Below are positions 1 through 64,000 of a DNA stretch of 64,000 nucleotides, one piece after another. The position numbers and the translations under genes are program-made. The notes below the pieces were generated by a model, which was not told the origin of the DNA, did not search any database, and was given only the letters and a program-made list of their open reading frames with translations. Source of the stretch: Terriglobia bacterium (GTDB taxonomy: Bacteria; Acidobacteriota; Terriglobia; Terriglobales; Acidobacteriaceae); contig JAIQEU010000006.1 in the NCBI GenBank assembly GCA_020073665.1, forward strand, positions 434,001 through 498,000. The letters run 5' to 3'. Positions within the stretch are counted from its first letter, which is position 1. Each line of letters opens with the position of its first letter.

Positions 1-22
1 GAACTGGCACGCCGGAGGACGC

Positions 23-448
23 TTGAAGAGTTCTGCGCTTTATCGAATCGCTTCTGTTCTTCTGCTGCTTTTTGCCGCCGGACATACGTTTGGGTTTCGC
101 CAGAATAATCCGGCATGGGGGGCGGACGCGGTTCTTGGGTTAATGCGGTCCATCCACTTTGATGCACAAGGGTTTAGCCGGACTTATTGGGACTTCTTCA
201 GTGCGTTCGGGCTTTTTTTCTCCGTGTTTCTTTTGTTCGCGGCGGTATTAGCGTGGCTGCTGGGGGGACTTCCGGCAGAGACTTTGGCACGCGTGCGCAG
301 CATGGCGTGGGCGCTCGCCATTTGCTTTGTCGCAATCACAGCTTTGAGTTGGAGATACGCCTTTACCACCCCCATTGTTTTCTCAACCCTGATTACAGTG
401 TGTTTGATTGCGGCCGCGTGGCTCTCGGCGAAGCCGAGGTCAGGGTGA
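23..448 (+). CDS. Small four-helix membrane protein of unknown function
   Basis: A 141-residue protein with four strongly hydrophobic segments, at about residues 7-24, 58-80, 93-110 and 117-135. The charge pattern suggests an inner-membrane protein, and no catalytic motif is visible. The start is a TTG at 23, preceded by GGAGGA at 14-19. In another frame an upstream gene appears to end at a TGA at 24-26, so the two would overlap by the four bases TTGA, which suggests an operon entering from the left. The frame is open to the window edge, so a longer N-terminus cannot be excluded. The N-terminus resembles uncharacterised small membrane proteins of spirochaetes and acidobacteria; no function is assigned. 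Confidence 0.7.
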   Translation: MKSSALYRIASVLLLLFAAGHTFGFRQNNPAWGADAVLGLMRSIHFDAQGFSRTYWDFFSAFGLFFSVFLLFAAVLAWLLGGLPAETLARVRSMAWALAICFVAITALSWRYAFTTPIVFSTLITVCLIAAAWLSAKPRSG

Positions 449-637
449 CGATTGAAGTCGTGCCCTTGCTGCAAGACATCGACCTCGATGCGAAGACTCT
501 GTACGTCCGAGTCGGCAAGAACAAGTTCCGGCCCCGTGCGATCCCGGGTTTCGTGGGGACGCGATGGCTTGGGACCGACTTTGGAAAACGGAAAGTCAAA
601 AGCCGAGGGCGAGGGCGCCCGCGCCACATGTACACAT

Positions 638-946
638 TCAGCATTTGATTACGATTTCGTGACAGTCAGGTTCGACGCAGGCGTAGCTGACGCGGTTGCG
701 CTGGCGGTCGAGGCTGATGATGAACATGGGGCGTCCGTGCATGTCACAACGGGGCTGGTCGGGGGTGAGGACGGGCGGCTCGCCTCGCTTGGGATTCACG
801 TAGCCGACGCGTTCGCCGAAGCAGCGTCCGCAGAATTTTTCGGTGCAGCGGAAGAACTCAATCGAGTAGTCGGCGCTGAAGGGGGCGATGCACGCCTCCA
901 TGGTGCGGAAGTGCTTGTCGCAGAGGGGCAGGATGTCTGTCCGCAT
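638..946 (-). CDS. Small cysteine-rich protein with two zinc-ribbon-like modules
   Basis: A 102-residue protein of unknown function. It contains the same pattern twice: C-D-x-H followed about 25 residues later by C-x4-C. The first module runs from Cys9/His12 to Cys34/Cys39, with an extra Cys42. The second runs from Cys67/His70 to the C-x4-C near residues 90-95, with a terminal Cys102. The spacing suggests two zinc-binding knuckles created by internal duplication. No signal peptide or membrane segment is present, so it is probably cytoplasmic. There is no strong ribosome-binding site. It stands alone between the membrane protein and the acyl-CoA ligase. Metal binding is inferred from the residues only. 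Confidence 0.65.
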   Translation of the reverse strand: MRTDILPLCDKHFRTMEACIAPFSADYSIEFFRCTEKFCGRCFGERVGYVNPKRGEPPVLTPDQPRCDMHGRPMFIISLDRQRNRVSYACVEPDCHEIVIKC

Positions 947-1042
947 GACGCCCCGAGTCTAGCATTTTAGTAAATGAAAACCGCGGGGGACACGGGGGAA
1001 GAGCAATCTCGTGGCCCGACCGCACGAGTGCATGGCGTGAAT

Positions 1043-2611
1043 CTAAGCCAGTCCCTGCCGCAGCTCTCTTCTTAAGATCTTCCCCGATGGGGTGCGGGGC
1101 AACGCTTCTACGAAGCGGATTTCGCGGGGCTGCTTGTAGTGGGTTAGGCGGTCGGCTACGAAGCCGCAGAGTTCTTCCTTCAGCTTGCTTGTTCCGGGGA
1201 AGCCTTCTCGCAGCACCACGAAGGCCACGGGAATTTCTCCCGCAGCCGGGTCGGGGCGCCCGATGACTCCGCAGTCGCGCACTGCGGGATGTTCCATCAG
1301 CAAGGCTTCCACCTCAGCGGGCGCGACCGGGAAGCCCTTGTACTTGATCAGCTCCTTGCGGCGGTCGAGCACATAGTAGAAGTCATTCTGATCGCGGGAG
1401 ACGACATCGCCCGACCAGTACCAGCCATCGCGCAACACGGCGGCGGTGGCGGCGGGTTCCTTCCAATAGCCCACCATGAATTGCGGACCGCGCATGACCA
1501 ACTCTCCGGGTTCGCCGGGTCCCAGTTCACGATCATTTGCGTCGAGCACGCGGCAGTCGGTGAGGGCCATGGGTTGGCCGATGGACTCTGGTTTGTAGAG
1601 TTCGGGCTGAAGATATCCGATGTGGGTGACTGGCGAAGCTTCGGTCATGCCGTAACCCTGGCAGACCAGCAAGCCGGTCAGTGCGGTAAAGCGTCGCGCC
1701 AGTTCCGGGGCGAGCGGGGCCGCGCCAGACTTTACCCAGCGCAGTCGGCAGCCTTTGGGAAACTGTCCGGCTTCGGCGGCCTGCGTGAGAGCGTTCAGCG
1801 CGGGGGGCACAGTGGGCATGGTGGTGACGCCCTCGCTCACCAGCAGGCCGAGCAAGTTGGGCACGTTAAAGCGAGGCATCAACAGGAGGGTGGCGCCAAG
1901 GGTGAGGGCCGGGTTCAGGACCACATTCAATCCATAGATGTGATACAGCGGCAAGAAGCAAAGCAGAACATCGTCATGCGCGAACCCGGAACCATTCGGG
2001 CCGATGATCTGAAACACGTTCGACACCAGGTTGGAGTGCGAGAGCATCACGCCCTTGGGCAGGCCGGTGGTGCCGCTTGAGTAGGGAAGTGCTGCGAGAG
2101 TTTTTTCGGAAGACTCGAGTGGAGTGGGCAGGGCGCAGGTCGCAGGGCGCAGCAGAGACTGAAACTCCTCGGCTCCCGCGTGCGGATGTCGCATAGTGTA
2201 GACGCGGCGGAGATCGGGGAGTCCGGCCAGGTCGATGCCTTCGAGGTTCTCGCCATCGCTGATGAGCAGGGCGGCGCCGGAGTTCTCCAGTTGGAAGCGG
2301 ACTTCGCGCTCGCGGTAAGTCGGGTTCAGCAGGGTCGGCACTCCGCCTGCCAGCGTGGTGGCATGGTAGGTGGCGCAGAACTCCCAGCAATTGGGCAGGT
2401 AAATTCCGACTACTTCGCCGGGCTTGAGGCCGACGGACACCAATCCATGAGCCAGGGTACGAACCAGTTCTCCGTATTCGGCGTAGGAGATGCGGCGATT
2501 GCAGGACGAATCGATGATGGCGGTTTTCTGGGGATAGCGATTACAGCTTTCGAGAATTACGTCGTGGACGAAACGCCCATGCGGGTCAGCGTAAAGACGG
2601 GTTCGGAGCAT
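1043..2611 (-). CDS. AMP-forming acyl-CoA synthetase, 4-coumarate-CoA ligase-like
   Basis: A 522-residue ANL-superfamily adenylating enzyme. It would activate a carboxylic acid (fatty or aryl acid) with ATP to an acyl-AMP and transfer it to CoA. The ATP-binding signature YSSGTTGLPKGVMLSH lies near residue 175, the GYGMTEASP motif near 320, the WYWSGD region near 397, and the C-terminal catalytic lysine in RTPSGKILRREL. Length is typical. There is no signal peptide. The closest architecture is that of 4-coumarate-CoA ligases and medium- or long-chain acyl-CoA ligases; the substrate cannot be told from sequence. It is followed on the same strand, reading away, by no obvious partner. Confidence 0.9.
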   Translation of the reverse strand: MLRTRLYADPHGRFVHDVILESCNRYPQKTAIIDSSCNRRISYAEYGELVRTLAHGLVSVGLKPGEVVGIYLPNCWEFCATYHATTLAGGVPTLLNPTYREREVRFQLENSGAALLISDGENLEGIDLAGLPDLRRVYTMRHPHAGAEEFQSLLRPATCALPTPLESSEKTLAALPYSSGTTGLPKGVMLSHSNLVSNVFQIIGPNGSGFAHDDVLLCFLPLYHIYGLNVVLNPALTLGATLLLMPRFNVPNLLGLLVSEGVTTMPTVPPALNALTQAAEAGQFPKGCRLRWVKSGAAPLAPELARRFTALTGLLVCQGYGMTEASPVTHIGYLQPELYKPESIGQPMALTDCRVLDANDRELGPGEPGELVMRGPQFMVGYWKEPAATAAVLRDGWYWSGDVVSRDQNDFYYVLDRRKELIKYKGFPVAPAEVEALLMEHPAVRDCGVIGRPDPAAGEIPVAFVVLREGFPGTSKLKEELCGFVADRLTHYKQPREIRFVEALPRTPSGKILRRELRQGLA

Positions 2612-2799
2612 CCGTCGGGAATTGTAGCAGCAAGGCTTCGGGCACTAGAAACAAACAACCCTTCACCACGGTGACACTGAGTCACAGAGAAATTCGTTGC
2701 TGAATTCAGGGGCGGCTAGCAGGTGCGCAGTTTTTCCGTGGCCGTGCAGTCTTTAGAGGATTTTCTCTGTGTCTCTCTGTCTCCGTGGTGAAGGTGTTC

Positions 2800-3045
2800 T
2801 TAGCTGGCCAGCTTACGGAGGAATTCGCGCTCGTCCATGCGGTACTTGAAGGCCTTGCGGCCGTCGATGAAGACCACTGGAACTTCGTCGTTGTAGAGGC
2901 GGCGCAGTTCGGGGTCGAGGTCCACATCAACTTCGTGCCAGATGAAGCCGCCGCGGCGGTGCAGTTTGGTGAGGGTTTCCTTCACGATCTCGCACAGGTG
3001 GCAGCCTTTGCGAGAGTAAACGACGACCTGGCGCTCGCCCGACAT
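2800..3045 (-). CDS. Glutaredoxin-like thiol-disulfide protein
   Basis: An 81-residue thioredoxin-fold protein with an N-terminal beta strand followed by the redox motif C-H-L-C (Cys15, Cys18) and the cis-Pro segment EVPVVFIDG near residue 54, both typical of glutaredoxins. It probably reduces disulfides or glutathione-like mixed disulfides in the cytoplasm. An open frame continues upstream to 3336, but that part overlaps the HAF-repeat gene in another frame. The ATG at 3045 places the first strand (QVVVYSRKGC) exactly where the family begins, so it was chosen as the start. It lies upstream of the acyl-CoA ligase on the same strand with a 188-nt gap. Confidence 0.85.
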   Translation of the reverse strand: MSGERQVVVYSRKGCHLCEIVKETLTKLHRRGGFIWHEVDVDLDPELRRLYNDEVPVVFIDGRKAFKYRMDEREFLRKLAS

Positions 3046-3097
3046 GCCGGGAGTGTAGCAACTTTGGGGCACTTTTTTCCACCCGATTGTGGCAGAC

Positions 3098-3937
3098 CTA
3101 TGGGTTCCGCAGGAAACCGTGAGTAACGCTTTGATGATCGGTGTATTCCCCCACGATGTCCAGGTTGTTATCAATGGCGAGAGCCTTGACATCATTGCTG
3201 CCGGCTCTAGAGATGACCATATAGTTGCCCCGGAAGAACGCGAAGCCGCTATTTCCAATAGTGAGATCCTGGTAGCCAACAATGTGCTTGCGGTCATTGA
3301 CGCCGTTGGCATAGGTGGCGATGGCTCCAGGAACATTCAGAAAATGTTGGATGCCGTTGCTGAGCAGAAGGCCGTGGTCATGGCCGGTCAGAGTAGCGAA
3401 CCTGCCCACAATGTCTCCGACATTGTTGATTCCCCTCAGCTGGGTATAGGTTGCGCCGGAAACGGTCACGTCGGTATAGGTTCCGGCCTGGTAGACAAAG
3501 CCGTGGATGCCGACTCCGGTCGAGTATTCGCCGACGACCTGGCCCGCGTTATTGATGGCCCAGGCCGAGGTGGATATGGCGCCGGGAAAGTCCAGCGTGG
3601 TAAATACTCCACCCTGCATGAGGAAGCCATGAAGTTGCACGTTGCCGGGAGCAATGTACCAGCCTGCAATGTCACCGTTATCGTTGATGCCTTCACACCA
3701 GGTCGAGACCCCGATCCCCGGAAAATCGATGGTGGTGAAAACGCCGCCGCTCAGAAGAAAGCCATGGATCCCTGAGACGTTGTAGTGGCCCACAATCTGG
3801 CCCGAGGAATTGATTCCGTTGGCCGAGGTGAGAAGCGCGCCGGGGAAATCAATAGTGGTGAAAGTAACCGCTTGGGCTGGGTTGAGGGCGAGCGCAAGAG
3901 TCAGAAACAAGCAGCCGGTCAGGACGAATAATTTCAC
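3098..3937 (-). CDS. Secreted HAF-repeat protein
   Basis: A 279-residue exported protein with a signal peptide (MKLFVLTGCLFLTLALALNP, cleavage near AQA/V). The mature part is about six imperfect repeats of roughly 40 residues. Each reads TIDFPGA...GIN..G.IVG.Y....HGF, which is the HAF extracellular repeat found in acidobacterial and some proteobacterial secreted proteins. The repeats are expected to form a beta-propeller-like or beta-solenoid fold, with unknown ligand. The start is a GTG at 3935-3937 with GGAGAT about ten bases upstream, which fits better than any internal Met. No enzymatic motif is seen. Confidence 0.85.
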   Translation of the reverse strand: MKLFVLTGCLFLTLALALNPAQAVTFTTIDFPGALLTSANGINSSGQIVGHYNVSGIHGFLLSGGVFTTIDFPGIGVSTWCEGINDNGDIAGWYIAPGNVQLHGFLMQGGVFTTLDFPGAISTSAWAINNAGQVVGEYSTGVGIHGFVYQAGTYTDVTVSGATYTQLRGINNVGDIVGRFATLTGHDHGLLLSNGIQHFLNVPGAIATYANGVNDRKHIVGYQDLTIGNSGFAFFRGNYMVISRAGSNDVKALAIDNNLDIVGEYTDHQSVTHGFLRNP

Positions 3938-4074
3938 GACGGGTATCTCCTTGCAGTGGTGCGGGCGGGGCCGGATTCTAATCGCCGATCGGATCGAACG
4001 GGTGGAGTTTGTACCGGCGGGAAAAACAAGTCAAGATGCAAGTTTTTGCAGTCCCAGGACGGTACAATCCCGTG

Positions 4075-4821
4075 ATGATGACTTCGCAGCAGAAGCCTTT
4101 GCAAGGCAAGACGGCTTTCATTACCGGCGGAGCGCGGCGACTCGGGCGTGCCAGTGCGCTGGCTCTGGCGCGGGCCGGGGCAGACGTCGCCATCACGTTC
4201 CGCAATTCCGCGCGCGAGGCGCAGCATACAGTCATCGATGTAGCCAGCCTCGGTGTACGGGCAGTCTCGTTGCGTTGCGACGTAACTGACCAGAAGAGTG
4301 TCCGGGCGGCGCTGAAAGAGGCGGTCAAGGAACTGGGCGGGCTCGACATCCTGGTGAACAACGCGGCCAACTATGAAACCGTCGAGTTCGAGAAGCTCAC
4401 GCTCAAGCAGTGGGACGCGATCTTCGCCTCCAATACCCGCGGACCATTTCTGGTTTCGCAGGAGGCGGTGAAGTATCTGCGCGCGCGCAAGGGAAAAATC
4501 ATCAACATGGGCTCGCTCGGCGGATTGCGTCCCTGGGCCGACCACGCGCACTACTGCTCGTCGAAAGCGGCGGTGCACATGTTGACCCGGGTGATGACGA
4601 AAGCGCTGGCCCCGGAGATCGCGGTGAACTGCGTAGCTCCGGGCATGATTGATCTGGGAGAGAAATCGGCGGCAGCTTTCATGAAACGCATGGCCCGGCA
4701 AACGCCGATGCGGCGCAACGGGACCGGGGAGGAGATCGCCAGTGCCGTTCTTTTCTTCGCTACGGCGCCGCATTTCATTACCGGACAGGTACTGGCGGTG
4801 GACGGCGGATTGGGGCTGTAG
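4075..4821 (+). CDS. SDR-family NAD(P)-dependent oxidoreductase, FabG-like
   Basis: A short-chain dehydrogenase of about 248 residues. Visible motifs are the cofactor loop TGGARRLGRA near the N-terminus, the NNAAN structural motif near residue 90, the catalytic Ser of the MGSLGG segment, the Y-x-x-x-K pair in HYCSSKAAV, and the C-terminal TGQVLAVDGG. This makes it a 3-oxoacyl-ACP-reductase-like or pteridine-reductase-like enzyme acting on a carbonyl/alcohol pair. The TGG-x-RR-LG loop suggests NADPH. The frame is open back to 4009, but the ATGATG at 4075 sits right after a TACAAT box (4063-4068) and matches the usual family N-terminus. The substrate is unknown. Confidence 0.9.
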   Translation: MMTSQQKPLQGKTAFITGGARRLGRASALALARAGADVAITFRNSAREAQHTVIDVASLGVRAVSLRCDVTDQKSVRAALKEAVKELGGLDILVNNAANYETVEFEKLTLKQWDAIFASNTRGPFLVSQEAVKYLRARKGKIINMGSLGGLRPWADHAHYCSSKAAVHMLTRVMTKALAPEIAVNCVAPGMIDLGEKSAAAFMKRMARQTPMRRNGTGEEIASAVLFFATAPHFITGQVLAVDGGLGL

Positions 4822-4892
4822 TCAACCCGGCGCTCACGTGCCCGGCTAACGAATGTCGCCGCGTCGCGACTGGAAACCGAACTTCTCTTTAT

Positions 4893-4921
4893 TTGTCATC
4901 ACCCAGACTTTCCTGTATCGT
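4893..4921 (+). promoter_or_regulatory. Sigma70-like promoter for the PagL-like gene
   Basis: TTGTCA (4893-4898), a 17-nt spacer and TATCGT (4916-4921). The expected transcript start is about 4928, only some 6 nt before the ATG at 4934, so the mRNA would be nearly leaderless. Confidence 0.45.
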
Positions 4922-4933
4922 GGCCAGCTTCGC

Positions 4934-5521
4934 ATGAAAAGAGCTCTTTTGATGGCACTGTTGTTGGGCGCGTCGCTGGCCTGGTCGCAGACCCGGCCGG
5001 AAGACGGTGGCCGCGAGTTACAGCTATGGAGTGGTGGCGGCCACTCGGTCAGCGGCGGCACCAGCAAGACCGGGGTGTGGAACATCGGCCTGCGCTATGG
5101 CTGGATCTTGACCCGCCCCTATGGTCCCGGCTTTCTGAAGGGGCGGTTCGAGTATGCCGTCGACGCGGTGCCCCTGTTCATGGTTTTCCAGCCGGCCAAC
5201 ACCGCCTACGGCGTGGCACTTAACCCGCTGAACCTCAAGTGGAACTTCGCTACTCGCGGAAGTGTCGTTCCCTACATTGAACTGGCCGGCGGCACACTCT
5301 TCACTTCTGAAGAGGTTCCCCTCGGAACTTCAAAAGTGAACTTTACCTCCGGGGCTGCGCTGGGGACGTATTTCCTCGGAAACAAGCGTAACTGGAGCCT
5401 GGAAATCCGCTACATGCACATTTCCAATTCGGGGCTTACTTCTCCGAATCCTGGAGTCAACACCGTCCAGGTACGGCTGGGCATAGGGAAATTCCTCCCG
5501 GGACGGCGGGGCAAGCACTAG
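4934..5521 (+). CDS. Acyloxyacyl hydrolase, PagL-like lipid A 3-O-deacylase
   Basis: About 195 residues with a signal peptide (MKRALLMALLLGASLAWS, cleavage near SQT). The mature part alternates short amphipathic strands as in an eight-stranded outer-membrane barrel. The C-terminal segment R-Y-M-H-I-S-N-S-G-L followed by NPG.N carries the His-Ser pair of the PagL family, which removes the 3-O-linked acyl chain from lipid A. The family is usually about 170-190 residues long, so this is full length. An upstream in-frame ATG (4853) was rejected because a promoter (TTGTCA-17-TATCGT, 4893-4921) and the signal peptide both point to 4934. It has no operon partner. Confidence 0.85.
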   Translation: MKRALLMALLLGASLAWSQTRPEDGGRELQLWSGGGHSVSGGTSKTGVWNIGLRYGWILTRPYGPGFLKGRFEYAVDAVPLFMVFQPANTAYGVALNPLNLKWNFATRGSVVPYIELAGGTLFTSEEVPLGTSKVNFTSGAALGTYFLGNKRNWSLEIRYMHISNSGLTSPNPGVNTVQVRLGIGKFLPGRRGKH

Positions 5522-5886
5522 CGACCTTTGTTTGAAGTGTCGGCGTTTCAATAACATACAAGATCCTGCCGCGATATCCCTGATTTTTCATCCGGTCTGT
5601 AACTTCGCATTGGGTTGCGCATCTACAGCGGGTGTGGGTCCATCACGGTGACTTTCCCAGCGCAGCCCACTTGGATGCGTCGCGCAACGCGTCCTGCTCT
5701 GACGCTGCACTGTGAGAGCTTCTGCTTCCTTGACCGGGGGGTCCGGGGCAACCTGATGGATCCGTCTTTTTGCAGCCTTCCCTTTGTTGATCACTCCTTG
5801 GTGCGACGGTAGCAGGTCAACTGACCTGCTACCTGTCTGTCCCCTGATTTGCAGTTACGCGAGCCTGCCAGCTATTCTTCTGCCTT
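5522..5886. other. Intergenic region with a palindrome and a promoter
   Basis: 365 bases between the PagL-like gene and ftcD. No convincing coding region was found: the short open frames here lack ribosome-binding sites and family motifs. It contains a near-perfect palindrome at 5808-5833 (12-bp arms GGTAGCAGGTCA and TGACCTGCTACC around AC) and a promoter-like pair at 5849-5878 directed at ftcD. The palindrome has no following T-run, so it is more likely an operator or a mobile palindromic unit than a terminator. Confidence 0.5.
5849..5878 (+). promoter_or_regulatory. Sigma70-like promoter for ftcD
   Basis: TTGCAG (5849-5854), an 18-nt spacer and TATTCT (5873-5878). The predicted transcript start is about 5885, two bases before the ATG at 5887, implying a leaderless message. 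No ribosome-binding site is seen before this ATG. Confidence 0.4.
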
Positions 5887-7362
5887 ATGTCAACCTTGGT
5901 GGAATGTGTTCCCAATTTTTCCGAAGGCCGTGACAAAGCCAAAGTAGATGCCATCCTCGATGCCATGAAAGTCAGCGGCGTCTACCTGCTCGACCGTGAA
6001 ATGGATGCTGACCACAACCGCTGCGTGATCACGCTGGTCGGCGAACGGGAGCCGATCCAGGAAGCCGCGATTCGTGGCGTGGGCAAGGCCGCCGAATTGA
6101 TTGACCTGACCAAGCACCAGGGAGCGCATCCCCGGATGGGAGCGGCGGACGTGGTGCCGTTCATTCCCATCGAAGGCGTGACCATCGAAGATTGCGTCAC
6201 CATGGCTCGCCACGTCGGGGAGCAGATCTGGAAGCGTTTCCAGATTCCGGTTTATCTGTACGAGGCGGCGGCGGCTACGCCGGAGCGGCAGAATTTGGAG
6301 AATATACGCCGCGGCCAGTTTGAAGGCATTCGCGCGGAGATCGCGACCAACCCGGCGCGCAAGCCGGACTTCGGCGAACCGCGGGTGCATCCCACGGCGG
6401 GGGCCACGGTGGTGGGTGCGCGCAAGTTCCTGGTGGCCTACAACGTGTTTCTGAATACTTCCGATGTAGATATTGCCAAGAAAATTGCCAAGGCAGTGCG
6501 GTCTTCCAATGGCGGCCTGCGTTTCGTAAAGGGTGCGGGCTTCCTGGTCCGGGGGCAGGCGCAGGTTTCCATGAACCTGACCGACTTCGAGCAAACTCCG
6601 ATTCATCGCGTGTTCGAACTGGTGAAGCGGGAAGCCGAGCGCTACGGGGTGATGCCGACCAGCAGCGAGATTGTGGGCCTGATTCCCAAGAAGGCGTTGG
6701 AGGCGGCCGCGGAATGGTTTCTGCAGGTAGAGCATTTTGATTCCTCGCTGATTCTTGAAAATCGCCTGACAGCAGTGATGGGCGGCAAGATGGCGATTGG
6801 TGGCTTGCGCGCTGGAGTAGAGCCGTTTGTGGAGCAACTGGCAGCGCCCACAGCGACGCCGGGTGGCGGCAGTGCGGCGGCGGCCAGCGCAGCCATGGCG
6901 GCGGGACTCGCGACTATGGTGGCGACGATGTCGCGCGGCAAGAAAGCCTACTTGCAATACGAACGCCAGTTGAGCGAAGCGATCGCGCGTCTAGGGCAGT
7001 TGCGGGAGGAGTTGAAGGCGGCGATTGATGCGGATGCCGAGTCCTATAACGCGGTCATGAAAGCCTACAAACAGGCGAAGGAATCGGCCAACGCCGACGG
7101 GATTATTGATGCGGCTTTGAAGCAGGCGACCAGCGTGCCGTTGAGCGTGGCGGAGCGGGCGAGCGAAGTGGCGGGCATGGCAGAGAAGCTCAAGGCCATG
7201 ACCAGTCCTAACATGAAGTCTGATTTGACCACAGCGGTGGCCCTGGCCCGGGCGGCGATGGAAGGCGCCCTGGCCAACGTGGAGATCAATCTGGAATCGT
7301 TGAAGGACCAGGCGTTCGCTTCCCAGATGCGGACTCGGGCGCAGGCATTGAAGCAGTCATAA
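5887..7362 (+). CDS. ftcD: Bifunctional glutamate formimidoyltransferase / formimidoyl-THF cyclodeaminase
   Basis: A 491-residue fusion of two histidine-catabolism enzymes. The N-terminal part (about 1-300, opening LVECVPNFSEGRD, with the RMGAADVVPFIP segment) transfers the formimino group from N-formimino-L-glutamate to tetrahydrofolate. The C-terminal part (about 310-491, with ATPTPGGGSAAAASAAMA-type helices) deaminates 5-formimino-THF to 5,10-methenyl-THF and ammonia. The same fusion occurs in animals and some bacteria. No other hut gene lies nearby. The start follows a promoter almost directly, with no ribosome-binding site. Fusing the two steps should channel the polyglutamylated folate intermediate between sites. 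Confidence 0.95.
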   Translation: MSTLVECVPNFSEGRDKAKVDAILDAMKVSGVYLLDREMDADHNRCVITLVGEREPIQEAAIRGVGKAAELIDLTKHQGAHPRMGAADVVPFIPIEGVTIEDCVTMARHVGEQIWKRFQIPVYLYEAAAATPERQNLENIRRGQFEGIRAEIATNPARKPDFGEPRVHPTAGATVVGARKFLVAYNVFLNTSDVDIAKKIAKAVRSSNGGLRFVKGAGFLVRGQAQVSMNLTDFEQTPIHRVFELVKREAERYGVMPTSSEIVGLIPKKALEAAAEWFLQVEHFDSSLILENRLTAVMGGKMAIGGLRAGVEPFVEQLAAPTATPGGGSAAAASAAMAAGLATMVATMSRGKKAYLQYERQLSEAIARLGQLREELKAAIDADAESYNAVMKAYKQAKESANADGIIDAALKQATSVPLSVAERASEVAGMAEKLKAMTSPNMKSDLTTAVALARAAMEGALANVEINLESLKDQAFASQMRTRAQALKQS

Positions 7363-7458
7363 GAGGCTAAACCTCAACGGCTAAAGCCTTCCTCATGCTG
7401 CGGCATTTGCGGCAAGGCTAAACTCGTGCCCTTCCCAACTCTGCGGCGTGAATGGCCG

Positions 7459-7469
7459 GCCGGCGCTAC
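7459..7469 (+). repeat. Dispersed palindromic repeat, copy 1 (partial)
   Basis: GCCGGCGCTAC, the right end of a repeat found at five other places here (10102, 40835, 41240, 48446, 50219). It lies in the 277-nt gap before the 7640 gene, which also holds two small hairpins of the GGCTAAAGCC type near 7363-7388. Confidence 0.5.
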
Positions 7470-7639
7470 CCGCCGCGGGATTGTCCTGCAAGACGGTTGT
7501 CCCGCACCGTTCTGATTACACCCTATTGCACTTTCGTTTGCTCTGGGGACGAGCCAATTGGCTTACAATTAATCCACATCCAGTTGACAGGAAGGCGTGG
7601 AGCCTGCATCCAAGCAGGTACAACCCTAGAGGCGGTGTT

Positions 7640-8575
7640 ATGAAGATTTGGAAGGTATGTTTGTGCGTACTTCTTTTGTCGTCGTTGGCGGCGTGGGCAT
7701 TGCCGTTGGGCAGTTCGGCGCGGGCGGTCATTCCCTCCGACTTGCAGCAGGTCATTTCCGTGGACTATCGCGCGCTGCGTAATTCGGAGACGGCGCAGGC
7801 TCTTAAGCAGCAGGTGTTGCCAGACAGCCTGAAGCAGTTTGAGGGAGCGCTGAAGGGCGTCGGCATTGATCCCGATAAGGATGTGGACCAACTCACCTTC
7901 GCCTCTTATCGCACGGCCAAGAAGGACATTCGCATCGTGGGTATCGCCCAGGGCCTGTTTCCGACCAAAGCTTTTTTCAAGAAGATGCGGCTGCAGAAAG
8001 TGAAGCCTATCAAGGTGCGCAACTCCGACCTGTGGCCGATGTCGAGCGGCATGCAGATGACTTTTCTTGATGACAGCACTCTGCTGTTCGGCGACCGCAG
8101 CGCCATCCAGGGTGCGCTGGATACCCGCGATGGTTACGTAACTACTCTCGACTCCAACAACCAGGTCGCGGACATGATCGGCTCGGTCGATTCGGGAATG
8201 GTGTGGAGCGTTCTCGACCAGCAGGGTACCCAGAACATGTTGCGGTCCACCTTGGGGGATGCTTCCAAGCTGGCCGATTACGAGACCATCAAGAAGCGCT
8301 TGTTGGGCTCGCGCTATACCATGAATTTCTCCGACGGGGTGAACTTCGACCTGGACGTCATTACCTCGGATTCGACTACCGCCGCGACCCTGTCAACACT
8401 GGTGAAGGCTGGCGTGCTGTATCGCAAGATGACCGCTACCCCGACGGAGAAGATGGCGCTGGAGAGCGTGACCGTCAACTCCGACAGCTCAAACCTTCAG
8501 CTGCACTTCAAGACCGACGACAAGAAATTTCAGTCGCTGCTGCACTCGGACCTGTTTGCGGCCGTGTCGCGGTAA
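7640..8575 (+). CDS. Secreted protein of unknown function
   Basis: A 311-residue protein with a clear signal peptide (MKIWKVCLCVLLLSSLAAWA). The mature part starts with a segment on the theme VISVDYRALRNSETAQALKQQ and continues with alternating strands and helices. It resembles acidobacterial periplasmic proteins related to DUF3352, but no enzymatic motif is visible. A longer frame back to 7448 is open. The ATG at 7640 was chosen because it begins the signal peptide and has GAGG about eight bases upstream. It is followed by a long hairpin, then by glmU in the opposite direction. Confidence 0.75.
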   Translation: MKIWKVCLCVLLLSSLAAWALPLGSSARAVIPSDLQQVISVDYRALRNSETAQALKQQVLPDSLKQFEGALKGVGIDPDKDVDQLTFASYRTAKKDIRIVGIAQGLFPTKAFFKKMRLQKVKPIKVRNSDLWPMSSGMQMTFLDDSTLLFGDRSAIQGALDTRDGYVTTLDSNNQVADMIGSVDSGMVWSVLDQQGTQNMLRSTLGDASKLADYETIKKRLLGSRYTMNFSDGVNFDLDVITSDSTTAATLSTLVKAGVLYRKMTATPTEKMALESVTVNSDSSNLQLHFKTDDKKFQSLLHSDLFAAVSR

Positions 8576-8578
8576 ACA

Positions 8579-8629
8579 GGAGTCAGGAGTCAGGTTCAAG
8601 CGGTTTGGTTCTTCCCGACTCCTGACTCC
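8579..8629. terminator. Inverted repeat between converging genes
   Basis: A 13-bp perfect stem (8579-8591 with 8617-8629, built from the unit GGAGTCA/TGACTCC) around a 25-nt loop. It lies between the stop codons of the 7640 gene and glmU. It lacks a T-run, so termination in both directions is inferred from position and stem length only. Confidence 0.45.
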
Positions 8630-8640
8630 CGACTACGTTC

Positions 8641-10068
8641 TTAACGCTTTTCTTTTGCTGTTTTCATCTGCTCGCGCTTGGTCTTCGCCCAGCCTTCCTT
8701 CACCATCTGCCGTGCCCGTCCAATGGCCAGCGCGTCTTCCGGTACATCGTCGGTGATGCACGACGCGGCTCCGACGTATGCACCCTTCTTGATCCGCACC
8801 GGGGCCACCAGCGTGGAATCGCTGCCGATGAACACGCCGTCTTCGATCACCGTCGTATGTTTATTCACCCCGTCGTAGTTGCAGGTGATGGTGCCAGCGC
8901 CAATGTTCACGCCCGCGCCGATCTCGGCGTCTCCCAGGTAGGTCAGGTGATTGGCCTTGGAGCCCCTGCCCAGCTTGATTTTCTTGGTCTCGACAAAATT
9001 ACCGACGTGTGCGCCTTCGCCGATCTCGCTGCCCGGACGCAGGTGGGAGAACGGGCCAAGCATCGCGCCGGCTTTGACCCGGGCTTCCTCCAGCACGCAG
9101 CCGGGACGAACCAGGACTCCGTCGCCGACTTGGGAGTTGTTGATGACGCTGTAAGAGCGGATTCTGCAGTCGCTGCCGAGGCGGGTCTTGCCCAGTATCT
9201 GGACAAAGGGCTCGATGACGGTGTCCGCGCCGATCTGGACATCGCTATCAATCACGCAGGTCTGTGGATAAAAGATGGTCACGCCATCGGCCATGAGCTG
9301 CTGGCATTTGGCGGCGCGCATGCGCTGGTCGATATCCACCAGCTCGGCGCGGGTGTTGCCACCCAGCACTTCATAGGGGTCGCTGGCAGCGATGGCGACG
9401 ACCCGCGCTTTGGCTTTGCCGAGAATGGCTGCCATGTCGGTGAGATAAAACTCGCCGTGCGGATTATCGGTACTGAGCCGGTCGATATGGCGGAACAGCG
9501 TTTCCGCGCGGAAGGCGTAAAACCCGGCATTGATCTCGCGGATCTTGTTCTGCGCCGGGGTGAGGGCTTTCTGCTCGATGATGGCGCGGACGTCGTCGCT
9601 TTTGGCGCTCTTACGAACTACCCGGCCATAACCAAACGGGTTAGCGAGCACCGCGGTAAGCAGGGTCATCGCGGCTTTCTTGGAGTTGTGGAAGTCGCGC
9701 AGCTTGGTGATGGTTTGCGGAGTAATGAGCGGTGCGTCCCCGGAAAGCACCAGCACGCAGTCATAGGAGGCGAGGGCTTCGCGGGCAACCATCAGGGCGT
9801 GGCCGGTGCCGCGCTGCGGGTTCTGCAGCACGAAGTTGATTCCGGTATGGGCTACAGCTTCGCGCACGCGGTCAGCTTCGTGGCCGATGATGGCGTAGAT
9901 GTCCTTCGGCGGCACAACCTGCACGGCCGCTGCAATGACATGGGCGAGCAGCGGCTTACCTCCGACTTCGTGCAGCACTTTGGGATGCTTCGACTTCAGC
10001 CGCGTGCCTTTTCCCGCGGCCATGATGGCAATGGCCACTCTGGGTGAATGGATTTTGGATTTCGGCAT
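8641..10068 (-). CDS. glmU: Bifunctional UDP-GlcNAc pyrophosphorylase / glucosamine-1-P acetyltransferase
   Basis: A 475-residue GlmU. The N-terminal nucleotidyltransferase (to about 240) has the signature AAGKGTRLKSKHPKVLHEVGGKP near residues 17-39 (GKGTR, Lys30). The C-terminal left-handed beta-helix (about 260-460, hexapeptide repeats) acetylates GlcN-1-P with acetyl-CoA, and the NHLTYLGDAEIG and NIGAGTITCNYDG segments are conserved. Together the halves make UDP-GlcNAc for peptidoglycan and lipid A. The C-terminus has a short Lys/Glu-rich tail. It is downstream of yvcK on the same strand with a 63-nt gap that holds a dispersed palindrome, so the three-gene group may be one operon. Confidence 0.97.
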   Translation of the reverse strand: MPKSKIHSPRVAIAIMAAGKGTRLKSKHPKVLHEVGGKPLLAHVIAAAVQVVPPKDIYAIIGHEADRVREAVAHTGINFVLQNPQRGTGHALMVAREALASYDCVLVLSGDAPLITPQTITKLRDFHNSKKAAMTLLTAVLANPFGYGRVVRKSAKSDDVRAIIEQKALTPAQNKIREINAGFYAFRAETLFRHIDRLSTDNPHGEFYLTDMAAILGKAKARVVAIAASDPYEVLGGNTRAELVDIDQRMRAAKCQQLMADGVTIFYPQTCVIDSDVQIGADTVIEPFVQILGKTRLGSDCRIRSYSVINNSQVGDGVLVRPGCVLEEARVKAGAMLGPFSHLRPGSEIGEGAHVGNFVETKKIKLGRGSKANHLTYLGDAEIGAGVNIGAGTITCNYDGVNKHTTVIEDGVFIGSDSTLVAPVRIKKGAYVGAASCITDDVPEDALAIGRARQMVKEGWAKTKREQMKTAKEKR

Positions 10069-10101
10069 GCGGAATCAATATACCGCGACGGTTGTGTTGG
10101 T

Positions 10102-10130
10102 GTCCCGCCGGCGGGATGCCAGCGCTACAG
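10102..10130 (+). repeat. Dispersed palindromic repeat, copy 2
   Basis: Contains the perfect 14-bp palindrome TCCCGCCGGCGGGA (10103-10116) followed by a variant of the shared right end (GCCAGCGCTAC). It sits in the gap between yvcK and glmU. Confidence 0.55.
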
Positions 10131-10131
10131 T

Positions 10132-11178
10132 CTAGTGGGCGGAGGTGCTCTTGGGTTTTGCTGACTGGGTGGCGACTTGCAGCAGGTCTTTGGCGACACG
10201 ATCGGTGGCGTGGCGGGCTACCATGCCCTCGTCGAGATAGTCGCCCAGCACCGGGCACACGCCAAGGGCTTCGATCGCGTCCAGATCATTCACGATCTGG
10301 GCGGCGCCTTCGAGCGCGTACTTGGCCTTCAGTTCCGGTGACGCCGGGGTGCGGTTGATCAGTGTGTAATCAAAGATTCGGGAGCCGGCGTGACCGTTGA
10401 GGGCGCGGATGTGGTCGGCAGCGGTCAAGCCAAGACTCTCATTGGCCTGCGTCATCAGGTTGCAGACATAGACCTTGACAGCGGATGAGTTCACGATTGC
10501 CTGGGCGATACCGCGCACCAGCAGGTTCGGAATCAGGCTGGTGAACAGCGATCCGGGGCCGACCGTAATCAGGTCGGCGCGGGCAATCGCTTCCAGGGTC
10601 TGGGGCATGGGCTCGACGTCCGGCGGCACCAGGAATAGTTCTTTGATCCGGCCTTTGCTGGCCGTGATTTTCGTTTCCCCCAGAACCCGGGTGCCGTCTT
10701 CCATCAACGCTTCCAGTTCAATGTTGGCGGTGGTGGCGGGAAAGATTCGTCCGCGGGTCAGCAGGATTTCCGACGACAGCCGCACCGCCTCGCTGAAATC
10801 GCTGGTGATGGAGGTCAGCGCCGCCAAAAAAAGGTTGCCGAAGCTGTGGCCCTCCAGCCCCGAACCCTTGATGAAACGGTGCTGGAAGAGCCGCGAGAGC
10901 AGGGCTTCATCCTCGGAGAGGGCGACGATGCAATTGCGGATGTCGCCCGGCGGCAGCATGTTCAGTTCTTTGCGCAGGCGTCCGCTGGAGCCGCCGTCAT
11001 CGCTGACCGTGACTACGGCGCAAAGTTCCTGGATGGATGGCTGGTTTGCGATAGGGGAGCGCTCGGCGGGAGGTGCGACGTAGCACTTCAAGCCCTTGAG
11101 CAGGGTAGAGAGGCCGGTGCCGCCTCCGATGGCCACCACGTGCAAGCCGTGACCGGGGTGCGGCTGGGGATCGGTCAT
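10132..11178 (-). CDS. yvcK: YvcK/GlmR-type UDP-sugar-binding regulator (gluconeogenesis factor family)
   Basis: A 348-residue member of the CofD/YvcK family. The N-terminal GGGTGLSTLLKGLK loop (about residues 18-31), the TVSDDGGSSGRLR segment and the ITVGPGSLFTSLIPNL motif are diagnostic. In Bacillus and Listeria, YvcK (GlmR) binds UDP-GlcNAc, is needed for growth on gluconeogenic carbon and stimulates GlmS. Here it is directly upstream of glmU, the enzyme that makes its ligand, which supports a role in controlling amino-sugar flux. The TPR gene ends nine bases before its start. The CofD-like F420 function is unlikely given the YvcK-type motifs. Confidence 0.9.
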   Translation of the reverse strand: MTDPQPHPGHGLHVVAIGGGTGLSTLLKGLKCYVAPPAERSPIANQPSIQELCAVVTVSDDGGSSGRLRKELNMLPPGDIRNCIVALSEDEALLSRLFQHRFIKGSGLEGHSFGNLFLAALTSITSDFSEAVRLSSEILLTRGRIFPATTANIELEALMEDGTRVLGETKITASKGRIKELFLVPPDVEPMPQTLEAIARADLITVGPGSLFTSLIPNLLVRGIAQAIVNSSAVKVYVCNLMTQANESLGLTAADHIRALNGHAGSRIFDYTLINRTPASPELKAKYALEGAAQIVNDLDAIEALGVCPVLGDYLDEGMVARHATDRVAKDLLQVATQSAKPKSTSAH

Positions 11179-11187
11179 GGCCGCTGC

Positions 11188-11844
11188 CTAGCGGTCCTCG
11201 TCGTCGGCAGCGGACGCGGCCAACTCCGCTCCGGGATCGGGGTAAAGCAACTCGGTGAAGCGGGGATCCTCCGCCAGGTTGTGGAAGTCGGAGTCGTTCC
11301 TGGCCTGAAACCGAATCGCCGGATTCAGACGGATGGCCTCGTCCAGGTGGCGAAGCGCGTCTTCCACGTGGCCGGTGAGGCAGTCGAGGGCAGCCAGTCC
11401 GTAGGCGACGTAATCGGCTTTTGGCGCCTGCTTGGCGAGTTTCTCCAGGTGCTCTCGGGCGCTCACATAGTCGCCCACGTTCATCAGGGAGACAGCGTAA
11501 TCGTAGTGCTCTTCCGGAGTCTTGAATTGGGTGGCGGCGCGCTCGGAGTGCTGGTTGCAGGAGCTCAAATGCACCGCCGCCCGGTCCGCCAGTTCCTTGC
11601 TTGCCCCTCCAATCACCTTCTGCAGGTAGGTCTTGGCTTTCTCGAACTTGTGCTCCTGCATCGCGCGGAGGCCGGCCTCGTAGTTTTGCACCGCTTGTGC
11701 AAAATGGGGGTCGTTTCCCACCGACTTCTTGGGTGTGGTCTTCTGGGCCATCTGCAAAACTCTTCCCCTGCTCTTCGTAAGTATGCCTCTTTTGTTTATC
11801 TTAGATGAAGTTTGTTTAACTTTTACTGGCGGCTTCTTGGTCAT
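11188..11844 (-). CDS. TPR-repeat protein
   Basis: About 218 residues. A lysine-rich N-terminal tail of some 35 residues is followed by tetratricopeptide-like helix pairs, for example QAVQNYEAGLRAMQEHKFEKA and EHYDYAVSLMNVGDYVSA. It probably acts as a protein-interaction scaffold in the cytoplasm, as no signal peptide is present. The start at 11844 was chosen because GGAGG lies about nine bases upstream. The ATG at 11751 (MAQKTTPKK) would remove only the basic tail and is also possible, and the frame opens at 11883. It is nine bases upstream of yvcK, so the two are probably co-transcribed. The function is unknown. Confidence 0.8.
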   Translation of the reverse strand: MTKKPPVKVKQTSSKINKRGILTKSRGRVLQMAQKTTPKKSVGNDPHFAQAVQNYEAGLRAMQEHKFEKAKTYLQKVIGGASKELADRAAVHLSSCNQHSERAATQFKTPEEHYDYAVSLMNVGDYVSAREHLEKLAKQAPKADYVAYGLAALDCLTGHVEDALRHLDEAIRLNPAIRFQARNDSDFHNLAEDPRFTELLYPDPGAELAASAADDEDR

Positions 11845-11996
11845 CCGGCTGTGCCTCCGGACTGCGCGTCCCTGAGACTCCAAATACCGGCTGTGGAAAA
11901 AAGTCTCCAGCTACCGGTGGGAGCAGGTTATACGCGGCTTTTCCATACGCGTCAACCCAGCCACCGGTGAACTGCAAGCCAACACTCGGCCCGGCG

Positions 11997-12461
11997 CTAG
12001 TTGATCGCCGCCGCCGTTTCCAGGTTAACCTTCTTCCACTCGCCTGCGATGATCCCTTTGCGGATCTGCGCCGCCGTCTTTCCTTTGGCGTGCTGGGAAT
12101 AGGAGTAGTACAGCTCTTTCAGGCAAGTGGCGCACTGCGCTCCGTGGACGTTTTCAAAGCAGCTGTGCAGGCTGTTGTGCCCCATGCGGTCGCAATAGCA
12201 GTAGCACGGTTGCTGGTGGATGACGGTCGGAATCTTGGCCGCCAGCTCATAGGCGTGGGTCTGGTAAGCGTTCTGGGCGTTTTCCCCCCAAAGCTGGTCC
12301 TTGGTCAGAATGGGCGGGAGCTTGGTGCCCTTGGCTGGAGGGCCCGCATTGAAAGCCGGCACCGGGCCTTGTTCTTCTTCGTCCTGGGAAATGGCCCAGG
12401 GAGCGGAAACCGCCAGGATTACCAGGAACAGAAAAGCCAGGGTCAACCCACGTCTAAGCAT
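11997..12461 (-). CDS. Exported PCYCGC-motif protein
   Basis: A 154-residue protein with an N-terminal signal or anchor (MLRRGLTLAFLFLVILAVSAPWA). The core matches the PCYCGC family: Pro85 followed by C-Y-C-Y-C (Cys86, 88, 90), then the GHNSLHSCF segment (His95, Cys101) and a C-A-T-C pair (Cys110, Cys113), ending in a helix with IRKGIIAGEW. The usual motif is P-C-Y-C-G-C; here the Gly is Tyr. The family is best known from Firmicutes lipoproteins, and its function is unknown, with metal or redox chemistry likely from the seven cysteines. Here the N-terminus lacks a lipobox. It stands alone, opposite lepB. Confidence 0.8.
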   Translation of the reverse strand: MLRRGLTLAFLFLVILAVSAPWAISQDEEEQGPVPAFNAGPPAKGTKLPPILTKDQLWGENAQNAYQTHAYELAAKIPTVIHQQPCYCYCDRMGHNSLHSCFENVHGAQCATCLKELYYSYSQHAKGKTAAQIRKGIIAGEWKKVNLETAAAIN

Positions 12462-12557
12462 AGTCCTATGTCCTCAGTTGGGTTATTGTAACCCGAATCG
12501 CGCGGCGTTGGCAGTGGCCCCGCGGAGCCGCGGCGCAGCTTTTGGGTCGAGGGCATC

Positions 12558-12586
12558 TTCAAAGCCCGGGGCGCCATCCGTATAAT
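12558..12586 (+). promoter_or_regulatory. Sigma70-like promoter for lepB
   Basis: TTCAAA (12558-12563), a 17-nt spacer and a perfect TATAAT (12581-12586). The ATG at 12597 is ten bases after the -10 box, so the leader would be only a few bases long. Confidence 0.5.
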
Positions 12587-12596
12587 CAGATACCAT

Positions 12597-13178
12597 ATGC
12601 CGGAACCGGGTCACCAGCAGCGCAACGTGGTCAGCGAAGCCCCAGTCAGATCGACGAGTTCGCGGACCGTCCCCGTGCTCACCGTGTGGTTGCGCGACCT
12701 GATCCTCTCGCTGGGCATTTCCGCCTTCATCATCATCTTTCTCTACCAACCGGTGAAGGTGGAAGGCACCAGCATGATGCCTTCGCTCGCCGACCAGGAA
12801 CGCATCTTCGTCAACAAGTTCGTCTACCGGTTGGAACCCATTGAGCGTGGCGACATCATTGTGTTCCGTTATCCTCGCGATCCCTCGAAGAGCTTTATCA
12901 AGCGCGTGATCGGCCTGGCGGGGGACCACATTCGCATCGCCGATGGCCAGGTATTCGTCAACGGCGACGCGATCGAAGAAGATTACGTGCCGGAAGTTTA
13001 TGCCGATAACCGCTCCTACCCGGAAATCGTGGTCCCGCCGCACAGCTATTTCGTGCTGGGCGATCACCGCACCATGTCGAACGACAGCCGGGACTTCGGG
13101 CCGGTAGACTCGTCGTTCATCTTCGGCAAGGCGGTGTTTGGGTATTGGCCGATGAATAAGGTGGGTAGGCTGCGGTGA
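12597..13178 (+). CDS. lepB: Signal peptidase I
   Basis: A 193-residue type I signal peptidase. One transmembrane helix (about 32-50) anchors it in the inner membrane, and the catalytic domain faces the periplasm. Ser59 lies in the box GTSMMPSL and Lys102 in SFIKRVIGLAGD; together they form the Ser-Lys dyad. The GDHRTMSNDSRDFGPV box near the C-terminus is conserved (family box E). It releases secreted proteins from their signal peptides, of which this window encodes many. The length is that of Gram-positive-like short forms. The start directly follows a TATAAT box without a ribosome-binding site. Confidence 0.95.
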   Translation: MPEPGHQQRNVVSEAPVRSTSSRTVPVLTVWLRDLILSLGISAFIIIFLYQPVKVEGTSMMPSLADQERIFVNKFVYRLEPIERGDIIVFRYPRDPSKSFIKRVIGLAGDHIRIADGQVFVNGDAIEEDYVPEVYADNRSYPEIVVPPHSYFVLGDHRTMSNDSRDFGPVDSSFIFGKAVFGYWPMNKVGRLR

Positions 13179-13225
13179 GGCAGTCTTCAGGTGGCAGGTC
13201 GCGGGGCGCAGGCTACCCATAGACG

Positions 13226-13474
13226 ATGGGAAAGGGGCGCGATAAGCGACGACGCAAAACCAAGAAGGGCGTAGCCCCGCAAAAAGAGCCGACTATTCCT
13301 CCGGCTTCGAAATCCTCACCTAGTAGCCCGCCGACGCCTGACGATCCGGATGCACTTGTGTGCTCTCCGCTTAGACCTAAACCGCGTCCGCGATCTGGGG
13401 CTGTAGCGGTTCCCGAGCCAGACCCAGAGGACATTCTCGTCGCAACAGGACGTTCTGCAAATCTCCTAAAGTAG
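13226..13474 (+). CDS. Small basic, proline-rich hypothetical protein
   Basis: An 82-residue open frame starting MGKGRDKRRRKTKKG, continuing with a Pro/Ser-rich stretch and an acidic end (EPDPEDILVATGR). It has no signal peptide, membrane segment or catalytic motif. The very basic start resembles short nucleic-acid-binding or ribosome-associated tails, but no family is recognised. It lies 47 bases after lepB and 71 bases before carA on the same strand, so it could be part of that transcript. There is no clear ribosome-binding site, so the call rests mainly on the open frame and composition. Confidence 0.4.
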   Translation: MGKGRDKRRRKTKKGVAPQKEPTIPPASKSSPSSPPTPDDPDALVCSPLRPKPRPRSGAVAVPEPDPEDILVATGRSANLLK

Positions 13475-13545
13475 ACGCCTGCCGCCTGCCCCCTGAATTC
13501 TGATTTTCTGCTAGAATTCATAAAATCCACTCCCCCGGAGAATGA

Positions 13546-14676
13546 ATGCAAGCCATTCTTGCGCTGGAAGACGGCAGGGTCTTCCGCGGCAAAGGCTACG
13601 GTGCTAAGGGCGAATGTCACGGGGAAGTAGTTTTTAATACTTCCATCACCGGCTATCAGGAAATTTTCACCGACCCTTCCTACTCCGGCCAGATCGTCGT
13701 CCTTACCAATCCTGAAATTGGCAACTACGGCACCAACGCCGAAGACAACGAATCCACCCATCCCTATATTGAGGGCCTGATCGTCCGCGAATTTTCGCGG
13801 GTGAGCTCCAACTGGCGCTCGTCGCAAGTGGCCGAAGAGTACCTGGAACAGTTCAAGGTGCCGGTGCTGGGCGATATCGATACGCGGGCGCTGGTGCGCC
13901 ATCTGCGCGACCATGGCGTGATGCGGGGCGTGGTCTCGACGCTGGAGCACGACGCGGAGAAGTTGGTTGCCAAGGCGCGCTCGATTCCGAAGATGGATGG
14001 CACCGACCTGGCGAAGGTCGTCAGCACCAAGAACACCTACGTGTGGGAGACCGGCGAGCGCTCGCATCTGCCGGACGAAGTAGTGGGCGTGAAAGACGAG
14101 CCGCCGCGGTTTCACGTGGTGGCGTACGACTACGGCATCAAGCACAACATCCTGCGCAAGCTGCGTGGCGAAGGCTGCAAGGTGACGGTGGTCCCGGCGC
14201 AGACCAAGGCCGAAGACGTGATCGCACTCAAGCCGGACGGGGTGTTCCTGTCGAATGGGCCGGGGGATCCGGAGCCGTGCACTTATGCGGTCGACAACAT
14301 TCGGCGCCTGATGGGACGCATGCCGATCTTTGGGATTTGCCTGGGGCATCAGCTGACCGGGATCGCGCTGGGCGGAAAAACCTACAAGCTGAAATTCGGT
14401 CACCACGGCGGGAACCATCCGGTGCAACAGTTGCAGAGCGGCAAAGTCGAGATCACGGCGCACAACCACAACTTTGCCGTTGACCCGGACTCACTGCCAC
14501 AGAGCGAAGTTGAGTTGACGCACATGGATTTGAACGACAACACGCTGGAAGGCATGCGGCATCGCAACTTGCCGCTGTTCAGCGTGCAGTATCACCCGGA
14601 GGCAAGTCCGGGGCCGCATGATTCGCACTATCTGTTTAAGGATTTTGTGAAGATGATGGAGGAGTTTAAGAAGTAG
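13546..14676 (+). CDS. carA: Carbamoyl-phosphate synthase small (glutaminase) subunit
   Basis: A 376-residue CarA. The N-terminal domain begins AILALEDGRVFRGKGYG. The C-terminal class I glutamine amidotransferase has its catalytic Cys265 in FGICLGHQ and the His/Glu pair in SVQYHPEASPGPHDS. It hydrolyses glutamine and passes ammonia to CarB to make carbamoyl phosphate for arginine and pyrimidine synthesis. The ATG at 13546 follows GGAG at 13537-13540. It is 97 bases upstream of carB on the same strand. No attenuator or arginine operator could be recognised upstream. Confidence 0.97.
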   Translation: MQAILALEDGRVFRGKGYGAKGECHGEVVFNTSITGYQEIFTDPSYSGQIVVLTNPEIGNYGTNAEDNESTHPYIEGLIVREFSRVSSNWRSSQVAEEYLEQFKVPVLGDIDTRALVRHLRDHGVMRGVVSTLEHDAEKLVAKARSIPKMDGTDLAKVVSTKNTYVWETGERSHLPDEVVGVKDEPPRFHVVAYDYGIKHNILRKLRGEGCKVTVVPAQTKAEDVIALKPDGVFLSNGPGDPEPCTYAVDNIRRLMGRMPIFGICLGHQLTGIALGGKTYKLKFGHHGGNHPVQQLQSGKVEITAHNHNFAVDPDSLPQSEVELTHMDLNDNTLEGMRHRNLPLFSVQYHPEASPGPHDSHYLFKDFVKMMEEFKK

Positions 14677-14773
14677 CTAGGCGTGAGGTCCGAGTGCGAA
14701 CGGGCTTTGAAAGGGCGCTCCTTTCAGGCGCGTCGCAAGATACCAAGAGGAATCGAACAAGACTGCTTAACGA

Positions 14774-17700
14774 ATGCCCAGAAGAACTGACATCTCTAAA
14801 ATCCTGATCATCGGCTCTGGCCCTATCATCATTGGCCAGTCGGCGGAGTTTGATTACTCCGGGACGCAGGCTTGCAAGGCGCTCAAGGCGGAGGGCTTCG
14901 AAGTGGTGCTGGCCAATTCCAATCCGGCCACCATCATGACCGACCCCGATCTTGCCGACCGGACTTACATTGAGCCGCTGACGCGCGATTATCTGGAGGA
15001 GATCATTCGGGTGGAGCGCGAGCTGTCGCCGAGCGCGGGGTTTGCCATTCTTCCAACCGTTGGCGGGCAGACGGCGCTCAACCTCGCCATCGAGCTTTCG
15101 GACGGCGGCATCCTGGAGAAGTACAACGTCCAGCTCATCGGGGCGCAGATCAGCGCCATCAAGAAAGCGGAAGACCGGCTCTATTTTAAAGACGCAATGC
15201 AGAAGATCGGCCTCGACGTGCCCAAGTCGGCGCTGGTCGGCAATCTGAAGGACGGGCTGGAATTTGCCGGAAAAATTGGGTTCCCGGTCATCGTTCGTCC
15301 TTCGTTCACCTTGGGCGGATCGGGCGGCGGCATCGCTTATAACCGCGAAGAGTTGATGGAAGTGCTGGCTCGCGGGCTGGATTTCTCTCCCGTACACGAG
15401 GCCCTGATTGAAGAGTCGGTGCTGGGCTGGAAGGAATTCGAACTGGAAGTGATGCGTGACCTCAAGGACAACGTCATCATCATTTGCTCGATTGAGAACT
15501 TTGATCCCATGGGCGTGCATACCGGTGATTCGATCACCGTGGCCCCGGCGCAGACGCTGACCGACCGCGAGTATCAGATGATGCGCGACGCGGCCATCGC
15601 CGTGATTCGCGAGATCGGCGTCGAGACCGGCGGATCGAATATTCAGTTTGGAATTCATCCACAGACCGGGCGCATGGTGGTCATTGAGATGAACCCGCGC
15701 GTGTCGCGGTCGTCGGCGCTGGCTTCGAAGGCCACGGGGTTCCCGATTGCCAAGATCGCGGCCAAGCTGGCGGTGGGATATTCGCTGGATGAAATCCGCA
15801 ACGACATTACCCGCAAGACCCCGGCCTGCTTTGAGCCCACGCTCGACTACGTGGTGGTGAAGATTCCCAAGTGGCAGTTCGAAAAATTTCCCGGGGCGGA
15901 CGAGAACCTGGGCCCGCAAATGAAGTCCGTCGGCGAAGTCATGGCCATAGGCCGGACTTTCAAAGAAGCGCTGCTCAAGGGCGTGCGCGCGCTCGATACT
16001 GGCAAGAAAGTTGGGTCAGAAAAGATCGAGCCCAAGATTCTCACCCAGCGCCTGGTCACGCCCCATCCTGAGCGGCTTTCCTACGTACGTTACGCTCTGC
16101 GCCAGGGACACACGGTCAAGCAGCTGGCGACCATGACTTCGATGGATCCATGGTTCCTGTACCAGCTCAAAGAAATTAACGACATGCAGCTGGAACTGGA
16201 AAAGCACCCGATGGAGTCGATTCCCACCGAGGTGCTGCGCGACGCCAAGCGCATGGGAATTTCCGATGGCCGGCTTGCGGGTGTGTGGCGGCTCGACGGG
16301 AAAGGGGCGCAGGAAAAAGTTCGACACCTGCGCAAGAAACATGGCATCGCGCCGGTGTACAAGCGGGTCGACACTTGCGCAGCGGAATTTGAGAGCTTCA
16401 CGCCGTATCTTTACTCGACTTACGAAGAAGAGGACGAGGCGACACCGACCGACAAGAAAAAAGTGGTCATCCTGGGCAGCGGGCCGAACCGCATCGGGCA
16501 GGGAATTGAGTTCGACTACTGCTGCTGCCACGCGGCTTTTGCCCTGCGCGACGATGGCTACGAGACCATCATGATCAACTGCAATCCGGAGACGGTGTCG
16601 ACCGATTACGACACCAGCGACCGGCTCTACTTTGAGCCGCTGACGCTGGAAGATGTTTTTGCAATTTACGAGCATGAAACGGCCTCGAACGCTCCGGTCG
16701 GCGTGATCGTGCAGTTTGGCGGCCAGACGCCGCTCAACCTCTCACTTCCTCTTAAGGCTGCAGGGGTAAGCATCATTGGCACCTCGCCTGAGTGCATCGA
16801 CCTAGCGGAAGATCGCAAACGGTTCAACAAGCTCCTGGAAGAACTGGATATTCCGCAAGCCCCGGGCGTGATGGTGGCCTCAGTGGAAGAAGCCATTGAA
16901 GGCGCCAAGCGGGTGCAGTACCCGGTGCTGGTGCGTCCCTCATACGTGCTGGGCGGACGCGCCATGGTCATCGCTTACGACGAGGAAACCGTGGTCCGCT
17001 ACATGAAAGAGGCGGTCGAGTACTCGCAGGACCGTCCCGTGCTGATTGATCACTTCCTGGAGGACGCCATCGAGGTCGATGTGGACGCGCTTTCTGACGG
17101 CGAGGACGTGGTGATCGGCGGAATTATGCAGCATATCGAGGAGGCAGGGATTCACTCTGGAGATTCTTCCTGCGTGCTGCCCGCCGTGGACATCCCGCAG
17201 CACCTGCTCGAACGCATGCGCGACTACACCTTCAAGCTGGCGCGGGCGCTGAAGGTGATCGGGCTGATGAATATTCAGTTCGCCATTCCGCGCAGCAACG
17301 GGAGTTCCAAAGGCAGTTCCGAGGGTGGTACGGTCTATGTTCTCGAAGTGAACCCGCGGGCTTCGCGCACCGTGCCTTACGTTTCAAAAGCTACCGGCGT
17401 TCCGCTGGCGAAAATTGCTGCTCGGCTGATGACTGGACGCAAACTGCGCGAGTTTCTGCCCGAGTACATCGAGCGGCGTGCAGACCTGGATACCGGCCGC
17501 GGTTACTACGTGAAGTCGCCGGTGTTTCCGTGGAACAAGTTCCCCGGCGTGGATACAGTGCTGGGTCCGGAGATGAAGTCCACCGGAGAGGTCATGGGCG
17601 TGGGCGACAGTTTCGGCGAGGCCTTTGCCAAGGCGCAGATGGCTGCAGGGCAGAAATTGCCGACTCAGGGCACGGTGTTTATCAGCGTCACCGACCACGA

Positions 17701-18085
17701 CAAACCGCAAGCCGCCGAGCTGGCACGCCGTTTTGTAGACATGGGCTTCAAACTGGTGGCCACCGCCGGCACCGCCGACATTCTGGAACAGGCCGGGATG
17801 ATCGTGGAACGGGTCTACAAAGTAAAAGAGGGACGTCCCAACGTGGTGGACTTGATCAAGGGCGAGCGCATCCAGCTCATCGTGAATACGCCTACGGGCC
17901 TGGAGCCCTGGTTCGATGAGAAAGCCATTCGGCGGGCGGCGGTGAACGCGAGGATTCCGACGATTACCACACTGTCGGCAGCGCGGGCCGCGGCGGAGGG
18001 GATTGCGGCGCTGCAACGCGGGGAAATCAGGGTCCAGGCGCTGCAGCATTTGCATGCCGAGCGGGCAGCCAGGATCCGGCGATAA
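14774..18085 (+). CDS. carB: Carbamoyl-phosphate synthase large subunit
   Basis: A 1103-residue CarB containing two homologous ATP-grasp halves: the first begins [21 protein letters not shown] and the second, after residue 555, [21 protein letters not shown]-terminal MGS-like allosteric domain ([21 protein letters not shown], about 960-1060) normally binds UMP or ornithine. It makes carbamate and then carbamoyl phosphate from bicarbonate, two ATP and ammonia tunnelled from CarA. The length is slightly above the usual 1070, owing to a short C-terminal extension and a Ser/Gly-rich insert ([11 protein letters not shown]) near residue 840 in the second ATP-grasp half. Confidence 0.97.
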
Positions 18086-18133
18086 GCGGTGGCGAGGCTG
18101 GGTAACTCCCACAACCGGCGAGTTGGCGACTTC

Positions 18134-18790
18134 TTAGTCGTGAAGCACGATGTCGAGCAACGAACTGTGAATCTCCAATCCACCGTTGTACTGAATGAAA
18201 CCCAGACGCCGGAACCGATTCATAAAGAAATTGACTCGTGCCCGCGTGGTTCCGATCATTTCTGCCAAAGTTTCCTGGCTTATCTTAGGCAGCACGACTT
18301 CTGATCTGCCATCCTTGCCGAAGCGGGCCAACAGCAAGAGAGTCCGCGCCAGGCGTTTCTCAGCCGAGTTAAAGAGCTGATCCACCAGATCCTCTTGAAT
18401 CTGAGAATTGCGCGTGACCAGATAGGCGACAAACAGGTCGGAGAATGCGTGTTCGCGGTGCAACACGCTCAGCATCGTCTTTCGTTCGATTCTAAGTACA
18501 GAACAGTCTGTAATTGCGGTGGCCGATGCCATGCGCTTAGGCTGGTCCGAGGTAATACATCCCTCGCCCATGAATTCATCCTGTCCCAGCAGCGCAATCG
18601 TAGCCTCTTTGCCCTGCTTGGACAGGACCGAGAGTTTGACTCGCCCTTTCTGAATGTAAAACACCGCGTCAGCAGGTTGTCCCTGGGCGAAGATGGTTCG
18701 GTTTTTTCGATATTGCACCATGGCTCTTCCCAGGCCGCTCTGGGCCAGGTAAGCCCTGGGGTCAAAAGGCCGCGCTTTACCACGGGCCAT
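18134..18790 (-). CDS. Crp/Fnr-family transcription regulator
   Basis: A 218-residue regulator. It has an N-terminal cyclic-nucleotide-binding-like beta-barrel (about 25-130, with GQPADAVFYIQKGRVKLSV and GEGCITSD) and a C-terminal winged helix-turn-helix (QETLAEMIGTTRARVNFFMNRFRRLG, about 170-200). No Fnr-type N-terminal cysteines are present, so it is not an oxygen-sensing Fe-S form; the ligand is unknown. An upstream in-frame ATG (18853) was rejected because the ATG at 18790 has a perfect GGAGG seven bases upstream. A TATAAT box on this strand (18852-18857) would also place transcription start inside the longer version. It diverges from the receiver gene at 19108. Confidence 0.9.
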   Translation of the reverse strand: MARGKARPFDPRAYLAQSGLGRAMVQYRKNRTIFAQGQPADAVFYIQKGRVKLSVLSKQGKEATIALLGQDEFMGEGCITSDQPKRMASATAITDCSVLRIERKTMLSVLHREHAFSDLFVAYLVTRNSQIQEDLVDQLFNSAEKRLARTLLLLARFGKDGRSEVVLPKISQETLAEMIGTTRARVNFFMNRFRRLGFIQYNGGLEIHSSLLDIVLHD

Positions 18791-19107
18791 AAGTACCTCC
18801 CAGAAAACCCCGCGCCTTGATAGTTCCATCCGGGGCGTGCATGTGTGCGTCATTATAACTATGTTCTACGAGTCGCGAGCATCGAATAATGGTGGCAACC
18901 GCACCGGGCCCGATTATGCAAACTTGTGCGATTTTGAACAGACAAGGCTCAAGTTCCCGGGCAAACTCCTTTACACGATAGTGGGGAATTGCGAGTCGAG
19001 CCTTTCGATTTGGGGTTCTCCGTGCAGAAGTGGAAGGGCAGCCTGGCTTCCTTAAATATACCCACTTCACCCCACATAGGCTGGGCTGCTCATCTTTGGA
19101 GGTTCCT
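18791..19107. other. Divergent control region, Crp-like gene and receiver gene
   Basis: 317 bases without a gene. A TATAAT box for the minus-strand regulator lies at 18852-18857. No obvious operator palindrome or riboswitch was recognised. A GGAGG at 19099-19103 serves the receiver gene. Confidence 0.5.
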
Positions 19108-19491
19108 ATGACCCGAGCATATCGAGGACCAGGGAGAATGCTCCTGTGTATCGATGATAGCCAGGCGATTTTGGAGTACGAGAGATCGCTGTTTGAGACA
19201 TCGGGTTACATCGTGATTACAGCGGTATCCGCCTCGCAAGGACTGAGACTTGCGACGATCTGTCGCTTTGACGTGGTGCTTCTCGATTACCACATGCCGG
19301 AAATGAATGGGCACCAGGTCGCTCTTGAGATAAGGCGCGTCAGACCGGAAACTCTGGTGGTCATGGTCTCCGGCAGCGAGATCCCCGAGGAGACTCGCCA
19401 ACTGGTCGACGCGGTCATACCAAAAACTGGAGCCTTCGGCGATTTATTGCCGATTGTCACTCGGCTCTGTGACCAGATGTCGCCAGTTTGA
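19108..19491 (+). CDS. Stand-alone response-regulator receiver protein
   Basis: A 127-residue single-domain receiver. The acidic pair Asp16-Asp17 in LLCIDDSQ, the phosphoacceptor Asp60 in VVLLDYHMPEMNG, Ser88 at the usual Thr/Ser switch position (VVMVSGS) and Lys106 in VIPKTG are all present, so it should be phosphorylated by a partner kinase. No output domain follows, as in CheY- or Spo0F-like relays. The start at 19108 has GGAGG five bases upstream. No histidine kinase lies in the window, so its partner is elsewhere. It diverges from a Crp/Fnr-type gene. Confidence 0.88.
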   Translation: MTRAYRGPGRMLLCIDDSQAILEYERSLFETSGYIVITAVSASQGLRLATICRFDVVLLDYHMPEMNGHQVALEIRRVRPETLVVMVSGSEIPEETRQLVDAVIPKTGAFGDLLPIVTRLCDQMSPV

Positions 19492-19737
19492 TTTCGGCAC
19501 TGCGGAACAGAAGAGGATTGCCTTCACTCGTGAGAGCAAGGAGTTTTGTTTGCCTCGGCTCCACGATCCGCCCTCCCTTCCCCCTCCACGGGCGGTTATA
19601 ACCCCGGCTAGCGATGAGCGGCAACGCTCCATAACCGGCGGTCACACCAGAATTGACTCTCCGACTCGGGGGTAGTAAAGTCCGCAATCCGGCCTTCCGA
19701 GCGGGTTCTAGACCGCAAGGCGGATCAGGAGGATTCG

Positions 19738-21159
19738 ATGAAAACCAGGTTTGTGCATGGCGCGGCACTTTTTCTTTGCCTCATACTCGCTTCCACTGCG
19801 TGGGGCCAGTGGTCATCGGATCCCTCCGTGAACCTTCCGCTGGCAGACAAGGGCAACGGAAATGACCAGGTCCAGCCAAAGATAAGGCCGCTGAGTGGCA
19901 ATGGGTGGTACGTGAGCTGGTTCGATTCCGACCCTAGCACTCCGCCTCCGATTGGCTACGACGTTTATGTGCAGCGCCTGAACCCCGCCGGGGTAGAGCA
20001 GTTGCCGCACAATGGGGCGCTGGTCGCCGACCTGGGCAACAGTTCCACCCAGGACTACGGCCTGGACATCGATAGCAAGGGCCGCGCGCTGCTGGCTTTC
20101 CTGGATACGCGCGATGGCTCTAATCAGCAGGTCACGGCGGAGAAAATCGGCCCCGAAGGAGGGCTTTTGTGGGGACCGCGTGGGGTGCAGCTTACGCATG
20201 ATCGCACCAGCTTCCACGCCGCGCCAAAGATTGCAGGCACCAGCGACGGCGATGTAGTCGTGGCCTGGACCAGCGACAGCAACGTCGTGCTGCAGAGGCT
20301 CGACGCCAAAGGCCATCCCCTGTGGGGCGCAGGCATCGTGTTCAGTGAATCGGGGTTCAACTATTCGGTGTCCGATTTGCACGCTGCGGACAATGGATCG
20401 GTGATTCTGTCCTTTGTAAGAGACCAGGGGTTTGGAAGCGACCGGCAGCTGCGGGCCAATAAGCTCTCGTCAACCGGTGCCCTGCTTTGGGGGGCGCAGA
20501 ACCTCAGCATCTTCGATCAAGGTTCACTGCAGTTTGGCAACTTTCCGTACTTCGTTCCTGACGGCAGCGGGGGGGCGGTGTTTGCCTGGTATACGAGCTC
20601 ACCAGCATTGCAGTGCTTTGCGCAGCACATCCGCGCGGACGGCAGCGAAGCTTTCCCGCACAACGGGTCAGCAGCCTCGACGAACACGGCCAACGTCAGG
20701 GTCTCGCCCTCCGCGTCCTACCGTGCCGCCACCGACGAGACGTTTCTGTTCTGGACCGAGGAAGACTCTAACCAGTTCACCAATGGTGTGTCTGCGCAGA
20801 AGTTCGACAGTACCGGCGTGAGAAAATGGGGCCAGACTGGTTTGACGCTGGTGCCGCTTGGTGCGGATTCGCAGATTTTCGTCGAGAACGTGCAGACCGG
20901 CAGCGGGGCACTGGTCTTCTGGGTTGATCAGGCGAGCTTTACATCGTCGACGATTCAGGCGACGAAGTTAGACGGCGGCGGAAATGTTGTGTGCGCGCAG
21001 TTTCCGGTTTCTACAACTGCTGTGAGCCCGTTCGGGCTGGTTGCTGACAAAGCGAAATCGGGTCTTGCTGCCCTGGCTTGGGCGGATAGCCGGATTGGCA
21101 ACAATGCCATCTACATTCAGAATGTGAACAAGGATTGTTCGCTGGGACAGCATAACTGA
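19738..21159 (+). CDS. Large secreted repeat protein, probable beta-propeller
   Basis: A 473-residue protein with a signal peptide (MKTRFVHGAALFLCLILASTAWG, cleavage before QW). The mature region repeats a theme of about 55-60 residues with a central hydrophobic W/F strand, for example GGAVFAWYTSS, GDVVVAWTSDSNV and GSVILSFVRD, interleaved with LWG segments. This suggests blades of a beta-propeller, as in sialidase-like or YncE-like proteins. No catalytic residues stand out. GGAGG lies about seven bases before the ATG. The 246 bases upstream hold no gene. Its function is unknown; it is probably periplasmic or extracellular. Confidence 0.8.
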   Translation: MKTRFVHGAALFLCLILASTAWGQWSSDPSVNLPLADKGNGNDQVQPKIRPLSGNGWYVSWFDSDPSTPPPIGYDVYVQRLNPAGVEQLPHNGALVADLGNSSTQDYGLDIDSKGRALLAFLDTRDGSNQQVTAEKIGPEGGLLWGPRGVQLTHDRTSFHAAPKIAGTSDGDVVVAWTSDSNVVLQRLDAKGHPLWGAGIVFSESGFNYSVSDLHAADNGSVILSFVRDQGFGSDRQLRANKLSSTGALLWGAQNLSIFDQGSLQFGNFPYFVPDGSGGAVFAWYTSSPALQCFAQHIRADGSEAFPHNGSAASTNTANVRVSPSASYRAATDETFLFWTEEDSNQFTNGVSAQKFDSTGVRKWGQTGLTLVPLGADSQIFVENVQTGSGALVFWVDQASFTSSTIQATKLDGGGNVVCAQFPVSTTAVSPFGLVADKAKSGLAALAWADSRIGNNAIYIQNVNKDCSLGQHN

Positions 21160-21233
21160 AACTGAGCCCCGGTGGCGCGGCATGAGTCAGGGGTGGTGAG
21201 CACCGAAAACAGGATGGACTTGCGTCCGGTTGA

Positions 21234-21812
21234 TCACGGTGCCGGTTGGATGATGCCTGTTGCCTTGTTGACGGAATTCCATTCGCTTGCGAGGACGGCG
21301 AAGATTACGTCATCGACCCATTCACCCTTGAACCACAGGCTTCTGACAAAGTGAGCCTCTTTCCGCATTCCAACCCGCTGCAGTAATTTCACGGATTGAA
21401 CATTGCAAGGATCTACCGAGCCAAACGCTCGATGTTTGCCAAGTGCGAGAAAAAGGTAATCCAGCAGTGCGCGCAAGGCTTCGGTGGCGTAGCCTCGCCC
21501 CTGGAACTCCGGGGCCAGCGCAATCCCAATCTCTGCGTGACGTGGCTCGGCTTCGAGTACCCGGAAACCGCAATCGCCGATCAGTTCGCGACTGGAGGCG
21601 AGGATGATCCCGATCTGATACCACAATCCAGGTCTGCCCGCCTCAGTCCCTGCCAAATCGCGGATGTATGACTGAATTGCATCTGCGGATTGTGTTCCCC
21701 ATGACTGGAAGCGGGAAACCTCCGGATGACTTCGGTATTCGAAGATTCTGTGGGCATCGCTTAGCTCAAGATCGCGAAGCGCCAAGTGCGCAGTCACTAT
21801 CGCTGAAAACAT
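21234..21812 (-). CDS. GNAT-family N-acetyltransferase, RimJ-like
   Basis: About 192 residues of the GNAT fold. The acetyl-CoA-binding loop is EIGIALAPEFQGRGYATEALRALLDY (Q/R-x-x-G-x-A), followed by a strand with FGSVDPCNVQSVKLLQRVGMRKEA that is typical of the RimJ/RimL and SpeG branch. It would acetylate an amino group of a protein, ribosomal or small-molecule substrate in the cytoplasm. The frame extends to 21926 and would overlap the next gene's start. The ATG at 21812 (MFSAIVTAHLALRDL) matches the usual family beginning and was chosen. It diverges from the DapA-family gene, with about 80 bases between starts. Confidence 0.85.
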   Translation of the reverse strand: MFSAIVTAHLALRDLELSDAHRIFEYRSHPEVSRFQSWGTQSADAIQSYIRDLAGTEAGRPGLWYQIGIILASSRELIGDCGFRVLEAEPRHAEIGIALAPEFQGRGYATEALRALLDYLFLALGKHRAFGSVDPCNVQSVKLLQRVGMRKEAHFVRSLWFKGEWVDDVIFAVLASEWNSVNKATGIIQPAP

Positions 21813-21891
21813 GTGGGCATTAAGGTTATCAGGATGACCACACTGAGGGCCAAGCTGGTAAGCTAAAGGCTGAAAGCTGAGGGCTGGCCCT

Positions 21892-22950
21892 ATGCTTCTT
21901 AACGGTATCTTCGCTCCCATCACCACGCCCTTCTATCCTGAGGGCAGCGTTTATTTTAAGAAGCTCGAAGCCAACGTTGAGCACTACTCGAAAACTCCGC
22001 TGGCCGGGATTGTGGTGCTGGGTTCGACCGGGGAAGCGATTCTGCTTTCTGACGACGAACGCCGCCAGGTTCTGAAAAGCGCGCGCGAAGCGGCGGCTCC
22101 CAATAAAGTGCTGGTTGCCGGAACCGGAATCGAGTCCGCCAGCGAAACCCTGCGCCTGACCGAATACGCTGCCGAGCTGGGCTACGACGTGGCCATGGTG
22201 CGCACGCCGCACTACTACAAAAAGATGATGCAGCCGGCGAACATGCTGGCGTTTTACCGCACCGTCGCCGACCGCTCGCCGCTGCCGGTCATCATCTACA
22301 ACTTTCCGCAGGCGACCGGGTACGACATCCCGGCGGAAATCGTCATTGAACTCGCCGGACATCCAAACCTCATCGGTATTAAAGAGTCGAGCGGCGACGT
22401 GGAAAAAGTTCGCAAGATGGTGGAAGGCACGCGGCAGGTAAAGCGCAGCGCCACCGTGACCGAGACTTTCGACGCGGTCACGCCGCGCATGCTGAAGGCC
22501 GCGAGCAATGGAGGCGGAGAGCTGGTCACGATCGGCGCCGCGGAGGGGGCCTCCAAGCCATCATCTGCAGCGGTCAGCGTGGTCAGCGGATTGAAGACGC
22601 GGCAGAAGGAAGTAGGATTCCAGGTGTTGGTCGGCGCAGCGCAGAAACTGGAACCGTCACTGCAGGCCGGCGCGGTAGGCGCGATCCTGGCGTTTGCCGA
22701 CGCCGCGCCGACCGCCTGCTACGAAATCTATGCCGCCTGGAAAGAAGGCGACAACGAGCTGGCACGCCTGAAACAGGATCGCATTGCCAAGGCCGCGCAG
22801 AGCATTGTGGGCGAGATGAGCATCCCGGGGGTGAAGTACGCCATGGATTTCAACGGCTACTTCGGGGGGCCGGTCCGGCTGCCGCTGTTGCCGGTGACCG
22901 CGGATTTGAAAACAGAAGTGGAGCAGTTACTGGCGGACATTCGGAATTGA
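21892..22950 (+). CDS. DapA-family aldolase/synthase, HOGA1-like
   Basis: A 352-residue class I aldolase of the dihydrodipicolinate synthase superfamily. The Schiff-base Lys164 lies in IGIKESSG, and the catalytic Tyr136 in VIIYNFPQATGYDIP. The substrate loop reads LGSTGEA. The segments TPHYYK and VADRSPLPVIIYNFP resemble 4-hydroxy-2-oxoglutarate aldolases more than true DapA. It is about 60 residues longer than DapA (about 292), with extra sequence around residues 175-235. Possible substrates are 4-hydroxy-2-oxoglutarate or another 2-oxo acid; DapA activity is less likely but not excluded. There is no obvious operon partner. Confidence 0.82.
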   Translation: MLLNGIFAPITTPFYPEGSVYFKKLEANVEHYSKTPLAGIVVLGSTGEAILLSDDERRQVLKSAREAAAPNKVLVAGTGIESASETLRLTEYAAELGYDVAMVRTPHYYKKMMQPANMLAFYRTVADRSPLPVIIYNFPQATGYDIPAEIVIELAGHPNLIGIKESSGDVEKVRKMVEGTRQVKRSATVTETFDAVTPRMLKAASNGGGELVTIGAAEGASKPSSAAVSVVSGLKTRQKEVGFQVLVGAAQKLEPSLQAGAVGAILAFADAAPTACYEIYAAWKEGDNELARLKQDRIAKAAQSIVGEMSIPGVKYAMDFNGYFGGPVRLPLLPVTADLKTEVEQLLADIRN

Positions 22951-22995
22951 GCCGAGAGCCTCGCACCCGGGCATCGCAAACCAGCACTAGACCTC

Positions 22996-23011
22996 GGCGG
23001 CTAAAGCCGCC
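22996..23011. repeat. Short palindrome, GGCTAAAGCC type
   Basis: GGCGGCT and AGCCGCC arms around AA, a perfect stem. A shorter relative sits at 7379-7388. It is intergenic, downstream of the aldolase gene. Confidence 0.5.
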
Positions 23012-23015
23012 CCGG

Positions 23016-23258
23016 CTAAAGGGTGAGGGCACTTCGCCCAGCCGCCGCTCGACGGCGAGGGGCCGGGCTTTGCGAGAGCGATTGCTGACGCGACGTCCCT
23101 TTGACGATGTTTTCACGTTCAGACAGCGCCAGGAGCCGCTTGACAATCTCTGCCTTTTCCTTTTTTTGTGCCTTTTTGGGCTTACCTGCACGAGCTTTCA
23201 CTAGGATCGCGAACACTGCCAGGGCGCTCGCCCCTCCGACCAATACGATTGTAGTCAT
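23016..23258 (-). CDS. Small single-span membrane protein, hypothetical
   Basis: An 80-residue open frame that begins MTTIVLVGGASALAVFAILVK, a credible membrane helix, followed by a strongly basic, helix-prone stretch (KARAGKPKKAQKKEKAEIVKR) ending around SERENIV. Its last part runs into a palindromic intergenic repeat, so the real stop may be recent or fortuitous. There is no strong ribosome-binding site (AGAGAG about eight bases before the ATG). No family is recognised. The arrangement of a signal anchor and charged tail is a common one for small membrane proteins, which is the main reason to keep it. Confidence 0.4.
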   Translation of the reverse strand: MTTIVLVGGASALAVFAILVKARAGKPKKAQKKEKAEIVKRLLALSERENIVKGTSRQQSLSQSPAPRRRAAAGRSALTL

Positions 23259-23369
23259 CTACGCTGCTCTCTTTAGCATGGGTGCTCAAACCAGTGTTTC
23301 TAGGCGGAATTGTGCGCTTGCCGAGGTTGCAGCAGATAGGTTACGAAGGTTGCTGTCCTGAAACAGCCA

Positions 23370-23750
23370 CTAAGCCGCTAGTAGCGCCACGCCCCCCGCC
23401 ACCAGCAACGCGGCCATCCAGCGGCGATGGTCTACGCGTTCGTGCAGGAAGAACTTGGCGGCGACGGCGTTGGCTACGAAAGTTAGGGAGGCCGAGGCCG
23501 GGGCCACCAGGCTTACGTCTCCCCAGGAGAGGCCGAACAGCAGGGCGTAGAAGGCCACCGTCATGGCCAGCACGCCGAGCAGGAAATACGGGTTCCTCAC
23601 AATGCGTCCTACCACTTTCCAGAGTCCGGCCTGCTTAAAGAGTTCTCCCACATCGCCTACCTGCTTCATGGCACGCGCCAGCAGCACGTCGCCGGTGGTG
23701 GATGCCAGCACGATGGTGAGGATGCCGCTCCACACGTAGAGCTGCTTCAT
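23370..23750 (-). CDS. Half-size EamA/DMT-type transporter subunit B
   Basis: A 126-residue membrane protein with four predicted helices and the EamA-like ending NAVAAKFFLHERVDHRRWMAALLVAGGVALLAA. That is half the size of a ten-helix EamA protein and resembles ArnE/ArnF or SMR-type subunits, which work as dimers. The frame extends to 24044, but the ATG at 23750 was chosen because it overlaps the stop of the paired gene by the four bases ATGA. Together the two genes probably make an antiparallel heterodimer. The substrate is unknown, with lipid-linked sugar or polar lipid flipping the family precedent. Confidence 0.85.
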   Translation of the reverse strand: MKQLYVWSGILTIVLASTTGDVLLARAMKQVGDVGELFKQAGLWKVVGRIVRNPYFLLGVLAMTVAFYALLFGLSWGDVSLVAPASASLTFVANAVAAKFFLHERVDHRRWMAALLVAGGVALLAA

Positions 23751-24187
23751 GGCGTCACCCGGGTTGTGGCCGCTTCGTCGGCACAGGGTTTGAGGTCCGC
23801 TTTCGGCGGGTGGTGGGTCAGTTCCGGTCCCTGGGTGACGAACCCCACCCCGGCGGAAATCAGCAGGATGCCCAGCCATCGCGTGGTGGTCACCTGCTCG
23901 TGCAGTATGAACTTGGCGATCAGGGCGAGCAAAACGTATCCCAGGGAACTGGCCGGCAGGACGTAGGTCAGGTCGGCCCAGGAGAGGGCGGTCATGTAGC
24001 TGGCAAAGAAGCCGAGCAGGCACAGGATCCCCACCGCGACCCACGGATTCAGGATGGCAAGGATGAGATCGGGAAGATGATTCAGGGAAATGCTGCCCAC
24101 TTCCGTCATGCCGTGGCGGAGGAGGGAGTCGCCGCTGGCCGCGAATACGGTGACGCCGGCCAGCACCAGATACTTGCGAAAGGTCAA
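23747..24187 (-). CDS. Half-size EamA/DMT-type transporter subunit A
   Basis: A 146-residue protein with four membrane helices, a conserved ending IAKFILHEQVTTTRWLGILLISAGVGFV, and a hydrophilic C-terminal tail of about 25 residues. It is homologous in pattern to its neighbour (FLHERVDHRRW versus FILHEQVTTTRW), which points to an ancient duplication giving a two-gene transporter like ArnE/ArnF. The start is a TTG at 24185-24187 with GGGAAAG about six bases upstream. It overlaps the second gene by ATGA. It lies downstream of hpnJ on the same strand, 128 bases away. Confidence 0.85.
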   Translation of the reverse strand: MTFRKYLVLAGVTVFAASGDSLLRHGMTEVGSISLNHLPDLILAILNPWVAVGILCLLGFFASYMTALSWADLTYVLPASSLGYVLLALIAKFILHEQVTTTRWLGILLISAGVGFVTQGPELTHHPPKADLKPCADEAATTRVTP

Positions 24188-24279
24188 CTGTCTTTCCCTA
24201 GCAGGCTGCGGAAAAAATCAAAACCCAGATTCCTTACCGGCAAGCCGGTTCGGAATGACAACCCGTAAAGAGCTTCGCA

Positions 24280-24297
24280 GCGCGACTGAAGTCGCGC
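24280..24297. repeat. Short palindrome between hpnJ and the EamA pair
   Basis: Eight-base arms GCGCGACT and AGTCGCGC around GA. It is intergenic with no T-run. It resembles short palindromic units scattered in acidobacterial intergenic DNA. Confidence 0.5.
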
Positions 24298-24315
24298 CCT
24301 TTCAAAGCACACCCG

Positions 24316-25794
24316 CTAAGCCTTGACGGGTTCGGCCGCGGTCGCAGTTTCTTCGCGCTCGTGCTTTTCCCTGACCCACTTGTGGCGGGCGGCGCGGAGC
24401 TTGAGAAACGACTTGGCTTCCTTGTACAGGCGTTTGCGGTCGTTGCTGTCGAACGCCGCTTTTTTCAGGATGCGGTACACCGCCTTGGGGCGGAAGTAGT
24501 ATTCGTCGTAGAAGTTGTGCACGGCGGCCAGAATCTCGTCCGCGGGCAATCCGGGATACTGGATCTGGGCCAACTGGTGCCCGCCTTCGTCTACCATCTT
24601 GGTGTCGGCCACCATGAAACCATTGCTCACGGCGTGGTCGTAAAGTTCGGTGCCGGGATAGGCATGGGCGACCGAGACTTGGATGGTCTCGACGTCGAGT
24701 TCCTTGGCAAACGCTATGGTGTTGCGGATGGTCTCGCGCGTCTCACCGGGCAAGCCCATGATGAAATCGCCGTGGATGACCAGTCCGAGCTTGTGGCAGT
24801 CCTTGGTGAACTGGCGGGCGCGTTCGATGGTGGCGCCCTTCTTGATGTTCTTCAGGATCTGCTGGTCGCCGGATTCATAGCCAACAATTAACAGGCGGCA
24901 GCCGGCGTCTTTCATAGCCTTCAGGGTTTCGAAGTCGGTGGTGACCCGCGAGGTGCATGACCACGTCAGCCCGAGCGGCTTCAGCTTGGCGCAGAGCTCG
25001 ATCGTCCTTGCCTTCTGGATGTTGAAGGTGTCGTCGTCGAAGAAAAATTCTTTCACGTTCGGCCAATACTCCTTCGCTTTGGCCATCTCTGCGGCCACGT
25101 CATCGGTGGAGCGCTTGCGCCACGGATGCCCGCTCAGGGTCTGCGGCCAAAGGCAGAAAGTACACTGCGCTGGACAGCCGCGGGTGGTGTAGAGCGACAC
25201 GAAGGGATTAAGCAGAAACGGCACGTTGTAGCGGGTCACATCCAAGTCGCGCTTGTAAACGTCGGTGACGTGCGGCAGGGCGTCGAGGTCCTGAATCTGC
25301 GGGGCGTCGGGGTTGTGCACGACCTTGCCATTCTTCAGGTACGACACGCCCGCAATCTCTTCCAACGGCTTGCCTTTGGCGTAGTCGACAATGGCGTAGT
25401 CGAATTCCTTGCGGCACACAAAGTCGATTGCCGGACACTGCTTCAGCGATTTCTCCGGAAGCACGCTGACGTGCGGCCCAACGAAGGCGATCTTGATCTT
25501 GGGATTCACATCCTTGATGGCCTGTGCCAGCCGGATGTCGCCGGGGAACCCGGGGGTGCTGGTAAACAGCACCAGGAACTCGTAGTCGCGGGCAATCTGG
25601 ATGGTTTCTTCGCCAGAGACGTGATGCGGCGGAGCGTCCAGCAGTCGTGCTCCCTCCAACATGCCGGTGGGGTAGGCTAGCCAAACTGGGTACCAATACG
25701 ACTCGATCTCGCGGGTAGCGGGCCAACGTGACCCCGCGCCGCCGTCGAAATTCTCAAATGACGGTGGGTTCAGGAACAGTGTTTTCAGAGGCAT
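24316..25794 (-). CDS. hpnJ: Hopanoid-associated radical SAM protein HpnJ
   Basis: A 492-residue B12-binding-type radical SAM protein. The opening MPLKTLFLNPPSFENFDGG is characteristic of HpnJ. A cobalamin-type Rossmann domain (about 60-150) is followed by the radical SAM barrel with the C-x3-C-x2-C cluster (Cys207, Cys211, Cys214 in RGCPAQCTFC). The family acts on the polar side chain of bacteriohopanetetrol, and genetics in other bacteria links it to formation of the cyclitol ether from the glucosamine form. The usual partners hpnI and hpnK are not in the window. A TATAAG box sits 12 bases before the ATG. Confidence 0.93.
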   Translation of the reverse strand: MPLKTLFLNPPSFENFDGGAGSRWPATREIESYWYPVWLAYPTGMLEGARLLDAPPHHVSGEETIQIARDYEFLVLFTSTPGFPGDIRLAQAIKDVNPKIKIAFVGPHVSVLPEKSLKQCPAIDFVCRKEFDYAIVDYAKGKPLEEIAGVSYLKNGKVVHNPDAPQIQDLDALPHVTDVYKRDLDVTRYNVPFLLNPFVSLYTTRGCPAQCTFCLWPQTLSGHPWRKRSTDDVAAEMAKAKEYWPNVKEFFFDDDTFNIQKARTIELCAKLKPLGLTWSCTSRVTTDFETLKAMKDAGCRLLIVGYESGDQQILKNIKKGATIERARQFTKDCHKLGLVIHGDFIMGLPGETRETIRNTIAFAKELDVETIQVSVAHAYPGTELYDHAVSNGFMVADTKMVDEGGHQLAQIQYPGLPADEILAAVHNFYDEYYFRPKAVYRILKKAAFDSNDRKRLYKEAKSFLKLRAARHKWVREKHEREETATAAEPVKA

Positions 25795-26083
25795 ATAGTT
25801 GAGTGACTTATATTAACATTCCTCGGCGAATTTCCCGTAGTACCCCACCGTGTACGTGAACGACGAGCCTGGACCATGGCCTGAGTGTAAAGCCAGTCTA
25901 GCTGGCCGCCGGGATGCGAACAAACCCTTTGCGTTGAATGGGATGTTAGATGCGTTGAAAAGGGAAAAAGACCTCCAAACGGGCCGAAAATTGATAGCAG
26001 AGCCAGGGGCAATAGGGAATGCAGCGATTGGGCTCGCCCGTATTGCAGGGAGCTTCGCTTCGGTGGTAATCTCGCGGCAGTGA

Positions 26084-26158
26084 GCGGGAGTAGTTCAGCG
26101 GTAGAACGCCAGCTTCCCAAGCTGGATGTCGCCGGTTCGATCCCGGTCTCCCGCTCCA
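26084..26158 (+). tRNA. tRNA-Gly (anticodon CCC)
   Basis: A 75-nt cloverleaf with 7-bp acceptor stem (GCGGGAG with CTCCCGC), D arm GTTC/GAAC, and anticodon stem CCAGC/GCTGG with loop TTCCCAA, so anticodon CCC. It has a five-base variable loop, T arm with TTCGATC, discriminator T and an encoded CCA end. It is an isolated single gene; a protein-like frame on the opposite strand is a known artefact. Confidence 0.97.
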
Positions 26159-26314
26159 AGTTTCCAATCTTAGCTTTCGGGTCAAAGACTATGTGAGTGA
26201 TCGCCCACGACCCGAAAGCCCCGCACATCCTTCGGTCGCTGTGTAATTGTCCCCGTCCGGCTGGCTCCGGCTCCTATGCCCTCCAGCTAAACGCAAGAAC
26301 TCCGACCCGACATT

Positions 26315-26710
26315 TCAGTGCGGCTTTGGCTTCTCCGCTGGTTTGGCATGGGCTTTGATGTAGTCGATTGCATTGCCCACGGTGTGCATCTTCTCTGCGT
26401 CTTCATCGGAAATATTTATGTCGAAGGCTTCCTCGAAGGCCATGACCAGTTCCACCACATCCAGAGAGTCAGCTCCAAGGTCTTCGATGAAACGCGCACT
26501 GGGGACCACCTTGGCCTCGTCAACCTCCAGTTGCTCCACGACGATTTTCTGGACCTTCTCGGCGACCGGATCCTTTTGCGGGGGGTCGGAGGTCTTTTGT
26601 GGAGGCGCAGCGGTTGCCGCGGTTCCCCGGAGGAAAACCGAAGCCGTAAAGGCTGCGGCGGTGACCGTGGACCATGACAGAAACTTCCTGCGAGACCACT
26701 TCTGAGTCAT
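26315..26710 (-). CDS. Acyl carrier protein with an N-terminal Tat-type signal
   Basis: A 131-residue protein. Residues 1-35 form a twin-arginine signal: basic start, S-R-R-K-F-L at 6-11, a hydrophobic stretch and a cleavage-like ATAA at 32-35. A Pro/Gln/Lys linker follows. Residues about 49-122 are a complete acyl carrier protein with the phosphopantetheine site Ser82 in [16 protein letters not shown], plus the usual helices III and IV. No alternative ATG, GTG or TTG occurs between the signal and Met90, so the ACP core must be made with this leader. If exported folded by Tat, it would carry a phosphopantetheine arm outside the cytoplasm. No fatty-acid gene is nearby. A hairpin (26727-26742) lies just upstream. 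Confidence 0.85.
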
Positions 26711-26726
26711 ATCGCACGCTTGTTTC

Positions 26727-26742
26727 GGAGAGGCAGCTCTCC
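26727..26742. promoter_or_regulatory. Hairpin upstream of the Tat-ACP gene
   Basis: Perfect six-base arms GGAGAG and CTCTCC around a four-base loop, starting 17 bases upstream of the ATG at 26710. It could be a leader structure; no known riboswitch class is recognised. Confidence 0.3.
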
Positions 26743-26935
26743 ACAGAAGCTGGGGACATTTCGGGGCTGCGACCGGACAAGGACGGCATTCTACACCCGC
26801 GCACTCCGGGCAGTGGCGGTCGTGGTCGCCGCCGACGTGGGCGCGATTCCAGAATCTGCTGACTTTGCTTCACTTTCACCTGTTCAGATTTCCCCCCTGC
26901 ATTTATTCTGATTTCTCGCTTTATGTCTGCGAAAC

Positions 26936-28198
26936 GTGCCCATGAGGTTCCTGAGGCGTTGGAAGATCCGGATCCTGCTGTTCCTTGCCGTGGTGGGGCC
27001 GGGATTCATTACCGCGAACGTCGACAACGATGCCGGCGGCATCTGGACCTACTCGTCTGCCGGGGCGCAGTTCGGGCACATGCTGTTGTGGACCATGATC
27101 CCCGTCACCCTGGCGCTGATCGTGGTGCAGGAAATGACTGCCCGCATGGGCGCGGTCACCGGCAAGGGTTTGAGCGACCTGATCCGGGAAGAATTCGGAT
27201 TGCGCATCACGTTTTTTATGATGATCGGCATCCTGATCACCAACTTCGGCAACGTGGTGGCCGAATTCGCCGGTATCGCCGGCAGCCTTGAACTGTTCGG
27301 CATCTCCAAGTACATCTCGGTTCCCATCTGCGGTGTGATCGTGTGGCTGATCGTAGTGAAGGGCCAGTACAAGAGCGTAGAGAAAGTGTTCCTGGTGGCT
27401 TCATTTTTTTATGTGACCTACATTTTTGCCGGCGTGCTGGCGAAACCCGCTTGGGCGGACGCGCTCCGAGCCACGGTGAAACCGCCGTCGCTCGGCGCGT
27501 TCCGCGAGCAAGCCTACCTGTACATGGTCATCGGCCTGGTGGGGACCACGATTGCACCCTGGATGCAGTTCTACCTGCAGGCGTCGGTGGTGGAGAAAGG
27601 CGTGACCCGCCGCCAGTACAAGGCTTCGCAAATTGATGTGATTGCAGGCTGCGTGTTCACCGATCTGGTGGCCTGGTTCATTATCGTGGCCTGCGCTGCC
27701 ACGCTCTATGTGCATGGCTACCACAGCGTGGCCAACGCCAAGGATGCCGCGCAGGCCCTGCGGCCCCTGGCCGGAGACTACGCCTACATCCTGTTCGCCA
27801 TGGGGCTGTTCAACGCATCGCTGTTTGCCGCTTCGATTCTTCCTCTGTCCACGGCCTATACGGTTTGCGAAGGGCTGGGATTCGAGTCCGGCGTGGGGAT
27901 GCAATTCAGTGAAGCCCCGGTCTTCTACTGGCTGTACACGGCGCTGATTGTTACCGGCGGAGGGGTGATTCTGATTCCCAACCTGCCCCTGGTGAAGATC
28001 GTGATCTTTTCCCAAGTAGTGAACGGGGTGGTACTGCCGTTTGTTCTGATCTTCATGCTGTTGCTGATTAACAAGAAGGCGCTGATGGGCGAGCACGTGA
28101 ACTCACGCTTCTTCAATGCGGTGGCCTGGGCCACCACGGTGCTGATGATTGCCTTGACGGTGGCCTGGTTCTGGACACTCCGAGGCGGCGGAGGCTAG
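26936..28198 (+). CDS. Nramp-family divalent metal transporter, atypical binding motifs
   Basis: A 420-residue protein with about eleven membrane helices in the Nramp (LeuT) fold. In helix 1 the usual D-P-G-N is replaced by N-V-D-N-D-A-G-G (residues 28-35). In helix 6 the usual M-P-H is replaced by A-P-W-M-Q-F-Y (207-213). Loss of the metal-binding Met is a feature of Nramp-related magnesium transporters, so Mg2+ or Mn2+ transport is more likely than Fe2+, though this is inferred. The start is the GTG at 26936, and the ATG at 26942 is equally possible. No Mn or Mg riboswitch was recognised in the 225 bases upstream. It converges on the regulator gene. Confidence 0.88.
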   Translation: MPMRFLRRWKIRILLFLAVVGPGFITANVDNDAGGIWTYSSAGAQFGHMLLWTMIPVTLALIVVQEMTARMGAVTGKGLSDLIREEFGLRITFFMMIGILITNFGNVVAEFAGIAGSLELFGISKYISVPICGVIVWLIVVKGQYKSVEKVFLVASFFYVTYIFAGVLAKPAWADALRATVKPPSLGAFREQAYLYMVIGLVGTTIAPWMQFYLQASVVEKGVTRRQYKASQIDVIAGCVFTDLVAWFIIVACAATLYVHGYHSVANAKDAAQALRPLAGDYAYILFAMGLFNASLFAASILPLSTAYTVCEGLGFESGVGMQFSEAPVFYWLYTALIVTGGGVILIPNLPLVKIVIFSQVVNGVVLPFVLIFMLLLINKKALMGEHVNSRFFNAVAWATTVLMIALTVAWFWTLRGGGG

Positions 28199-28202
28199 GC
28201 GG

Positions 28203-28214
28203 GCGGGCGCCCGC
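28203..28214. terminator. GC palindrome between converging genes
   Basis: Perfect palindrome GCGGGCGCCCGC directly after the Nramp stop and before the end of the opposing regulator gene. A related GGGCGCCC sits at 613-620, downstream of the zinc-ribbon gene. There is no T-run; termination is inferred from position. Confidence 0.35.
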
Positions 28215-28226
28215 GCCCACGCGTGC

Positions 28227-30197
28227 TTACTGCGGGAAGCCTATTTTTTTCGCCAATTCCTGAAACCGCGGATCTGATCGCAGCGGATCCAGTTCTGGAT
28301 CGATGAGCAGCCACAGCAATTCGGTTTCCCGACTCTCGTAGGATTTGTTCAGGGCGGCCAGGGCAGCCTCCCGTTCTCCCAGGTCTGCATGGTCTCGGCC
28401 AAGGTAAAGCCACGGCCTGCCGTAGTGCTGATGGATCTTGATGCACTGCTGCAGGTAACCCGTTTTCCCGTCGGCTGAGTATGCCGTCGGGAGGCGATCC
28501 ACTAGCGTAACCACCTCGCCCTTGGTGTCCCACAGCTTGACGGCAGCGTGGAGGTAAGGCACGGACTCCAGGTATTTCCCCTGGCGGCGGAGGACCCAAT
28601 AGATACCGTCAAACGGCGGGAAGAACTGCGGATCGATCTTCAGGGCCGCGTGGTACTGATCGAGAGCCAGGTCATACTGCCGCGCCTGCTGGAAGGTATT
28701 GGCCGATTGCAGATGGACGACAGCCGAAAGCGGGTCCAGGGCCAGCGCAGTCTGCATTTCACGCACTGCTTCTTGGTGCCGGGCCATGAGCGAAAGGAAT
28801 TCTCCGTACCACTGGTGCCCGGTGGAATAGTTGGGATCCAGTTCCAGAGTCTTTTTGAACTCCTTCTCCGCCCCGATAAAGTCCCAGTCCAGATAGAGCC
28901 GAACTTCCGCGATGGAGAGATGCGCCTCCGCCAGCGAATCGTCCAGTGCCAGGGCCTTGGCGGCTGCATCGCGTGCCTTGGGGAATGCCTCGGCCTGCGA
29001 CACCTTGGTCAACATGGGAAGCACGATGTAGCACTGTGCCAGCCCGGCGTAGCTGCGGGCGTCGTTGGGGTCTTCCTGGATTGCCCGATTGAAATACTCG
29101 ATCGCCGTCGTCAGGCTTTCCTCGGTGCGCAGGGCCCAGTAGTGACGGCCTTGCAAATAGTCCTGAAATGCCTGCGGATTCAGGGTACGGCTGTGGGCCA
29201 GAGTCTGCTGCTGCTGCGGCGTCAGCCGGAACTCGATTTGCTGGGCGATGTCCTGCGCCAGCTCTCCCTCGAGCAAAAGAACGTCGCTCAATTGGCGATC
29301 GTAGGCCTCAGCCCACAAGTGCTGGTCGGTCGCGGCGTCGATCAATTGCACACGCACCCGGATGCGGTCGCCGGAGCGTTCCACCGAGCCTTCTAATACA
29401 GCGCCAACATGCAGTTCGCGGGCAATTTCAGGAATGGTCTTGTGCGTCCCTTTGTACTGCATGGCTGAAGTGCGCGAGATTACTTTCGGTCCCGCCAGCT
29501 TTGCCAAGTCGGTGATGATCTCATCGGTCATGCCGTCGGCAAAGTACTCTTGGCTCGAGTCGGCAGAGACATTTAGCAAGGGCAGCACCGCGATCGCCTG
29601 GATAGAGCCGGATGGGGGCACCTGAGCCGCTGACTTGAAGCGCATGCGGATGGCGATGCCCACAGCCAGCAGGACCAAAGCCATGGCTAGCGACGCAAAG
29701 AGACGGATTCGACGCTGAGAGACTAGAACAATATCGCTGGGCGGGAGGCCAGGTTGTGGTTTTGCGTCGGAAGCTGTGCCGGTCGACACTACGCAATTGG
29801 CAGATTCTTCCTCCGGTTGGCCCTGGCCCTCCAGGGAGACGCTGGGGCTGGTCAGAGGCTTCGAATCGGACACCGCAGCCACAAACCTGTAGCCGATACG
29901 GGGCACGGTCTCAATGAAACGAGGGGTGTCCGAGGAGTCGTTCAATGCGGCACGAAGTTTCTTGATGGCGGTGTTTAATCCGTCGTCGAACTCCACGAAA
30001 GTGTCCCCAGGCCAAAGGGTTTGTTTCAGTTCGTCCCGGGTGACGACCACGCCTTGCCGCTCCAACAACAGCGCCAGGACTTGAAAAGGTTGCTCTTGCA
30101 GCCGGATGCGGTAGCCGCTCTTGGTCAATCGGCGGTTGTCTAAGTCCACTTCGAAGGTGCCGAAGCGCACGATCCGACGCTGTGTAATCGGTTCCAT
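28227..30197 (-). CDS. CadC-like membrane regulator: winged helix, TolB-like domain, TPRs
   Basis: A 656-residue protein. Residues about 8-105 form an OmpR/CadC-type winged helix (FGTFEVDLDNRRL; RDELKQTLWPGDTFVEFDDGLNTAIKKLR). A single membrane helix lies near 170-190. Residues about 200-330 are the TolB-N-like domain also seen in adenylate cyclases (AVLPLLNVSADSSQEYFADGMTDEIITDLAKL). The rest are TPR repeats (about 370-600). The arrangement is that of a cytoplasmic DNA-binding domain with a periplasmic sensor, frequent in acidobacteria. It lacks a receiver domain, so it is not phosphorylated. It diverges from the di-haem gene at 30505, a possible target. Confidence 0.9.
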   Translation of the reverse strand: MEPITQRRIVRFGTFEVDLDNRRLTKSGYRIRLQEQPFQVLALLLERQGVVVTRDELKQTLWPGDTFVEFDDGLNTAIKKLRAALNDSSDTPRFIETVPRIGYRFVAAVSDSKPLTSPSVSLEGQGQPEEESANCVVSTGTASDAKPQPGLPPSDIVLVSQRRIRLFASLAMALVLLAVGIAIRMRFKSAAQVPPSGSIQAIAVLPLLNVSADSSQEYFADGMTDEIITDLAKLAGPKVISRTSAMQYKGTHKTIPEIARELHVGAVLEGSVERSGDRIRVRVQLIDAATDQHLWAEAYDRQLSDVLLLEGELAQDIAQQIEFRLTPQQQQTLAHSRTLNPQAFQDYLQGRHYWALRTEESLTTAIEYFNRAIQEDPNDARSYAGLAQCYIVLPMLTKVSQAEAFPKARDAAAKALALDDSLAEAHLSIAEVRLYLDWDFIGAEKEFKKTLELDPNYSTGHQWYGEFLSLMARHQEAVREMQTALALDPLSAVVHLQSANTFQQARQYDLALDQYHAALKIDPQFFPPFDGIYWVLRRQGKYLESVPYLHAAVKLWDTKGEVVTLVDRLPTAYSADGKTGYLQQCIKIHQHYGRPWLYLGRDHADLGEREAALAALNKSYESRETELLWLLIDPELDPLRSDPRFQELAKKIGFPQ

Positions 30198-30504
30198 GGC
30201 CCATCCAGCAAAGGTTTTAGCCGCATCATCCTACCATGAGGCAGTTCAGGGGACGAGATAAGGGATTTGTTAACAATGCATTACATGTTCAGATGGAAAT
30301 CCGGGCCAATCCCTTTGACCGAGGTGTGCAGTTCCTCCAGAGTGACCGCACGTTGCGCGAAGTACGTCCTGTCTCTTGGGGGCTTTGGCAGGACGAGAAC
30401 AAAGTCGCGCTAAATCAAAAATTCCGGTTTGTCTGGATCCGTGCCAAGGCGTCCTTAAGTCTCGGTGAAGCTTGGAATAGCCACTAAGAAGGGGAGGTTG
30501 TGGG
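30198..30504. other. Divergent intergenic region with inverted repeats
   Basis: 307 bases between the CadC-like regulator and the di-haem gene, without a gene. It contains the perfect palindrome TTGTTAACAA at 30267-30276 and a hairpin with seven-base arms (CGTCCTG at 30365-30371, CAGGACG at 30389-30395). Either could be an operator for the divergent regulator. Confidence 0.4.
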
Positions 30505-32073
30505 ATGAAACGCTCTTTACTGCTAAACGTAGTTGCCGGTTGTGCGCTGTTGCTCTCGGCCAACTGCATATTCGCTCAAAAGGATCCCGGGGTGCGCGGC
30601 GGGCTGGCAAATACTGGAGGTGGTTTGGAATATCGCGGGATTCCGATTCCGCATCCACCGGTCATCAGTCCGAACCCGACAACGGGAGCTACGATCAACG
30701 ACAACGAACTCGCATCCTTCGAGGAAGGGATTCTGCGCGCCGGCCAATTGGAGTCCACCTGCGATAAGTGTGCCGACGTAACCGATGGCTCCCCGGTCCC
30801 CGGCGAACTAGATCCCTTGTTCCCGCAGCGTCTCACCAACTCCAACGGGCTGGGCGCCCGGCACAACTCCGACCAGTGCTTTTCTTGCCATGGCCAGCCG
30901 GTCTTGGGCGGATCCGGCGGGTTTCTCGTTCCCAACCCTCTCGATTCGGTCTCGCGGCCGCCGGAGAACCCACAGTTCCGGTTGATTCCTCACCGCTTCG
31001 GGAGGCAGAACGTTGTCCCCGATTTCGAGAAGCAGCTTGGTCCCATCCGCGAAGTACGCTTTAAGTTCAATCCCGACGGTACGCGAGACGGTGGCGTGCA
31101 TCAGCTCTGGACCGTACGCGGAAGCACCAACGATCCAACCATTCCCAACTGCGCTCTTACGCAGCCTGATTTCGAGTCGGAGGAGAAGGCAGGCAATCTG
31201 GCTTTCCGTATTCCTCTGCAGATGCTGGGACTGGGGCTGATTGAGTCCGTCCAGGACCGTGAGATTTTGGCGCAGCACGAGGCTACTGCCGCGCGGCGTG
31301 CGCGGCTGGGCATTTCCGGGCATCCCAACCGCAGCGGCAACGACGGCACCATCACGCGGTTTGGGTGGAAGGCCCAGAACAAGTCAATCACCATTTTTGC
31401 GGGTGAAGCCTACAACGTTGAAATGGGCATCACCAACGAAGCCTTTCCCACGGCAACCGAGGAGGATCCCAATTGCCAGGGACCGGAAAAACCGGAGCCC
31501 AACGACGTCGTCCGCACGGCCGACAATGATAACGGCAACCAGTGGTTTGACAACCCGCTTCACATCATGCCGGACTGGCAGCAATTCCAAATCCTGATGC
31601 GCTTCACGGATGGGCCAGCGCCAGCGGACCATCCCAGCGCGAGTGCCCAGAAAGGCCGCGAGCTTTTTGATCACATTGGATGTGCTCTGTGTCATACGCC
31701 CCAAATGCAAACTGCGCCGGTCATGAATAGCCCGGTTCTCCAAGACCGGCCGGTCAAATTGTTTTCTGACGTGATGCTGCACCACATGGGAGTGCAACTG
31801 GCGGACAACATCGTGCAAGGGCAGGCGGGGCCCGACGAGTTCCGCACCACTCCTCTCTGGGGAGTCGGCCAGCGGATCTTTTTCCTGCACGACGGCAGAA
31901 CGGCCGACTTGCTTGAGGCCATCCGGGCCCATGAGTCGCCGGCGTCGGCGCCTGATCCCGCTCACCACGCTCCCGCTTACCCTGCTTCTGAGGCGAATGG
32001 CGTAGTCCATAAGTTCAACGCGCTATCGCCAACAGAACAGCAGGCCATTCTGGACTTCCTTCGTTCGCTGTGA
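30505..32073 (+). CDS. Di-haem cytochrome c oxidoreductase (putative peroxidase family)
   Basis: A 522-residue secreted protein with a signal peptide (MKRSLLLNVVAGCALLLSANCIFAQ). It has two CxxCH haem-binding sites, Cys125-Cys128-His129 (QCFSCHG) and Cys393-Cys396-His397 (GCALCHT), placing it in the di-haem oxidoreductase family related to bacterial cytochrome c peroxidase and MauG. The C-terminal part has the TPLWGVGQRIFFLHDGR region conserved in these proteins. The substrate is unknown. GGGAGG lies about nine bases before the ATG. It heads a string of secreted-protein genes (DUF4097, GloVer). A further C-D-K-C (residues 86-89) lacks a haem-binding His. Confidence 0.88.
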   Translation: MKRSLLLNVVAGCALLLSANCIFAQKDPGVRGGLANTGGGLEYRGIPIPHPPVISPNPTTGATINDNELASFEEGILRAGQLESTCDKCADVTDGSPVPGELDPLFPQRLTNSNGLGARHNSDQCFSCHGQPVLGGSGGFLVPNPLDSVSRPPENPQFRLIPHRFGRQNVVPDFEKQLGPIREVRFKFNPDGTRDGGVHQLWTVRGSTNDPTIPNCALTQPDFESEEKAGNLAFRIPLQMLGLGLIESVQDREILAQHEATAARRARLGISGHPNRSGNDGTITRFGWKAQNKSITIFAGEAYNVEMGITNEAFPTATEEDPNCQGPEKPEPNDVVRTADNDNGNQWFDNPLHIMPDWQQFQILMRFTDGPAPADHPSASAQKGRELFDHIGCALCHTPQMQTAPVMNSPVLQDRPVKLFSDVMLHHMGVQLADNIVQGQAGPDEFRTTPLWGVGQRIFFLHDGRTADLLEAIRAHESPASAPDPAHHAPAYPASEANGVVHKFNALSPTEQQAILDFLRSL

Positions 32074-32162
32074 TCGAGGGTTGGTGGCAGCTCTCTGAGA
32101 GTTTCATCTCGGAGGGCTGCCGGTTTCAAAAACTGAAGAGGTTGCAACGGAAGGAGAGAGCG

Positions 32163-33152
32163 GTGCGATTGTCAGGAGCGCGATTCGTCGAACAGGTTGT
32201 TTCGTGGCCAATGCTCGTCATCATCCTAGTCGTTTGCACACAGCCCGCATCGGCACAGTCGGGCAACGAATTCCACCGGACGATTGAGGTGTCGGTTGCC
32301 GACACGGTAGATCTCGACGTGGAACTGTCCGAAGGGGACCTGCAAATTGTTTATGGCCGCGATGGCCAAATGTCGATCACGACAATCGCACAACATCCGG
32401 TTGGAAGCACCGAGGGCGACGAATGCCCCGTGGCCGCGCCCGCGATTACTCAGGATGGAAATCACGTAAAGATCCGGCAGTCGTCTGGAGCGACATGCCC
32501 ACAACAACGCAACAGGGTGCTCTACCGGATCGATGTGCCGTATCGGACAGAGTTGCGTTCCGTGCTGGGCATCGGAAAGCAAACCATCATGGGAATTATG
32601 GGCCCTGTGGAGGCATTGACCAACAAGGGCGACATCAAAGTGGCCTACATATCGAAAGGCGTGGCAGTCAAGGCTGCGTCCGGAGATCTCTATCTCGAAA
32701 TGATTGGCGAGCGTGTTGATGCCAGGACGGGCAGCGGCAACATCTCGTGTCTGCGCGCAGCTCAAGGAGCCAGTGTGGAGACCGGAGACGGCGACATTGT
32801 TTTGATGGTAGTGGGCCCTTCTGCGGCAACCGTGAAAAAAGGGAATGGAAGAATTGAAGTGGGCGGAGCGAGAGGCACCTTCTCCGGTTCGACCGACGGG
32901 GGAGATCTACACATCAAGGCGCTACCGCACGACGATTGGGTCTTGAAGAGTGCCACAGGAAATATTCACGTCGAACTCCCCCCAGCCGCCGGTTTTGAAG
33001 TCGACGCCACCACGACCTCAGGCGAACTCGCGATCAAGCGCGACGACATTGCAAGGTCGGACTCTGCGGTCCGGCACTTCCATCAGAAGGTGAACGGCGG
33101 GGGGAAACAGATCGAGGTACGTACGGAGAGCGGGAAGATCGTGATCGGGTGA
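32163..33152 (+). CDS. Exported DUF4097-type beta-helix protein
   Basis: About 329 residues with an N-terminal signal or anchor (SWPMLVIILVVCTQPASA, cleavage before QSG). The body is a series of short repeats such as ALTNKGDIKVAYISKGVAVKAASGDLYLEMIGERVDARTGSG..., giving the G-D-I or G-N-I turns of a DUF4097/DUF4098 right-handed beta-helix (putative adhesin). A GTG at 32070 would overlap the previous stop codon, but the GTG at 32163 has GGAG five bases upstream and starts the signal peptide, so it was chosen. It is probably co-transcribed with the di-haem gene and the GloVer gene. The function is unknown. Confidence 0.82.
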   Translation: MRLSGARFVEQVVSWPMLVIILVVCTQPASAQSGNEFHRTIEVSVADTVDLDVELSEGDLQIVYGRDGQMSITTIAQHPVGSTEGDECPVAAPAITQDGNHVKIRQSSGATCPQQRNRVLYRIDVPYRTELRSVLGIGKQTIMGIMGPVEALTNKGDIKVAYISKGVAVKAASGDLYLEMIGERVDARTGSGNISCLRAAQGASVETGDGDIVLMVVGPSAATVKKGNGRIEVGGARGTFSGSTDGGDLHIKALPHDDWVLKSATGNIHVELPPAAGFEVDATTTSGELAIKRDDIARSDSAVRHFHQKVNGGGKQIEVRTESGKIVIG

Positions 33153-33200
33153 GGGATCGGTACTTGGGGCCACGAATGCTGCCGATTTTAGGAGATGTCG

Positions 33201-34790
33201 ATGACTAACCCAAATGTGACACTAATTCGGAAGATGGCGACGTTGGCCATGTTCCTCATATTGGTAGCTGGCGCTGGAATGGCGCAGACCACGAATGTTC
33301 TCTACCGCTTCCAGTATGACGGGCTGGTGCCGAGCGGATTCTCGCATGGCGAAATTCTTTACGACGAACTGGTGCAGGGCGCGGACGGCAACTTCTATGG
33401 GACGACTACCCTCGGCGGTTCTGGCACCTGCCTGGGACCATTCGGCGTGCAAGGCTGCGGCACCGTGTTCAAGATAACGCCCTCGGGGGCGCAGACGGTT
33501 CTGTTCAATTTCCCTTACGACCCTAATACAAATACGGCGGTCGATGGTATCTACCCGTACGGTGGCCTGGTGCAGGGCAGAGACGGAAACTTCTACGGCA
33601 CCACCAGTGGCGGAGGCAACGCTCTCGGGGTCTGCAACGGAACGTTGGGTTGCGGCGTGGTCTTCAAGATCACGCCGACCGGAACGTTCACGGGGCTGCA
33701 CACCTTCAATGGTGTTTTCGGCACCCCGGCAGAAGGGGGAGTTCCGACTGGCAGACTGATCCTCGGCCGCGACGGAAATCTTTACGGAACGACCAATGAG
33801 GGTGGCTTGACTGCCGACGGGGTAGCCAACCAGGGAACGATCTTCAGGATTTCGCCGAGCGGTGCGTTCACCACGCTGATTTCTTTTGAGGGCGACTTTA
33901 ACGGCTTCACGGACCCTTCTCAACCTTATGCGGGACTGGTGCAGGGCAAAGACGGGAGGTTCTACGGCACCACCAGATTCGGCGGCACGTCCGGGTTCGG
34001 CACCATTTTCAGCTACTCCCCGTCGGCGGGACTGAAGGTGCTGCATTCTTTCGTGGAACTGCCTGGCCAGATTTTCCCTGACGGAGAGTTTCCCCTGGCG
34101 GCATTGCTGCAAGCCAGCGACGGAAACTTGTATGGCACGGCGTCTGACGGTGGAGCGCTTAGTACTTATTACCAGTGCGGCACGCTGTTCAAGATCACCA
34201 CCAAAGGGGTTTTTACCAAGCTGTGGGACTTCAACACGACCGCAACTCCACTGAATGGTTTCATTCCCTACGGCGGGTTGATTCAGGCCAGCGACGGAAA
34301 TCTTTACGGCACGACCCAGGCGGGTGGCGGCACGCCTAACAGCGGTACGGTTTATGAGCTTACGTTGGGCGGAACCCTGTCGCAGGTCACGAGCTTTGAC
34401 TCCACGACAACCGGAGCGGCTCCCCAAAGCGTGCCCCTGCAGGCGGCGGACGGCACTCTGTACATCACGAACAGCATAGACGGCGGGACCAACTTGAGCC
34501 AGAGTGACGAGGGCACCATTGTGCAAATTGTGAGCGGCTTGCCGGCGCCCAAGCCAGTGGTGCTCAAGTTCGCCCCGGCGAGCGGAATGGTCGGCCAGAA
34601 GGTGACCATCAGTGGCGGCAGCTTCATCGGTACGACTGCAGTGTCATTCAACGGGACCGCGGCCACCTTCAAGGTGAAATCGACCAACACCTTGACCACT
34701 ACCGTACCCGCTGGTGCGACCACGGGACCGATCACCGTTACCAACGCCGGCGGATCGACCACGAGCGTTGCCAGCTTTACGGTGTTTTAG
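33201..34790 (+). CDS. Secreted GloVer-repeat protein with C-terminal IPT domain
   Basis: About 529 residues. After a signal peptide (MATLAMFLILVAGAGMAQ, reached from MTNPNVTLIRK) come roughly seven repeats of 50-60 residues carrying GLVQGxDGNFYGTTxxGG...GTVFKITPxG, the Gloeobacter/Verrucomicrobia (GloVer) repeat. The last 80 residues (PKPVVLKFAPASGMVGQKVTISG) form an IPT/TIG Ig-like domain. Such proteins are common in acidobacterial and verrucomicrobial secretomes and probably form a beta-propeller with an adhesive module. Two ATGs at 33195 and 33201 are possible; GGAG at 33191-33194 spaces better for 33201. Confidence 0.88.
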   Translation: MTNPNVTLIRKMATLAMFLILVAGAGMAQTTNVLYRFQYDGLVPSGFSHGEILYDELVQGADGNFYGTTTLGGSGTCLGPFGVQGCGTVFKITPSGAQTVLFNFPYDPNTNTAVDGIYPYGGLVQGRDGNFYGTTSGGGNALGVCNGTLGCGVVFKITPTGTFTGLHTFNGVFGTPAEGGVPTGRLILGRDGNLYGTTNEGGLTADGVANQGTIFRISPSGAFTTLISFEGDFNGFTDPSQPYAGLVQGKDGRFYGTTRFGGTSGFGTIFSYSPSAGLKVLHSFVELPGQIFPDGEFPLAALLQASDGNLYGTASDGGALSTYYQCGTLFKITTKGVFTKLWDFNTTATPLNGFIPYGGLIQASDGNLYGTTQAGGGTPNSGTVYELTLGGTLSQVTSFDSTTTGAAPQSVPLQAADGTLYITNSIDGGTNLSQSDEGTIVQIVSGLPAPKPVVLKFAPASGMVGQKVTISGGSFIGTTAVSFNGTAATFKVKSTNTLTTTVPAGATTGPITVTNAGGSTTSVASFTVF

Positions 34791-34885
34791 CCGGGGGCGC
34801 GGCAGAGGAGTGCGCTCCAGCCTGAGTTTCTATTTACAACAGTTGCTTCCGGGGTGCCCGCCGCTCGGGCAACCGTGCAATGGCT

Positions 34886-34923
34886 TCCCCAGGGGCGGCC
34901 CTAGTGGGGCCGTGCCCAGGGGA
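34886..34923. terminator. Long imperfect hairpin between converging genes
   Basis: Outer arms TCCCC/GGGGA and inner arms CGGCCC (34896-34901) and GGGCCG (34907-34912) around a short loop. It lies between the ends of the GloVer and fasciclin genes, so it may act in both directions. No T-run. Confidence 0.45.
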
Positions 34924-34936
34924 TGTGACGACCGTA

Positions 34937-35476
34937 CTAATGCTGCGCTGCGCTGATCTTGTGCTTTTGGACCTCCTCGAGGAACTCATGAAGCGTAAAC
35001 ATGTCCACGCGGTCGATGCCGTGAATCACGCCGTTGCCAGTGACAATGTCAGGCTTGACGAGTTGGGCGTGGTTAACCAGAACCGTTCCAGCTTTCCTTT
35101 CGATCGACAGGTTCCGCCCATCGAGGGTTCTCACTTTCGGCCGCCGCGATACTCCGGCGCTGGTTAGTGTGTCAGGAACGATGTAGCGGTTCAAGAAATT
35201 CGGCAGCAGGAAGCGGTTCTCGAACAGCTCTTTCCGCGTGTCCACCGGCAGTCTTGCAAAAGCTGCGTCGGTGGGGGCGAAGATCGTGTATGGCCCCTTG
35301 CCCCTGAGCATCGGCACCATGCCGCTAGCTCGGATCAAAGAAACCATGGTGTGAAACGAGCCGTCGGCGGCGGCCACATCAACGATGTTGGTGGAGCTAG
35401 CGGGCGTTTGAGCCCACAACAGGCCTGTCGCCAGCAGGAACATGAGTACGGCCTGGGCAAATCTAGTGGTTTTCAT
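34937..35476 (-). CDS. Secreted fasciclin (FAS1) domain protein
   Basis: A 179-residue protein with a signal peptide (MKTTRFAQAVLMFLLATGLLWAQ) and one FAS1 domain. The two family signatures are visible: the H1 box YTIFAPTDAAFARLP near residue 63 and the H2 box GNGVIHGIDRV near residue 147. FAS1 domains mediate cell adhesion or binding to polymers. A single domain of this length is typical for bacterial secreted forms. It follows the Ig-like gene on the same strand with a 52-base gap, so both may be transcribed together. Confidence 0.92.
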   Translation of the reverse strand: MKTTRFAQAVLMFLLATGLLWAQTPASSTNIVDVAAADGSFHTMVSLIRASGMVPMLRGKGPYTIFAPTDAAFARLPVDTRKELFENRFLLPNFLNRYIVPDTLTSAGVSRRPKVRTLDGRNLSIERKAGTVLVNHAQLVKPDIVTGNGVIHGIDRVDMFTLHEFLEEVQKHKISAAQH

Positions 35477-35528
35477 AAGTCTCCTCTCCGGGGCACGGCT
35501 CCCATTCGCGTGAGCATTTCGGGGCGCA

Positions 35529-37520
35529 TCACTTCACCACCTGGGTCAGCGTTGCCGAACTGGCCGTGAAATTTACCAGTCCGCTGTATTCGGCCGTAAT
35601 CACGTGCGAGCCTTTGGTTAGAGACGAGGTGGAGTAGGTCCCCACTCCGTTCAGCATGATCGCCACTCCGATACACTTGCTGCCGTCTTTGAATGTCACC
35701 ACTCCGGCAGGGCTCCCGCCAAATTGGCCGGTCGCGGTGGCCGTGAAAGTCACACGCTTCCCGTAGGTCGAGGGGTTGAGCGACGACACGAGCAGGGTCG
35801 TGGTGGCTGCTTTACTCACTACCTGGTTCAGGGCCGGGGATGAGCTGGATATCAGGTTTGCGTCGCCGCCGTAGCTCGCCTTTATGCTGTGCGTGATGGC
35901 GATCAGCGCCGTCGTGGTGAAGGTCGCCGTGCCTCCGTTCAGCGGGCCGCTGCCCAGAGTGAACAGGCCATCCTTGAAGGTCACGATCTCTCCGTTCGCG
36001 GGGGGGCCGATGCTGGAACTGACCGTGGCGGTGAATGTCACCGACTGCCCGTAGATCGAGGGATTCAGGCTGGAGACGAGCGTAGTTGTAGTCGTAGCTT
36101 TGTTCACCACCTGGTTGAAGCCCGTGGAGGCACTGGCGATGAAGTTCGAGTCACCCGAATATACGGCGGTGATGGAGCGCGTCCCCACAGTGGGGAAGGC
36201 ATAGGCCAGACTCGCCTGACCGCCGCTGAGCGCGGCTGTGCCCAAAGTGTCGGAGCCGGCATAGAAGGTGACGGTCCCGGTGGGCGTACCGCCGAAGGCG
36301 CCCGCAACCGTAGCCGTGAAGAGCACAGACTGCGCCACGAGTGAGGGATTGAGCGAGGAGACAGCCGTGGTGGTGGTCGTCGCCTGGTTTACTGTCTGGG
36401 CCAGTGACGAAGAACTGGAGTCGAAGGTTGCATCTCCGGCGTAGTTGGCAACAATGGTGTGCGGACCTGCTGTGAGGGATGAAACGCTAAGCGTGGCAGC
36501 CCCGGAGCCATCGAGAGCACCTGAACCGATATCTGATCCATCGGCGGTGAAATTCACGGTCCCGGTCGGTGTGCCTGCGCTGGAGCTCACGATCGCCGTG
36601 AAGACGACTGGCTGGTTGAAGGCCGATGGACTAAGCGAAGAACTCATGGCAACGTTGGTGCTTGACTTGGTTGGGCCATTGATCAGGGTGGTGGGGAAGC
36701 CCAGGGCCTGCAAATCAGCGGTCTGGTAGACGCGGTAGTTGCCCGCCCGGTCGCTCACTCCCAGGTTGCCAGCCGTCCAGGTTCCGGGCTCGGTGAATTG
36801 TGGCAAGTATCCCGGACCTTGATAGGTGCCATCCAAGGCATCGCCAGACAAGAGAGTGTCGGTACTTACGGTGTACTGGCGCTGGCCCGACGGGCTGACG
36901 AATTCCACAGAACCCCCGCTGACGCCGGACAGGTCATCGGTGATGTGAAATGAGACCGCCCAACTGGCAGGACCGGAAATGGTGTCAATCTGCCTGGGTG
37001 AGAAATCAAAACCCACCAGCGTCGGCAGCGTCGTGTCTACAAGGGAAGTTACGATCAGGGTGGTGGGAAAGCCCAGGGCCCGCAAATCAGCGGTCTGGTA
37101 GACGCGGTAGTTGCCCGCCCGGTCGCTCACTCCCAGGTTGCCAGCCGTCCAGGTTCCGGGCTCGGTGAATTGTGGCAAGTATCCCGGACCTTGATAGGTG
37201 CCATCCAGGGCATTGCCAGACAAGAGAGTGTCGGTACTTACGGTGTACTGGCGCTGACCCGACGGGCTGACGAATTCCACAGAACCCCCGCTGACGCCGG
37301 ACAGGTCATCGGTGATGTGAAATGAGACCGCCCAACTGGCCGGACCGGAAGTGGTGTCAATTCGCGGAGGTTGAAAATCAAAACCCACCAGCACCGGCGG
37401 CGTCGTGTCTACTTGTGCAACCGCCGGCAGAGCAGCGGCGAAGAAAAAAATTACGAGTGCGAACAGCAACCCCAACCTAAAAAGGTGCTGTGCGTAGGAG
37501 GAGAGAAAGTGGGATCTCAT
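35529..37520 (-). CDS. Secreted Ig-like repeat protein with a recent internal duplication
   Basis: A 663-residue exported protein with a signal peptide (LGLLFALVIFFFAAALPAVAQ). Residues about 36-160 and 161-283 are two nearly identical 124-residue modules beginning DTTPP or DTTLP, with the conserved segment GPASWAVSFHITDDLSGVSGG. Residues about 285-663 are four bacterial Ig-like domains of about 90 residues (SSLNPS...VTFTATV...G.VTF.DG), the type found in adhesins and surface proteins. GGAGG about six bases before the ATG supports the start. The two front modules differ at few of 360 bases, so duplication or gene conversion is recent. A Ser/Thr-rich linker joins each domain. Confidence 0.88.
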   Translation of the reverse strand: MRSHFLSSYAQHLFRLGLLFALVIFFFAAALPAVAQVDTTPPVLVGFDFQPPRIDTTSGPASWAVSFHITDDLSGVSGGSVEFVSPSGQRQYTVSTDTLLSGNALDGTYQGPGYLPQFTEPGTWTAGNLGVSDRAGNYRVYQTADLRALGFPTTLIVTSLVDTTLPTLVGFDFSPRQIDTISGPASWAVSFHITDDLSGVSGGSVEFVSPSGQRQYTVSTDTLLSGDALDGTYQGPGYLPQFTEPGTWTAGNLGVSDRAGNYRVYQTADLQALGFPTTLINGPTKSSTNVAMSSSLSPSAFNQPVVFTAIVSSSAGTPTGTVNFTADGSDIGSGALDGSGAATLSVSSLTAGPHTIVANYAGDATFDSSSSSLAQTVNQATTTTTAVSSLNPSLVAQSVLFTATVAGAFGGTPTGTVTFYAGSDTLGTAALSGGQASLAYAFPTVGTRSITAVYSGDSNFIASASTGFNQVVNKATTTTTLVSSLNPSIYGQSVTFTATVSSSIGPPANGEIVTFKDGLFTLGSGPLNGGTATFTTTALIAITHSIKASYGGDANLISSSSPALNQVVSKAATTTLLVSSLNPSTYGKRVTFTATATGQFGGSPAGVVTFKDGSKCIGVAIMLNGVGTYSTSSLTKGSHVITAEYSGLVNFTASSATLTQVVK
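36681..37412 (-). repeat. Tandem DNA duplication within the Ig-like gene (period 372 bp)
   Basis: Copy one is 36681-37040 and copy two 37053-37412. They match almost base for base in frame, with scattered differences only. Each unit encodes one 124-residue front module. Confidence 0.85.
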
Positions 37521-37972
37521 GATTTCCTCCTGGAAATCCAGTTGTGCTGGAACCTGGTATGGCGACGGCGGGCCTCGGCTCGGGAGGGGGGAGTATCAGA
37601 CTACCTGGGCGAGGCACCCGGCGTTGCGGTAGTCATCAACATCATCTACGCCCTAATACTAGGTCCGGACGCACGCGGTGGAACCCAAATCAACGTCAAG
37701 CCTGATGCGATGGAGTCCCATTTTGGGCGTCACTAACGTGCTGCCCCAGGATCTCGTCGAAGGTCGATTACCGGTTTTCGAGCCAACGTGACTTCATCGG
37801 TCGCGCTGGCTGAGTGCACGGCCGGGGAAGAATTACTTCCGCATTGTCGCCAACGCGGGAACTATGCGTTGGTTGGTGAAACATCGCCATTTCATCAGCA
37901 ATTCTCAACTGCTGAATGCCGAAAACAGGCTCTGCAGGAAGTTATCTTGCTCGAATTGCTGCGACCGATGCT
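37521..37972. other. Intergenic region with a structured element
   Basis: 452 bases between the Ig-like gene and the Nudix gene. No convincing coding region was found: the open frames lack ribosome-binding sites and motifs. It holds an inverted repeat GACTACC (37598-37604) and GGTAGTC (37627-37633). Between the arms lies a second small hairpin that forms on the minus strand, about 80 bases upstream of the Ig-like ATG. It may be a structured leader, but no known riboswitch class could be matched. Confidence 0.4.
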
Positions 37973-38365
37973 CTAGACGATGGTTCCCGTGGCTAGTTTC
38001 TGCACTAGTTCCTGGTCGGCTTCCAGGAAGTCGTAGGCGGGCAGGTCGGCGGGCTTAGCCCAGCGGATATCTTTGAAGATCCGGTTTTCGATTTCTCCCC
38101 GGTACGTGCGCACTGCGTAGAAACGCAATTCCACCGCACCGCCCCCTTTGTACTGGTGACGGATGCGCGATACTTCTTCTCCGATATCGGCGTCGATGCC
38201 GAGTTCCTCCTCCAGTTCGCGGTGCAGGGCATGGCGCGGCAGTTCACCCTCTTCGATCTTGCCGCCCGGGAACTCCCATTTCAGCGGCATGGTCTGGTGC
38301 TTGGTACGTTGGCACACCAGCACCGTCCCGTCTTTGAAGATTAATGCGGCGACGACGTGTTTCAT
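37973..38365 (-). CDS. Nudix hydrolase, MutT-like (8-oxo-dGTP diphosphatase candidate)
   Basis: A 130-residue Nudix protein with a complete Nudix box (GGKIEEGELPRHALHRELEEELGI, about residues 34-57). It has the strand order of MutT, including the QYKGGGAVELRFYAVR segment. MutT hydrolyses 8-oxo-dGTP and prevents mutagenic incorporation. The frame extends to 38455, overlapping the thioredoxin gene. The ATG at 38365 avoids the overlap and starts with the first MutT strand (MKHVVAALIF). It follows a thioredoxin and a methionine-sulfoxide reductase candidate on the same strand, which fits an oxidative-damage repair cassette. Confidence 0.88.
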   Translation of the reverse strand: MKHVVAALIFKDGTVLVCQRTKHQTMPLKWEFPGGKIEEGELPRHALHRELEEELGIDADIGEEVSRIRHQYKGGGAVELRFYAVRTYRGEIENRIFKDIRWAKPADLPAYDFLEADQELVQKLATGTIV

Positions 38366-38378
38366 GGCTGCACCATCT

Positions 38379-39407
38379 TCAACGCTGAACCGCGGCTGCG
38401 GGAGTGGCTTGGGCATCGACGCAACTGGCGAAAGTGAATGCAAAGGCGGCGACACCCGCAGGACAGATCAGTTCCAGCACATGGTCCCCGAAATCGTGAT
38501 TATCAACCAGGGAGTACATGCGCGCATGCTGGACTACGATGAAGCTTTCCTGTTGCCCGCCACGGTTGCGGAAGCAGATGTCGGCTGTAGCTTGGTCGGA
38601 GCGGAGCGGTTTGCCATCCTGGCGAACCCCGACTTCGCACGCCGGGCCACGCGGCGAAGCCATCACCAGGTTTACCGCGGCGGCGGAATATTTCAGCACG
38701 ATGCGGTGTTCGCCCGCACCCGCCGCCTCCAGGTATTCCGCCGTTGAGGCCCACTGCCCGCTGGCGTAGAAACAATTCTCCTCGAGTTCACCGGAAAACG
38801 TGTAGTCCGCGATCTGGTCTTCGTGAAAACCGTCGGGGTTGCCAATGCGGCCGCGGCGGTGGCCCAGGTACAACTCCGGCGACGCCCGGTAGCAGACCGA
38901 ACCCGCGCGATCTTCGGCACGCACCGGAGGCATGATTTCCGGCAGAGCCAGTGAGGGATCCACTTCGTGCAAGAGCTCGTGAATAACGGTCTCGCACTCT
39001 GCGTATCCGCCTTCTCCGAAATGTCCGAAGCGGAGATAGCCGTCTTTGTCGAGCAGATACTTGGTGGGCCAGAAGCGGTTGGCGAAAGCTTTCCAGAGCT
39101 CGAAATTGCTGTCGATCACTATGGGATAGGTGAGCCCGAACTCGCGTACGCCGCGCTCCACGTTCGATTCGTACTGCGCGAAGGTGAACTCGGGGGTGTG
39201 GACTCCGATGACGGTCAGGCCTAAATCCCGGTAACGCTCATGCCAGGCCTGGATGTATGGCAAGGTGCGGATGCAGTTCACGCAGGTGTAGTCCCAGAAA
39301 TCCACCAACACCACGCGCCCGCGCAGCTGGCGGAAGCTCAACGGGGGTGAGTTCAGCCACACCCGTCCAATTTCCGGCGCGCGTACTTGGCCTTTTTCGA
39401 CTCTCAT
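38379..39407 (-). CDS. Thioredoxin-family protein with DipZ-like C-terminal domain
   Basis: A 342-residue protein. Residues about 10-150 are a TlpA/AhpC-type thioredoxin with C-V-N-C (Cys42, Cys45) in DFWDYTCVNC and the cis-Pro region RFWPTKYLLDKDG. Residues about 180-342 form a beta-rich domain like the C-terminal part of DipZ (EDQIADYTFSGELEENCFYASGQW). Unlike DipZ it has no membrane domain and no signal peptide, so it should be cytoplasmic. The start overlaps the stop of the GAF-domain reductase gene by ATGA, implying translational coupling. It may be the reductant for that reductase. Confidence 0.85.
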   Translation of the reverse strand: MRVEKGQVRAPEIGRVWLNSPPLSFRQLRGRVVLVDFWDYTCVNCIRTLPYIQAWHERYRDLGLTVIGVHTPEFTFAQYESNVERGVREFGLTYPIVIDSNFELWKAFANRFWPTKYLLDKDGYLRFGHFGEGGYAECETVIHELLHEVDPSLALPEIMPPVRAEDRAGSVCYRASPELYLGHRRGRIGNPDGFHEDQIADYTFSGELEENCFYASGQWASTAEYLEAAGAGEHRIVLKYSAAAVNLVMASPRGPACEVGVRQDGKPLRSDQATADICFRNRGGQQESFIVVQHARMYSLVDNHDFGDHVLELICPAGVAAFAFTFASCVDAQATPAAAVQR

Positions 39408-39898
39408 GCGGACGATTTTTCCAGTTGTTTGCCGACCAGCGCGGCGCAGTGCTCCACGAGTTGGCGATCTTCAGAGCTGAACGCAGCAGGGAAGTGGCTG
39501 TCAATATCGAGTTCCCCCACGACCTTGCCATGAACGAATACAGGAACCACAATTTCCGACTTGGTTTCAATCGAGCAGGCGAGGTAGCGTGAGTCGCTGT
39601 GGACGTCGTCGACCACGACCGTTTTGCCGCTGGAGGCAGCCGCGCCGCAAATGCCCTGGTTCAGCGGAATGCGGGTATGAGGCGTCATGGCCCCTTCGAA
39701 GTGCCCCAGCACCAGGACTGGCGCCTGGCCGGACGCCGTGGACTTCTCGATCATGTAGAACCCGACCCAGTTGTATTTCAGCATGCGCTGGTGCAGCAGC
39801 TTCACCACCTGCGCCATGAGGGTGTCCGCAGAGCGCGAGGCCGAAGCCAGGAGGTCCAACTCGTTGAGTACTTCGTCAGTTTTAGAGGCGGTAGTCAT
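39404..39898 (-). CDS. GAF-domain free methionine-R-sulfoxide reductase candidate
   Basis: A 164-residue GAF protein of the fRMsr (MsrC/YebR) type, which reduces free Met-(R)-sulfoxide with thioredoxin. The active-site region RIPLNQGICGAAASSGKTVVVDDVH and the strand LACSIETKSEIVVPVF match the family. The Cys84 and Cys108 spacing (24 residues) equals the Cys94/Cys118 pair of E. coli. The third family cysteine, ten residues earlier, is His74 here, so the resolving step may differ or it may be a ligand-binding GAF. It is coupled to a thioredoxin gene by a four-base overlap. Confidence 0.82.
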   Translation of the reverse strand: MTTASKTDEVLNELDLLASASRSADTLMAQVVKLLHQRMLKYNWVGFYMIEKSTASGQAPVLVLGHFEGAMTPHTRIPLNQGICGAAASSGKTVVVDDVHSDSRYLACSIETKSEIVVPVFVHGKVVGELDIDSHFPAAFSSEDRQLVEHCAALVGKQLEKSSA

Positions 39899-39910
39899 AA
39901 GGATTGTGTG

Positions 39911-40765
39911 TCAACTCGGCGGATGCTCGCGCACCTGGCCGCGTACATCCGCGATACATCTTAGACCCGACGGTTGTGGAAAACGTTCGGGATGAATCGC
40001 CGCCGCCAATGCCCGCAGGCCCTGCACCAGGGTGGGAGCCGGAGTGTTCAGAAACTCGTCGCGAATGCAGTAGACGCGGCCGGCCTTCACCGCGGGCGCT
40101 TCTAGCCAGCCGCGATCGCTGACAATTTTGTCCAGCGGAACGCGGTCGCCAGCGCCGCACCAGGCGGCAACCAGTACCTCGGGACGGTGGCTCAAAACCG
40201 TCTCTGCGGATTGTTGGACGCCGGGCTCTCCGATAAACTCGCCTCCGGCCGCTGCCACCAGTTCGGCTACCCAAGGCTGAGACGCGATCAACGGCTTGCC
40301 CCACTCTTCGCAAAAGACGCGCGGTCGTGGACTACCGTTTACCTGGCTGCGGATGGCTTCGATTTCGCGCTGCATGTCAGCGATCGCTAGCTGGCCTTGC
40401 TGGGGAACTCCCATCACGCCGGCAATGCTGGCGATGTCGGTGTAGATGTCAGCCAATGTCCTGGGCGCCAGGCCCAGGAAACGGGCTCCGGATTTCAAAA
40501 TCTCCGTTACCGCCTTTTCCTGGTAAGGGACCGCGGCGATGACCAAGTCGGGATGGGCGGCAATGATCTCGTCCGTCTTAGCGGTCCAGGAATCGGCGAC
40601 GATGGTGCGGCGGCTGCCGGCAATTTCCGGGCAGATGTCCACACAGTACTTGGTACAGGCGACTACCCGCTCCAGTTTGCCAATGGCACCCAGAATGACT
40701 GTCGCGCTGGGCTGCAAGCTCACGACGCGTTGGGGGGAGTGGTCGGGAAACATAGGAGGTTTCAT
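39911..40765 (-). CDS. BtuF-like substrate-binding-family protein without a signal peptide
   Basis: A 284-residue helical-backbone metal/cobalamin-receptor fold. It opens RVVSLQPSATVILGAIGKLERVV and contains WTAKTDEIIAAHPDLVIAAV and RPRVFCEEWGKPLIA, typical of BtuF/FhuD-family binding proteins. Such proteins deliver vitamin B12 or siderophores to ABC importers, but this one begins directly with the first beta strand and has no export signal or lipobox. It may be cytoplasmic or its start may be mispredicted; no better upstream start was found before the divergent gene. No transporter genes are adjacent. It lies 12 bases upstream of the GAF gene. Confidence 0.8.
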   Translation of the reverse strand: MKPPMFPDHSPQRVVSLQPSATVILGAIGKLERVVACTKYCVDICPEIAGSRRTIVADSWTAKTDEIIAAHPDLVIAAVPYQEKAVTEILKSGARFLGLAPRTLADIYTDIASIAGVMGVPQQGQLAIADMQREIEAIRSQVNGSPRPRVFCEEWGKPLIASQPWVAELVAAAGGEFIGEPGVQQSAETVLSHRPEVLVAAWCGAGDRVPLDKIVSDRGWLEAPAVKAGRVYCIRDEFLNTPAPTLVQGLRALAAAIHPERFPQPSGLRCIADVRGQVREHPPS

Positions 40766-40834
40766 GGTAAAGGATGGGGATGGAAAATGGCGGGCTCGAC
40801 GATGAATTTACAATCGGCCACGCCGTGGACGGCG

Positions 40835-40849
40835 CGACGCCGGCGCTAC
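40835..40849 (+). repeat. Dispersed palindromic repeat, copy 3
   Basis: Carries the GACGCCGGCGCTAC core in the gap before the NifU-like gene, directly followed by a TACAAT box (40852-40857) eight bases before that gene's ATG. Confidence 0.5.
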
Positions 40850-40865
40850 GTTACAATTTCGAACG

Positions 40866-41225
40866 ATGTATTCTCCTCAACTACTCGACCACTTTGAGCA
40901 CCCGCGTAATGCGGGTGAAGTGGCTCATCCGGATGCGTCCGCACAGATCGAGAATCCAGCCTGCGGTGACATTTTGAAACTTACTCTGCATGTCGGCGAC
41001 GGCCGCATCAAAGCGATTCGCTTTCTGGCCAAGGGATGTGTTCCTGCCATGGCGTGCGGATCACTGCTGACCGAACTGGTGCAAGGCAAGAGCGTGGAGG
41101 AGGCCCGCAGACTGCGTCGCGAGGACCTGGTGTTGGCCATCGGTGGCTTGCCCGAGGCTTCCGGGCACGCCTCGCATCTGGCGATGGACGCGCTTGCGGC
41201 AGTACTTAGGCAGATCAAGAGCTAG
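40866..41225 (+). CDS. NifU/IscU-like iron-sulfur scaffold with a lost cysteine
   Basis: A 119-residue IscU N-terminal-domain protein. Conserved features are Cys33 and Asp35 in NPACGD, and Cys58 in AKGCVPAMACGS. The third cluster ligand, normally C in K-x-H-C-S, is Ala102 (GHASH), although His101 is kept. An extra Cys64 sits where family members usually have Ser. It therefore may bind a cluster in a different way or act only as a carrier. There is no IscS or HscA nearby. The start follows a TACAAT box by eight bases. It lies opposite the HAD gene, with a dispersed repeat on each side. Confidence 0.85.
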   Translation: MYSPQLLDHFEHPRNAGEVAHPDASAQIENPACGDILKLTLHVGDGRIKAIRFLAKGCVPAMACGSLLTELVQGKSVEEARRLRREDLVLAIGGLPEASGHASHLAMDALAAVLRQIKS

Positions 41226-41239
41226 CCAGAGATCGGTAC

Positions 41240-41256
41240 GGACGCCGGCGCTACAG
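41240..41256 (+). repeat. Dispersed palindromic repeat, copy 4
   Basis: Contains the GACGCCGGCGCTAC core, located between the NifU-like gene stop and the end of the opposing HAD gene. Confidence 0.5.
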
Positions 41257-41259
41257 GTT

Positions 41260-41988
41260 TCAGTCGGGACCGCGGCCATCCGGAAAGTAAATCTTCCATC
41301 CACGTTCGCGCGCCATCTGCTCCAGGTCCGGGTTGGGATTCACCGCGCACGGGTGGCGGGCAAGTTTCAACATTTCGGCGTCCCAGCGGGAATTGCCGAA
41401 GGCCGTGTCGGGGTTTTTCTGGATTACTTCGAGGATTGCTTTCGGCTTGCCTGTCCCGGTCGGCACCCGTACCAGGCGGTCGGTGACGCGGCCGTTTTCG
41501 ATCTCGACCGCTGCCGCCAGAATCCGCTCCTCCGCGATGCCGCAATGCTTCATCCCTGCACGGATTACCCACACGTTGGTTGACGATACCGCCCAAACGT
41601 CGCACCCGGATTGCTGCAACCGCCGCACCAATTCCCGCAATTCGGGGAAGATATTGTTTACGAAATTCTCGTCGAAGTATTGACTCGCAGCACTCTGCAC
41701 CTCGGCTTCGGTCAGGCCGCGATGCATGGTGACCATCTCGCCGCACATGGTGTCTTCGTCCACTTTGCCGGCCCTGTAGTCGAGATAGCGAGGACGGGCC
41801 CAGCGCGCGATCTCTTCGGAAAGTACGCCCTGTTTCAGTTCCCAGTCGAAGAAGCCCTCGCCGGCATCCCCGGCCCACAGCGTGCCATCGCAGTCGAAAG
41901 CCGCGATGCGGGGTTGCAGACGAAGGATCGAATCTACAAAATCGGCAGCTTTGACGCTCAAGGTGGCGGTCACTTTTATGGGATCCAT
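41260..41988 (-). CDS. HAD-superfamily phosphatase, SerB-like
   Basis: A 242-residue HAD hydrolase. Motif I is FDCDGTLW with Asp32/Asp34. Later regions read VSSTNVWVIRAG (motif II) and GKPKAILEVIQKNPDTAFGNSRWD (motifs III and IV). A helical cap follows motif I. It resembles phosphoserine phosphatase-like and other haloacid dehalogenase phosphatases; the substrate is unknown. The ATG at 41988 was chosen because the longer frame overlaps the upstream gene by more than 60 bases. It is ten bases downstream of the mocA-like gene and probably part of the xdhC-mocA-HAD operon. Confidence 0.85.
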   Translation of the reverse strand: MDPIKVTATLSVKAADFVDSILRLQPRIAAFDCDGTLWAGDAGEGFFDWELKQGVLSEEIARWARPRYLDYRAGKVDEDTMCGEMVTMHRGLTEAEVQSAASQYFDENFVNNIFPELRELVRRLQQSGCDVWAVSSTNVWVIRAGMKHCGIAEERILAAAVEIENGRVTDRLVRVPTGTGKPKAILEVIQKNPDTAFGNSRWDAEMLKLARHPCAVNPNPDLEQMARERGWKIYFPDGRGPD

Positions 41989-41998
41989 GCGGCGAAGA

Positions 41999-42652
41999 TT
42001 ACTTGCGTGGAGATAACACCGAAGCGAAAAGTGCGCTGTACTCCTCCGGCGTGTCCACATTCATAGTAACAAACGGATCGGTGACCGGAAGGTAGGCGAT
42101 GTGTTGCTGGTTGAGGTGCTCGATGTCGCGAGCGGTCGCCGTGGCGGGCGCTCGCAGGAAAGCCTCGACCATCTCGCGGCCGATCAGGATGGGGTGCCCG
42201 TGCTTGCCTTCGTATTCCGGCACCACCGCCCACTGCCGGCGAGATAGCGCTGCTGCGAATGCTTCAGCCAGCGTTTGCAGGGTGACTGCGCTCACCGGCG
42301 GGCGGTCGACCAGCGTGACCATGGCCGCGTCACGTCCGTGGTTCATCACCTCGTGCAACCCAACCTGCAACGAACTGAACTGGCCGCGTTCCGGCGCGGG
42401 GTTCTCCGCCAATTGGGCTCCGTTGGCGTAAACCAGGGGCGCCAGGTTAAGTGCGTTCTTACCCGCGACCACGATCACCATGTCGCTGAATGGCATGAGG
42501 GACTGGATGGCTGCGGCAAGAAATGTCTGCGTGGCGGGTGCGGAGCCCCCGGTGCTCGCGGGCGGCCACGGGAGCAACGCCTTGTCGCGGCCCATGCGCG
42601 TGGACTCGCCGGCGGCAAGGATAACTCCGCACAGACTGGGCGTACCGCTCAT
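41999..42652 (-). CDS. MobA/MocA-type nucleotidyltransferase for molybdenum cofactor
   Basis: A 217-residue NTP transferase. The signature VILAAGESTRMGRDK lies near residues 8-22, and a second conserved region reads AMVTLVDRPPVSAVTL. The branch is that of MocA-type molybdenum cofactor cytidylyltransferases, which activate molybdopterin for xanthine dehydrogenase-type enzymes. It is next to xdhC, which loads the cofactor onto such enzymes, so MocA is more likely than MobA. The frame extends further upstream, but the ATG at 42652 starts just before the nucleotide-binding loop as expected. Confidence 0.85.
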   Translation of the reverse strand: MSGTPSLCGVILAAGESTRMGRDKALLPWPPASTGGSAPATQTFLAAAIQSLMPFSDMVIVVAGKNALNLAPLVYANGAQLAENPAPERGQFSSLQVGLHEVMNHGRDAAMVTLVDRPPVSAVTLQTLAEAFAAALSRRQWAVVPEYEGKHGHPILIGREMVEAFLRAPATATARDIEHLNQQHIAYLPVTDPFVTMNVDTPEEYSALFASVLSPRK

Positions 42653-42730
42653 GTGGGCACGATAGCAGAAAGCAGCGGGGAAGTCAGTGTGGGAAGGCCT
42701 TTTCACCGCCGGGAGCGCCGGGCGCGGCGG

Positions 42731-43588
42731 TTAATCTTTTTCCTGCGGTTCGACAGTGTCAGAAGCCTCGGCTTCGGGCTTGTGCTGCTTGAACCAGCTC
42801 ATGTGGGGCAGGGCACGTTCGGCGTGGCGGCGGATGGCGATCAGCTCGGCGGTGATGGCCACGGCGATTTCTTCCGGCGTGATGGCCCCAATGTCGAGGC
42901 CCACGGGCGCGTGCACCCGCTCGAACCGCTCCGGTGGGATGCCTTCTTTGGTCAGCTCGCGGAAAATTGCAACGGTCTTGCGGCGGGAGCCGATCATGCC
43001 GACATAGCGCGCAGGGCTCTGGACGGCCCAGCGCAGCACGCGCATGTCATCGCGGTGGCCGCGGGTGACAATCACGATGTAGGCCGACTCGCTGAGCGAC
43101 AGGCGCGCCATAGCCTGGTCGAAGTCTTCGGCAATGACTTCCTGGGCTTCGGGGAAGCGCTCGCGGTTGGCGTAGGCGGCACGGTCGTCAATGACGGTCA
43201 CGTCGAAACCGGCGTTCTTGGCTGTCTTGTAAAGATTGACGGCTACGTGTCCTGCGCCAAAAATATAAAGTAATGCTGGAGGTAGTATTGGCTCGATGAA
43301 AATATCGAGGGTGCCGCCGCAGACCAGCCCGGTATCGTACTTTGGGTCTTGATTCAGGTTGAAGGTCAGGGAGCGAGGCTTCTCGCTTTCCATGACCTCG
43401 CGCGCGGCCTGCCAAACTTCGGCCTCCACGCAACCGCCGCCGATAGTGCCTGCGATGGAGCCATCGTCGCGCACCAGCATCTTGGCGGTCTCGAAGGCAG
43501 GGACCGAACCGCGTACGTTGACGATGGTGGCCACCGCGCCCCGGCGACCTTCCTTGCGCAGTTTTACGATCTCCTCGTAGATGTCCAT
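42731..43588 (-). CDS. xdhC: XdhC-family molybdenum cofactor insertion protein
   Basis: A 285-residue XdhC. The N-terminal XdhC/CoxI domain contains VRGSVPAFETAKMLV and GTIGGGCVEAEVWQAA. The C-terminal Rossmann domain has IFGAGHVAVNLYKTAKNAG and GSRRKTVAIFRELTKEG. XdhC binds the sulfurated molybdenum cofactor and inserts it into xanthine dehydrogenase-like hydroxylases. Such hydroxylase genes are not in this window. The long open frame to 43711 was trimmed to the ATG at 43588 (MDIYEEIVKLRKEG), where the domain starts. It is followed by a MocA-type gene on the same strand. Confidence 0.92.
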   Translation of the reverse strand: MDIYEEIVKLRKEGRRGAVATIVNVRGSVPAFETAKMLVRDDGSIAGTIGGGCVEAEVWQAAREVMESEKPRSLTFNLNQDPKYDTGLVCGGTLDIFIEPILPPALLYIFGAGHVAVNLYKTAKNAGFDVTVIDDRAAYANRERFPEAQEVIAEDFDQAMARLSLSESAYIVIVTRGHRDDMRVLRWAVQSPARYVGMIGSRRKTVAIFRELTKEGIPPERFERVHAPVGLDIGAITPEEIAVAITAELIAIRRHAERALPHMSWFKQHKPEAEASDTVEPQEKD

Positions 43589-43643
43589 CTCTGCATGATT
43601 ATTGGGGTTTCCACCGGGCAAGTCAAACCGGCCTTCGCAAGGC

Positions 43644-44909
43644 CTACTCCAACTGTTTTCCCTTGGTCTCCGGCAGTTGCGTGGCCATGAGCGACGCCAG
43701 CAGGAACGCAATCCCGCAGAGATAGAAGGCCCAGCTCAGCCCTTTGGTCTGGCCTACCCAGCCGATGACAAAGGGAGAAATGGAACTCATGGTGCGCGCC
43801 CCGTTATAGGTGAAGCCGAGGGCCCGGGCCCGCAGGGGTGTGGGGAAAATCTCGCTGCCGATGATTCCTGAACCGGAAAAGAATCCGGTTCCGAAAAACG
43901 CCAGCACCGTACCTGCTACCAGCAACGCGGCGGGCTGGCGCGCGACGGCATATAACGGGACCAGAAGTGCTGCGGCAAATGTATACAGTATGAAAGAGTT
44001 GCGTCGGCCCAGGCGGTCCGCCACCCAGCCAAAGCTGGCGTATCCGGGAAGCATTCCCGCCAAGTTCAGGACCACCAGTAGTGTGGTTGTGCCCATCACG
44101 CTGAAGCCGCGACCACCTTGCTCGACGGGCAAGGAAAGATAGGGCGGAATCCAGGTGAACAGACCCCACCAGGCGAACATGCCGAAAAAATTCAGCAGCA
44201 GCAGAGCAAAGGTGTGCTTCACGAAGGGTGGCTGAAAAATCCGGATGAAGCTATTGTGGTCGTATTGGTGCTGGGCACTGGCGACTCGTTTGGATTCCTG
44301 CGCTAGCCGATGGTGCTCCTGCCACATGGGCGACTCGGGCACGCCCTTCTGGATCCACAACGTCACCACTGCCGGGAGAATGCCTACAAAAAACACCATG
44401 CGCCAGTCCGCGTAGTGAAGCACAACGCCGGCCACCAGGGCCGCTAGGGCATAGCCGATGGCCCAGGAACTCTGCACGATGGAGATGGCTTTGGCGCGCA
44501 GTTCCATGGGCCAGGTTTCGGCGACCAGGGTGGCGCCGGTGTTCCATTCTCCGCCCATGCCGAGCCCGAGAATGAAGCGGAACATCGCCAGCATGCGAAC
44601 GGAAGTGGAAAGGCCCGACGCAAAGGAGCAGACCGAATAGGTCGCGATGCTAAGCATGAGGGCGCGCTTGCGTCCGATGCGGTCGGCCAGGAATCCGAAA
44701 CCCACGCCACCGATGCCGGAAGCTACCAGCGTGAGGCTACCCAGCAGGCCGCCGGTGGCCTTGCTCATGCCCAGATCGCGCATGATGTGCGCCAGCACCA
44801 GCGCATAAAGCATGGTGTCGAAGGCATCCAGCATCCAACCGAGGGCGGCCGCAACCAGAGTGCGGCGCTGGGCGGACGTGATCTGGGAAAGGCTGAAGCT
44901 CGAGGCCAT
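43644..44909 (-). CDS. MFS transporter, metabolite:H+ symporter type
   Basis: A 421-residue protein of twelve membrane helices. The loop 2-3 signature G-F-L-A-D-R-I-G-R-K-R-A and its repeat A-D-R-L-G-R-R in loop 8-9 mark the sugar/MHS branch (D-R-x-G-R-R/K). A membrane-embedded GGEWNTGATLVAETWP segment near residue 120 resembles aromatic acid or dicarboxylate:H+ symporters. The substrate is unknown. The start at the ATG 44909 was chosen; the frame opens from a TTG at 44945. It lies upstream of xdhC on the same strand with a 55-base gap, a possible co-transcribed nutrient importer. Confidence 0.88.
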   Translation of the reverse strand: MASSFSLSQITSAQRRTLVAAALGWMLDAFDTMLYALVLAHIMRDLGMSKATGGLLGSLTLVASGIGGVGFGFLADRIGRKRALMLSIATYSVCSFASGLSTSVRMLAMFRFILGLGMGGEWNTGATLVAETWPMELRAKAISIVQSSWAIGYALAALVAGVVLHYADWRMVFFVGILPAVVTLWIQKGVPESPMWQEHHRLAQESKRVASAQHQYDHNSFIRIFQPPFVKHTFALLLLNFFGMFAWWGLFTWIPPYLSLPVEQGGRGFSVMGTTTLLVVLNLAGMLPGYASFGWVADRLGRRNSFILYTFAAALLVPLYAVARQPAALLVAGTVLAFFGTGFFSGSGIIGSEIFPTPLRARALGFTYNGARTMSSISPFVIGWVGQTKGLSWAFYLCGIAFLLASLMATQLPETKGKQLE

Positions 44910-44985
44910 GCGGAGGATTGTCAATTTTCGATTACCGATTGGCAATTGAAATCAGTCGACGTGGGAAAAACCCGGTAGTCGAAAA

Positions 44986-45930
44986 TCAGCTGGCCGGCTT
45001 CAGCATCCGGAAGTAGCGCGTAGCCTTCTTCACGTCTTGGCCAATCTGCTGTTTCAGGGCGTCGATTGACGGGAACTTGATTTCATCGCGCAGCCGGTCG
45101 AGAAAGTGAATTTCAGCTTCGGTGTCGGGAGCCAGTTCAATGGGATGGAAATTCAGCAGATGCGTTTCGATGGCGAAGGACTCGGTCCCGAACGTGGGGC
45201 GGGTGCCGACGTTGGTCACCGAATCGAAGCACTCTTCGCCCACGCGCGTGCGGGTAATGTAGACGCCGTCTTTGGGGACGTGCTCCTGGTAGCGGCTCAG
45301 GTTGATCGTGGGCACGGTGTACTTGGAGCCGTATCCCCGGCCCCGGCCTGGGGTGGACAGAATCGCGAACGGGCGTCCCAACAGATGACGCGCCCGGCTT
45401 ACCCGGCCCTGGCTAAGCAGCTTGCGAATGTGACTGCTGGAGACCGGTTCGCCGCGCAGCTGCATTTCCGGATAGACCTTCACGGCAAAGCCCAGTTCGC
45501 GGCCCAGCTCGGCGAGCAGGTTCACATCGCCCGCTGCTTTGTGGCCAAAACGGAAGTTGTAACCCTCGTGGACCTCGCACGCATGCAGCCGCTTCTTTAG
45601 GATGTCGTGGGCGAACTGATGGGGCGTCATCAGGGAAAGGTCACGGGTGAAAGGAAGCAGCAGTACTGCATCCAGGCCGGTAGCTTCGAGCAGGTGCAAT
45701 TTTTCGGGAGTGGGTGTAATCAGTTTCAGTCCCGAGTCAGGCCGCAGGATGCGGATGGGGTGCGGCTCGAAGGTCACGGCCATCGCCTTGCCACCCAGTT
45801 GCCGGGCGCGGGCGATGATTTCCTTGAGCACGCTGGTGTGGGCGCGGTGCACCCCGTCAAAGTTGCCCACGCTCAGCAGGGTGGGGCCGAAGCCGGCAGG
45901 AACCTCATCGAGTTTATGGAATACCTGCAT
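44986..45930 (-). CDS. ribF: Bifunctional riboflavin kinase / FAD synthetase
   Basis: A 314-residue RibF. The N-terminal FAD-synthetase domain has the nucleotide-binding segment SVGNFDGVHRAHTSVL (usual form NFDGVHxGH; here Arg-Ala instead of x-Gly) and PVSSSHIRKLLSQGRV. The C-terminal riboflavin-kinase domain (about 190-310) has RGRGYGSKYTVPTINL and GVYITRTRV, with the GTRPTFG segment that matches the flavin site. It phosphorylates riboflavin to FMN and adenylates FMN to FAD. The ATG at 45930 was chosen because it begins at the family's usual start. Confidence 0.93.
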   Translation of the reverse strand: MQVFHKLDEVPAGFGPTLLSVGNFDGVHRAHTSVLKEIIARARQLGGKAMAVTFEPHPIRILRPDSGLKLITPTPEKLHLLEATGLDAVLLLPFTRDLSLMTPHQFAHDILKKRLHACEVHEGYNFRFGHKAAGDVNLLAELGRELGFAVKVYPEMQLRGEPVSSSHIRKLLSQGRVSRARHLLGRPFAILSTPGRGRGYGSKYTVPTINLSRYQEHVPKDGVYITRTRVGEECFDSVTNVGTRPTFGTESFAIETHLLNFHPIELAPDTEAEIHFLDRLRDEIKFPSIDALKQQIGQDVKKATRYFRMLKPAS

Positions 45931-45979
45931 CAAACTTCTCGAATGCACCTTCAACGCGACTGCGATTGCAACTCTTCCG

Positions 45980-46750
45980 TCAAATCTCAAACTCCAGTTT
46001 CATTCCGTCATACGACAGGCGCACATGTGGCGGCAGTACTTCATTTGTCGCTTGGTGCGGCAGGTCGTGGCAGATGTGAGTGAAGAAGGCCCGCGTGGGT
46101 TTCAGCCGGTCCACGATGCGCAGTGAGTTGTCCACCGTCGAATGCGTGGGATGCGGCCGGTGCCGCAGTGCATCCAGAAAAAGAATGTCGAGACCGTTCA
46201 GTTGCGCATACGAAGTCTCTGGAATCTCACTGAAATCGGTCAGGTACGCCGCCGAACCGAAACGGAATCCGATGATCTCCGCGTCTCCGTGCAGCACCGC
46301 GACCGGCTCAAAGCGCGCGCCAAACAGGTCCACGGGGCCGTCAATCGGGTTCAGTTCCACCTGCGCCAGCCCGCCATACTTGTAATCCGCGTCGAAGATG
46401 TAGCGGAACATATCACGCATCATGTCAGCGTGGTCCGGACGTGCGTACAACGGAATTTTGCGGTCGCGGTGGAAGGTCAAGGGACGCAAATCATCGATGC
46501 CGAGTATGTGGTCAGCATGGGCGTGGGTGTAGAGTACGGCGTCGAGCTGGCGAATCTGCTCGCGGATGGCTTGCTCGCGGAAATCCGGGGTGGTGTCGAT
46601 CAGGATGGTCTTGCCGCCGTACTCGACCATGATTGAAGGCCGGGTACGGCGATCGTGCGGGTCGGAAGAATGGCACACAGCGCAGTCACAGCCGATGGTG
46701 GGTACACCCATGGACGTGCCGCTGCCCAGCACCGTGAGCCTGGCCTTCAT
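45980..46750 (-). CDS. Metallo-beta-lactamase-fold hydrolase, PhnP-like
   Basis: A 256-residue MBL-fold protein. The metal-binding motif is THAHADHILGIDD (His76, His78, Asp80, His81). A cluster C-D-C-A-V-C (Cys21, 23, 26) near the N-terminus is the structural zinc site of the PhnP branch of phosphodiesterases. PhnP acts on cyclic ribose phosphate from phosphonate degradation and on other phosphodiesters; no phn genes are in the window, so a broader phosphodiesterase role is possible. Its ATG overlaps the stop codon of the DUF1844 gene by four bases (46747-46750), so the two are coupled. Confidence 0.87.
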   Translation of the reverse strand: MKARLTVLGSGTSMGVPTIGCDCAVCHSSDPHDRRTRPSIMVEYGGKTILIDTTPDFREQAIREQIRQLDAVLYTHAHADHILGIDDLRPLTFHRDRKIPLYARPDHADMMRDMFRYIFDADYKYGGLAQVELNPIDGPVDLFGARFEPVAVLHGDAEIIGFRFGSAAYLTDFSEIPETSYAQLNGLDILFLDALRHRPHPTHSTVDNSLRIVDRLKPTRAFFTHICHDLPHQATNEVLPPHVRLSYDGMKLEFEI

Positions 46751-47328
46751 CGTCCCGCGGTCCCCGTGCCCTTGTCGGGGGTGGGCTGCGGCCGGGCCAG
46801 CGCGTTGGTGACCTCGACGTAGGCCATGCGCAGCTCGTAAAGACAGTTCTGGAGAAAATTCTCTTCCGTGCCAGAGAGGTTGCCTTTGGTTTTTTCTGAC
46901 AGCAGGCCAAGCGTGTCGATGGTCTGGCGCGCACCGATCAGGTCAATCCGCGGTTGCCCACCCTCTTCGTGCATCAATCCGAGTTGCATCATGGCGGTCA
47001 TGTACAGCGACGCCATGAAGCGCTCGAAAGTCATCACCAGTTCTTGCGCGGAATGGCCGCTGAGCTCGACCCGCGTGTCGAGTTCTTTGGCCGACTTGTG
47101 GTAGGCATCAGCTTGCTCTTTTTGCTCGGCGGCGGTCGGCGTGGGCGGCACCTCTGGACCTTCCGCAGGCGGGGTTGGGCTGGCCTCGGGGGCAGAGGTC
47201 GGTGCGGCCTCAGTCGCAGGCTTGGCCGGCGGGGCCGCTTCTTCGGGAGCGTCCTGGCGAAGATCGCCATCGGAGGTGAACAAGCGCCGGTCGGTTACGG
47301 TAAAGGTCTCCTGCTTTTTGTCAGGCAT
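46747..47328 (-). CDS. DUF1844 family protein
   Basis: A 193-residue protein. The first 75 residues are Pro/Ala/Glu-rich and likely disordered. The C-terminal part (about 90-180) is the DUF1844 helical domain (FERFMASLYMTAMMQLGLMHEEGG... IDTLGLLSEKTKGNLSGTEENFLQNCLYELRMAYVE), seen in many Gram-negative bacteria with no known function. No signal peptide or membrane segment. It is translationally coupled by a four-base overlap to the PhnP-like gene. Confidence 0.85.
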   Translation of the reverse strand: MPDKKQETFTVTDRRLFTSDGDLRQDAPEEAAPPAKPATEAAPTSAPEASPTPPAEGPEVPPTPTAAEQKEQADAYHKSAKELDTRVELSGHSAQELVMTFERFMASLYMTAMMQLGLMHEEGGQPRIDLIGARQTIDTLGLLSEKTKGNLSGTEENFLQNCLYELRMAYVEVTNALARPQPTPDKGTGTAGR

Positions 47329-47336
47329 AGGTTTCC

Positions 47337-48374
47337 TCAGTGCTCAAGGACTTCTTTAAATGGAAGCGTCGCGATGGTTAGCTGGGTTGTGCCAGCCTGC
47401 AATTGCTTGCCCGGGGCCGCCATCTCCCGGCGGATGTAGCCCAGGGCCACGGCGCGCTCGCCGCTGCCTACGGGCAAGGACGCAGCACTGGTAATCTCGC
47501 CGACATCTTTGCCATCGGCTTGAACTTTGGTTCCCGGTGCAGGCAGCCGCCCATCCACGTAAAACCCGGTGAACTTGCGGTGCACGGCCCCGCGGGAACG
47601 GATGCGCTCCACAATCTCTTGTCCGATGTAGCAGCCCTTGCTGAAGTGCAACGCTCGTTGCTGCTCGGTTTCCTGAGGTAGGTCGCGTTCGCGGATGTCC
47701 TGGCCGTACCGCGGGATACCACACGCGATGCGAAGCAACTCGAGAGCGGGTGCGCCCACGGGCTTGGCCCCGGCGCGCAGCAGGGCATCCCGAAGCGCTG
47801 GGAGGTTGCCGGGCTCGAGCCGAAGTTCATAGCCCACCACGCTCTCGTTGTCGGTACGAACCACGGTCACGCTGCCGTCTTTCCACACCACGTCCGTGAA
47901 CTGCAACGCCTGCAGCGGGGGAACTTCAATGCCCGCCGAGTGCAGCACCGCCGGCGCCTTCGGCCCGGCCACGCCCACGGTGGCCAGCTTTTCGCTGAGA
48001 TTGGTGACCTCCACATCATCCATGATGATGTAGTGATCGAAGATCTGAAGCACTTTCTCGAGTTGTGACTGGTCGACATCCACCAGCAGGGACTCGCTGC
48101 GGTTATAGGCATAGAGATCGGCAAGTATGTGCCCTTGCGGATTCAGCAGAAACGCGTACGCCCCATGCCCGTTGGCCATGTCCCGGACGTTATTGGTGAC
48201 CATGCCGTTTAGCCAGCGCACGCGGTCGTTGCCAGTGAGGGCGATCTGGGCGCGTGAGCCCAGGTCATACAGGCCGCAAGCGTACCGGATAGCGTCGAAT
48301 TCTGCTCGTATGCCGACAGCTTGTTCTGCGGACGGCGCCCCGGGCGCCCTGTCATGTGGAATCACAGTGGACAT
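47337..48374 (-). CDS. ygfZ: Folate-binding protein YgfZ
   Basis: A 345-residue YgfZ/GcvT-like protein. The hallmark K-G-C-Y-I-G-Q-E motif is at residues 246-253 with Cys248. Its folds resemble the T-protein of glycine cleavage, but the protein supports repair or maturation of particular Fe-S enzymes using folate. The N-terminal tetrahydrofolate region WLNGMVTNNVRDMANG is present. The frame extends 75 codons further upstream with low coding quality; the ATG at 48374 starts just before the first family-type segment. It is eight bases upstream of the DUF1844 gene. Confidence 0.9.
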   Translation of the reverse strand: MSTVIPHDRAPGAPSAEQAVGIRAEFDAIRYACGLYDLGSRAQIALTGNDRVRWLNGMVTNNVRDMANGHGAYAFLLNPQGHILADLYAYNRSESLLVDVDQSQLEKVLQIFDHYIIMDDVEVTNLSEKLATVGVAGPKAPAVLHSAGIEVPPLQALQFTDVVWKDGSVTVVRTDNESVVGYELRLEPGNLPALRDALLRAGAKPVGAPALELLRIACGIPRYGQDIRERDLPQETEQQRALHFSKGCYIGQEIVERIRSRGAVHRKFTGFYVDGRLPAPGTKVQADGKDVGEITSAASLPVGSGERAVALGYIRREMAAPGKQLQAGTTQLTIATLPFKEVLEH

Positions 48375-48445
48375 AGGTAATCCTTGATTATAGCGAAGCG
48401 ATAGAAGGGACGCAGGTGCAGCGCCCCGATCGCGACGGACGGGTA

Positions 48446-48470
48446 GCCGGCGGGACGCCGACGCTGCGGT
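48446..48470 (+). repeat. Dispersed palindromic repeat, copy 5
   Basis: GCCGGCGGGACGCCGACG followed by CTGCGGT, a slightly degraded unit between ygfZ and leuB. Confidence 0.5.
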
Positions 48471-48489
48471 TCTGTTATCGTTCTCTCCC

Positions 48490-49560
48490 GTGAGCGCGAA
48501 AAAGCGAATTGCCATCCTTCCCGGCGACGGCATCGGACGCGAAGTCATCCCGCAGGCCGTGGCCGTTATGCAGGCGACCGGGGCTGCGGTCGAAATCACC
48601 GAATTCGACTGGAGTGCGGAGCGCTATCTGAAAGATGGGGTCACGGTCCCGCCCGACGGCTTTGCCATGCTGGGGCGCGACTTTGACGCCATCCTGGTGG
48701 GCGCCTTCGGCGATCCCCGGGTGAAAACCAATATCCATGCCAAAGAGATTCTGCTCGGCATGCGCTTTAAGATGGACCTGTACGCTAACGTCCGCCCGGT
48801 GCGACTGATGGACGCCTCGCTCTGTCCGTTGAAGGGGATTGAGCCCAAGGACATTGACTTCGTGGTGGTCCGGGAAAATACCGAAGGCGTCTACACCGAC
48901 GCGGGCGGAGTCTTCAAGCAGGGAACTGCGGACGAAGTCGCCATCCAGGAAGACATCAATACGCGCAAGGGTGTGGAACGCATAATTCGCTATGCGTTTG
49001 AATATTGCGAGCGCCACAAGAAGCAAGATGGCTCGCCGCGCCGCCGCGTCCTCATGTGTGACAAGTCGAACGCCATGACCCATGCCGGTGGCCTGTGGCA
49101 GCGCGTCTTTAAGGAAGTGGGCCAGGAGTATCCGCAATTCACTACCGAGCACCTATATGTGGATGCGCTCTGTATGCAGATGGTGCGCGACCCGCGAGCG
49201 TTCGACGTGATCGTCACCAACAATATGTTCGGCGATATCATCACTGACTTGGCGGCGGGAATGCAGGGCGGCCTGGGGATGGCGGCCAGCGGCAATATTC
49301 ATCCCGGGAAGACTTCGATGTTCGAGCCGGTACACGGCTCGGCCCCTCCGATCGCAGGGAAGGACATCGCGAATCCCTTCGGAGCGATCCTGACTGCGGC
49401 CATGATGCTGAATCACCTGGGGCTCGCGAGCGAAGCGGAGAAGATTGAAGCTGCCGTGCTCGAAGCAGTGCGGCAGAAGAGAACCACACAGGACATTGGC
49501 GGGGCACTGGGGACGCGGGAAGCAGGCGAGTGGATCGTGAACTTCGTGCGCCGCGGATGA
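48490..49560 (+). CDS. leuB: 3-isopropylmalate dehydrogenase (isocitrate/isopropylmalate DH family)
   Basis: A 356-residue beta-decarboxylating dehydrogenase. It begins IAILPGDGIGREVIPQA, has the catalytic-loop region FKMDLYANVRPVRL and VVVRENTEGVYTD near residue 130, and the metal-binding region VIVTNNMFGDIITDLAAG with EPVHGSAPPIAGKDIANP. It would convert 3-isopropylmalate to 2-oxoisocaproate with NAD+. The loop at about 72 reads GAFGDPRVKTN instead of the usual GAVGGPKW, as in acidobacterial and tartrate-dehydrogenase-like members, so other malate-type substrates remain possible. The start is a GTG at 48490. No leuA, leuC or leuD lies nearby. Confidence 0.85.
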   Translation: MSAKKRIAILPGDGIGREVIPQAVAVMQATGAAVEITEFDWSAERYLKDGVTVPPDGFAMLGRDFDAILVGAFGDPRVKTNIHAKEILLGMRFKMDLYANVRPVRLMDASLCPLKGIEPKDIDFVVVRENTEGVYTDAGGVFKQGTADEVAIQEDINTRKGVERIIRYAFEYCERHKKQDGSPRRRVLMCDKSNAMTHAGGLWQRVFKEVGQEYPQFTTEHLYVDALCMQMVRDPRAFDVIVTNNMFGDIITDLAAGMQGGLGMAASGNIHPGKTSMFEPVHGSAPPIAGKDIANPFGAILTAAMMLNHLGLASEAEKIEAAVLEAVRQKRTTQDIGGALGTREAGEWIVNFVRRG

Positions 49561-49581
49561 ACGCGGACCACGACCGCCGGC

Positions 49582-50067
49582 TCAGTTCAATCTCGCCAAC
49601 TGCCTCCGCATACCCGCAAGAGCGGCCAGGTACCGCTGGTCGATGGCATACGCGGCCGCGTAACACTCTTTCGCCTTCCTCCAGTCATTCTTGTGCTCGT
49701 ACACGCGGCCGAGGTTGAAGTGCGGGTAGCAGCGTGCCTCGTAGCGCTTCGCGACCATGGCTTTCTCAAACCAGGGGATAGCGTCGTCCCATTTCCCTTG
49801 TTCAATCAGATAAGCCCCGATATCGTTGTAGGGATTGCCGAACTCCGGATCCAGTTTGATTGCCTCAAAGCATTCCGCGATGGCGCGTTCGTAGTCGCCG
49901 AGGAAGGAATACGCCCAGCCGCGAAAGGTGTGCGCCTCGGCGGTGGGGTAGGCGGTGATGGAGCGGCTGTAGCACTCGATGGCCTGCTGGTAGTCGCCGT
50001 TCGCCTGGAACTCGTAAGCCTGGCGGAACAACTCGGCGGCAGTCTCGCGGGGATCGGTTTCGGACAT
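49582..50067 (-). CDS. TPR-repeat protein
   Basis: A 161-residue protein with about four tetratricopeptide repeats (residues 12-150; for example DYQQAIECYSRSITAYPTAEAHTFRGWAYSFLGDYERAIAE). No signal peptide or membrane segment. It probably binds a partner protein in the cytoplasm; no function is assigned. Its start codon lies only ten bases from that of the divergent metalloprotease gene (50078). Confidence 0.82.
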   Translation of the reverse strand: MSETDPRETAAELFRQAYEFQANGDYQQAIECYSRSITAYPTAEAHTFRGWAYSFLGDYERAIAECFEAIKLDPEFGNPYNDIGAYLIEQGKWDDAIPWFEKAMVAKRYEARCYPHFNLGRVYEHKNDWRKAKECYAAAYAIDQRYLAALAGMRRQLARLN

Positions 50068-50077
50068 AACTTACTCA

Positions 50078-51589
50078 ATGGTTGAAGCGAAGAGATTCTA
50101 TCGGAAATTATGCCGCCAGCTTTCCACAGTCTGGCTGATCGCACTGCTCGGCCTGGGTTTGGGATGTGCGCCGAAGCATGTTGCCCAGCAGTCGCCTCCG
50201 CCGCCTCCAGCGCAGGTTGCCGGCGGGGACGCCGGCGCTACGAGGACCGTTGCGCCGGTCGAAAACAAGATCTCGCCGCAGCAGGCGCAGGAATTGTTCC
50301 GCTCGGTGGACGAGATCCTGGCCTTCGCCAGCGCCGACACCGCGCTGCCCATCAAGCATGAAGTGAAGCGGCGGCTGACCAGTCGCGACGAAGTGACGGC
50401 TTTCATTGAAAAGCACATGGAGGAGGACGAAGACGCGCAGCGTTTGCGCCGCTCCGAGTTGGTACTGAAGAAGTTCGGCCTGCTGCCGCGGGACTTCGAC
50501 CTGCAGCACTTTCTGCTGGCCCTGCTGCGCGAGCAAGTGGCCGGATATTACGATCCGAAAAGCAAAACGGTGAATCTACTCGACTGGATCGACTCCGAAC
50601 AGCAAAAGCCGGTAATGGCCCACGAGTTGACGCATGCGCTGCAGGACCAGTCGTTCGGTCTGGAAAAATGGATGAAGTTCGGCGAGGGCGACTTGGCCGA
50701 GCGCAAGGGGGAGCCGAGCGCGGCCGACATTGATAACGACGAAATCAGTTCGGCGCGGCAGGCGGTGGTGGAGGGCCAGGCGATGGCAGTTCTTGTGGAC
50801 TACGAACTTGCTCCCGCGCACCAGTCGTTGCTGGATTCGCCGCAGACGGTCGAGGCCCTGAAACAGGGCATGCTGGTGGGCACGGCCGATTCTCCGGAGT
50901 TTGGCAACGCACCCATCTATCTGAAGGAGGCTCTGGTTTTTCCTTACCGGTATGGGTTGGACTTCGTGGTCGAACTGCTCAACCACGGCGGCAAGGGGAA
51001 GGCATTTGCGGGCGCGTTTACCAATCCGCCGCGCAGTACACGTCAAATCATGGAGCCCCAGACGTATCTTGACGGCGAAAAGATCGAACCCATGCGACTG
51101 CCCGATTTCGCCGGAATATTCAAGAATTACGAACGTTTCGATGTGGGCGCGGTGGGTGAGTTTGACGTAGCGGTGCTGATCGATCAATTCGCGGGGGCCG
51201 AGGCGTCGCACAACCTGTACCCGGAGTGGCGCGGCGGTTACTACTATGCGGCGCGGCCCAAGGGTGACTCCACAGCACCACTCGGGCTGATGTACGCTTC
51301 GCGCTGGTCGAATGCGGAGAAGGCGGCTGACTTTGCCGCCATCTACGCCAAGTCGCTGGCCAAGCGTTACCAGCGGGCGCACCAGGTGATAGAAGGCACA
51401 AGGGCGGAATTGAAGCTGGAGTCTCTGGAGAGCCTGACCGGCAAACACACCTGGCTGACCGAAGAAGGTCCGGTCGTGATCGAGGTCCAAGGCGACACGG
51501 TGCTGGTCAGCGAGAGCCTCGACCAAGACACCACAGACAAGCTTGGGCGGTCGGTTTTCCAGCCGGCTTTGGCAACAGCTCCTAACTGA
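50078..51589 (+). CDS. Zinc metalloprotease-like lipoprotein
   Basis: A 503-residue protein with an N-terminal signal ending near GLGC (Cys30), a plausible lipobox although Gly occupies the -3 position. The metal-binding helix is H-E-L-T-H (His182, Glu183, His186) in MAHELTHALQDQ, and Glu232 in VVEGQAM may be the third ligand. No standard peptidase family other than a gluzincin-like one is recognised. A 23-bp dispersed palindromic repeat is inserted in frame (50219-50241), adding residues AGGDAGAT (48-55) to the proline-rich linker after Cys30. No ribosome-binding site is seen; the start is ten bases from a divergent gene. Confidence 0.78.
   Translation: MVEAKRFYRKLCRQLSTVWLIALLGLGLGCAPKHVAQQSPPPPPAQVAGGDAGATRTVAPVENKISPQQAQELFRSVDEILAFASADTALPIKHEVKRRLTSRDEVTAFIEKHMEEDEDAQRLRRSELVLKKFGLLPRDFDLQHFLLALLREQVAGYYDPKSKTVNLLDWIDSEQQKPVMAHELTHALQDQSFGLEKWMKFGEGDLAERKGEPSAADIDNDEISSARQAVVEGQAMAVLVDYELAPAHQSLLDSPQTVEALKQGMLVGTADSPEFGNAPIYLKEALVFPYRYGLDFVVELLNHGGKGKAFAGAFTNPPRSTRQIMEPQTYLDGEKIEPMRLPDFAGIFKNYERFDVGAVGEFDVAVLIDQFAGAEASHNLYPEWRGGYYYAARPKGDSTAPLGLMYASRWSNAEKAADFAAIYAKSLAKRYQRAHQVIEGTRAELKLESLESLTGKHTWLTEEGPVVIEVQGDTVLVSESLDQDTTDKLGRSVFQPALATAPN
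50219..50241 (+). repeat. Dispersed palindromic repeat, copy 6, inside a coding region
   Basis: The full GCCGGCGGGGACGCCGGC unit followed by GCTAC, in frame in the 50078 gene. The other five copies are intergenic. Confidence 0.6.
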
Positions 51590-51602
51590 CGATTTCCTCT
51601 TG

Positions 51603-52853
51603 TTAGGGTTTCTTTTTGGTGGCGGACTTGTCAGCCTTGGCTGGCGCACTGCTCAGAAACCGCCGCACGGTGGCGTTCACCGTGAATTGCTTGCCGTCAC
51701 GCTCGAGGGTCAGCACGCGGACTTCGCCGGGACTGCCGCCGAGCAACGACCAAACCTGCCCCATCGTGCCCCCAGCCGCTGGAACCTTGTCGATCGACAC
51801 CAGCCGGTCTCCGGGCTTCACGTCCGGGACCGACGGCTTGCCGTCGGAGTCGGCCACGCCAATCACCGCATAGCTCCGGTCGGGTTCGGGACGCAGGGTC
51901 AGGCCGACTACGTCCATCTCGGGCGGGCGCTGCTTCGAGGTTTGGTCGAAGTACACGGTGCTGTGCGCGTAGTCAATGCCTACGCGATAGTTCAGCAACG
52001 CATTGGCACCGATCAAGCCCGCCGTGGGCATGCCGGCGCGTTTTTCAAACCAGCTCATGATCTCCTTTGGGAGGGAAGCCACGCCCACGCCGGTGAGCGG
52101 GATGCCGCCATATTGCAGGCTGGGGATGCGCAGCAACTCCCAATGCGCTTCGTCGGGCAAGCCCCAGAAATTTGCCGGTCCCACGCCGCCTGTCATGTGT
52201 GGCCATTGCGGATGCGCCTGGCGCAACCGGGCAATGAGATCCTGCGAGAGCAACCCGAACGGCGCACCCACGTCGAGCGCCAGGTTGACGTCCTGGTTCG
52301 CGATCCTGGCCGGAAGCTGAACCAATCCGTTGTCCGGATTGAGGGAAGCCTTGGCAGGTGTACCCTTGAAGTGCAACGTGCCTGGAATGGCGAGAGTCAA
52401 CTCGCGGTTGAGATAATCGACGAGGACGTCGTAGTTCCGCAGCAGCGTGGATGGCAAGTTAATTTCCGCGCTGGTTCCAGGGCCAATACTCTTGCGGTCA
52501 AGCACCACCTGGGCCTGTGCCAGGCCGGTGGCGTGAAGCGCCAAGTCGCCGACCACCAACACACTCGGTACGGGTGCGGTTTGCTCCTTGCCGAAAGGCG
52601 TGTCTTTGAGTTCGCCAGAAACTTCAAGCCCTAGTTTCTTGGCCAGCGCTCCGGTGATCCACATATCCTGGTTACCGTTGTCCACCCAGCCGCGGACGCG
52701 GGTCTTGGTTCCGTCAGCCATGGGGAAGTAGACGTCAATGATGATGCGATTGTGGTCGAGCGTGATGGGTACGGTAACGGAAGTGGGTGCTGGTTGAGCA
52801 ACCGCTAAGGATGCGAGGATGAGGGCAGGCAGGCATGGGATGGCGAGCTTCAT
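51603..52853 (-). CDS. Retropepsin-like aspartyl protease relative with C-terminal PDZ domain
   Basis: A 416-residue exported protein with a signal peptide (MKLAIPCLPALILASLAVAQ). Two aspartyl-protease-like lobes carry D58-N-G (WVDNGNQDMWI) and D194-V-G (LALDVGAPFGLL) where active enzymes have D-T/S-G. Residues about 325-400 form a PDZ domain (VPDVKPGDRLVSIDKVPAAGG...SLLGGSPGEVRVLTLERDG). The usual catalytic Thr/Ser is missing in both lobes, so it may be inactive or unusual. The frame extends 16 codons upstream, but the ATG at 52853 starts the signal peptide. It lies opposite mtnP, with starts 116 bases apart. Confidence 0.82.
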   Translation of the reverse strand: MKLAIPCLPALILASLAVAQPAPTSVTVPITLDHNRIIIDVYFPMADGTKTRVRGWVDNGNQDMWITGALAKKLGLEVSGELKDTPFGKEQTAPVPSVLVVGDLALHATGLAQAQVVLDRKSIGPGTSAEINLPSTLLRNYDVLVDYLNRELTLAIPGTLHFKGTPAKASLNPDNGLVQLPARIANQDVNLALDVGAPFGLLSQDLIARLRQAHPQWPHMTGGVGPANFWGLPDEAHWELLRIPSLQYGGIPLTGVGVASLPKEIMSWFEKRAGMPTAGLIGANALLNYRVGIDYAHSTVYFDQTSKQRPPEMDVVGLTLRPEPDRSYAVIGVADSDGKPSVPDVKPGDRLVSIDKVPAAGGTMGQVWSLLGGSPGEVRVLTLERDGKQFTVNATVRRFLSSAPAKADKSATKKKP

Positions 52854-52969
52854 AGCAAGAATTGTAGCGGGTTCAGGCGGAAGCGTGCTCTCGGCCCCCA
52901 CGGTTCAGGATTTTCGTTCTTGTATAATCACGAGTTTGGTTTTGATCTGAGAAAGATTCAGGAGAGCGA

Positions 52970-53845
52970 TTGCCACAGGCTGAAATTGGAATCATCGGCG
53001 GCAGCGGGCTGTATGCCATGCCGGGCTTGACCGATACGCAGGAACTGCGCCAGCAGACACCATTCGGCGATCCCTCGGATGCATACGTCGTGGGCATGCT
53101 GGAGGGCCGCAAGGTGGCGTTCCTGGCTCGCCACGGGCGCGGGCACCGCATCCTGCCGAGCGAGTTGAATTTTCGTGCCAACATTTATGGTTTCAAGCAA
53201 CTGGGGGTGGAGCGGATTGTTTCGCTTTCGGCGGTGGGCTCGTTGAAGGAAGAGCACAAGCCTCTCGATTTCGTTATTCCCGACCAATTCTTCGATCGCA
53301 CCCGGCATCGGGTTGACACCTTTTTCGGAGATGGAATCGTGGCCCACATCGCTTTTGCCGATCCCGTTTGTCCTGAGCTTTCCAAAACGGTCGAAGCTGC
53401 CTGCAAGAAGATTGGCGTGACCGGCAAACGCGGTGGTACCTACCTGTGCATGGAAGGGCCGCAGTTCTCCACGAAGGCCGAGTCGAATGTCTATCGCAGC
53501 TGGGGCATGGACGTGATCGGAATGACCAATCTGCAGGAAGCCAAGCTGGCGCGCGAGGCCGAGATTTGTTACGTCACCGTCGCCATGGTGACGGACTACG
53601 ACTGCTGGCATCCGCATCATGACTCGGTTACCGTTGAACAGATCGTCGCGGTGCTGCTGAAAAACGCTGAGAACGCGGGCAGGGTGGTGCGTACTACCGT
53701 GGCGGCTATGCCGAGAGGGCGGTCCTGCAAGTGTGGGACGGCGCTGGCCCACGCCATTCTTACCGAGCGCGACAAGATTCCGGCCGCGGCTCGCCAGAAA
53801 TTGAAACTCATACTCGACAAATACCTGGAAAGCAAACCTTCCTGA
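52970..53845 (+). CDS. mtnP: 5'-methylthioadenosine phosphorylase
   Basis: A 291-residue nucleoside phosphorylase of the MTAP branch. It begins IGIIGGSGLYAM, has the phosphate-binding region FLARHGRGHRILPSELNFRANIY and the MTA-site segment MEGPQFSTKAESNVYRSWGMDVIGMTN. It cleaves methylthioadenosine, a by-product of polyamine and SAM-dependent reactions, to adenine and 5-methylthioribose-1-phosphate. The start is a TTG (52970), preceded by GGAG at 52961; a TATAAT lies at 52923-52928. Its stop overlaps the next gene's ATG (TGATG), so the kinase gene is coupled to it. Confidence 0.93.
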   Translation: MPQAEIGIIGGSGLYAMPGLTDTQELRQQTPFGDPSDAYVVGMLEGRKVAFLARHGRGHRILPSELNFRANIYGFKQLGVERIVSLSAVGSLKEEHKPLDFVIPDQFFDRTRHRVDTFFGDGIVAHIAFADPVCPELSKTVEAACKKIGVTGKRGGTYLCMEGPQFSTKAESNVYRSWGMDVIGMTNLQEAKLAREAEICYVTVAMVTDYDCWHPHHDSVTVEQIVAVLLKNAENAGRVVRTTVAAMPRGRSCKCGTALAHAILTERDKIPAAARQKLKLILDKYLESKPS

Positions 53846-54768
53846 TGAGCATTGTGGCAGTAGGTTCGGTCGCATTCGATTCCATCGCCACGCCCTCCGG
53901 GCGCGTGGAAAACGTGCTGGGTGGCTCGGCAACTTTTTTTGCGCTGGCCGCCAGCTACTTCACCGATGTCCGCGTGGTCGCAGTGGTGGGCGACGACTTC
54001 ACCGCTGCAAACGAAAATGTCCTCAAGAAACGCGGCGTGGATACTCGCGGGATTGAGCGGGCCCAAGGCAAGACCTTCCGCTGGGGCGGGCAGTATACCG
54101 ACAATCTGAACGAGGCCAAGACGGATTTCACCGAACTGAATGTGTTCGAGAAATTTCAGCCGCGCATTCCGGCGGCATACATGGACTCCAAGTTTCTGTT
54201 TCTGGGCAATATCCATCCCAACCTTCAGGCTGCGGTGCGACTGGAAATGGATGGAGTGCGGATGACCGGCGGCGATACCATGAACTACTGGATCCAGCGT
54301 ACCCGCCAGGAACTGATCGAGACGCTCAAGTTGGTGAACGTATTGCTCATCAACGACAAAGAGACGCGCACGCTGGCCGGAGACAACAGCTTGCCGCGTG
54401 CGGCCCGCAAAGTTCTGGCGCTCGGACCCCAGGCCCTGGTGGTGAAGCAGGGCGAATACGGGGCGACCATTTTCTTTCGCGAAGGCGCCTTTGGCATCGG
54501 CAGTCATCCCTTCACCGCGCCCGCACTGCCCATTGAAGAAGTCAAGGATCCTACGGGTGCCGGCGATTCCTTCGCCGGCGGCTTCATGGGGTACATAGCC
54601 TCGCAGGAAGAATTGAATCGCGAGGTGCTGAAGCGTGCGCTCTTCTACGGCGGGGTGATGGGGTCGTTTGCGGTGGAGCAGTTTGGCACCGAGCGCCTGC
54701 AGTCACTCACTCGCGCCGAGATCGATGCCCGCTTCCAGGTCTTCCGTGAACTGACGCATCTGGAATGA
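53845..54768 (+). CDS. PfkB-family sugar kinase
   Basis: A 307-residue ribokinase-fold kinase. The N-terminal PfkB region is VGSVAFDSIATPSGRVENVLGGSATFFALAASYF and the C-terminal signature DPTGAGDSFAGGFMGY, near residue 238, carries the catalytic Asp. The substrate is unknown; it could act on ribose, a nucleoside or methylthioribose released by the coupled mtnP product. No methylthioribose kinase (MtnK) of the usual type is visible. The first base is shared with the mtnP stop. Its own stop overlaps the next gene's ATG by four bases, giving a three-gene run. Confidence 0.88.
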   Translation: MSIVAVGSVAFDSIATPSGRVENVLGGSATFFALAASYFTDVRVVAVVGDDFTAANENVLKKRGVDTRGIERAQGKTFRWGGQYTDNLNEAKTDFTELNVFEKFQPRIPAAYMDSKFLFLGNIHPNLQAAVRLEMDGVRMTGGDTMNYWIQRTRQELIETLKLVNVLLINDKETRTLAGDNSLPRAARKVLALGPQALVVKQGEYGATIFFREGAFGIGSHPFTAPALPIEEVKDPTGAGDSFAGGFMGYIASQEELNREVLKRALFYGGVMGSFAVEQFGTERLQSLTRAEIDARFQVFRELTHLE

Positions 54769-56414
54769 AAACCGACGGCATCCGCCGCTGGGACGGTGAG
54801 ACTGTGCTGGTTGCCGCGCTGGCGGCGGCCGTCTCGGTGGCCGCTTTCCTGTTCTACCTCCGGCATGGCGGCATTCTGCTCTACGGCGACGCGGTCGCGC
54901 ACATCAACATCGCACGCCGCGTATTCGATTCCCGCACTCCAGGGCTGCTGCAGTTGGGCACGGTGTGGCTGCCGCTTCCGCATCTGCTGATGATTCCGTT
55001 TTTGCTCTCCACCTGGACCTGGCAGTCGGGTGTGGGCGGATCAATTCCATCGCTGGTGGCCTATGTATTCGGCGCCATCGGCGTCTTCCGCCTGGTTCGT
55101 GGAGCTTTGAGTTTCCATTCCGCGCCGGAGAGCGCGGCGCGCCTGACCGCATGGACTGCGGCGATCATCTTCCTGGCCAATCCCAACCTGATTTACCTGC
55201 AGGCCACGGCCATGACCGAACCGGTGTACCTGGCGCTGTTCATCTGGGCGACGGTGTACTTCAGCGAGTTTGCGAAACAAACCGGAATGGCCGACGACTA
55301 CGTGCAGGCTAGCCCGTCATCGTCGCTGGCGAAGTGTGGGCTCTGCCTGTTGGGAGCTTGCCTGACCCGCTATGACGGATGGTTCCTGGCAGCCGCCATG
55401 GGCGCAGGGGTGATGGCGATGACCCGGAAGGTACCGCGTAGCGGGCTCGGGGTGCGGCGAGGCGTTCGGGTATTTATTTTGCTGGCGGCAGCGGGACCGG
55501 CCCTCTGGCTGGCCTATAACGCGGTCATTTATCGCAATCCACTGGAGTTCGCTAATGGCCCGTATTCGGCGCGCGCCATTGAGCAGAAGCGGCCGAATTC
55601 TCCACCTCATCCTGGCGCCGATAACCTGCGGGTTGCGGCCAGCTATTTCCTGAAATCGGCACAGCTGAACCTGGCGGAGGGGAACTGGCGGAAGCTCTGG
55701 TTATTTCTACTGGTGGCGGGAACCCTGATGGCCATGATGTTCGATCACCGCTTGTGGCCGCTGCTGATGCTCTGGGCCCCGCTTCCGTTCTACATGCTTT
55801 CCGTGGCTTACAGCGGCGTTCCCATCTACCTGCCGGTCTGGTGGCCGTTCTCGTACTACAACGTTCGCTACGGAATTGAACTGTTGCCGGCGTTTGCAGT
55901 CTTCGTGGCCCTGGCCGCATATTTTGCCGCGGGCTTCGCGCGCAACACAGCCATCAAAGCTGCGATCGGGGTCGGGATCGCGGCTCTAGTCGCGGGGAGT
56001 TGCGTTTCGGTCTGGCGGGCCAAGCCCGTTTGCTATACCGAGGCTTGGACCAATTCCCGCACGCGCATGGCGCTGGAGGGCGAACTCGCTGTCAGGATCA
56101 GCCAGCTTCCGGGAGATTCCACTCTGCTGATGTATTTGGGCGACCATGTGGGCGCGCTGCAGGGGGCCGGGATTCCGCTGCGGCGGGTCATCTCCGAGGG
56201 CAACCACCGTACCTGGAGGCAGCCTTCTGACCCGGAAGGCCTGTGGGAGCAGGCGCTCGCAAATCCAATGCAGTACGCGGACTTCGTCATCGCGGTGGAC
56301 GGCGATCCCGTCGCCGCGGCGGTGGCCGGAAGAGGCTTGCCTCCGGTTGCCGAAGTCTGTGTGCCCGGCCAGCCGCGGGCCACCATTTACCGTACCCACC
56401 CGACGACGCGGTAA
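54765..56414 (+). CDS. Polytopic glycosyltransferase-like membrane protein (GT39/ArnT-type fold)
   Basis: A 549-residue protein with about ten to twelve membrane helices. The segment DAVAHINIARRVFDSRTPGLLQLGTVWLPLPHLLMIP near residue 42 resembles the first periplasmic loop of dolichyl- or undecaprenyl-phosphate sugar transferases (GT-C fold, with the D-A-V/E-type acidic loop). The C-terminal part is a smaller soluble domain. It would transfer a sugar from a lipid carrier to an acceptor outside the membrane; both donor and acceptor are unknown. It overlaps the PfkB gene by ATGA (54765-54768), which ties it to the MTA/kinase operon, an unexpected combination. Confidence 0.78.
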   Translation: MKTDGIRRWDGETVLVAALAAAVSVAAFLFYLRHGGILLYGDAVAHINIARRVFDSRTPGLLQLGTVWLPLPHLLMIPFLLSTWTWQSGVGGSIPSLVAYVFGAIGVFRLVRGALSFHSAPESAARLTAWTAAIIFLANPNLIYLQATAMTEPVYLALFIWATVYFSEFAKQTGMADDYVQASPSSSLAKCGLCLLGACLTRYDGWFLAAAMGAGVMAMTRKVPRSGLGVRRGVRVFILLAAAGPALWLAYNAVIYRNPLEFANGPYSARAIEQKRPNSPPHPGADNLRVAASYFLKSAQLNLAEGNWRKLWLFLLVAGTLMAMMFDHRLWPLLMLWAPLPFYMLSVAYSGVPIYLPVWWPFSYYNVRYGIELLPAFAVFVALAAYFAAGFARNTAIKAAIGVGIAALVAGSCVSVWRAKPVCYTEAWTNSRTRMALEGELAVRISQLPGDSTLLMYLGDHVGALQGAGIPLRRVISEGNHRTWRQPSDPEGLWEQALANPMQYADFVIAVDGDPVAAAVAGRGLPPVAEVCVPGQPRATIYRTHPTTR

Positions 56415-56502
56415 TCATCCCGGTTAACTTGGTGAACGTGGAAGCCAAGAGTAGCGAGGTTTCGGGTGATAAAATCCACTCGCTCCCGCTTTCCGCACTC
56501 CT

Positions 56503-56586
56503 ATGCCAGGAATTCATCAAAGCATGGACGTGGCCCGCACGGAGATGCAGACGTTGAGTTGCCTGGGTTGTGCCGAACACGAATGA
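56503..56586 (+). CDS. Possible 27-residue leader peptide before dapF
   Basis: A short open frame starting MPGIHQSMDVARTEMQTL and ending with CLGCAEHE. Its TGA overlaps the dapF ATG by four bases (ATGA at 56583-56586). A GATAAAAT box lies about 25 bases upstream. The overlap suggests translational coupling, but there is no clear ribosome-binding site and no known family. Confidence 0.3.
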   Translation: MPGIHQSMDVARTEMQTLSCLGCAEHE

Positions 56587-57377
56587 CTGCTTCGTTCACC
56601 GTCGTGCCTTTCACCAAGGCCAGCGCCTGCGGGAACGACTTCCTGATCATCGATGGCACCTACTTGCCAGCCGATGTGGCCGCCTTCAGCCGCAGAATCT
56701 GTGATCGGCACCAAGGCATTGGCGCGGACGGGGTGGAGTGGCTGTTCCCAGCCAAGGATGCCGATGTGCGCGCGCGGCTGTGTAATGCCGACGGCTCTGA
56801 AGCCGAGATTTCGGGTAACGGCACCCGCTGCGTGGCCGCCTACCTGTGTGCCGAACAAGCCCGCGACAAAGTCGTAATTCGCACCGGGGCCGGGCTGAAG
56901 CCTTGTACTCTCACCTCACGAAACGACAGCCAGTTTGAGTTTGAGATTGCCATGGGCGAGCCCCAAGTCGGCGACGAGTTCTCCGTGAAGCTGGCGTTCC
57001 GCGAAGTGCGCGGCATTCCGGTGTCGATGGGCAACCCGCATTACGTAGTCTTCGTAAACGAGTTTGGCATGGGCTGGCAAGCCGAGGCGGCCGAAATCGG
57101 ACGCCATCACGACTTCAAGCATGGGATTAACGTTGAACTGGTAACCATCAAGGACAAATCCAATGTGGAGGCCCGCTTTTTTGAGCGTGGAGTCGGGGAG
57201 ACGCAGTCTTCCGGCACCGGTTCCTGTGCCTCTGCGGTGGCGGCTATTGCCAGCAAGCGGGCCCAGTCCCCGGTGAGGGTACATACTCCCGGCGGGGTCC
57301 AGACCGTACGTTGGGAGAACCAGGTGCTGCTGCGCGGCCCCGCGCAGCTCATCGGTCGGGGAGAGTTTTTCGTTTAA
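56583..57377 (+). CDS. dapF: Diaminopimelate epimerase
   Basis: A 264-residue DapF with both catalytic cysteines: Cys83 in ISGNGTRC and Cys215 in SSGTGSCAS. It converts LL- to meso-2,6-diaminopimelate for lysine and peptidoglycan. The early segment TKASACGNDFLIIDG and the substrate loop MGNPHYVVFVNE match the family. The longer frame to 56466 was cut at the ATG 56583, the usual family start. It is directly followed by ldcA (one base between), linking DAP formation with murein recycling. Confidence 0.92.
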   Translation: MTASFTVVPFTKASACGNDFLIIDGTYLPADVAAFSRRICDRHQGIGADGVEWLFPAKDADVRARLCNADGSEAEISGNGTRCVAAYLCAEQARDKVVIRTGAGLKPCTLTSRNDSQFEFEIAMGEPQVGDEFSVKLAFREVRGIPVSMGNPHYVVFVNEFGMGWQAEAAEIGRHHDFKHGINVELVTIKDKSNVEARFFERGVGETQSSGTGSCASAVAAIASKRAQSPVRVHTPGGVQTVRWENQVLLRGPAQLIGRGEFFV

Positions 57378-57378
57378 C

Positions 57379-58371
57379 ATGACTCAAATGCCCACCCCGC
57401 CGATTTCGCGCACCAAGCCGCCGGCGCTTCGCCCCGGCGACACCGTGGGCATCGTGGCCCCGGCCAGCAACATCCGGCGCGAGTTGCTGGATGTGGGATG
57501 CGAGGCGCTGCGAAAACTCGGCTACAAGCCTTTCTACTTCGACTCCATTCTGGATCACGATTTGTACTTTGCCGGATCGCTGGAGCGTCGCAAACGCGAA
57601 CTGGAAGAGATGTTCATGCGCGACGAGGTACGAGCAATTATTTGCGCGCGCGGCGGCTACGGAGCGAACTATCTGGTGAAGGCGCTCGATCCCCAGAAGG
57701 TCGCGCCGCATCCCAAGATTTTCGTTGGTTATAGTGATATCACCACGCTGCTGACCTGCTTTGCCGACTCGGCGCGTTTCGTAACTTTTCATGGTCCCAT
57801 GGTCACCAAAGACTTTGCTCATGCCGACAGTGTCGATCTGGTCTCGTGGGAGGCCGCACTCACCGGGCTCTCAAATTGGTCATTGGATCTGGGGTCGGAC
57901 TCGGGAGTGAAGCCGCTGGTAGAGGGATCGGCGGAAGGCATTTTGTACGGCGGTTGCCTTTCCATGCTGGTGGCCTCGCTAGGCACGCAGCATGAGATCC
58001 GTACCCAGGGCACCATCCTGTTTCTGGAGGACGTCGCTACCAAGCCATTTCAGATTGATCGCATGCTGATGCATCTGAAGCTCGCGGGGAAATTGGACGG
58101 AGTTCGAGGCATTGTCTTTGGCGAGATGCTCGATTGCACTCAGAGTAGCGATCAGGGATACACCCTGGAAGAAGTAGTGATGCGCATCGTGGGTGACCTC
58201 GGAGTTCCCGTGGCCTACGGATTGCGTTCCGGCCACGTGTCGCGGCGCAACATCACACTGCCGATTGGGGTGCGCGCTGCGCTCACGGTGGGGAGCAGAG
58301 AAGTCAACTTAACCATCCTGGAGGCGGCTACCGTGCAGGCGGGGGTCTCGGCGGGAAGTTCTCAAGGGTGA
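57379..58371 (+). CDS. ldcA: LD-carboxypeptidase (peptidase family S66)
   Basis: A 330-residue S66 serine peptidase. The nucleophile Ser119 lies in FVGYSDIT, preceded by the ICARGGYGANYL segment, and the remaining Glu/His site is in the C-terminal half (FLEDVATKPFQIDRML and LRSGHVSRRN). It removes the terminal D-Ala from cytoplasmic muropeptide tetrapeptides to give tripeptides, which Mpl, encoded next, can reuse. No signal peptide, as expected for the cytoplasmic enzyme. It begins one base after the dapF stop. Confidence 0.9.
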   Translation: MTQMPTPPISRTKPPALRPGDTVGIVAPASNIRRELLDVGCEALRKLGYKPFYFDSILDHDLYFAGSLERRKRELEEMFMRDEVRAIICARGGYGANYLVKALDPQKVAPHPKIFVGYSDITTLLTCFADSARFVTFHGPMVTKDFAHADSVDLVSWEAALTGLSNWSLDLGSDSGVKPLVEGSAEGILYGGCLSMLVASLGTQHEIRTQGTILFLEDVATKPFQIDRMLMHLKLAGKLDGVRGIVFGEMLDCTQSSDQGYTLEEVVMRIVGDLGVPVAYGLRSGHVSRRNITLPIGVRAALTVGSREVNLTILEAATVQAGVSAGSSQG

Positions 58372-58381
58372 ACCAGAAATC

Positions 58382-59833
58382 ATGACCGAGAAGAAGCACA
58401 TACACCTGATTGGCATTTGCGGAACCGCCATGGCATCGCTGGCGGGAATGTTGCAGCAGCGCGGATTTCGGGTGACTGGCTCCGACGCTGCTGCCTATCC
58501 GCCTATGTCGGACTTTCTGGCAGCGCTGGGGATTCCAGTGGCGCAGCCGTTCGATGCCCGAAACCTGGAGCCTCGTCCGGACATGGTGGTGGTTGGCAAT
58601 GCTATCTCTCGCGGCAATGTTGAGTTGGAGCACCTGCTGGACACGCGCATCGCTTTCTGCTCGCTGCCGCAGATTCTGCACGACGAGTTCCTGCGCGGCA
58701 AAGAGGTGCTGGTCGTGGCCGGCACGCACGGCAAGACCACGACTACTTCGATGCTGGCGTGGATTTTCCACACCGCCGGATTGCAGCCTTCTTTCCTGAT
58801 TGGCGGGATTGCCGAAAACTTCGGCAGCAGCTTTCAGCTGGGACAAGGGAAGCACTTCATTCTGGAAGGCGATGAGTACGACACTGCCTTCTTCGACAAA
58901 GGCCCGAAGTTTCTGCACTACTTCCCGGATGCAGTCATTTTGACTTCGGTCGAATTCGACCATGCGGACATCTACAAAGACCTGGATGCGGTTGAGATTG
59001 CTTTTAAGCGGCTGGTGAACCTGGTGCCGCGTCGCGGACGGATTATCGGCTTTGATTCAGGAAAGAGCATCGACGCCTGCTTAAGCCGTGCCTTCTGCCC
59101 AGTGGAACGCTACGGCGCGGGAGCGGATGCCATGTGGCGCGTGTCCAACCTGGAGATGGAGCCGATGCGCACCACCTGGTCGGTATTGCGCAACGGTGAA
59201 CCCTGGGCCGATTTCGAGTTTCCGCTGGCTGGCGAGTACAACGTGTGGAATGCAACGGCCGCGGCGGCGATGGCGACCGGCTGCGGCATATCGAAAGAGG
59301 AAATCGCGGCCGCGCTGAAAACTTTCAAGAGTGTGAAACGGCGGCTGGAAGTGCGGGCCCAGATAAACGGCATCACCATCATCGACGATTTCGCGCATCA
59401 TCCTACTGCCATCGCGGGCACGCTGACCGCGCTGCGCTCCCGCTATCCCGGCGCGCGCTTGTGGGCCATCCTCGAGCCGCGCTCCAACACCATGCGGCGG
59501 AATGTTTTGCAGAACGATCTGGCCAGGAGCCTGGCTCTCGCCGACGAAGTAGTGGTGGCGAACGTGTTCAAGTCGGACGCCATTCCCGAGTCCGAGCGGC
59601 TGGACCTGGCCGCGGTGGCGGCCCAGATCCAGAAGCAGGGCCGGCGCGCGCGCATTGTTCCCGAGGTAGACGGAATCATCCAACTGGTGGCGCCGGAGAT
59701 GCGGTCCGGCGACGTGGTCGCCATCCTCTCCAACGGCGGGTTCGGCGGCATCTACGAAAAACTCCCGCAGCGGCTGAAAACGTTGGCCGGAAGCGCCGGC
59801 ACGAGTCCGCTGGAGGCATCGGCCAAAGCGTGA
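58382..59833 (+). CDS. mpl: UDP-MurNAc:tripeptide ligase (murein peptide ligase)
   Basis: A 483-residue Mur-ligase family protein. The ATP loop is VVAGTHGKTTTTSM (about 112-125), the N-terminal UDP-binding region is HIHLIGICGTAMASLAGMLQQRGFRVTGSD, and the Mpl-specific ENFGSSFQLGQG is present. It joins the recycled tripeptide L-Ala-gamma-D-Glu-meso-DAP to UDP-MurNAc. It starts ten bases after ldcA. The length and the HFILEGDEYDTAFFD motif distinguish it from MurC. Its stop overlaps the M61 peptidase GTG by four bases (GTGA). Confidence 0.93.
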   Translation: MTEKKHIHLIGICGTAMASLAGMLQQRGFRVTGSDAAAYPPMSDFLAALGIPVAQPFDARNLEPRPDMVVVGNAISRGNVELEHLLDTRIAFCSLPQILHDEFLRGKEVLVVAGTHGKTTTTSMLAWIFHTAGLQPSFLIGGIAENFGSSFQLGQGKHFILEGDEYDTAFFDKGPKFLHYFPDAVILTSVEFDHADIYKDLDAVEIAFKRLVNLVPRRGRIIGFDSGKSIDACLSRAFCPVERYGAGADAMWRVSNLEMEPMRTTWSVLRNGEPWADFEFPLAGEYNVWNATAAAAMATGCGISKEEIAAALKTFKSVKRRLEVRAQINGITIIDDFAHHPTAIAGTLTALRSRYPGARLWAILEPRSNTMRRNVLQNDLARSLALADEVVVANVFKSDAIPESERLDLAAVAAQIQKQGRRARIVPEVDGIIQLVAPEMRSGDVVAILSNGGFGGIYEKLPQRLKTLAGSAGTSPLEASAKA

Positions 59834-61671
59834 TTCGACGCCTGCGACTCCTCTTCGCGCTCGCGGTACTGATCTCGCTGGGAGCGCTGTTCGCACCAGC
59901 GCAGAATGCGCCATCTTCAACAGAATCCCGGGTGTCGTACATGCTGTCTCTTGCGAACGCGGCGGAACATCGCGTACTGGTCACCATCAAACTGCTATCC
60001 TCGAACTCACCGGAAGACGATTTGCAATTGCCGGTTTGGAATGCCCTCTACCAGGTGCGTGATTTCTCGCAGTATGTGAACTGGGTGCGCGCCACCAGCA
60101 GCGCGGGTGAACCTCTGAGAGTCCACACGTTGAACAAGAGCCGGTGGCGTGTCACGGGCGCTGGCCCAGGAACAGAAATCCAGTACGAGATTGTCGCCGA
60201 CCAGCCTGGACCCTACAACGCGCAGATCAATAGCCATCATGCATTTTTCAATCTGGCTGAGATTCTGATGTATCCGGTTGACCTGCGCGACGCTCCGATC
60301 CGCGTCCAGGTCACTGACGTACCTTCGGGCTGGAAGCTGGCAACGGCATTGGAGGCGTCGCGCACGGCCGCCCCTCCGGGTTGGGAGTGGACAGCGCCGA
60401 ACTACGATCGCCTGGTGGATTCGCCCGTCGAAGCCGGCGACTTTGAAGAAAAAGATTTCGACCAGGGTGGCGGTCGCTATCGCGTCGTGGTCGACGCCGA
60501 TCGCGCGGATTATGATCTGCAGAAGATTGTTTCCATGGTGCAGCGGATTGTTGCAGCGGAAACTGATTGGATGAACGATCGCCCCTTCGATAGCTACTTG
60601 TTCATTTACCACTTCCCCCGGGAGTCCAGCTTCGGAGGAATGGAACATGCGTACTCCACCGCGATCGACTTAAACGCCCAAACCCTGGCCGACAACCCGC
60701 AGCAACTGGCCGACGTTACCGCGCATGAATTCTTCCACCTGTGGAATGTGAAACGCATCCGCCCGCAATCGCTCGAGCCGGTCGACTATACGAAGGAGAA
60801 CTACACGGATGCGTTGTGGTTCAGCGAAGGCGTGACCAACACGGTGCAGGATTATGCACTGCTGCACGCGGGATTACTCGACGACCTGCAGTACCTGAAT
60901 CGCTTGGCGGGACAGATCGGCACGCTGGAGAGCCGCCCGGCGCATCGCACTCAATCGGCTGAAGAGTCGAGCCTGGATGCGTGGCTGGAGAAATACCCGT
61001 ACTACCGCCAGCCCGAACGCAGCATTTCCTACTACAACAAGGGAGAACTTCTGGGCGTGATGCTGGACCTGGCGCTGCGTGACGCCAGCAACGGGTCGGC
61101 CACGCTCCGCCAGGTCTTCCAGTGGATGAACCAGAACTATGCCCGGCAATCGCGTGTTTTTGCCGACTCCGATGGCGTCCGGCAGGCGGCGGAAACCGTC
61201 GGCCACGCCGATCTCGGCCGGTTCTTCCAGAAGTACGTCTCTGGAACGCAGGAAATTCCCTGGGACGACGTGTTCAAGACGGTGGGCCTGCGCCTGGTAC
61301 GCACCCAGGTCTCGGTCGCCGATCCCGGGTTCGACGCGTCTCAGAAGTTCGACACACCACCCAGCGTCTTCTACGTAGCTCCCGGCAGCGTGGCCGAGCG
61401 CGCGGGGTTGGCCATCGGGGACATCGTCCTCCAGATCAACGGTCGAATCGCGGGGCCCACTTTCCCGCGACAACTGGCGGAGTTGCGTCCTGGGGACACG
61501 ATTCACCTGCGGGTGCGCAGCCTTCGCGGCGAGCGGGAGATACACTGGAAGCTGGCCAGCCGGGAAGAAGTTGAGTTTGAGCTGAAGGATGTGGACAATA
61601 TCACGCCACAGCAGAAAGCCCGTCGTGCCGCGTGGTTGCACGGTGAATCCCAAGGAGACGCGCGCCCGTGA
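59830..61671 (+). CDS. Exported M61-family metallopeptidase with C-terminal PDZ
   Basis: A 613-residue protein with a signal peptide (RLRLLFALAVLISLGALFAPAQ). The metalloprotease motif H-E-F-F-H (His299, Glu300, His303) in TAHEFFHLWNVKRIRP and the FSEGVTN glutamate define peptidase family M61 (glycyl aminopeptidase). The final part (about 500-585) is a PDZ domain (YVAPGSVAERAGLAIGDIVLQING). The start is a GTG at 59830 sharing GTGA with the mpl stop; upstream in-frame codons belong to another frame of mpl. It overlaps the next gene by the same GTGA. A role in periplasmic peptide processing is plausible, not shown. Confidence 0.88.
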   Translation: MIRRLRLLFALAVLISLGALFAPAQNAPSSTESRVSYMLSLANAAEHRVLVTIKLLSSNSPEDDLQLPVWNALYQVRDFSQYVNWVRATSSAGEPLRVHTLNKSRWRVTGAGPGTEIQYEIVADQPGPYNAQINSHHAFFNLAEILMYPVDLRDAPIRVQVTDVPSGWKLATALEASRTAAPPGWEWTAPNYDRLVDSPVEAGDFEEKDFDQGGGRYRVVVDADRADYDLQKIVSMVQRIVAAETDWMNDRPFDSYLFIYHFPRESSFGGMEHAYSTAIDLNAQTLADNPQQLADVTAHEFFHLWNVKRIRPQSLEPVDYTKENYTDALWFSEGVTNTVQDYALLHAGLLDDLQYLNRLAGQIGTLESRPAHRTQSAEESSLDAWLEKYPYYRQPERSISYYNKGELLGVMLDLALRDASNGSATLRQVFQWMNQNYARQSRVFADSDGVRQAAETVGHADLGRFFQKYVSGTQEIPWDDVFKTVGLRLVRTQVSVADPGFDASQKFDTPPSVFYVAPGSVAERAGLAIGDIVLQINGRIAGPTFPRQLAELRPGDTIHLRVRSLRGEREIHWKLASREEVEFELKDVDNITPQQKARRAAWLHGESQGDARP

Positions 61672-62429
61672 TTCGGACCGTGATGATGCTGACGTTCTGG
61701 GGAGTGCTGCTGCCGGCGGCGGCGCTGGTGTGCTTTCCCTGGACCATTATTACCGGGGATATTCGCTTCCTCTACCGCGTGGGCATGTGGGGCGCCTTCA
61801 CTGGGGTTCGATTGGCGGGCGTGAAGGTGCAGACCGTGGGACGGGACAAATTGAAGACCGGGCGCACCTACGTCTTCATGGCGAACCACGCATCCGTGCT
61901 TGATCCCCCGTTGCTGTTACCGCTGCTGCCCGGCAGGACGTCGGTCATGGCGAAGAAAGAGCTGTTCAACTACCCCATCCTGGGCAAGGTCATGAAGTTG
62001 GGGTCGCTGGTTCCTGTGGACCGCGGCGATCGCGACGCCGGCATCGCGGCGGTACGCGCGGCTGAAGAAGTCATTGGCCAAGGCATCAGCATGACCATCT
62101 TTGTCGAAGGCAAGCGGTCACTCGATGGGAAACTGCTGCCCTTCAAGAAAGGGCCGTTCTACCTGGCCACCGAGTGTAATGTGCCGGTGGTGCCGGTCAC
62201 CGTCCTGGGGACGCATTCCATCATGCCCAAACACCGCTTCGCGATCCGGCCCGGGACGGCGACGGTGATTTTCCACGATCCCATCGAGGCCAAAGACTTC
62301 GGCAGCCGGGAATGCCTGATGTCCAAGGTTCGGCAGGCGATCAGTGGCGGGTTGGCTCCCGAGTACCAGGAAGAAACGCCTCAAACCACTAAGGACGCGA
62401 AGTTTCACGAAGGAACCGCTTCGGCATAA
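61668..62429 (+). CDS. plsC: 1-acyl-sn-glycerol-3-phosphate acyltransferase
   Basis: A 253-residue PlsC-type acyltransferase. The NHASVLD box (His74, Asp79) and the E-G-K-R-S box (residues 147-151; E-G-T-R-S in most homologues) are present. A hydrophobic N-terminus (about 5-30) anchors it to the inner membrane. It acylates lysophosphatidic acid to phosphatidic acid. Its last residues (TTKDAKFHEGTASA) have low conservation and derive from a spacer-like sequence. The start is a GTG overlapping the M61 stop (GTGA). It converges on lpxD. Confidence 0.9.
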   Translation: MIRTVMMLTFWGVLLPAAALVCFPWTIITGDIRFLYRVGMWGAFTGVRLAGVKVQTVGRDKLKTGRTYVFMANHASVLDPPLLLPLLPGRTSVMAKKELFNYPILGKVMKLGSLVPVDRGDRDAGIAAVRAAEEVIGQGISMTIFVEGKRSLDGKLLPFKKGPFYLATECNVPVVPVTVLGTHSIMPKHRFAIRPGTATVIFHDPIEAKDFGSRECLMSKVRQAISGGLAPEYQEETPQTTKDAKFHEGTASA

Positions 62430-62459
62430 GAACTCTGCATCCCTGGCGTTCTTCGTGTC

Positions 62460-63461
62460 TTAATTTTTTGCTTTTCCTCTCAGCGCCTTGGCGATCTCCG
62501 GCAACTTGGGAAACACCGCTGTGCACCGCAACCACTGCTTGTGATCGAACGCTGGCGAGCCGCTGACCATGGCTCCAGCGGGGATATCACCGTGCGTGCC
62601 ACTTTGAGCGGTGACGATGACGCCATCGCCGATCTTGCAGTGACCGGCAACTCCTGCCTGTCCCGCCAGGATGACGTTTTTCCCCACCTCGGTTGACCCA
62701 GCCAAGCCGACCTGTGCACACAGCAGGGTGTCGTCGCCGACGCGGGAGCCATGTCCTACCTGGACCAGGTTGTCGATCTTTACGCCACGGGTGACGCGGG
62801 TCTCGCCTACGCTGGCGCGGTCCACGCAGGCGTTGGCTTGCACCTCTACGTCGTCCTCGAGAATGGCGGGGCCGGACTGCACAATCTTGTACCAGTGTCC
62901 GGAATCGTCCTTGGCAAAGCCAAAGCCGTCGGAGCCGACTACCGCTCCGTTCTGCAAGGTGACATTGTTCCCCAGTTGGCAATGTTCTCGCACCACGGCA
63001 TGGGTATGAGCAAAGAAGTTGTCGCCGATAGTTACGCCGCGATAGATCACCACGTGAGCCAGTAATACGGCGCCGGTACCAATGCGAACATTCTCGTCCA
63101 CGACGGCATATGGCCCGATGTGGGCACCAGTTCCGATTTTCACCGAACCATGCACCACCGCGGTGGGATGAATCCCCGGGGCATACTTGGGCGGCTGGTA
63201 GAACAACTCGAGGCAGTGCGCAAAGCAGAGATAGGGGTTCCGGCTGCGCAGCATGGCTCCCGGAATCGCCGGAAAATCCTCCGCCACAATGACCGCGGAT
63301 GCGCGCGTGCTCCGAGCCGAAGCGGAATATTTTGGATTGGCGACAAAGGTGATCTGGCCGGAAGCAGCTTCTTCGATTCCGGCCACGCCGGTAATTTCAG
63401 TATCGGGCGAACCGTTTTCCAGGCGGGCGCCAAGGATGGAGGCGATCTGCGCGAGTTTCAT
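62460..63461 (-). CDS. lpxD: UDP-3-O-acylglucosamine N-acyltransferase
   Basis: A 333-residue LpxD. The N-terminal uridine-binding domain (about 1-100, with ITFVANPKYSASA) precedes a left-handed beta-helix of hexapeptide repeats (about 105-290). The conserved VQVGHGSRVGDDTLLCAQVGLAGST contains the catalytic His, and the C-terminal helical part (HKQWLRCTAVFPKLPEIAKAL) fits the family. It adds the N-linked hydroxyacyl chain in lipid A synthesis. The ATG at 63461 (MKLAQIASILG) was chosen over an upstream in-frame ATG at 63527. It stands apart from the other lpx genes. Confidence 0.92.
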   Translation of the reverse strand: MKLAQIASILGARLENGSPDTEITGVAGIEEAASGQITFVANPKYSASARSTRASAVIVAEDFPAIPGAMLRSRNPYLCFAHCLELFYQPPKYAPGIHPTAVVHGSVKIGTGAHIGPYAVVDENVRIGTGAVLLAHVVIYRGVTIGDNFFAHTHAVVREHCQLGNNVTLQNGAVVGSDGFGFAKDDSGHWYKIVQSGPAILEDDVEVQANACVDRASVGETRVTRGVKIDNLVQVGHGSRVGDDTLLCAQVGLAGSTEVGKNVILAGQAGVAGHCKIGDGVIVTAQSGTHGDIPAGAMVSGSPAFDHKQWLRCTAVFPKLPEIAKALRGKAKN

Positions 63462-63565
63462 AGGGATGTATCCGTGAACCGGAGATTGTAACGGAGTTTG
63501 GTTAGTTGGACAGTATCGTGCCGCCACTCTCGGCGAAATGGCCGTAGCGAGCTCTTGACCAACGA

Positions 63566-64000
63566 CTACTTCGCCGGCGGTACTGGATACCGGTGTTCCT
63601 GGTCGTAGAACTGGCGGGGTGGATGATCGGAGTGTGCGTCCGGCACCGGCGACTCGCCGATCGAAGTGGTTCCCAACGCGTTGTTCGCCACCGTGAATCC
63701 CGTGGTCGTGGCATACGTGGGTTCATCGAACAGGCTTCCGACGTTTGCGTTCGCGGCTTCGAAAATGCTGAAGGCTTTTCCTCCGGAGAACGCGGTGGAG
63801 ACGTAGTCTCCGACCATCAAGCCGGCAAAAGTATTGGGCAGCGAGGATAAAGACATGGGCCCGACCAGCGTAACCGGCGAACTCCAGGTGCTGCCGCCGT
63901 CGTGAGAAGAAATAAATCCGGAGTCCAGCGCGCAGGTCGCGGCACTGCAGTTTGTCACCGGATAGAAGTAGTAGGTCAGGCCGATATGCGCTACACCCCC
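63566..64000 (-). CDS. Partial secreted protein, sialidase-like Asp-box fold, cut by the window edge
   Basis: The C-terminal 144 residues of a gene running off the right end of the window. It contains one Asp-box-like segment (SSHDGGSTWSSPV) as in sialidase-type beta-propellers, and a following blade with VGDYVSTAFSGGKAFSIF. No catalytic residues are visible in this fragment. The upstream frame stays open to position 64000, so the start lies outside. The ending HPPRQFYDQEHRYPVPPAK is extracellular in character. It could belong to a BNR-repeat or exo-alpha-sialidase-like family. Confidence 0.7.
   Translation of the reverse strand, partial: GGVAHIGLTYYFYPVTNCSAATCALDSGFISSHDGGSTWSSPVTLVGPMSLSSLPNTFAGLMVGDYVSTAFSGGKAFSIFEAANANVGSLFDEPTYATTTGFTVANNALGTTSIGESPVPDAHSDHPPRQFYDQEHRYPVPPAK

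Follow-up and report, generated by a model that had tools for sequence, protein, structure and literature searches.

The window, by which we mean the whole 64,000-nucleotide stretch of DNA analyzed here, contains a gene whose predicted product joins a twin-arginine (Tat)-type leader to an acyl carrier protein (ACP), which raises the question of whether an acyl carrier can leave the bacterial cytoplasm. Envelope acylations are ascribed to membrane-spanning acyltransferases or phospholipid donors, whereas activated acyl thioesters are generally regarded as restricted to the cytoplasm. The reading that we prefer, at a probability of about 0.5, is that a fifth, diverged FAS-type ACP of the host gained a twin-arginine signal peptide and is exported folded, as a holo carrier, with cleavage near residue 34. 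The host appears to be an acidobacterium, since its genome belongs to the same family as one in which an ACP frame is identical to a frame recorded for Candidatus Korobacter versatilis. The gene lies on the minus strand (the original prediction gave no strand), and its parts and the DNA immediately ahead of it are as follows.

26315 to 26710, minus strand: leader-bearing ACP gene, a 131-aa ORF consisting of a Tat-type leader, a linker, an acyl carrier domain, and a short Lys/Pro tail
26606 to 26710, minus strand: predicted leader, aa 1 to 35, with SRRKFL at aa 6 to 11, an uncharged core at aa 12 to 27, Arg28, and an ATA/A cleavage-like site at about aa 34/35 (regions and site read by eye)
26573 to 26605, minus strand: linker rich in Pro and Lys, aa 36 to 46, of low model confidence
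26345 to 26572, minus strand: acyl carrier domain, aa 47 to 122, with helices at aa 48 to 61, 82 to 96, 102 to 107, and 111 to 121
26465 to 26467, minus strand: codon of Ser82, the predicted 4'-phosphopantetheine attachment site in GADSLD
26727 to 26742, minus strand: GGAGAG-CTGC-CTCTCC, a perfect inverted repeat with 6-bp arms, located 16 bases ahead of the ATG (found by eye)

The claim that the gene encodes a complete ACP domain, with Ser82 in a GADSL motif, is borne out by profile matches and by conservation. The Pfam PP-binding family (PF00550) matches aa 51 to 118 (E = 2.7e-12, 47.2 bits), and the NCBIfam acyl_carrier model TIGR00517 scores 111.7 bits against a cutoff of 70.45. In PHROGs, five families match: two carry the name acyl carrier protein, and the function of the other three is unknown. 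The Ser of D-S-L and the conserved residues of helix II are kept, as are 37 of the 40 columns in which conservation across 144 other ACPs is 90% or more; the deviations are Gln54 for Lys, Val57 for Ile, and Ser101 for Pro. Across the full set of 145 rows, the median number of deviations is 0, with 17, 8, and 6 in the three rows that deviate most. The final AlphaFold (AF2) model, for which the input was an alignment of 11 exact sequences, has four helices, with block pLDDT values of 89 to 91 over aa 51 to 120 (mean, 72.2; pTM, 0.54) and low confidence in the leader and tail. A previous model in which these helices were also present, built on an alignment with one mistyped row, matched solved ACPs in the PDB, the top three at 60 to 62% identity and an rmsd of 0.5 to 0.7. 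As modeled, the ACP part is predicted to adopt the four-helix ACP fold.

The codons of the ACP part were compared with those of 11 ACPs of equal length only, with unequal rows such as L088 and L124 left out. Codon positions 1, 2, and 3 differ at 13 to 25, 8 to 14, and 39 to 52 of 77, respectively, such that third positions vary 2.9 to 6.5 times as often as second positions; 22 to 35 of the codon differences are synonymous and 21 to 32 are nonsynonymous. To judge from the sequences, this pattern looks like a signature of constraint, part of which may predate the fusion.

The leader shows all three regions of a signal peptide, and features of Tat substrates are present in it: S/T-R-R-x-F-L in the n-region, an uncharged core, and an AxA end. 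Because both curated Tat profiles score it below their cutoffs (21.8 bits for PF10518, TAT_signal, whose gathering score is 22.7; 12.6 bits, E = 0.14, for TIGR01409, whose cutoff is 16.7), we call the leader Tat-type and do not file the gene as an established Tat substrate. The twin-arginine export signal of the original prediction stands as far as the SRRKFL motif, the core, and the cleavage-like end are concerned but not as far as the profiles are. A leader rule devised after the gene was seen (an RR motif within the N-terminal 22 aa, an uncharged hydrophobic 13-mer, and AxA) selected 10 of 4484 first-ATG ORFs of at least 60 aa in 1.29 Mb of window and loci, with overlapping loci counted repeatedly. 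The strict [STN]RRxFL form is found in five of the 10, each of them a copy of the leader-bearing ACP gene in overlapping loci. Since the strict form occurs in no other gene among the 4484 ORFs, its origin by chance is unlikely, although the rule postdates sight of the gene.

The first standard start in the frame is ATG1, and the 53 codons upstream are open and contain no ATG, GTG, TTG, or stop. It had been claimed that none of the three start codons occurs before Met90, which is incorrect in the letter, as GTG is found in frame at codons 58, 68, 85, and 86; the substance of the claim holds, in that all four lie inside the ACP domain (GTG58 within helix I) and none could yield an intact leaderless ACP. 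Synthesis of a leaderless ACP from an internal start was considered and ruled out: with no ATG, GTG, or TTG between codons 1 and 58, an intact leaderless form has no standard start. Weaker candidates in the frame are CTG at codon 11 and ATC at codon 56. By eye, no Shine-Dalgarno-like sequence is visible before ATG1, and a crude scan for sigma-70-like promoters returned 0. The inverted repeat ahead of the ATG is perhaps an operator or an RNA hairpin, or it may be due to chance.

These observations bear on whether the leader could be an artifact of misassembly, a frameshift, or a wrong start, the true product being a plain cytosolic ACP. The host genome (5.42 Mb) is in 62 contigs, no independent assembly of it came up, and the searches recovered the leader from no other source, all of which would fit an artifact. 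However, there is no stop either inside the ORF or in the upstream codons, no ATG, GTG, or TTG lies near residue 47, where plain ACPs begin, and the GC content of first, second, and third codon positions within the ACP part (0.69/0.25/0.68) is consistent with coding. We regard an artifact as highly unlikely.

According to the export reading, the precursor would fold in the cytoplasm, and the host's own enzymes would attach 4'-phosphopantetheine and perhaps an acyl group as well. The Tat system would then move the folded holo-ACP across the membrane, and a cut after about residue 34 would leave a periplasmic carrier of about 97 residues. The host genome encodes TatC (240.8 bits) and three phosphopantetheinyl transferases of the ACPS family that score above the cutoff, and a gene for a signal peptidase of the S26 type is located within the 64-kb window. 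We infer the expression, export, cleavage, and holo state of the protein alike.

Alternatively, the leader might be an uncleaved anchor that fixes the ACP to the inner membrane, facing the cytoplasm if the protein is unmoved or the periplasm if it is moved, where it would feed membrane acyltransferases. The 16-residue uncharged core would suit an anchor, and the Pro-rich linker is a possible tether, but ATA/APP looks like a signal-peptidase site, and Arg28 and the mild core suit a Tat signal better under the rule of Sec avoidance. An anchor is improbable in our estimation, if less so than an artifact.

The host genome encodes five FAS-type ACPs in all. The four further close ACPs are arranged as two tandem pairs (G000:C11:32661/32918 and C21:14428/14099), and their domains are 63 to 67% identical to that of the leader-bearing ACP (57% over the longer match at C11:32918). 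All four begin with a plain Met at the domain, and none has an RRxFL leader. Both pairs are near an amidohydrolase-like ORF; the pair at C11 is followed by a fabF-like ORF (named by eye from the translation) and the pair at C21 by pieces that resemble fabF (by eye) at the edge of the examined stretch. Tandem ACP pairs are also found in the loci of several relatives, e.g., L010, L014, L017, and L019. At C21:14428, starts at in-frame TTG codons would place PARRTLPLHQFVRPSTLLVPFFIF ahead of the plain Met and so supply an uncharged stretch and an RR pair; the C11 counterpart has a similar upstream stretch, PARPALPLHQFVPPGTLLVPFF, but with RP in place of RR. Both stretches are probably untranslated upstream DNA.

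As far as can be seen from the sequences searched, the combination of leader and ACP appears to be a chimera confined to one genome. An ACP match at an E value of 1e-10 or better was found in 60 of 61 genomes of relatives (the host's own included), and the window's gene is the sole one whose alignment starts at residue 1. At the family level, 31 of 300 genomes have a match at 1e-29, which is full length only in the window's gene, and an 84-aa query matched 1 of 399 genomes of the class and 1 of 396 genomes of the phylum, in each case the host itself; the family, class, and phylum sets overlap and include the host genome. The 84-aa query matched none of 40 genomes reached through other loci, a search without a positive control, and in a Nitrospirota-centered sample 5 of 385 genomes have a match at 1e-26, all to plain ACPs. 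The family, class, phylum, other-locus, and Nitrospirota searches used strict E values, below which a diverged leader-bearing ACP could fall. The genus is represented by the host genome alone, and among plasmid records, 211 have a match, with none spanning 80% of the query.

No leader-bearing ACP is found among the best 80 of 571 relatives (one genome per species). Six alignments in this group run into leader residues (L064, L088, L094, L096, L097, and L110), and in the frames concerned RRxFL is absent and the domain follows a plain start Met. Among distinct carrier frames, RRxFL behind a start codon occurs in 1 of 146, that of the leader-bearing ACP. These frames are from 149 motif-holding loci; 42 of the 191 loci lack the motif and were mostly picked for other genes, with L006 to L008, L134, and L141 being the ACP-search loci among them. 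Some RR letters are present behind an in-frame start in ten other loci, together with an uncharged 13-mer only in the C21 paralogue. Homologues without the leader, which had been set beforehand as refuting the proposal, were thus found; this leaves a conserved role unsupported, whereas export of the host protein is not disproved by it.

With regard to origin, a recent duplication within the genome was ruled out for the ACP part, whose best DNA identity there is only 73 to 74%. A search of the host genome for a donor of the leader DNA found none, the best match being one 28-base piece at 86% (E = 2.9). The two nearest ACPs by score are from the same family, at 71 and 73%. A 145-row tree places the leader-bearing ACP, on a long branch (0.96), beside two Nitrospirota ACPs (support, 89/76), and a 67-row tree places it inside the acidobacterial rows (support, 90/74). 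For the latter tree, 12 rows (8 loci) were chosen and 28 were drawn at random from 103 eligible acidobacterial rows, 24 rows were counted as nonacidobacterial (among them the unclassified L093 and L121, which were placed among acidobacterial rows), and 3 Nitrospirota rows were added; 18 of the 145 rows, including L091_95, L128_132, and L098_103, were unused. Neither a grouping of the 40 acidobacterial rows against the other 27 (p-AU = 0.285) nor one of 6 rows, Nitrospirota plus the leader-bearing ACP, against 61 (p-AU = 0.465) was rejected. The trees disagree and 77 columns are too few; neither a horizontal origin from Nitrospirota nor an acidobacterial one is rejected. Elsewhere among these ACPs, L091 (Candidatus Angelobacter) has two ACPs in tandem, one normal and the second highly divergent; the latter has an end branch of 7.7 and 17 of the 40 conserved columns changed.

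The direct neighbors of the leader-bearing ACP gene are genes for a radical SAM/B12 protein, a tRNA-Gly, and an Nramp-type transporter, and no partner enzyme adjoins it. The description of the gene as standing alone, with no fatty acid genes nearby, is accurate for these direct neighbors but not for the window as a whole, in which a survey that covered part of the ORFs identified the following lipid-related genes farther off.

1043 to 2611: AMP-binding ligase
4009 to 4821: SDR
4853 to 5521: PagL-like protein (lipid A 3-O-deacylase), next to the SDR
61668 to 62429: PlsC-type acyltransferase
62460 to 63527: LpxD-type protein

The PlsC-type gene is beside the LpxD-type gene on the opposite strand (61668 to 63527), about 35 kb from the ACP gene; LpxD uses acyl-ACP. 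The synteny comparison was based on an Nramp query, which had matches in 90 of 100 genomes of the family, and covered the best 30 loci, one of which is the window's own. In the 29 other mntH-type loci (tblastn; flanks of about 1.5 kb, some cut by contig ends), nothing matched the leader-bearing ACP better than E = 0.36.

A fusion that arose by chance or is private to the lineage, in which an ACP copy lies behind a Tat-type leader and is little expressed or is exported to no purpose, would account for the leader-bearing form in one genome only among those searched, the leader DNA without a genome match beyond the one short piece, the isolated gene with no conserved neighborhood in the foreign loci, and the failure to see a Shine-Dalgarno-like sequence or a promoter. 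On the other hand, the identity of the ACP part to its best genome matches indicates that the copy is not very recent, nearly all of the conserved columns are still kept (though this constraint may predate the fusion), the frame is uninterrupted, and the three regions of a signal peptide are present in the leader. With no leader-bearing relative, a lineage-private accident stays a serious rival, although we think it rather unlikely.

Overall, what counts against the export reading is the lack of a leader-bearing homologue, the Tat profile scores, the three deviations from conserved columns against a median of 0, the long branch, the lack of visible expression signals, and the lack of an adjacent partner enzyme. 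The original proposal that a loaded ACP is exported by Tat draws support from a constrained ACP behind a plausible Tat-type leader, from the lack of a standard leaderless start, and from the TatC and phosphopantetheinyl transferase genes, but this support does not extend to a dedicated, conserved role. The dedicated carrier role is left unsupported, with neither a leader-bearing homologue in the searches made nor a partner enzyme. It is unlikely, though less so than an anchor, that the protein is a natural periplasmic carrier, i.e., an ACP that is loaded in the cytoplasm with phosphopantetheine, and possibly with an acyl group, is exported folded by Tat, and supplies envelope enzymes with a reactive thiol or an activated thioester, no acyl carrier bound to the membrane being involved. 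If true, an exported holo-ACP would represent a different solution to envelope acylation, and one that is readily tested through a single gene and a single mass shift, that of phosphopantetheine (340 Da, as given in PMC3418276).

Among known systems, the AcpP proteins of type II fatty acid synthesis have no leader, reside in the cytosol, and are often encoded beside fab genes. AcpP (PDB 1l0i and 2ehs) shares with the leader-bearing ACP its fold, the GADSLD site, and the helix II residues, at 60 to 61% identity; what sets the leader-bearing ACP apart is its Tat-type leader of 35 aa, the Pro linker, the C-terminal KPAEKPKPH tail, and its solitary gene. The host's own C11 and C21 pairs are similar in the domain but have no RRxFL leader. 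Mitochondrial NDUFAB1 and the apicoplast ACP also have an N-terminal targeting sequence, which directs import into organelles. These proteins (PDB 8e73 and 2qnw) go into organelles, whereas the leader-bearing ACP is predicted to leave the bacterial cytoplasm.

Among openly licensed PMC papers, searches for a periplasmic, secreted, or extracytoplasmic ACP found none, and the titles and abstract openings from wider searches name no natural exported ACP. The closest precedent is engineered: according to PMC3418276, preYebF-ACP and preMBP-ACP are Sec substrates with which holo-ACP crosses the Escherichia coli inner membrane, the modified fraction being small under normal conditions, and Tat is put forward in its discussion as another possible route. 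As described there, those constructs are artificial and Sec dependent and place a whole secreted protein ahead of the ACP, whereas the leader-bearing ACP is natural and its leader is of the Tat type.
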